Positions 1-22,718 of a DNA stretch of 22,718 nt are shown piece by piece. The notes below the pieces were generated by a model that saw only the letters and a program-made list of their open reading frames with translations, searched no databases and was not told the DNA's origin. A program made the position numbers and the translations under genes. Within the stretch, counting starts at the first letter, position 1; every line of letters starts with the position of its first letter. Origin of the DNA: a virus. The stretch is taken from positions 1 to 22,718 of the IMG/VR virus record IMGVR_UViG_3300046751_000420; one strand, given 5' to 3'.

Positions 1-771
1 TGCACCTTCCTTCATGCCACCTATAACACTTCTAAATGCTCTTTGTAGCCCATCTGCCTTAATTGTTTCCCCTCTTAAAAATGCTTGTACAGTGTCACCT
101 GCTACTCCTTTTAAACCTACGTACTCAAGTGCAGTAGCAAAAGCTAGATACGGCATAGAATTTAAATCAACTTGCCCTCTCTCTTCTGATGTCCACTCGT
201 TACGTGGTTTACCTAACCTTCTCTCTGCCTCCATGTTGTACTCGGAGTAAAGTTGTGGCAGTATCAAAGAACCACCTGTAGCTAAGTTAGGAACAAACTG
301 TCCGATAGCACTCATACTTCCGTAGATATACGGATGGTTATTTATAAACCTAGGGTCTATGTTCATTACCTCCGTAGGAAATGTACGTGCAAAATCTTGG
401 AACCCTTGTGCATAATCCAAAGCCTCTCCTGTTCCTGCTTGTTCTGTTAAGGCTTGGCTAGGCATAGGGAAAGTACCATATGCAGCAGCTGGTCCTTGTG
501 GAATAAATGGCACTCTGCCTTGCTCTACAATTTCACTAGAGGCTGTAGCTATACCACCCATTGAAGTCAACAAAGGTTGTATTACACCTTGTCCTAATGT
601 TTTTACAGATTCTCCAGCTATACTGTAATCTGCTGGTAAGGCACCACTAGATAAAGCACCTGGTGATGCTTGTTGTTTTCTTATTTCACTTGCAAAAAAG
701 TTAGCTGCTTTAGTATCCCCAGCTTTGTCTGCTTGTGATAAAGCATTTGTTAGCTCTGCTACTGTAGCCAT
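1..771 (-). CDS. Large virion/ejection protein, N-terminal 257 residues (partial)
   Basis: The reading frame opens with ATG at 769-771, two bases after the stop of the previous gene, and stays open to the window edge, so the C-terminus is missing. The first 35 residues carry a short helical segment (MATVAELTNALSQADKAGDT, followed by AANFFASEIRKQQ). From memory, similar N-termini with the pattern AL..AD.AGD..AA..LA.EI are frequent on large phage virion proteins, including internal or ejection proteins and virion lytic enzymes. The rest of the visible part is Gly/Ala/Pro-rich with short hydrophobic stretches (for example around residues 50-75 and 150-170) and shows no catalytic motif. Position after the tail nozzle, fibre and a probable internal protein matches where T7-like phages put gp15/gp16-type ejection proteins. 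That function is inferred from order only; it could also be another structural protein. Confidence 0.7.
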   Translation of the reverse strand, partial: MATVAELTNALSQADKAGDTKAANFFASEIRKQQASPGALSSGALPADYSIAGESVKTLGQGVIQPLLTSMGGIATASSEIVEQGRVPFIPQGPAAAYGTFPMPSQALTEQAGTGEALDYAQGFQDFARTFPTEVMNIDPRFINNHPYIYGSMSAIGQFVPNLATGGSLILPQLYSEYNMEAERRLGKPRNEWTSEERGQVDLNSMPYLAFATALEYVGLKGVAGDTVQAFLRGETIKADGLQRAFRSVIGGMKEGA

Positions 772-773
772 AC

Positions 774-1679
774 TTATGGATTAATGTTGTATTTCTCAAA
801 CAATTTTCTTCGTTCGTCTTCAGACACTACAGGTGCCTCAGTGCTTGTATTCTTTTTTGCACCCTGTCCTGATCTAAATGCTCTACGTCTTTCTAACTCT
901 GCCACTCCGTCTGGGTACTGAGCTCTGAAGTTTTCGTACTCTGGTGATCCTGGTTCTATTTCCTGTGTTCTCCTGCCTTTGTATTTAATTTGTCCAGTCT
1001 GATAGTTTACAACATATGCTCCACCTGCCTCTTGATCTATCTTCATATTCTTGAAGTCATCTATAATTTCCTGGCCTAAATCTACAGACTCAGCAGTTGT
1101 TGGATCCTCAAAATCTAGTAACCCTAAAAACTCTTTGATTGTTTCGAGGTCATTACCTTGCTGTATTAAACTCAGTACTGCTTCACCTTTAGCCGATGGC
1201 TGTGGGCCACCAGGCATAGTCTGACCAGAAACTGTTGGGCCACCTGTGTATACACTTTGTATACCTTGTGCCATTTTTCTTTTGGTTTCTGCTTCCTTAA
1301 ATAATTTCTGTGTCTCTTGTATAGATTCTAGGACAGTATCCATAGTGCTCTTGGGTCCATCCATTATATCTATGAATGCACCTATCTCTTTGTTATTCTC
1401 AAAGTTAACACCTACTCCTTGCAGCACCTGCTGTGTAGCTGGATCGTCTTTTGCATTAAGTGTTTGAAGGTATGCTATAGTCTGGTTCTTGAGTTTCTTA
1501 GTCTCTTGCTTTTGCTTGTACTCAGCCATTGCCTCGTTGGCCTGTTTAATCTTACGTGCACTAGCTTCTAACTTAGCTTTTGTACGTATAGGCCCAGTAG
1601 CTAACTCGGCTTGTAAGGGAGCTGATGAATCAACACGTGCTAGTGCTGCATTAATTGGTTGTCCTGGTGCTATAGCCAT
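774..1679 (-). CDS. Probable internal virion protein, 301 aa
   Basis: The 301-residue product starts at ATG 1677-1679, two bases after the stop of the giant gene, and ends two bases before the next start. Residues about 30-65 are Lys/Gln/Ala-rich and predicted helical or coiled coil. A second helical stretch lies around 110-140, and a Gly/Pro-rich linker around 146-165 separates it from a more globular part with the segment LLDFEDPTTAESVDLGQ near residues 187-203. The C-terminal 45 residues are charged and probably flexible. There is no signal peptide, membrane segment or enzyme motif. I do not recognise a named family. Its place between the giant coiled-coil protein and a probable ejection protein suggests a virion component, perhaps part of an internal core (inference). 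It is clearly coding: it sits tightly in the operon and is a single full-length frame. Confidence 0.8.
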   Translation of the reverse strand: MAIAPGQPINAALARVDSSAPLQAELATGPIRTKAKLEASARKIKQANEAMAEYKQKQETKKLKNQTIAYLQTLNAKDDPATQQVLQGVGVNFENNKEIGAFIDIMDGPKSTMDTVLESIQETQKLFKEAETKRKMAQGIQSVYTGGPTVSGQTMPGGPQPSAKGEAVLSLIQQGNDLETIKEFLGLLDFEDPTTAESVDLGQEIIDDFKNMKIDQEAGGAYVVNYQTGQIKYKGRRTQEIEPGSPEYENFRAQYPDGVAELERRRAFRSGQGAKKNTSTEAPVVSEDERRKLFEKYNINP

Positions 1680-1681
1680 AA

Positions 1682-4600
1682 TTATCTTCCTGGAGGTCCT
1701 CTTCTTTGTGTTGATGCAAAACTGCCACCACTGTTACGGTAGCTGTCACCCTGTCCATACTCGTTATATAAATAAGAATCTACCCTTTGATCTAGTGCAC
1801 TAGATGTATTACCCGTTAATGTATTTGTTACTCCACCCAAGAAACTAGATCCACCCCTTGCTAAGTCACTGACGATTGGAATATTAAAGTCTCCTATTGT
1901 ACTCAGTAAGTCCGAGCCTGCATTTGTGTATTGTCCTATGTAACCACCTGGGTCTCCTAGTATATCTAAACCTTTGCTGTAAATTCCCACTGTTTGCTCT
2001 AACTTTTGTAGATCGTACATAGCCTTTTCTATAGCATTTGGTTCACCAGCTTGCTCTGCTATTCTTAGATTAGATTCTGCTCTACGTAATGCATCTGCAT
2101 TGTATGATGCTTGTTGTTCATTGGCAAATCCCTGCAGTGATAAGTTAGTAGCAGTCCCCGAATCAAAGGTAGGAGATATTGTACCTGTGCCGTAGCCACT
2201 ATCACCTAAGAAAATGTTTTGGAACTGGTTATCTATTGCCTCCGATGTATTAAATAAAGTTGTGTAATCCCTAGTAGCTCTGTCCTCTCTTACGTTTCCG
2301 AGATCTTGTAACTCTGCAATTCTTTGTAGCATTGCAACTTCGTCACCTTGTCTACCAGTAGCAGCAGCTTTTGAATATGCTTCTTGTCTTGCTGCCTGTA
2401 CCTCTGATGTAGTAAACGGAGTATCTATCTCTTGTGCAGAACGTCTGGCTCTCTCTTGCATAAATTGTAGTGCCTCTAATTTTTCTGGCTGCAAGTTTCG
2501 TAATTCATCACGGTATGTTGCACCGTATTGTCCTATTAAATCAAGGTCTTCTTGTTTCTGTATAGAACGTAACTGATTACCTACTCTCTGTTCTTGTTCT
2601 GCTATACCAGCTGCAGTTCTAAGTGAAGATTCTGCAGCAAGTCTATCGTATTCTTCGGAGATACCTAGAATGGAGGATAGTCCCTTACCTCTATATTGTT
2701 CTGGGTTGGGTGCTCCAATCATTACAGCATACTCGTATGCTACGTCTGGTCTTGATGTGTCTGTTTCTTCTGCCACGGTTTGAGTTTGGTTTGCTCCTGT
2801 AGCTATTGTACCACTTGTGTCAAAGATTGTGCCCTCAAGTCCTGGAGTTGTTCCAGTAAATACTTTAGGTACGACACCAGTAGCTTTAGCTGCAGGTTGT
2901 GTTGTTGTTGTTTCTGCTGTAGGTGTAATAGGAGTTGTCTCAACGGGTTCAGTTCCTGTTTGTGTTGATCCTATTATAGGTTGTGTTGGTTCTGTTATTG
3001 ATCTAGTTTGTAAAGTTGTTGGATCATATACTAAATCTGAAATATCTTTGTCTACTATAGATGCATCCTTTTGTATCATAGGTACAAATGCTTTCCCTGG
3101 TTTTCTAAAGATACGAGATAAAGTATCTTCTATTTCATCAACAGGTTCTTCAGGTTCTTCTGGTGTCTCAGGTTCTTCTGGTGTCTCAGGTTGCTCTGGT
3201 ATCTCAGGAGTTTCAATAGGTTCTTTTCCAGGTGCATATATAGGACCTCCTTCAGGTGGCTCAGTAACTACTTCTGTATCTGTGTCTGTATCTGTATCTG
3301 TATCTGTGTCTGTGTCGGTATCTGTGTCGGTATCTGTGTCTGTATCTGTGTCTGTATCTGGCTGTTCTCCTGTTCCTGGGGCTATATCTATGTTATATGC
3401 TGGACTAGATTTGTAGTTATCAATAGCTTCTTTAATTATCTCATTAAGTGTATTTTCGTCTATCTCGGATCCACCTAAAAATTCAGATAGGTAATCACTG
3501 ACTGCATCACCCACAGCAGTATCAACGTGCTCCTGTGTATAAATAGTCGGGTCATTCTTGACGTAATCTGCTATAGCATCTTTCTCTGCCTGTGTTAATG
3601 TTTCCCCGAACTCTTCTTCTTTAGCAGTTATAGCTGCATCAATAGCTGCTTGCTGTTCTTCTGCCGTAAACATAGTACCAATGGTTGCTTGTGCATCAGC
3701 TAGTTGACCTTCAAGGTCTGTAACTTGTGCCTGCAATCCATCTCTCTCTGAAGTCAAGGTGCTAACATTTTGATTTGCAGAATCTAAATTACTTTGTAAA
3801 CCATCACGTTGACTAATTAATCCATCAATCTCTGATTGATCTGCAGTAGCATCTGATTCTAATGCAGCAATACTTTCATTGAGGCCTGCAATGTTTGTTT
3901 CTAAACCTTGTACAGTTGCTTGTTCTAATGCTAGTGCATCAACCTTAGCTGCAAGTTGTTCTTCTAATGATAATTTATCTGCCTGTAAACCTGTAATCTG
4001 TCCCTCTAATCCAGTTACCGTAGTGCCAAGTGTAGCTATCTCTGATTCTAAAGAGTCTACTTGAGTTAGTAATCCATCACGTTCGGTTGTTAGACTTGAG
4101 ATATTTTCATTTGCAGTATTTAAACTTGTATTTAAATTTGATACTTGTGACTCAAGTCCTTCTTTCGTTTCTATTAGGCCTGCTTTCTCATTTTCTAATG
4201 TAGCTATAGCAGCATCATCAACTACGGCCTCGTTTTGTAAGTCAAGAATTTGTTGATCTAATCCATCAATCTGTGTATTTAAATCAGTTATCTGCCCTTC
4301 AGCAGTAGTTAAATCAGACTCAAGGCCTTGTTTAGTTTCCTGCAGTGCATCAATCTCACCATCAAGGGTAACAACCTCAGCATTCAGGGTAGTTACTTCT
4401 CCTTCTAAAGTAGTAATAGTTTCTGCTTGTTCTCCTATAGTAGTTTCCTGTGCCCCTATAGTAGTTTCTTGCTCTCCTATAATACCTTCTTGTTCTGTTA
4501 TTGTACCCAGTGCACTACTTAAATCCTTATTAGCTGCATCTAACGAACTCTGTGTATTAGTTAGTTCTGTATTTAAAGTATCAATACTTGAATTAGCATC

Positions 4601-7600
4601 AGATAATTGTCCCTCTAAAGTTTCAACGTTTTCTTTTAGTTCTTCTTTTTGTGTTTCTAGTCCAGCCTTTTGATTCTCTAGATTCAATATAGCCAGAGAA
4701 TCTATAGTTGCTGCATTCTTTAAGTTATCTATCTGAGTATCAAGTCCTTCAATCTGTGTATTTAAATTTGTTATGTTTGTATTAGCATCAGACAACTGAC
4801 CCTCCAGGTTAGTCTTAGTTGTATTAAGTCCTGTGATCTGTGTATTTAAATTTGTTGCTTGAGTATTTAATGCAGTAACCTCACCCTCAAGGTCAGAAAT
4901 AGTTGCTGCTTGTTCATTTATAGTAGTTGTTTGTGTACTAATAGTATCTTGGTATCCCACTACTTGTTCTCCAAGAGTAGTAATAGTTTCCTTCTGTGTA
5001 TTGACATCTGCCTCTAGTGAGCCAATTAAATCAACCTGATTGTCTATTGTAGTATTTTGTGAAGTAATAGTGTCCGACTGTCCTAATATGGTAGATTCTA
5101 ATTCTGTTATATCTGATGCTGCTTGAGCTTCTATATCTACTATTTGATTTTGATAGTATACAGAATCCTTTTTCCAAAATTCCCTAGACATAGAATAGCC
5201 AACCATGTCATTCACAAACTTTCTTATCTGTGCTTCATTTGTTTCATTAATGAAAGCAGGATCTATTTGATCCATATAATCATCTATGGCTTTTTCTTTT
5301 CTTTCATTATGTGATAGCCCATCATAAGGTTTTGTAGACAGAGGATCTCCAGGTGGCACTCTGTATTCCACCATTTCTCCTGTCCTTTCATTTAGAACAC
5401 TTACGGACTCATAACCTAATAATGATAATGCAATATTTTGATTTATATTAGGTAATGTAAAATCTATCTGTGCTTGTAAGTCTGCTTCTGCAGTATCTAA
5501 ATCTCCTTGCACAGAATCTAATTCATCTTGCTTGGCATCTAATTCACTTTGTTTAGCTGCTACATCTGCTTCTAATCCACTAATAGTACTTGTTTGATTT
5601 GTTACTGTACCTTGTAGTGTGTCTATTGTCTGAGACTTAGAATCTATATCAGCTTGTAAGCTAGTAACATCAGCTTGTAGTGTATCAACGTCTGATATTA
5701 AACCATCTCGTTGTGATTTTAAATTAGTTATTTGGGTGGACTGACTTGCAAGATTTGTTTCTAACCCACTAATAGTTGTATTTGCTTCTGATACTTTTGT
5801 ATTTAAATCTGTTATAAGTAACTCTTTATCAGCCAATGCCTCTTGTCTTGCTGCTAAAGTATTGCTCTGATCATTTATTATATTGTCTTTATTCTCTATT
5901 GCTACATTAAGACCTTTAATTTCAGCAACTTTATTTGTAACGTAATCATCGTACGTTGCTTGCAGTGAATCATAATCTGTTGTTAAGCCATTAATTTGAT
6001 TACCAAGATCAATTATACTTTTATTCTTAGTACTTATATTTTGTTGTGCTGAAGTAAGTTCAGTATTTAAACGTGTGTTCTCAGTTTGTGCTGCATTGAG
6101 TTCCTGTGTCTTACTATCTAAGTCAACACTCAGGGAATTAATATCGTTTTCGTAACCTGTGTTTTGTTCCGTCAAGGAAGCTATAGTAGAATCTAAATCT
6201 GTATTAGCTTGCTCTAATCCCTGTATTGTATTATTTAAGGTGTTAACATTTTCTGTTAAAGATGCAATGTTATCTTCGTCTACTAATGCAGCAGCTTGTG
6301 CTTGATCTAATTCACTTTGTGCTTGTGTTAAGTCAGCTTCTAACTCGGTTATAGAATTTTCGTTATCTAATTTGTTTTGCTCTAAACTTTGTATAGTTGA
6401 CTGATTGGCACTTACTGTTTCATTTAAGTTAGAAACTTGTGACTCTAATCCAGATACTGTTGTAACTTGTTGTTCTATGGTACTAGCTTGTGTTGCTATT
6501 TGATTATTTAAATCAGTAACATCTGACAATAAGTTATCACGTTCTGTTGTTAGCCCCTCTACATCAGAAGTTAATTCAGCTATAGAATCATTAGCATCTT
6601 TCACTGCTTCTTCTGCATTTAGTTTTTCGTTTGTGAGTTGATCTATATAAAATTGATCAACCATAGATGCTGCTTGTGCATTTTGTAAATCTACATTTGC
6701 TTGATTTAAAGCTATCTCTGATTGTCTTTTTTGTGCTTTAAGTGATCGTATGCTAAGATTCTTTTCAGTAATACTAGTACTTAAATTTGATACTTGATTA
6801 GATAAAGTGGTTACATTCCCCTGTAATTCTGCTATTGTATTTTCCTGTCCAGTAATAGTAGTAGCTTGGCTACCTATGGTACCCTCTAACCCTGCAATTG
6901 TAGTACCTTGTGAAGATATTGTTTCGGCTTGTGATCCAATAAGTCCTTCTTGTTCTGTTACAGTTTTTTGTGCATTTGACAACTCTATGTTTTTGGAATT
7001 TAATTGCTCACCAAAAAAACCAATTAAAGAATTAGAATCATCTAGTTGTTTTTGTAGAACGGTTTGATTGTTTTCATAAGTGCTTACATCATTTTTTAAA
7101 GTTTCAATTTGTCCAACCATAGAATCTATAGTTGCTTGACTTGTAGAACTATCTTGCCGTGCTACGTTTAATTCTTGCTCTAATGTTTGAACTTGTTGTG
7201 TAGCATTATTGTAATCATTTGTTACTTGTGTTAATTCATTAGATACATTGTTGTAATCAGCTTGTGCATCATTGTAATCCTGTGTTATAGAATTTATCTG
7301 GTTCTGTAAATTAGATATTGTATTGTTTGCTGTATCTAATTCACCTTGTGTAGGCCCAACATTAACATCAAGATTACCTGAACTATTAGGATCATAAGGT
7401 GTACTCCAACTGCTTCCAAATTCTGTAACAGTAGGAGTTCCGAAACCTTCTGGTATTTCAATTGTAGTGGGTAAATTTATTGCAACGTCTGAATCTCCTT
7501 CGGGTGCAGTGTATGCAGGAGGTGCCTCTTGCTCAAACCCTGTGCCTGATTCTGAATTTGTCGGAGCAATACCACTTGGTGGTGTTTGATTCATTAAATA

Positions 7601-10600
7601 ATCAAACGTGCTCTGATTGTAATTATCATCATTGACGGTGCCTGTTGCCTCAACGTGTGTAACTCCTAGTTCATCAACGAATGAATTACCAAATGTTGGC
7701 TCCGTTGCCATTCTATCTACGTCATCTATGTAGCTGTTCCCTGCATCTTGTACATCGGACAAGTACCATCCTTTGCTCGGATCCTTTGGATCATAGGTGT
7801 ATCTATTAATTTGATTCAACCCCTTGTGTACTCCTGGATCCCAAGTCATTCCTTCTGAATAATCAGCACCTGAAACTTTTCTTTCAAATGTACCGTTGAG
7901 TTCATTGTAGGTAACACCAGTTTGGTTTTCCCCAAACGTAAATACTTCACCTTGTGGTGCACCCATGTCGGAAGTTACTGGAACCCACTGTCCGTTTCTT
8001 ACTACGTAGTCTACCCCTTGTCCGTATAAGTCTTTAATCACGGCTTCACCGTATTCGTTTGATTCAAGTTTAGCTAATGGAGACCTATAAGGTTCTACGT
8101 CACCACCTACCAAATCATATATTTCAGTTAACAACGGTTTTTGTTCTGTACCTGTTTCTCTATACCAAGATACTCCTGCTTCGTTCATAGGTACGTAGTT
8201 TCCACTAGCATCTTCCCATAGCACTTCTACGTTGCTAGTAGTACCAGAAGAACTTACAGAAGTACCAGAAGGTCCTTGAACTAATGATGGATTGTTAACA
8301 TCATCAGAGGGTAACCTGTCACCGTATTGTTGTACAAAATTTCTATAGTACGGAGAAACAGCCGTGTATCCTAATTCACCCGTGTCATCCCCAGGTGCAA
8401 TACCACGTCCTGTGGATAAATCTACATCGTACTTATCTACTACCTGGTGGTATATTGCTTCGTAACCACCTTCATAACTTGTATAAATTAAATTACCTAA
8501 ATCATCATACTGGTACCCGTCTTCCCCTGGCACAATTGTTTCACCGTATCTAATTTCTTGTCTGTGTAGTTCAGATGCCTCTGGATCTATTGCAGGTCTT
8601 CCATATGCATCGGTTGGATAATCAGGGTTTCCGTCTTCGTTATTATCTCCAAACTTTCTTATATCACTTAAGTAATCTTGCCTCTGTTCGTAGACCTTAA
8701 CGTCTAATCCTTGGATTTTTCCATCATCGTCTATATCTTGACCCGTATGTTTTTCAGCATAATCTATACCATAATATTCTACGAAGTCATCGTACTTATC
8801 TGGATCTGGGTATTTGTATTCTTCAAGTAATTCGTCCTCTCTATCTTGTGCATCTTGATTTAATTTATTTAGAGCAGTACGAGCTTGATCATTTGTAATA
8901 TTACCGTTGTCTCGTTGTTGTTTTAAATTTGCTCTTGCAGAATTGTATGCACTTCTGGCTTCACCAAAACTACGTGCTGAACGAACATTACCAGCTGCAG
9001 TTGCCCTATTATATGCAGCTTGGGTACTTGTTTGTTTTTTACTACTTGGTTTACTTGAACTATATTTACTATTACCTCCAGTCCTTATTGTAGTGCCACT
9101 TGTGCCCTGCATGGAATAATTACTAGGGCTCATACCTAGAATATCTGCAGGATCTACTCTACCGTCATCATCACTATCACTACTGAATCCAATATTAGTA
9201 TAATTGTTATTTTCAGCAAGATGAGATTGTTCAAAGTTTACACCTGTTTTATACTGTGGTTTTCCTGTACCTGCATTAGTGTGAACATCATTTAACTGAA
9301 AATTCATTTCATGTTTTTGTTCACCACTTGGATGCAACACACCTGTTTTGGCAGCAATATTATTGAAAGCAGCTTTCTCTAATATATTTTGCACCATATC
9401 AGCATGCCTGCTCATATCGTACATGTTTGTATTAGTACTTAAACTATGATCATAAAATATATGGTATGCAAAGTTAAGTGGTGTCTCCTCATCGTCCCAA
9501 TCTCCTTGCCAACCAGAATCTCTCCAGGCTTGATATTCACCTTGTATTACGTCTTGAAAATAAGGTATAGCTGCAGTAATCAACGGGCCGTAATCAGTTA
9601 TTTTAACACCTTCAATACCATCAAACCAACTGTATGGATTTTTAGTTAACATGTTTTCTGCTAACTGATCCAATTGTGCAGTTGTTATATTATCTTCTAA
9701 GCCTTCCTTTCCGTTGTAAAAATTATATAACTCCTGTGCAGACATTTCTTCGTACAAAGGCAACAACAAATCATCTTGAGAAAAACCTAAATCTGTTGTT
9801 ATATCAAACTGGTCAAAAGAATTTGCATAGTCCACAGCTTCAAGAAGGGATTCATATCCTAAGTTATCTACAGTATTTGGGTCTGCACCTGCATCTATAA
9901 GCCACTGTCTTGTTTCAGTTACTATAGCATTTTCTTCTTCTGCTCGTGCTTCAGGTGTAGCTTTGTTATCAAACCATGACAAAAACATTTGTTCAACCAT
10001 ACTAGCAGTAAATCCTGGTTGATTTGACATAAACGTCCACTTGTCAGTTTCGTTGCCGTTAATGTCTATGAAATTATTTTCATAAAGGTATTCACTCCAT
10101 TCCTCTGCTGTGTTTGGTTGCAATGCATCCCCAACAATGTTTAACATAGATCCTACAAACCCAGCACCTTGTGCTAATCCTACTTTATTTAGAATTATTT
10201 CACCAGCTTTTCCCCCTATGAGTCGATTTATACTTACTCCAAGTCTTTGTGTTTGATCCGTAATTAAATCTTGAACTACAGCAAATATATTACCTGGTTG
10301 TGTAAGTTCCGAAGGTGGTGGTATGTCGTATGCTCCTTCTTGTATACCACTAAGAACATCATCACGTACCATGTAATCGTAAAAGTTCTGAAAGAAATCC
10401 TGACCTAAGTTATCGTTACTTACATCAAATAATAAATTAACAGAGTTTGGAACTTTTACCGTAGTACCATCGGGTCTCCGTGCAGTGTCTTCTATAACAC
10501 GAGCAGTAAGCTCTGCAGCATTAGGTACGTATATGTCGGGTAAATCAGACTTTGTAATCTGTTCAAATGCAGATTTAACAAGGTTGATATTCATGTTCAT

Positions 10601-10783
10601 TTGATCAACATCAAATATATTCCAAGCAAACTTATCCCCAGCTTCACCTCCGTACAAAGAAGCAAGTATCTGCACCGTTTTACCTAGTGCAGTTCTCTGA
10701 CTACCTGATGCTGCAATCTCCTCTAAGTTTGCTTGAGAGAGGGGATTATCGTAATCAAAAGTATTGTCTGTTGTTTCGTACAT
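1682..10783 (-). CDS. Giant 3033-aa virion protein with long coiled coil, EF-hand-like loops and Asp-Thr repeat
   Basis: A single uninterrupted frame of 9.1 kb. The ATG (10781-10783) shares a base with the upstream stop (TAATG) and has no visible Shine-Dalgarno, so translation probably depends on coupling to the fibre gene. Layout by residue: 1 to about 500, a mixed globular region with a hydrophobic amphipathic stretch near 185-215; 536-547 and 683-694, two 12-residue loops fitting the EF-hand/dockerin pattern DxDxDGxhxxxD, plus a degenerate third at 713; about 550-1140, Tyr/Gly/Asp/Ser-rich, probably beta or disordered; about 1150-1774 and 1877-2400, coiled coil with Ile/Leu heptads; 1775-1876, a non-coiled insert; 2476-2503, 14 Asp-Thr dipeptides; 2504 to about 2560, Pro/Glu linker; about 2650-3033, helical Ala/Gln/Arg-rich C-terminus ending in a Gly/Ser-rich tail. 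Its place after the nozzle and fibre genes suggests an internal/ejection protein fused to a fibre-like stalk, or a very long fibre. No family is recognised. Confidence 0.9.
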   Translation of the reverse strand: MYETTDNTFDYDNPLSQANLEEIAASGSQRTALGKTVQILASLYGGEAGDKFAWNIFDVDQMNMNINLVKSAFEQITKSDLPDIYVPNAAELTARVIEDTARRPDGTTVKVPNSVNLLFDVSNDNLGQDFFQNFYDYMVRDDVLSGIQEGAYDIPPPSELTQPGNIFAVVQDLITDQTQRLGVSINRLIGGKAGEIILNKVGLAQGAGFVGSMLNIVGDALQPNTAEEWSEYLYENNFIDINGNETDKWTFMSNQPGFTASMVEQMFLSWFDNKATPEARAEEENAIVTETRQWLIDAGADPNTVDNLGYESLLEAVDYANSFDQFDITTDLGFSQDDLLLPLYEEMSAQELYNFYNGKEGLEDNITTAQLDQLAENMLTKNPYSWFDGIEGVKITDYGPLITAAIPYFQDVIQGEYQAWRDSGWQGDWDDEETPLNFAYHIFYDHSLSTNTNMYDMSRHADMVQNILEKAAFNNIAAKTGVLHPSGEQKHEMNFQLNDVHTNAGTGKPQYKTGVNFEQSHLAENNNYTNIGFSSDSDDDGRVDPADILGMSPSNYSMQGTSGTTIRTGGNSKYSSSKPSSKKQTSTQAAYNRATAAGNVRSARSFGEARSAYNSARANLKQQRDNGNITNDQARTALNKLNQDAQDREDELLEEYKYPDPDKYDDFVEYYGIDYAEKHTGQDIDDDGKIQGLDVKVYEQRQDYLSDIRKFGDNNEDGNPDYPTDAYGRPAIDPEASELHRQEIRYGETIVPGEDGYQYDDLGNLIYTSYEGGYEAIYHQVVDKYDVDLSTGRGIAPGDDTGELGYTAVSPYYRNFVQQYGDRLPSDDVNNPSLVQGPSGTSVSSSGTTSNVEVLWEDASGNYVPMNEAGVSWYRETGTEQKPLLTEIYDLVGGDVEPYRSPLAKLESNEYGEAVIKDLYGQGVDYVVRNGQWVPVTSDMGAPQGEVFTFGENQTGVTYNELNGTFERKVSGADYSEGMTWDPGVHKGLNQINRYTYDPKDPSKGWYLSDVQDAGNSYIDDVDRMATEPTFGNSFVDELGVTHVEATGTVNDDNYNQSTFDYLMNQTPPSGIAPTNSESGTGFEQEAPPAYTAPEGDSDVAINLPTTIEIPEGFGTPTVTEFGSSWSTPYDPNSSGNLDVNVGPTQGELDTANNTISNLQNQINSITQDYNDAQADYNNVSNELTQVTNDYNNATQQVQTLEQELNVARQDSSTSQATIDSMVGQIETLKNDVSTYENNQTVLQKQLDDSNSLIGFFGEQLNSKNIELSNAQKTVTEQEGLIGSQAETISSQGTTIAGLEGTIGSQATTITGQENTIAELQGNVTTLSNQVSNLSTSITEKNLSIRSLKAQKRQSEIALNQANVDLQNAQAASMVDQFYIDQLTNEKLNAEEAVKDANDSIAELTSDVEGLTTERDNLLSDVTDLNNQIATQASTIEQQVTTVSGLESQVSNLNETVSANQSTIQSLEQNKLDNENSITELEADLTQAQSELDQAQAAALVDEDNIASLTENVNTLNNTIQGLEQANTDLDSTIASLTEQNTGYENDINSLSVDLDSKTQELNAAQTENTRLNTELTSAQQNISTKNKSIIDLGNQINGLTTDYDSLQATYDDYVTNKVAEIKGLNVAIENKDNIINDQSNTLAARQEALADKELLITDLNTKVSEANTTISGLETNLASQSTQITNLKSQRDGLISDVDTLQADVTSLQADIDSKSQTIDTLQGTVTNQTSTISGLEADVAAKQSELDAKQDELDSVQGDLDTAEADLQAQIDFTLPNINQNIALSLLGYESVSVLNERTGEMVEYRVPPGDPLSTKPYDGLSHNERKEKAIDDYMDQIDPAFINETNEAQIRKFVNDMVGYSMSREFWKKDSVYYQNQIVDIEAQAASDITELESTILGQSDTITSQNTTIDNQVDLIGSLEADVNTQKETITTLGEQVVGYQDTISTQTTTINEQAATISDLEGEVTALNTQATNLNTQITGLNTTKTNLEGQLSDANTNITNLNTQIEGLDTQIDNLKNAATIDSLAILNLENQKAGLETQKEELKENVETLEGQLSDANSSIDTLNTELTNTQSSLDAANKDLSSALGTITEQEGIIGEQETTIGAQETTIGEQAETITTLEGEVTTLNAEVVTLDGEIDALQETKQGLESDLTTAEGQITDLNTQIDGLDQQILDLQNEAVVDDAAIATLENEKAGLIETKEGLESQVSNLNTSLNTANENISSLTTERDGLLTQVDSLESEIATLGTTVTGLEGQITGLQADKLSLEEQLAAKVDALALEQATVQGLETNIAGLNESIAALESDATADQSEIDGLISQRDGLQSNLDSANQNVSTLTSERDGLQAQVTDLEGQLADAQATIGTMFTAEEQQAAIDAAITAKEEEFGETLTQAEKDAIADYVKNDPTIYTQEHVDTAVGDAVSDYLSEFLGGSEIDENTLNEIIKEAIDNYKSSPAYNIDIAPGTGEQPDTDTDTDTDTDTDTDTDTDTDTDTDTDTEVVTEPPEGGPIYAPGKEPIETPEIPEQPETPEEPETPEEPEEPVDEIEDTLSRIFRKPGKAFVPMIQKDASIVDKDISDLVYDPTTLQTRSITEPTQPIIGSTQTGTEPVETTPITPTAETTTTQPAAKATGVVPKVFTGTTPGLEGTIFDTSGTIATGANQTQTVAEETDTSRPDVAYEYAVMIGAPNPEQYRGKGLSSILGISEEYDRLAAESSLRTAAGIAEQEQRVGNQLRSIQKQEDLDLIGQYGATYRDELRNLQPEKLEALQFMQERARRSAQEIDTPFTTSEVQAARQEAYSKAAATGRQGDEVAMLQRIAELQDLGNVREDRATRDYTTLFNTSEAIDNQFQNIFLGDSGYGTGTISPTFDSGTATNLSLQGFANEQQASYNADALRRAESNLRIAEQAGEPNAIEKAMYDLQKLEQTVGIYSKGLDILGDPGGYIGQYTNAGSDLLSTIGDFNIPIVSDLARGGSSFLGGVTNTLTGNTSSALDQRVDSYLYNEYGQGDSYRNSGGSFASTQRRGPPGR
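3275..3358 (-). repeat. In-frame hexanucleotide repeat encoding (Asp-Thr)14
   Basis: Fourteen tandem 6-bp units inside the giant gene encode residues 2476-2503 as an unbroken Asp-Thr dipeptide repeat. On the plus strand the units are tgtatc, tgtgtc or ggtatc, so the Asp codons mix GAT and GAC and the Thr codons mix ACA and ACC. The repeat is therefore not a freshly slipped identical array. It is followed by a Pro/Glu-rich linker, so it probably acts as an acidic flexible spacer between the coiled-coil stalk and the C-terminal helical domain. Copy number may vary between related phages. Confidence 0.95.
3586..7336 (-). repeat. Coding region of degenerate coiled-coil repeats (residues about 1150-2400 of the giant protein)
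   Basis: The translated region is almost entirely heptads with Ile/Leu/Val at core positions and Thr, Ser, Asn, Gln, Asp and Glu elsewhere, and almost no Pro or Trp. Two recurring kinds of unit are visible. One is a run of seven-residue units of the form TIxxQxx (for example TTIGEQETTIGAQETTIGEQ). The other is a longer module centred on a segment like A-x-V-D-x-x-x-I-x-x-L-x-x-x-K-x-x-L, seen in at least five copies (such as SMVDQFYIDQLTNEK, ALVDEDNIASLTENV, AVVDDAAIATLENEK). The coil is broken once, at 4.1-kb-distal residues 1775-1876, by a segment containing Pro, Trp and Tyr. Repeats are degenerate at DNA level, so they look old rather than newly amplified. Confidence 0.85.
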
Positions 10784-11361
10784 TAGTAACCAATAGCAAA
10801 CCAGTTAATGTGAGTAGCTCCACTAGTGTGAATTACGTCAAAATGGTCCGTTGCTATATTGTCTAATGAGGCACCTGTTAAATCTGTTCCCTTTTCTGAT
10901 GTTACTTGCACTGACATAATAGCTGTACCAAAGGCTGCACCAAATGTAATTGCAGTTGTTGTTCCAGATACGGCTGCTCTACCCATTTTCATAACTAAAC
11001 CATTAGGAAGTGTTACACTTTCTTCGGCCCCAAATGTTGTAGGTGTAAATCCAGATTTACTTACATCCGTTGTTGATACTTCGGTTACGTTTGCTGTACC
11101 ACCAGATACATTTCCTAATAACTTATTGTCTGCTATTTGTGCAATCTTTGTTAGGCCAACTTGATTTACGTTTATGTTAGCATCATTGATTGTACCTACG
11201 GAGAGAACTCCACTGCCATTGACATACACTGTACCTGTGGAAGTACCGTTGCCGTCTACAGCATTAGCATTTAATTTAGCATTTGTAACAATACCATTAA
11301 GTCCTGCTGCCGTGACTTGATCGTTGTTACTAAATTCTTGTGTTGTTTCTATACCTGCCAT
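10783..11361 (-). CDS. Short tail fibre protein with gp53-like C-terminal domain
   Basis: The 192-residue product joins the nozzle gene upstream and the giant gene downstream through TAATG one-base overlaps. Residues 1 to about 105 are rich in Asn, Gly, Val and Thr, with short repeats typical of fibrous beta structure. Residues about 118-192 fit the C-terminal domain found on many tail fibres (gp53-like family): NGLVMKMG, then a Thr-rich beta hairpin ending in ITFGAAF, and the terminal HINWFAIGY. In that family the C-terminal domain folds as a small trimeric beta structure at the fibre tip. The protein therefore probably contributes to host recognition, or caps or attaches a longer fibre. At 192 residues it is short for a complete fibre, so it may act with the giant protein or the lectin-like protein at 15906-16832 (inference). 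Confidence 0.75.
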   Translation of the reverse strand: MAGIETTQEFSNNDQVTAAGLNGIVTNAKLNANAVDGNGTSTGTVYVNGSGVLSVGTINDANINVNQVGLTKIAQIADNKLLGNVSGGTANVTEVSTTDVSKSGFTPTTFGAEESVTLPNGLVMKMGRAAVSGTTTAITFGAAFGTAIMSVQVTSEKGTDLTGASLDNIATDHFDVIHTSGATHINWFAIGY

Positions 11362-13640
11362 TATTTTATTTCTTGTGTTGAGTTAAATGAAAGACCACCT
11401 GTTACTTTTATAACTTTAATTTTTGGTTTACCTGAAGTTACTTCAACAGTGCAATCACAACCGTAAGCTCTCCTGTTACCTATTCTACCACGTATGGAAA
11501 CATCTTCGTTTCTATCTAGTTCTGCACCTAAAAATCGAGAGCCAGATATAGGGCCAAGGTCCATAACGTCATCGGCATTTTCTGTAGTAAAAGTTATGTT
11601 GGCATCCGATGTTGAATTTTCACTGGACTCTAGTTGTAGTTCAAATGTATTCCATTTCTTTCTTTGTATATCTTTAAAATTAAATTGTCTTGTTCTCATT
11701 TTAGCTTCAATAGGTACAGACTGTGTTCCTCCTCCTATTCGTGTAACAACTGAATCATCGGATCCCGATTCATTGGCATCAATTCTATGTAATCCACCCA
11801 AATCATTTACTACGTATACACCACGAGCATCTCCGTCACCTACAACAATTAAATTATCTATGTTCCAATTTACAAAATTACCGTTAGTATCGGTTTCCCC
11901 CACTGTGTCTACACTTTCCCATTGTCCATTTAAAAAATTAAATATTAAAATAGTATTAACATTGGAAGGGTAAAATCCACCAACACCAGGAGCCTCATTT
12001 AATAACGGAACTGCAATATAGTACCTATTGTCAAAGTACACAGCTATTGATTTATCATAAGAAGCTCTGTTAATATTATCTATTGTATTTTGTATAGGTT
12101 CACTTAGTGGTGTGTCATTCCCACGTAAATTGTACAAATCTTGAAACGATAACCCGTACACTCCGTTGTCTGATAAAAATATTATTTGATTTCCTACTTG
12201 TACGATTGATTTCCTAGCAACTAGTCCTAACTCTGAAGTCAATAAAGTTTTTACCATATTTTTTAAATTAGTAGTGCTAGAGAAACTGTAAATACTGTCC
12301 CTCATAAATACTAATAATTTGTCCTCAGTAAAAGAAAATATACCTTTGATCCTGTCATCACCACCTTGATTTAAACGGCTTTTACCAAATACAGGATCGT
12401 ATACACCTGGTTGTTCTGCTTGTGAAAATAAAACTTCATCCAGTATATCACGAGATACTGGGGTTGATGCATCGTTGTAAGTAAAAGGTAGAACCATTCT
12501 ATCATTGTGAAATACTCCGTACTCTGATGCTGGCATATGTATGTATCCACCACCTGCTGGTAGTCTACCCATGTATTCTACTTTGTGTGAGGTTAAATCT
12601 GATACTTCAGCAAAGAAATGGAACTGATTAACTGAATCTACATTTACTCTGTACGTGTCTCCAACTACTAAGCCAGAGCTACCTTTGTCTATAATTACTA
12701 TTTCTTGTCCATTGTCTAGATTGTGTGCTGTTTCAGAAACAGTTACTTTACCATCTTCAATTACAGTATTGCCTGAAGAACCTAACAACTTAGGCTGTGT
12801 AAAAGAACCGTTAGGAACTTTTGTAAAATTAGGGGTACCTGTTAAATCACCGTTCCATTCTAGTGTAGTCTTTCCTTCTCTAAATAAATAAACTCTATTA
12901 AATGCTTGTATTAAATCACAAGATTCTCCTATTTGTATAGCACCACTATCGTATAGTATATCAAAACTATCAGGTGTTCCACTTCTGTCTATGCCTTCTA
13001 ATCTGTTAACATTTACTGCAACGGCTTTTGTATTTCCTGCTAGTATTATATAAGGACTACCTGTAGCTTTGGGATCCTCAAATAAAGCAGATCCATAAAC
13101 TTGTGTTATAATTGTATCCTGTAGTTGTTGTGCCCCTATAGATGTTTGCCCCGAAGCTGTACCACCAAAAGTAGCTGCAGTGTCATTAATAGTTATTCTA
13201 GTAGGAGTATTAACAACAGCTTGATAATTTCCTGCAGTAAATCCAGTCAACCCAGGGATGGTATCTACAAACATTCTAGTAAGGTTAACCACGTTGTGAT
13301 CAGTAGCAAAATCAAGTTGTATTGAAGTAGTGCTTAACCTAGTTACAGAAGAAGTAGATAAATTATTAGACGTAGTTGTACTATCATCTGGGATACCATA
13401 AACATAAAATGGCAAGGTAAATGCTGTATTACTACTTAATGTAAGTGGTGCCTTAGATACCTTTATTCCGTTACGTACTTGTGCTACACCTTCTTTTTTA
13501 AATCTAAAATTATTTGCTTCTTGTAGCATACCAGGAGATAAACTATCTGGACGTGCTCGATTATTAAAGCCGACAAATGTACTATCTAGATCATCAACGT
13601 ACTTTACATCGTACTCACCGTATGCTTCATATCTTGCCAT
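11361..13640 (-). CDS. Tail nozzle (tail tubular B-like) beta-propeller protein
   Basis: The 759-residue product starts at ATG 13638-13640 directly after the preceding TAA, with a Shine-Dalgarno (AAGGTGG) embedded in the last codons of the upstream gene. The N-terminus (residues about 20-60) has the pattern seen at the start of phage nozzle proteins: a Leu/Ser/Pro 'SLSPGMLQEANNFRFKKEG' segment followed by R-x-G. Repeated blades of the type KLLVFMRDSIYSFS, NQIIFLSDNGVYGLS, RYYIAVPL and NTILIFNFLNGQWESVD across residues about 430-600 indicate a beta-propeller. This resembles the fold of T7 gp12 and P22 gp10, which close the distal end of the short tail. A His-His or signal motif is absent. Placement just after the accessory block and before fibre and internal proteins fits a podovirus tail. 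The fold call is stronger than the exact homologue. Confidence 0.7.
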   Translation of the reverse strand: MARYEAYGEYDVKYVDDLDSTFVGFNNRARPDSLSPGMLQEANNFRFKKEGVAQVRNGIKVSKAPLTLSSNTAFTLPFYVYGIPDDSTTTSNNLSTSSVTRLSTTSIQLDFATDHNVVNLTRMFVDTIPGLTGFTAGNYQAVVNTPTRITINDTAATFGGTASGQTSIGAQQLQDTIITQVYGSALFEDPKATGSPYIILAGNTKAVAVNVNRLEGIDRSGTPDSFDILYDSGAIQIGESCDLIQAFNRVYLFREGKTTLEWNGDLTGTPNFTKVPNGSFTQPKLLGSSGNTVIEDGKVTVSETAHNLDNGQEIVIIDKGSSGLVVGDTYRVNVDSVNQFHFFAEVSDLTSHKVEYMGRLPAGGGYIHMPASEYGVFHNDRMVLPFTYNDASTPVSRDILDEVLFSQAEQPGVYDPVFGKSRLNQGGDDRIKGIFSFTEDKLLVFMRDSIYSFSSTTNLKNMVKTLLTSELGLVARKSIVQVGNQIIFLSDNGVYGLSFQDLYNLRGNDTPLSEPIQNTIDNINRASYDKSIAVYFDNRYYIAVPLLNEAPGVGGFYPSNVNTILIFNFLNGQWESVDTVGETDTNGNFVNWNIDNLIVVGDGDARGVYVVNDLGGLHRIDANESGSDDSVVTRIGGGTQSVPIEAKMRTRQFNFKDIQRKKWNTFELQLESSENSTSDANITFTTENADDVMDLGPISGSRFLGAELDRNEDVSIRGRIGNRRAYGCDCTVEVTSGKPKIKVIKVTGGLSFNSTQEIK

Positions 13641-13877
13641 TTAACATTTCCACCTTTTTAAAGCCAGTGACTTACGTGTTGGCTTACCCTTTGAATCTTT
13701 CATTGGGCCCTTTACACCAGACATCCTAGCACAAAATGATTTTTTTCTACTTTTATCTTTACCTTTTGGGTTTGATTTTGTTACTGGTGGTTTTAAATTT
13801 GCACCAGTAGTTCTCTTGAAGTGATCTCTACCTGCTTGTGTTAAGCCACCCTTAGAACTTTTATGCTTGGCTTTCAC
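13641..13877 (-). CDS. Small basic conserved phage protein, 78 aa (DUF6321-like), GTG start
   Basis: The start is GTG at 13875-13877, overlapping the TGA of the upstream 41-residue gene by four bases (GTGA); no ATG lies near in frame. The product is about one third Lys/Arg. The C-terminal half carries the segment KSFCARMSGVKGPMKDSKGK followed by PTRKSLALKRWKC. I recall this signature from many marine phages, including T4-like cyanophages, where it is annotated only as a domain of unknown function (DUF6321, from memory). Two Cys (near residue 49 and the last residue) flank the conserved part and could form a disulfide or metal site. The terminal codons also supply the ribosome-binding site of the nozzle gene. 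The basic charge suggests nucleic-acid contact or virion packing, which is untested inference. Confidence 0.8.
   Translation of the reverse strand: MKAKHKSSKGGLTQAGRDHFKRTTGANLKPPVTKSNPKGKDKSRKKSFCARMSGVKGPMKDSKGKPTRKSLALKRWKC
13650..13656 (-). promoter_or_regulatory. Shine-Dalgarno of the tail nozzle gene
   Basis: On the minus strand AAGGTGG lies nine bases before the ATG at 13638-13640. It is formed by the Arg-Trp-Lys codons at the end of the upstream basic protein. It supports the chosen start of the nozzle gene. Confidence 0.6.
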
Positions 13878-13999
13878 TTTTTCTTTTTCGGAAATCCTGC
13901 CTTCATGTTAGCATAAGCCTTTGGGCTAATCGTAGATTTAGATTTGGATCTACTTGTACCAGCCTTCTTACGTTTGTTTATGTTCTTATATAAACTCAT
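13874..13999 (-). CDS. Small basic conserved phage protein, 41 aa
   Basis: ATG at 13997-13999 (one base after the TAG of the upstream gene) to TGA at 13874-13876. Translation begins MSLYKNINKRKKAGTSRSKS and ends in KAYANMKAGFPKKKK. About 15 of 41 residues are Lys/Arg. I recall near-identical short proteins in many marine phage structural regions, always unnamed; the conserved points are the MSLY start, the KKAGTSR-S segment and the AYANMKAGFPKKKK end. It overlaps the next gene by four bases (GTGA), so the two are probably co-translated. Size and charge suggest a virion-packaged or nucleic-acid-binding peptide, but the function is unknown. Confidence 0.8.
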   Translation of the reverse strand: MSLYKNINKRKKAGTSRSKSKSTISPKAYANMKAGFPKKKK

Positions 14000-14000
14000 A

Positions 14001-14294
14001 CTAAGCCATACCTCCTGGTCTCATACCACCTTGCATTCCACCAGGTGCCATTCCTGGGCCTCTATTGCCCCTAGGAGCTCCTTGCTGTGGCATTTGAGGT
14101 CTACCCCCTTGTGCCATCTGTGGACGTGGTTGTGGACGTGGTTGTGGACGTTGTCCTTGTGGTGCACTAGATAGACGTTGCTCCAGTTGTGAGATACGTT
14201 TTTCTAATTGTGCTAATGAATTTTTAGCAGGTGCCTTCTTAGTAGGTGCTTTCTTAGCTACCTTCTTTGTAGGTTTCTTTTTTTTGTCGGCCAT
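14001..14294 (-). CDS. Lys-rich / Gly-Pro-Gln-rich low-complexity protein, 97 aa
   Basis: ATG at 14292-14294, one base after the TAA of the 30-residue gene, to TAG at 14001-14003. Residues 2-24 are histone-H1-like (repeats of KK, KKAP and AKK). Residues about 25-42 form a short Leu/Ile heptad helix (LAQLEKRISQLEQRL), likely a dimer or trimer coil. The remaining 55 residues are disordered Gly/Pro/Gln/Arg/Met-rich sequence with QPRP repeats (encoded by a local DNA repeat at about 14122-14150) and a GGM/GPGM tail. Strongly basic overall. The architecture, a basic tail plus a small coil plus a disordered arm, suggests DNA or RNA binding or a flexible virion appendage. No family is recognised. Confidence 0.75.
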   Translation of the reverse strand: MADKKKKPTKKVAKKAPTKKAPAKNSLAQLEKRISQLEQRLSSAPQGQRPQPRPQPRPQMAQGGRPQMPQQGAPRGNRGPGMAPGGMQGGMRPGGMA

Positions 14295-14295
14295 G

Positions 14296-14388
14296 TTATT
14301 TTTTCTTTGTAGGTTTTTTAGCTGCTTTTTTAGCTGCAGCCATTCCAGCTCTAGTATACGGGTATTTTTTTCCTCTTACGTTTGGCAT
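14296..14388 (-). CDS. Very small Lys/Ala-rich protein, 30 aa
   Basis: ATG at 14386-14388 to TAA at 14296-14298. The product begins MPNVRGKKYPYTRAGMAAAK and ends in a run of Lys/Ala/Pro/Thr resembling a histone H1 tail. I recall similar tiny proteins (MP-V-GKK-PYT--G-AAAKKA) from marine phages, so I take it as real. It starts four bases after the TAA of the upstream membrane protein and ends one base before the next ATG, which also supports coding. Function unknown; probably nucleic-acid-contacting or virion-associated. Confidence 0.7.
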   Translation of the reverse strand: MPNVRGKKYPYTRAGMAAAKKAAKKPTKKK

Positions 14389-14392
14389 AATG

Positions 14393-14800
14393 TTATTTAA
14401 TTGCTGATGAACCAAAGTAGTAACCCACAATGGCCAAGATTGTTTGTCTGATTTCGGGTAGTATTAAGTACCCTGATAAAGTTTCGTATTTAATCCCTGA
14501 TATAATTCCAAATAACCAAGACTTTTCGGATCCTACTGTTATACCTTCTGGGCTGTGTGCTAATAAAAACGGTGCTATAACTACAGCAAACAATACAGTA
14601 ACTACTATAAACCTACGAGTCCACTCACCTCCACGGGTAGATGCCTTATCGTGACTTTCATCTGCTGCCTTTTGTTTTGTAACCATGCCCTCTACTTGGG
14701 CTTTGTTCATGTTGATACTAGCTGTAACCATAGTTCCAACTAATTTACTTATGCTACCTAAAGCACTACCTAAGAATAAACTAATGGTTTCGTCCGTCAT
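14393..14800 (-). CDS. Holin-like membrane protein, 135 aa
   Basis: ATG at 14798-14800, two bases after the glycosyltransferase stop. The N-terminus (residues 5-27) is an amphipathic or weakly hydrophobic helix, 30-62 is polar and charged, TM1 is about 64-81 (FIVVTVLFAVVIAPFLLA), residues 95-103 are moderately hydrophobic, and TM2 is about 117-130 ending in VGYYFGSSAIK. The order of helices and the terminal YFGS...K resemble 3-TM phage/GTA holins, which form pores or release lesions in the inner membrane to let endolysin reach the cell wall. No endolysin is in the window. A second holin candidate lies at 15525-15683, so one of the two may be an antiholin, or one may be unrelated to lysis. Confidence is high for a membrane protein and moderate for holin. 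Confidence 0.6.
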   Translation of the reverse strand: MTDETISLFLGSALGSISKLVGTMVTASINMNKAQVEGMVTKQKAADESHDKASTRGGEWTRRFIVVTVLFAVVIAPFLLAHSPEGITVGSEKSWLFGIISGIKYETLSGYLILPEIRQTILAIVGYYFGSSAIK

Positions 14801-14802
14801 AA

Positions 14803-15525
14803 CTATTTTATTGTATCATACTGGTCTATACCTTTTTTATTTATAACAGCATAGTGTTGTTCTTTTATATTTACCTTGTGATCATTGATTGGATTATATA
14901 TATTGTAATAATAAAGTGCTTCATCTATGTGTATAACTCTATCTTTGCCTGCCATCTCTAACATAGCATACATATACGGCACATCACTACCTGCACCCAT
15001 TAATTTATTTTGTTCAGTAAAAAAATCTTCGGGGTTTACCTTATCGGATAAATGTTTTTTCCACCCACGAAAATGATGTAAACTATATCTTTGATCCCGA
15101 ATGGGTTTATCAAAATCTGGTATACGTGACTTACGTAATTTATGATATGTAAAACTACCTATGTAATAATTTCCACAAAAAAGCCAGTTGTCTTTAATGT
15201 TACTTTGAACTGTACGTACAGCATTAGGCAAAAGCATATCGTCTCCGTCTATTACTCCTACTAATGTTTCTGGGTTTTTAATTAACTCCTTTGTTAACTT
15301 ATATTGCAAATACCCTGGTGTTCTACTACGTTTGTTCGTACGGAGTATCAAACGATTTTTACTTTTGTATTTTTTTAATTTATCAAATGTAGTGTCAGTG
15401 CTGCAGTCATCTACAATTATGTGTCCAATGTCATCTCCTTGATTTATACAACTCTGTACACAATCATCTATATATTTTTCTGAATTGTAAACACAAGTTA
15501 TTAGTACAAAGGATTGATCCAGCAT
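14803..15525 (-). CDS. Family 2 glycosyltransferase (GT-A fold), 240 aa
   Basis: The 240-residue product starts at ATG 15523-15525, overlapping the stop of the holin-like gene by one base (TAATG). Near the N-terminus it has FVLITCVYNSEKYIDDCVQS, the usual GT2 first strand and helix. It has VDDCSTD at 38-44 for nucleotide contact and DGDD at 93-96, the DxD-type metal/sugar-nucleotide motif. A possible catalytic acidic residue lies in the D/E-rich segment near 165-170. GT2 enzymes transfer a sugar from a nucleotide-sugar to an acceptor such as polysaccharide, lipid or protein. It has no membrane segment, so it is probably soluble, and it is close to a minimal GT-A domain. In a structural operon it may glycosylate virion proteins or modify host surface sugars (inference); the acceptor cannot be read from sequence. 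Confidence 0.85.
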   Translation of the reverse strand: MLDQSFVLITCVYNSEKYIDDCVQSCINQGDDIGHIIVDDCSTDTTFDKLKKYKSKNRLILRTNKRSRTPGYLQYKLTKELIKNPETLVGVIDGDDMLLPNAVRTVQSNIKDNWLFCGNYYIGSFTYHKLRKSRIPDFDKPIRDQRYSLHHFRGWKKHLSDKVNPEDFFTEQNKLMGAGSDVPYMYAMLEMAGKDRVIHIDEALYYYNIYNPINDHKVNIKEQHYAVINKKGIDQYDTIK

Positions 15526-15683
15526 TATTTTTTCTTTAACAGTTCAAGTATTCCTAGGGTAGCATTAATAATAGTAGCTATTGATGCTATGCAAGCAAGC
15601 ACTAAACTAAAATCCATTAATCCCCAGGATGCAAGAACCCCTATAAAAGAAAGTGAAAGTCTGTTTATTAAATCTTCCATCAT
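15525..15683 (-). CDS. Holin-like small membrane peptide, 52 aa
   Basis: ATG at 15681-15683 (a second ATG follows immediately) to TAA at 15525-15527. The ATG overlaps the TGA of the upstream gene and the stop overlaps the glycosyltransferase ATG (TAATG), which supports a real gene. The peptide has a short charged N-terminus (MMEDLINR), a hydrophobic segment at about 10-24 (SLSFIGVLASWGLMD), a second at about 26-46 (SLVLACIASIATIINATLGI), and a C-terminal LKKK. Two membrane segments with a basic tail match small class II-type phage holins. It could instead be another small phage membrane peptide; no sequence family is recognised. Confidence 0.65.
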   Translation of the reverse strand: MMEDLINRLSLSFIGVLASWGLMDFSLVLACIASIATIINATLGILELLKKK

Positions 15684-15904
15684 GCATTTACAGTTGATAC
15701 AATTAATAATTTTTCTTCATCCGTAAGAGTTGTGTACTCGGTAACATCTAATGCCCATTCTGAATCCTTTGTCATAAATGGTAAACTTACGTATCTCATT
15801 GCCCAATGTGGATCTTCGTGATAAGGCAACCCAATGGCTTTACCTTCTTGTTCTGCTTTTTCTAATCCCTTTTCTTCGGTTTCATATATTATAAACTTAT
15901 ACAT
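15680..15904 (-). CDS. Small conserved phage protein, 74 aa, function unknown
   Basis: ATG at 15902-15904, one base after the stop of the lectin-like gene, to TGA at 15680-15682, overlapping the next ATG. The sequence begins MYKFIIYETEEKGLEKAEQE, has a central aromatic stretch with His-Trp (HEDPHWAMRYVS), a WALDVTEY segment near residues 50-57 and an acidic helix with TLTDEEKL. I recall short proteins of similar plan downstream of fibre-type genes in marine phages, unnamed. No membrane segment or catalytic motif is visible. The beta-alpha look of the first 25 residues suggests a small compact domain, perhaps a chaperone or accessory to the neighbouring virion protein (inference only). Confidence 0.75.
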   Translation of the reverse strand: MYKFIIYETEEKGLEKAEQEGKAIGLPYHEDPHWAMRYVSLPFMTKDSEWALDVTEYTTLTDEEKLLIVSTVNA

Positions 15905-15905
15905 A

Positions 15906-16832
15906 TTATAAACTTTCTAATTCAACTTTTAAAGTAGCAACATCTCCACCACTTAATGCTTCTGTAAACAACATAGCTGTTTGAGTTCTTAAATCCGTAT
16001 ACCCCCATTCCATTTGAACGAGTTCAATGCTTTCACTTATTGTTGTTGCACTTGTACTAGCTACCTCACTATCACCCTTGTAAGCTTTTATAGTGGTTGT
16101 TGTTGCATCTGTTTTTTCTTGAGTGGCTGTGAACATTCTTAAAGTTGAATCAATAGCATCATCACTAATAACATTTAAAGGAGTATATGAGTCATCTTTT
16201 ATTGAGCTTCCAATGTATCCACTGTTTAAAACAGTAATAAGACCTTTATGTCTGTCGTTAAGTGAATAAGTAGGATTGTCGTCTCTTATGATAAAGATAG
16301 GAGTGTTACTTATAACACCCACTGTTGTCATATTCCTTAGAGTGCTTACGATTGTTGTCCCTTGACCATTTGTGTTACCCCCAAATGTTGAGTTTATAGC
16401 ACTTTGATCTGAAGTTTGTGATCTCACTTTAGACCTAGCATAAGGATTGAATTTTCTAAAGTACATATCATTGTTTGCATCATCGTATTGAGGAGCAGAA
16501 AATGAGTTATCTGAAAAATCAAATGAACCTTTTTGGTCATACATAACAGTTACCAAAGTTGTACCACTATTATACCAAGAAAGATAAGTGCCGTCAGTTA
16601 ACTCATCGGCAGTAAAATCTCTGCTAGTTGGGTTTGAAGTTCCATTGTATAATTGGCAAACATCATTGCCGTTTCCATATATATCAAGAAAGCTATAAAC
16701 ATTATTAGCCCTACTTGCAACAGTGGGTTCAGGTATAGGGCCAGGTCGTGCTTTACCACGTAATCCGTTCCATGCAGAAGCAAGGCTACCACTTAGTGTG
16801 CTAACAGCAGAACCTAATAGTGTTCTTTCCAT
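15906..16832 (-). CDS. Virion protein with ABF-B/lectin-like domain, 308 aa
   Basis: ATG at 16830-16832 (TAATG overlap with the upstream gene). The first 30 residues are Ser/Gly/Leu-rich, with a mild hydrophobic stretch and a Pro-rich linker at 29-36, probably an anchoring tail. From about residue 44, the pattern VYSFLDIYGNGNDVCQLYNG, then DFTADEL, then SWYNSGTTLVTVMYDQKGS, resembles the concanavalin-like domain annotated as alpha-L-arabinofuranosidase B (ABF-B) in many phage virion proteins (typical signature A-Y-S-L-R...V-T-x-W-Y-D-Q-S-G). The remainder is beta-rich with conserved-looking Gly/Asn turns. Such domains usually bind sugars on fibres or head appendages rather than cleave them. 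Its place between the adaptor and lysis segments fits a capsid, neck or fibre appendage. The catalytic residues of true arabinofuranosidases cannot be confirmed. Confidence 0.6.
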   Translation of the reverse strand: MERTLLGSAVSTLSGSLASAWNGLRGKARPGPIPEPTVASRANNVYSFLDIYGNGNDVCQLYNGTSNPTSRDFTADELTDGTYLSWYNSGTTLVTVMYDQKGSFDFSDNSFSAPQYDDANNDMYFRKFNPYARSKVRSQTSDQSAINSTFGGNTNGQGTTIVSTLRNMTTVGVISNTPIFIIRDDNPTYSLNDRHKGLITVLNSGYIGSSIKDDSYTPLNVISDDAIDSTLRMFTATQEKTDATTTTIKAYKGDSEVASTSATTISESIELVQMEWGYTDLRTQTAMLFTEALSGGDVATLKVELESL

Positions 16833-17152
16833 TAGTCAGTAAATTCCGTAGCTGCTATAATTGCACTTGTATCTCCAGATGCACACTTGAACTTAGCTGC
16901 TTGTGCAGTTCGTTTGTCCCAGGTGTAACTTCTCTCTGAATATATAACGTGTCCTACTGTAGCACTTGGTGTTTCACCCGTGAAGGTTACATATACGTTT
17001 GCATCTTGTACGTCTAGTGTAACGTATCTTGTGTTTTGATTATATGTAGTAGAAAATGGGACTACAGTACCGTCTGAGTTTACTGTAAGCATTTCCATAG
17101 ACGAAACGTCTGGGTTTACTGGTGGATATAAGTTTGTAACTTTTGAGTTCAT
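16832..17152 (-). CDS. Small virion-type beta protein, 106 aa
   Basis: Start ATG 17150-17152 and stop TAA both lie in TAATG overlaps with neighbours. The product is mostly beta: two to three strand pairs with the segments TVVPFSTTYNQNTRYVTLDV, NVYVTFTGETPSATVGHVIY and RSYTWDKRTAQAAKFKCASG, then a Ser/Ala-rich strand ending in EFTD. The T-F-D/T-G-x-x-P-S-A-x-x-G-H segment followed by Tyr-Thr-Trp recalls small proteins common in marine phage head-neck regions that I know only as structural or hypothetical. Single Cys, no signal peptide. A role as a head or neck decoration, or as a partner of the lectin-like protein directly downstream, is inference from context. Confidence 0.75.
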   Translation of the reverse strand: MNSKVTNLYPPVNPDVSSMEMLTVNSDGTVVPFSTTYNQNTRYVTLDVQDANVYVTFTGETPSATVGHVIYSERSYTWDKRTAQAAKFKCASGDTSAIIAATEFTD

Positions 17153-18153
17153 TATCTTGATTGTTTATTTACGTACGTTGAAAATTTTGTATTTGGGATA
17201 TTATTATTATTCATTATATCAACCTTTTCAAGTTGAAGATTTAAATGCTCGTCAGCCCGTTCGGATTCAACAATGGCTTTACTTGTTTGACCATCCATAG
17301 TTAAGAAGTCTGCATATGCACCGTGTGCTATATATGAGAAAAATTCTTCTGGTACTGGAATACTACTATTACTAAAACTAGAAATTACTTCGAATTTAGT
17401 AAAAGGAATTTTGTACGTTACGAAAACATTATTAGTATTTACATTTAATACATTGGCTCCGTCTTCTTCTACGAAAAAGTTATACTCAATTACCGAGTTT
17501 GATCTGTTTGCTACACCAGCATATATTCTAATAAATTCTCCAATTTGCTGCTTTTGTGTTTTGCCTCCACTATAACCAGATGAAAAAGTTGAATCAAAAT
17601 AATCCTCTGTAAAATTAACTGTATTACTTCTTTCCATCCGTGCAAACCCTGAGTAATCATCTGTTAAGTAAGTCCATTTTTTTACATCCCATGGGTTATC
17701 TCTTTCTGGAGTATCTGTTTGCCTCATCTGTATTGTTCCATCAGTGTAGGTGACTACTCCTTCTTCACTTATACTTATAGAATTAGACACTATATATAAT
17801 ATCTCCCACTTTTTGTCAGTGTTTTTTCGTACTACGAACTCATTAAAAATACCTACATTAGAAGGGTAGTACACTGCATTTTTGTTTGCATCGTCTCCTA
17901 CATGATACCAATAACTATTATCTATTTTAGTTCCTATATTAGCTAGAGCTGGGCCCAGTAACTTAAAAGAGTTTACTGTTCGTTCCTCGGAATTAACCAA
18001 GTATCTAGGCCATGCATTAGTTGTACTATATGCCGTAAAAAACCTACGATTAATAAAATTTGCTATATCATCTTCTTCAGAAGGTGCAAAAGATTTTACT
18101 CCAGCTAATGATTGTATCAGCTTGTATAGATCTCCGTAAGTTCTAGTTTGCAT
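17152..18153 (-). CDS. Probable head-tail adaptor / neck protein, 333 aa
   Basis: ATG 18151-18153 and its stop are in TAATG overlaps. The N-terminal helical part (MQTRTYGDLYKLIQSLAGVK, then E-E-D-D-I-x-x-F-I-N-R-R-F...A-Y...W-P-R-Y-L-V) is the pattern I associate with a family of marine podovirus neck proteins. The C-terminal part has IPVPEEFFSYIAHGAYADFL and MDGQTSKAIVESERADEHLN, a helical pair, ending in TYVNKQSR. Between them is a Tyr/Asn/Thr-rich beta insert of about 150 residues. In T7 gp11 and P22 gp4 a helical adaptor ring sits under the portal and gives the tail nozzle its docking site. Gene position between the capsid and nozzle genes fits this. The assignment to an adaptor is by architecture and order; direct homology was not tested. 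Confidence 0.6.
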   Translation of the reverse strand: MQTRTYGDLYKLIQSLAGVKSFAPSEEDDIANFINRRFFTAYSTTNAWPRYLVNSEERTVNSFKLLGPALANIGTKIDNSYWYHVGDDANKNAVYYPSNVGIFNEFVVRKNTDKKWEILYIVSNSISISEEGVVTYTDGTIQMRQTDTPERDNPWDVKKWTYLTDDYSGFARMERSNTVNFTEDYFDSTFSSGYSGGKTQKQQIGEFIRIYAGVANRSNSVIEYNFFVEEDGANVLNVNTNNVFVTYKIPFTKFEVISSFSNSSIPVPEEFFSYIAHGAYADFLTMDGQTSKAIVESERADEHLNLQLEKVDIMNNNNIPNTKFSTYVNKQSR

Positions 18154-18470
18154 TATGCTTTGTTCGGGCTTAGGTCAGAAAAGTTTTTGTTAAAGTACTG
18201 TAAAAATTCTTTGGACTTCACTTCTTCATCACCGTATTTACCTATTAACCTGAAGTATTCTCTTGCTGGCATTGTAGCTACACACTTTCCAAATAGTGGA
18301 TGAGTTTTACCTACGTGTTCCTTTGCTTCAAACCGTGCTCTCTGTACTCGTTCTTCTTCAGTTCTCTTCTCTATCTCAAATCCATTGATCAACTCCTTCA
18401 TAAAGGCATCGTCAACTTCTCCATCCGAGATGTTCCTAGGTATATTCGTAATGATGTTAGGTGCTTCCAT
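18153..18470 (-). CDS. Small conserved phage protein, 105 aa, function unknown
   Basis: An upstream in-frame ATG exists at 18510-18512 and would add 14 residues (MILGSGASAPSLLF). I prefer ATG 18468-18470 because the longer version would translate straight through the intrinsic terminator hairpin at 18471-18505, and the added residues look unlike a protein start. Neither start has a clear Shine-Dalgarno, so the choice is open. The product has an acidic N-terminus (SDGEVDDAFMKEL), a charged helix (EIEKRTEEERVQRARFEAKE), then HPLFGKCVATMPAREYFRLI and KSKEFLQYFNKNFSDLSPNK. I recall the HP-x-x-GKC-x-A-T-M-P-A segment from unnamed proteins next to capsid genes in marine phages. No enzyme motif is seen. 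It is probably a morphogenesis accessory. Confidence 0.7.
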   Translation of the reverse strand: MEAPNIITNIPRNISDGEVDDAFMKELINGFEIEKRTEEERVQRARFEAKEHVGKTHPLFGKCVATMPAREYFRLIGKYGDEEVKSKEFLQYFNKNFSDLSPNKA

Positions 18471-18505
18471 AAATAAAAGGCTGGGGGCCGAAGCCCCCGA
18501 ACCGA
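18471..18505 (-). terminator. Intrinsic terminator with UUCG tetraloop after the decoration gene
   Basis: On the minus strand a perfect six-pair stem GGGGGC/GCCCCC (plus-strand 18483-18488 and 18493-18498) closes a TTCG loop, giving the very stable C(UUCG)G tetraloop. A further GGU/GCC pairing outside a small internal loop extends the stem. It is followed by AGCC and then TTTTATTT. It lies just after the TAA of the decoration gene (18516-18518). A partial terminator here would let the promoter near 21078 make abundant scaffold-capsid-decoration mRNA while lowering downstream genes, as the T7 terminator after gene 10 does. Confidence 0.8.
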
Positions 18506-18515
18506 GAATCATTAA

Positions 18516-18968
18516 TTAACTGTTAGAGAATCTTAATGGGTCGAATACACGAACTCCAATAATAACTTCTCCGTCTGTTATATTAGCAACTGTTCCACCG
18601 AACTTATAAATAAGATTTACGGCAGATGCACCTCCTTCAGCAGGAGCTGCTCCAGCTTTAACTGTTGTGTTACCAGCAGATTGTGCTAGGGCTGTGCCAG
18701 TGTTGTACTTAGTTGCTCCGTTGTTACCATCAACGTCAAATGATGCAATTAATGTATCATCGTCTGTTCCTGTACCAACTTCAAGTGTAATGTCTGTTGC
18801 ACCAGCAATAGCTACTGACTCAACTGCAAAAGCAACATCAACTGCACCACCTGCAGGGATTTGGCCCCAGATAGTTTGTGCAGTACCTGAATTAATAATA
18901 TCTTGTTTGCTAAGAACTAGTACGTGTGTGAAATCACCGTTAGCTTCGTTTACTGTTAATTTACTCAT
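18516..18968 (-). CDS. Probable capsid decoration protein, 150 aa
   Basis: ATG 18966-18968 with AAAGGA nine bases upstream (18978-18983), a good ribosome-binding site. The product is Ala/Gly/Thr/Val-rich and beta-type with almost no charged clusters: LVLSKQDIINSGTAQTIWGQ, then VDVAFAVESVAIAGATDITL, then a Gly-rich loop with GTGTDDDTL, a strand ASFDVDG, and a final strand GEVIIGVRVFDPL. Placement immediately after the major capsid gene, 18 bases apart, and before a strong terminator is typical for head decoration proteins that stabilise capsids at three-fold or quasi-three-fold sites. I recall similar proteins beside SU10-type capsid genes in marine phages. It could alternatively be a head fibre or a minor capsid protein. 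Confidence 0.6.
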   Translation of the reverse strand: MSKLTVNEANGDFTHVLVLSKQDIINSGTAQTIWGQIPAGGAVDVAFAVESVAIAGATDITLEVGTGTDDDTLIASFDVDGNNGATKYNTGTALAQSAGNTTVKAGAAPAEGGASAVNLIYKFGGTVANITDGEVIIGVRVFDPLRFSNS

Positions 18969-18986
18969 AATATTTATTCCTTTCTA

Positions 18987-19994
18987 TTAACCTGTTATTT
19001 TACCGTGAGCTGCTGGGTGATATACACCTAGAGTCAATGAGCAATCAACGTAACCACGTTCACCACCACCCATGTTAGGTAGACGTGTAGATCCCATAGG
19101 AATCAAGTCGTGGATACCGTAGTACTCTGGGTTGACTAAGTAACCTTCATCAAGGTTAGTTGTGTCATTAGAGCACTTAGGATTGCTGTTAACGATTGTT
19201 ACTGTACCGAAGTCTGACTGATAGATCTCAACAGATAGTTTAATTGTTGAGTTACCCATGTCAGTGTTAACTGTACGGATGTATTGATCTGTACCTGCAT
19301 CAGTTGTACCATTAGCAAAACGTGCAAAATCAGAGATTTGTGTACGTAAGTTAGTATCAGCAACAAGAGTTAAGTTCTGTGTAGAACCGATTTGCTCATA
19401 TACTGAACGGATAAGTGTGTTCAACTGAGTTTCAGTAAGATCAGCACCTGCTGTGCTAACTGAACCTGCTGGTGTACGATAGTCTGAAGGTACGTCTGAA
19501 TCTGATCCACCAATCCAACGGCCTAAGCCACGGAGTTTGTAAGGTGTACCAGCTCCATCTTCTGCACTACGATCGTTATCTGATAGTAATGTTTTCTCGA
19601 TGTCACGTTTGATTTCACGAATAGCTTTAGCTTCTGCTTGGGCAACCTTAGCTGGTCCAACGGAATCAACTGCTTCTTGTAAATCAGAGACCATGTAATC
19701 TCTACGGAACTTTTGTACGTAATTACCAAGACGTGCACGAGATGCAAACTTGTCTGTAAATGCTGTGACATCAGCTCCTTCACTGATTCCTGTTGATACA
19801 GGATCAGCCAACTTGTCTACTGTCCACTCAACAAAAGTACTTGATGCTTTTGTTTTAGAGGCAGAAGATAGGACTGGAGTTTCTTCAGGTGCAAGGATTG
19901 TTAGGACATCCGTCAAATCCTCACGGTTAGAAACTGCAGACCCTGGACCCGTTAAAGGGGTTTTTGTGGGTGTAAAACTGTCTGAAAATGACAT
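18987..19994 (-). CDS. Major capsid protein, SU10/DUF5309 type, 335 aa
   Basis: ATG 19992-19994, with a purine-rich leader (TTAGAAAGAAAAAATT) but only a weak Shine-Dalgarno. The N-terminus (REDLTDVLTILAPEETPVLS, then SSTFVEWTVDKLADP) and the following YVQKFRRDYMVSDLQEAVDS with AEAKAIREIKRDIEKTLLSD match the N-arm, P-domain and long spine helix of the SU10-like/DUF5309 HK97-fold capsid proteins. The central part includes GLGRWIGG and the helix LTETQLNTLIRSVYEQIGST. The C-terminal half has VEIYQSDFGTVTIVNSNPKC, LVNPEYYGIHDL and a final GVYHPAAHGKITG. The length (335) suits the family. The gene lies directly between a scaffold-like gene and the decoration gene, as usual. No protease is seen in the window, so the arm is probably not processed by a nearby viral protease. 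Confidence 0.85.
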   Translation of the reverse strand: MSFSDSFTPTKTPLTGPGSAVSNREDLTDVLTILAPEETPVLSSASKTKASSTFVEWTVDKLADPVSTGISEGADVTAFTDKFASRARLGNYVQKFRRDYMVSDLQEAVDSVGPAKVAQAEAKAIREIKRDIEKTLLSDNDRSAEDGAGTPYKLRGLGRWIGGSDSDVPSDYRTPAGSVSTAGADLTETQLNTLIRSVYEQIGSTQNLTLVADTNLRTQISDFARFANGTTDAGTDQYIRTVNTDMGNSTIKLSVEIYQSDFGTVTIVNSNPKCSNDTTNLDEGYLVNPEYYGIHDLIPMGSTRLPNMGGGERGYVDCSLTLGVYHPAAHGKITG

Positions 19995-20017
19995 AATTTT
20001 TTCTTTCTAATTATTTG

Positions 20018-21034
20018 TTATTGTGATTTTTGTATGGTTCTGAGAGCAACGAAATCATTGATACTACCTGATGATTTGAAACGTTCTGATACTTCTTTCT
20101 GTGCTACGGACTTGTTAGATACTTTTCTTTCTGGTCTTGCTGCTGATCCTGTTCTAGCAGGAGGAGGCTTGATGCCAGTTTTTGCAACAATAGGATTAGT
20201 GTCCGTTATAGTTCTACGTCCGTACATACTGTTAGCTGCATGAGCTAATAAGTACGGCATTTGAGAACTTAACTCTGGAGCAGTCTTAGATAATTCTGCA
20301 ACTCGTTTGTCACTAATCATAGCATGGTAACGTTTTGCAGTAGGATTATTTTTATCTTTCATCCAATCAAACTCTTGTATAGCTTTTCTTTGAAATGCTT
20401 TAGTATTATTTTCTATAGCAACACCTTTCTGCAACTCTTGTGCTTGTGCTGGTACAAATTTATTTACTACATCTCTAGATTGTCTAAGTGTTTTCTTGAT
20501 TTCGGACTTTGTATATTCCTTGCCATCTAAGTCTGCAATTACATCGTGAGCTTTATAATCTTCGTGATCATCAAGTAAAGCTTCTGCCCACTCAATTACT
20601 TCACGAGCTGACTCATGATGCTGTTGTAGTTTAACTGGATCTTTTATATCCTTAAGAGGATTGTCTTTAACTACTGGTACTTTCTCTTTTTCTTTTTTCA
20701 AAGACTGAAGTTCTTGTTCCATACGTTGCATACGTTCCTCTGCTTGTTTTCTTCTTGCAGTTAATTCACCAAATCTAGCAACTGCTTTAGTTCCTAGCTT
20801 TTGACTAATATCTTTTAGTTCGGATTCAGACATATTGTCTAAATCAACATTTGAAAGAACATCTGTAGAATTACTTTCGGAAGTTTCCTTGTTGCTGCTC
20901 TCGGCCACACCTTGTACTTCTTCTGTAGGTTGTTCTACTTCTTGTGAACGTCTGTTAATAAAATCAGACGGTGATATGTTTTCCACTGAATTTTGTTCTG
21001 GCTCAGAGTTACCAGTAATGTTTTCGTTATTCAT
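20018..21034 (-). CDS. Scaffold-like protein, 338 aa
   Basis: ATG 21032-21034 is preceded nine bases away by AAAGGAGT, the strongest Shine-Dalgarno in the window. Residues 1-75 are acidic, Ser/Asn/Glu-rich and disordered. Residues about 80-125 form a charged coiled coil (ARFGELTARRKQAEERMQRM and following QELQSLKKEKEK). Residues about 150-290 are helical with SKTAPELSSQMPYLLAHAAN. The C-terminus is basic with PPPARTG...RKVSNKSVAQK and a final RFKSSGSINDFVALRTI. An acidic disordered head, a central helical core and a basic C-terminal helix-turn region that contacts the capsid protein are hallmarks of phage scaffolding proteins, which template procapsid assembly and leave before maturation. The position immediately before the capsid gene supports this. 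No protease motif is visible. Confidence 0.7.
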   Translation of the reverse strand: MNNENITGNSEPEQNSVENISPSDFINRRSQEVEQPTEEVQGVAESSNKETSESNSTDVLSNVDLDNMSESELKDISQKLGTKAVARFGELTARRKQAEERMQRMEQELQSLKKEKEKVPVVKDNPLKDIKDPVKLQQHHESAREVIEWAEALLDDHEDYKAHDVIADLDGKEYTKSEIKKTLRQSRDVVNKFVPAQAQELQKGVAIENNTKAFQRKAIQEFDWMKDKNNPTAKRYHAMISDKRVAELSKTAPELSSQMPYLLAHAANSMYGRRTITDTNPIVAKTGIKPPPARTGSAARPERKVSNKSVAQKEVSERFKSSGSINDFVALRTIQKSQ

Positions 21035-21043
21035 AATTTGTCC

Positions 21044-21051
21044 ACTCCTTT
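21044..21051 (-). promoter_or_regulatory. Strong Shine-Dalgarno for the scaffold gene
   Basis: AAAGGAGT on the minus strand, nine bases before ATG 21032-21034, close to the perfect anti-16S match. It decides the scaffold start and marks this gene as strongly translated. Confidence 0.7.
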
Positions 21052-21077
21052 ACGGCTGGAGAGATGCCGATAAAAGT

Positions 21078-21086
21078 ATTATAACA
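21078..21086 (-). promoter_or_regulatory. Putative extended -10 promoter for scaffold-capsid genes
   Basis: In the 56-base gap between the 76-residue gene and the scaffold gene the minus strand reads TGTTATAAT, a perfect extended -10 (TGnTATAAT). There is no clear -35 at 17 bases (sequence AAAGGG), as often with extended -10 promoters. Transcription would start near 21070 and give a short leader with a strong ribosome-binding site. The terminator at 18471-18505 would end this unit. No consensus phage-polymerase promoter was recognised. Confidence 0.45.
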
Positions 21087-21090
21087 CTGA

Positions 21091-21321
21091 CTACAAGTGA
21101 CCCTTTAGTCTTTCCATGTGACGTAATTGTAATCCATTCCAGTCTGTCATCTGTAGTATCTGATCATAGCATAAAATCATACCAGAGATCTGTTGTAGTT
21201 GTTCGGTATCAGCTTTGTGCAAAGAAGATATAGCTTCTTCCCTTAACGTATAGATAGTTTCTACAAATCGTGCAAACGATTCATGCTGGTGTAATGTTTT
21301 TATATCTTCTTCGTACGTCAT
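21091..21321 (-). CDS. Small conserved phage protein, 76 aa, between portal and scaffold genes
   Basis: ATG 21319-21321 overlaps the portal TGA by four bases (ATGA), so it is translationally coupled to the portal gene; the stop is TAG at 21091-21093. The product is all-helical: TYEEDIKTLHQHESFARFVE, then YTLREEAISSLHKA, then EQLQQISGMILCYDQILQMT and a final helix ending HMERLKGHL. I recall very similar short helical proteins in this exact place in many marine podoviruses, always unnamed. The size and helical hairpin look suggest a portal- or scaffold-associated assembly factor (inference). No other function can be read. Confidence 0.8.
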   Translation of the reverse strand: MTYEEDIKTLHQHESFARFVETIYTLREEAISSLHKADTEQLQQISGMILCYDQILQMTDWNGLQLRHMERLKGHL

Positions 21322-22718
21322 TCTTGTTTCATGTTCTGTGTGTTAACTTGTCCCATTTGTGCAGGAGCTGTACCTATTCTACCTATTTGTGCATTCTGTT
21401 GTTGTTGCATCTGGAATTGGTACTGACCTATATACTTCTGTATACGTTGTGCAAATGCTTGGTCAGTCTGTGCCTTTTGTTGTATATCAGGTTGTTGTAA
21501 GTATGCTTGTACCATTTGCACTGCTACTTGTGCTCCTGTAGGACGTGCTGGCATTTCAATACCTGCATATATCTTAGCAAGATCATCTGTTACATCCTTC
21601 TGTATTTGTTCCTGTGCATCTTCTACTGGTTGTAATATAGAGTCAGCAAGTACTGGATCCACTGCATTAGCCATAGTATCTAGCAAAGCAGTCATATTAA
21701 TACGGCCACCTTGATCCAACTGTGTTAAATTAACAATTTGCTGCAGTTTTGTTTCTTGCATTTCTTTATCTGTATTAAGTACATCGTAGTTAATCATTAT
21801 GTCGTACTCTTCGTTAGGATTACCTTTTGAAAAATTAACTGGATCTGGTGCACCCGTAACTCTAAAGAATATACTGTCAGGTCCAAAACGTTGAAAACAT
21901 TTAAAACATTGCTTTAGTACTTCAGCATTGTGCTGTAGGTACTTGTCCACTAAAAATTGTTTACGTACTACACTATTTGGATCTTCGTCTAACCCAACGA
22001 GTCTATCTGCTTGTTGTAACATAGTGCCTTCCATTTCGACAGAACCCTCGTTGTATCTTGGGAAGTCTGCAAAGTGATAATCATCCTTACGTCTGTAAGG
22101 TATACGTCTACCTGGACCCCAGTCACTAGGTGCCTGTCCAATAGGATGTAGCAACGGTGGCATAGTAGCTATGCTATTCCTGTCTATTCTTGAGTCTCTT
22201 TCTACTTTAACTTGATTTTGTAAGCCACGTAATAGATCAGGAATAGTCATAGTATCATAAAGACGTTTACTATCTTCAGATAACTTTGTTACAACTACGG
22301 GGTAATCCTCGTATCCATTTAATAATTCAAACTTAGCATATCCTTGTATGTCATCTTTTCCATCAAATTCTTTGTGAAATATAGTTTCGTATATACCTTC
22401 GGATCCATCCTCTGGATCTACTAATCTTTGGTATCCGTGCACTAACTCAACTAACTCATTAGCTTCGTATGCATTGTCAGTAAGCCTAGAACTTCTACGT
22501 CCTTCTTGTTCAGTTTCTATAGAATCTATATTTATACCTTTGTATCTTTCACACACGTAATCTACAAAATCTTTATCCCAATCCTCTGTAACTATTTTAT
22601 TTTGTAACTCCTGTGTAGTGTAATACGTTTTCCAAAAACAATACGGTGCACGTTGTGGATCCGTTACGTAAGATGGAAAAAAGAAATCTCCATCGGGTGC
22701 AAGTGTCTTAACGTCTGG
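21318..22718 (-). CDS. Portal protein, P22-like (partial, N-terminus outside window)
   Basis: The frame is open to the window edge, giving the C-terminal 466 residues. An internal GTG at 22554-22556 could be mistaken for a start, but the upstream codons continue as good portal sequence (PDGDFFFPSYVTDPQRAPYC, FWKTYYTTQEL...), so I read it as internal. Features known from P22-type portals (usually about 700 aa) are present: Asp/Trp/Tyr-rich wing sequence, IPYRRKDDYHFADFPRYNEG, MEGTMLQQADRLVGLDE, the long helix NSVVRKQFLVDKYLQHNAEV, the strand segment EYDIMINYDVLNTDKEMQET, and a Gln/Met-rich C-terminal helical barrel ending in Q/M-rich repeats. Portals form the dodecameric DNA gate at one capsid vertex and the docking site for adaptor and packaging motor. 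The terminase genes, expected upstream, are outside the window. Confidence 0.85.
   Translation of the reverse strand, partial: PDVKTLAPDGDFFFPSYVTDPQRAPYCFWKTYYTTQELQNKIVTEDWDKDFVDYVCERYKGINIDSIETEQEGRRSSRLTDNAYEANELVELVHGYQRLVDPEDGSEGIYETIFHKEFDGKDDIQGYAKFELLNGYEDYPVVVTKLSEDSKRLYDTMTIPDLLRGLQNQVKVERDSRIDRNSIATMPPLLHPIGQAPSDWGPGRRIPYRRKDDYHFADFPRYNEGSVEMEGTMLQQADRLVGLDEDPNSVVRKQFLVDKYLQHNAEVLKQCFKCFQRFGPDSIFFRVTGAPDPVNFSKGNPNEEYDIMINYDVLNTDKEMQETKLQQIVNLTQLDQGGRINMTALLDTMANAVDPVLADSILQPVEDAQEQIQKDVTDDLAKIYAGIEMPARPTGAQVAVQMVQAYLQQPDIQQKAQTDQAFAQRIQKYIGQYQFQMQQQQNAQIGRIGTAPAQMGQVNTQNMKQE

Follow-up and report, generated by a model that had tools for sequence, protein, structure and literature searches.

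What do four tiny, strongly basic proteins do for a phage that encodes them in a tight row beside its head and tail genes? The question is raised by a 22.7-kb (22,718 nt) viral fragment, IMG/VR record IMGVR_UViG_3300046751_000420, the whole of which is the window analysed here. A first-pass annotation had proposed peptides that condense DNA in the head or bind RNA. We consider it reasonably probable that this cassette encodes small basic proteins that reside in the phage head alongside the packaged DNA and function much as the internal proteins of T4 do. DUF6321, the family of one of the four, and its partner families are already catalogued but unexplained. As far as our searches go, the link between these tiny podovirus genes and a modular virion protein of T4-like phages appears to be undescribed; a literature search returned no paper naming DUF6321.

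A tandem cassette of basic genes

Four tandem minus-strand genes were confirmed, here called p30, p97, p41 and p78 (30, 97, 41 and 78 aa; Table 1). Gaps of 1 nt separate p30 from p97 and p97 from p41, while p41 and p78 overlap by 4 nt. Their placement in a head-tail module also holds. The 759-aa product of the gene that p78 abuts matches head-closure Hc3 and structural families weakly and shares 40% identity with a protein of phage C75C1 annotated as head closure. The major capsid protein of the window is of the SU10 type, and scaffold and portal genes, assigned by position only, lie upstream. No head protease was recognised within the 22.7-kb fragment.

Table 1. Features of the window discussed in the text
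Feature	Position	Strand	Description
p30	14296-14388	-	MPxVxGKKYPYTxxGxxAAKK peptide, net +11
p97	14001-14294	-	Lys-rich N-terminal part, short stretch resembling a coiled coil, tail rich in Pro, Gln and Gly, net +18
p41	13874-13999	-	MSLYxNINxRKKAGTSR family, two predicted helices, net +14
p78	13641-13877	-	DUF6321 member with GTG start; three-helix mini-domain predicted, net +22
p135	14393-14800	-	Membrane protein, phrog_38283 (E 7e-38); 5' neighbour of cassette
759-aa head-closure/tail gene	11361-13640		Abuts p78 (0 nt)
3033-aa coiled-coil protein	1682-10783	-	Very acidic (net -340, pI 4.1), TDTDTD repeat
Family 2 glycosyltransferase	14803-15525	-	PF00535

The four products have pI values of 10.9-12.0. 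The remaining genes of the window reach at most 8.4, with the next most basic at 8.4 and 8.0 and the rest acidic or near neutral. A Lys plus Arg content of 25% is attained by only 3 of 161 other ORFs of 25-100 aa, one of the three being p30 read from an upstream start, so the basic quartet is not due to chance. The 3033-aa coiled-coil protein, in an internal-virion or tail position, has a charge strikingly opposite to that of the small basic proteins. The glycosyltransferase gene sits within the structural gene block.

The histone H1-like KKAPAKK tails that had been attributed to two of the proteins are not there literally. The actual Lys-rich segments are KKVAKKAPTKKAPAK at the N-terminus of p97 and AAAKKAAKKPTKKK at the C-terminus of p30. 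Nor does the likeness to such tails suit p78 and p41, for which the models indicate, at fair to high confidence, helical mini-domains whose conservation is sequence-specific.

Comparison with a sister contig

The gene order of the window (p135-p30-p97-p41-p78-head closure) recurs in a sister contig, L353, with identities of 100% for p41, 97% for p78, 97% for p30 and 93% for p97. The few differences between the two give dN/dS values of 0 for p41, 0.13 for p78, 0.085 for p30 and 0.40 for p97. The quartet therefore consists of genuine genes, whose order is kept in a sister phage under purifying selection. Between the two contigs, dS is 0.08-0.20 for the block from p135 to p78 and 0.67-1.18 for the capsid, glycosyltransferase and tail genes. 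As the block is far less diverged than these other genes, it seems to move as one piece. The scaffold is likewise near-identical in the two, the capsid, glycosyltransferase and tail genes being far more diverged, and this mosaic divergence suggests recombination.

The exact four-gene set was found in the window and L353 only. The idea that the four form one conserved set fails for p97, which is confined to near relatives: it was found in L353 and, diverged, in phage C75C1, where it sits just before the head-closure gene.

The families of the cassette

The protein p78 is a full-length member of DUF6321 (Pfam PF19846; E 2.3e-28, 99.1 bits against a curated cut-off of 28.5), its residues 5-76 aligning to positions 1-72 of the 72-position model. 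It carries the family signature, GGL...G, R..SF..R and a C-terminal R...W, and an alignment of 83 sequences has G10, G11, L12, G16, R44, S47, F48, R51, R68 and W76 as invariant residues. At a permissive E-value limit of 1, 552 phage records match p78, the majority from cyanophages and pelagiphages. Partial matches to the E. coli phages KarlJaspers and morffagbaw (E 0.3-0.8) were discarded. Among PHROGs, DUF6321 corresponds to phrog_4689 and to the C-terminal ends of phrog_727, 3477, 10346, 11180 and 28131. A cellular origin was rejected: across 84,980 genomes (species) the domain occurs on just 55 contigs, mostly from MAGs or single cells, and a domain so scarce in cells is essentially a phage domain.

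The AlphaFold model of p78 has three helices (pLDDT 90.4, pTM 0.67). A search against sequences of solved structures gave no match up to E 10, and comparison of the model with the PDB (Foldseek, VIA-align) matched no fold; significant matches in BFVD were to DUF6321-type proteins only. With no solved fold matched, the idea that p78 binds DNA rests on its charge. A zinc-finger reading was rejected since both cysteines are lost together in variants (FCARM to FAARF, WKC to WGF), which makes metal binding inessential to the family. Variants lacking both conserved cysteines occur in L071, L074, L076, L080, L087 and L090, with a C-terminal extension.

The second protein with distant relatives is p41, which belongs to phrog_25774 over its whole length (E 1.2e-25, positions 1-41 of 42). 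It has the same MSLYxNINxRKKAGTSR core as this family, which has members in 34 phage records, including Syn5 gp59 and HTVC019P. In HTVC019P it is a small gene between the scaffold and capsid genes; here it overlaps p78. The first-pass claim that two of the four are known from very distant marine phages thus holds for p78 and p41. The AlphaFold model of p41 has two helices (pLDDT 85, pTM 0.38). In these modelled mini-domains, the near-invariant residues of p78 and p41 point to a defined binding surface, not a disordered polycation tail.

The family of p30 is looser than those of p78 and p41. The match of p30 to phrog_33179 is weak (E 7e-4, 28 of 42 positions), and a tblastn search of the phage collection gave no match, so the family rests on relatives from IMG/VR. 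These align with p30 on the pattern MPxV..K...Y...G...AK..AK, and in several loci they lie near p78. Of 80 p78 loci, 27 have a member of the family of the conserved membrane protein p135 (phrog_38283), directly next to p78 in 7. In a MedDCM phage, a relative of p41 overlaps the match with a gene annotated DUF3154, a family that we take to be holin-like; p135 is possibly holin-like.

Gene neighbourhoods across phages

Conserved co-occurrence is seen for the p41-p78 pair and for a wider cassette of small basic genes, not for the exact quartet. The pair adjoins in many loci with unrelated heads. Isolates that have both p41 and p78 include Pelagibacter phage HTVC119P and Methylophilales phage MEP301. 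Many of the contigs are truncated; p41 was present in 14 of the 80 loci gathered by p78 (11 of the 14 overlapping or within 10 nt) and p78 in 29 of the 80 gathered by p41 (24 of the 29 within 400 nt). Small basic genes concentrate around p78, making up 70 of 256 genes (27%) within 1 kb versus 8 of 286 (3%) beyond 2 kb (p 2e-17). The recurrent neighbour families are GLYANIH (p41-like), WVRIG..PCG..CLP, YPSAYAN, KHM and MPKVGKK (p30-like). Some mini-genes next to p78, in L031, L029 and others, resemble DUF5872 below its cut-off; DUF5872 also figures among the families listed for an algal giant virus (PMC12085832).

In 195 of 197 loci the genes lie on the strand of the nearest marker for head or tail. 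The distance to that marker was no shorter than random, because structural genes are dense in these loci. We have therefore used gene identity and strand, not distance, as positional evidence.

Fused relatives in T4-like cyanophages

Whereas the window has DUF6321 as a stand-alone 78-aa gene, T4-like cyanophages often carry it as the C-terminal module of a larger protein, whose gene lies between terS and terL. These fused proteins also contain relatives of several of the mini-gene families that adjoin p78. Among 57 DUF6321-bearing proteins, 11 are matched by the WVRIG mini-genes and 6 by the YPSAYAN mini-genes; among 725 others the corresponding counts are 7 (p 2.5e-9) and 0 (p 1e-7). L116, L296 and L311 each have DUF6321 fused to a GLWxNIH module, for which profile comparison shows a relationship to p41 (hhalign probability 95%, 24 columns); phrog_11180 and phrog_28131 are GLYANIH-DUF6321 fusions, and phrog_727 has four modules in separate segments.

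Two of the larger proteins are reported from virions. S-CREM2 ORF137, with DUF6321 at residues 412-490 (E 7e-16), was detected in purified particles by mass spectrometry (4 unique peptides, coverage 4.1%; PMC10665884 Table 3), an assay that does not place the protein within the particle. S-SCSM1_29, with DUF6321 at residues 445-515, bears the GenBank label 'virion protein'; this label is its virion evidence, and the S-SCSM1 virion was analysed by mass spectrometry (PMC9602691). Two further leads were dropped. The 'structural protein' label of S-P4 (T4-GC0119) was set aside because the text of its source paper calls T4-GC119 hypothetical, and the text of the P-SCSP1u cryo-EM paper includes neither mass spectrometry nor hypothetical proteins, so it has no bearing on the DUF6321 gene of that phage.

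The internal proteins of T4 enter the prohead by means of a 10-residue capsid-targeting sequence that the head protease later removes (PMC7697877). T4 ipIII begins MKTYQEFIAE/A. Resembling it, the L137 protein begins MKTFSEYLNE and passes directly into DUF6321, and S-SZBM1_192 begins MKTFKQYITEA. An earlier, stricter scan of N-termini only found such motifs in 5 of 54 DUF6321-bearing proteins versus 15 of 582 others, a weakly significant difference (p 0.02); 12 of those 15 others are encoded directly downstream of a DUF6321 gene. A broader scan made afterwards, counting internal copies as well, gave 10 of 43 versus 23 of 662 (p 8e-6), and 15 of 35 cases have a protease-like site, [LIVMF]xE[AGS], within the 25 residues ahead of DUF6321, versus 239 of 2226 background windows (p 1.6e-6), though the compared sequences are related and the p-values therefore overstate independence. 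The clearest case is L116, which runs MKSFNEFSE/G, a CWDGYK module to VKE/G, a GLWDNIH module to VEE/G, and then DUF6321. In Kyanoviridae (L089:8219-8545, L092:14312-14629 and similar), the gene immediately downstream of DUF6321 often has a start of the targeting type and belongs to a MKSFKQFLSESVNI.GDFNG family, probably a further head-interior protein. A targeting sequence of the MKTYQEFIAE type is absent from p30, p97, p41 and p78.

Further observations also count against a place in the head interior. Syn5 gp59, of the p41 family, carries no structural annotation, and S-SZBM1_192, for all its targeting-like start and DUF6321 domain, is not on the virion list of S-SZBM1. In-silico trypsin digestion yields no peptides of at least 7 residues from p41 and only 2 from p78. 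With so few usable peptides, p41 and p78 are expected to appear rarely in proteomics lists, and standard virion proteomics may overlook them.

Discussion

We propose that the small basic proteins would be incorporated into the head during assembly, stay there with the packaged DNA and be ejected with the genome. The genes of the window may correspond, in unfused podovirus style, to modules that in T4-like cyanophages are joined into one capsid-targeted protein, which the head protease of those phages may cut apart. Residence in the head, one part of the first-pass proposal, is favoured because larger DUF6321-bearing proteins are reported from virions and because of the T4-type targeting peptides. 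For this phage, we infer the presence of the cassette proteins in the virion and the head interior, their contact with DNA and their ejection; any direct binding to DNA is suggested by their charge. The case for a role in the head is best for p78, next best for p41 and weaker for p30, whereas p97 is assigned to it by charge and position only.

The likeness to IPI, IPII and IPIII of T4 lies in small proteins that would reside in the head with the DNA, and in the same kind of N-terminal targeting peptide that DUF6321 relatives in T4-like cyanophages can carry. The differences are that no sequence homology was seen, that p30, p97, p41 and p78 lack a targeting peptide, and that the fragment has no recognised head protease. 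Another comparison is T7 gp6.7, a tiny ejected podovirus virion protein encoded near head genes, but it is a single gene and not a cassette.

Being carried in the virion does not by itself fix the function. The same location would serve cargo that acts after ejection, namely effectors binding a conserved host target (e.g. nuclease, RNA polymerase, ribosome), with charge only aiding packing with the DNA. T4 IPI* is a known precedent for an internal protein acting on a host target after ejection. Predicted folded mini-domains with specific near-invariant residues across unrelated heads exceed the needs of a generic condenser, and the combinatorial cassettes look like effector repertoires. Yet no effector homology was found, the genes sit in late morphogenesis modules, and conservation over phages of cyanobacteria, SAR11, Methylophilales and Roseobacter would demand a universal target. 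We regard effector cargo as rather unlikely.

Explanations that remove the proteins from the finished particle fare less well. In T7-like phages, the usual place of stand-alone p78 is between the genes for scaffold and capsid, and p41 often directly precedes terL. These positions, like that of the fused protein between terS and terL, would suit assembly factors acting on scaffold, portal or terminase. We find such a role improbable, given the reports of fused DUF6321 proteins in purified virions and the targeting-like peptides, which point to entry into the head. The same two observations, together with the enrichment of cleavage sites, make it very improbable that these are RNA- or ribosome-binding proteins of late infection, unrelated to the particle and placed among structural genes for late expression only. 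Their small size and high Lys and Arg content do recall ribosomal proteins, and one neighbour family gives a sub-threshold hint of ribosomal S7 (E 0.1), but no RNA-binding family was matched above threshold.

Beyond this locus, and more tentatively than for the head-interior role itself, marine phages of unrelated architecture might draw on a common set of interchangeable head-interior modules, small and basic, kept as mini-genes in podoviruses and as a capsid-targeted polyprotein, cut by the protease inside the head, in T4-like phages. Phages that infect Synechococcus, Prochlorococcus and SAR11 commonly carry DUF6321 and its partner mini-genes, none of which has a listed function. The head-interior link, if true, would supply a testable role for several of these orphan families simultaneously. 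It would also mean that one set of proteins exists in two formats, as separate genes and as a possible polyprotein.
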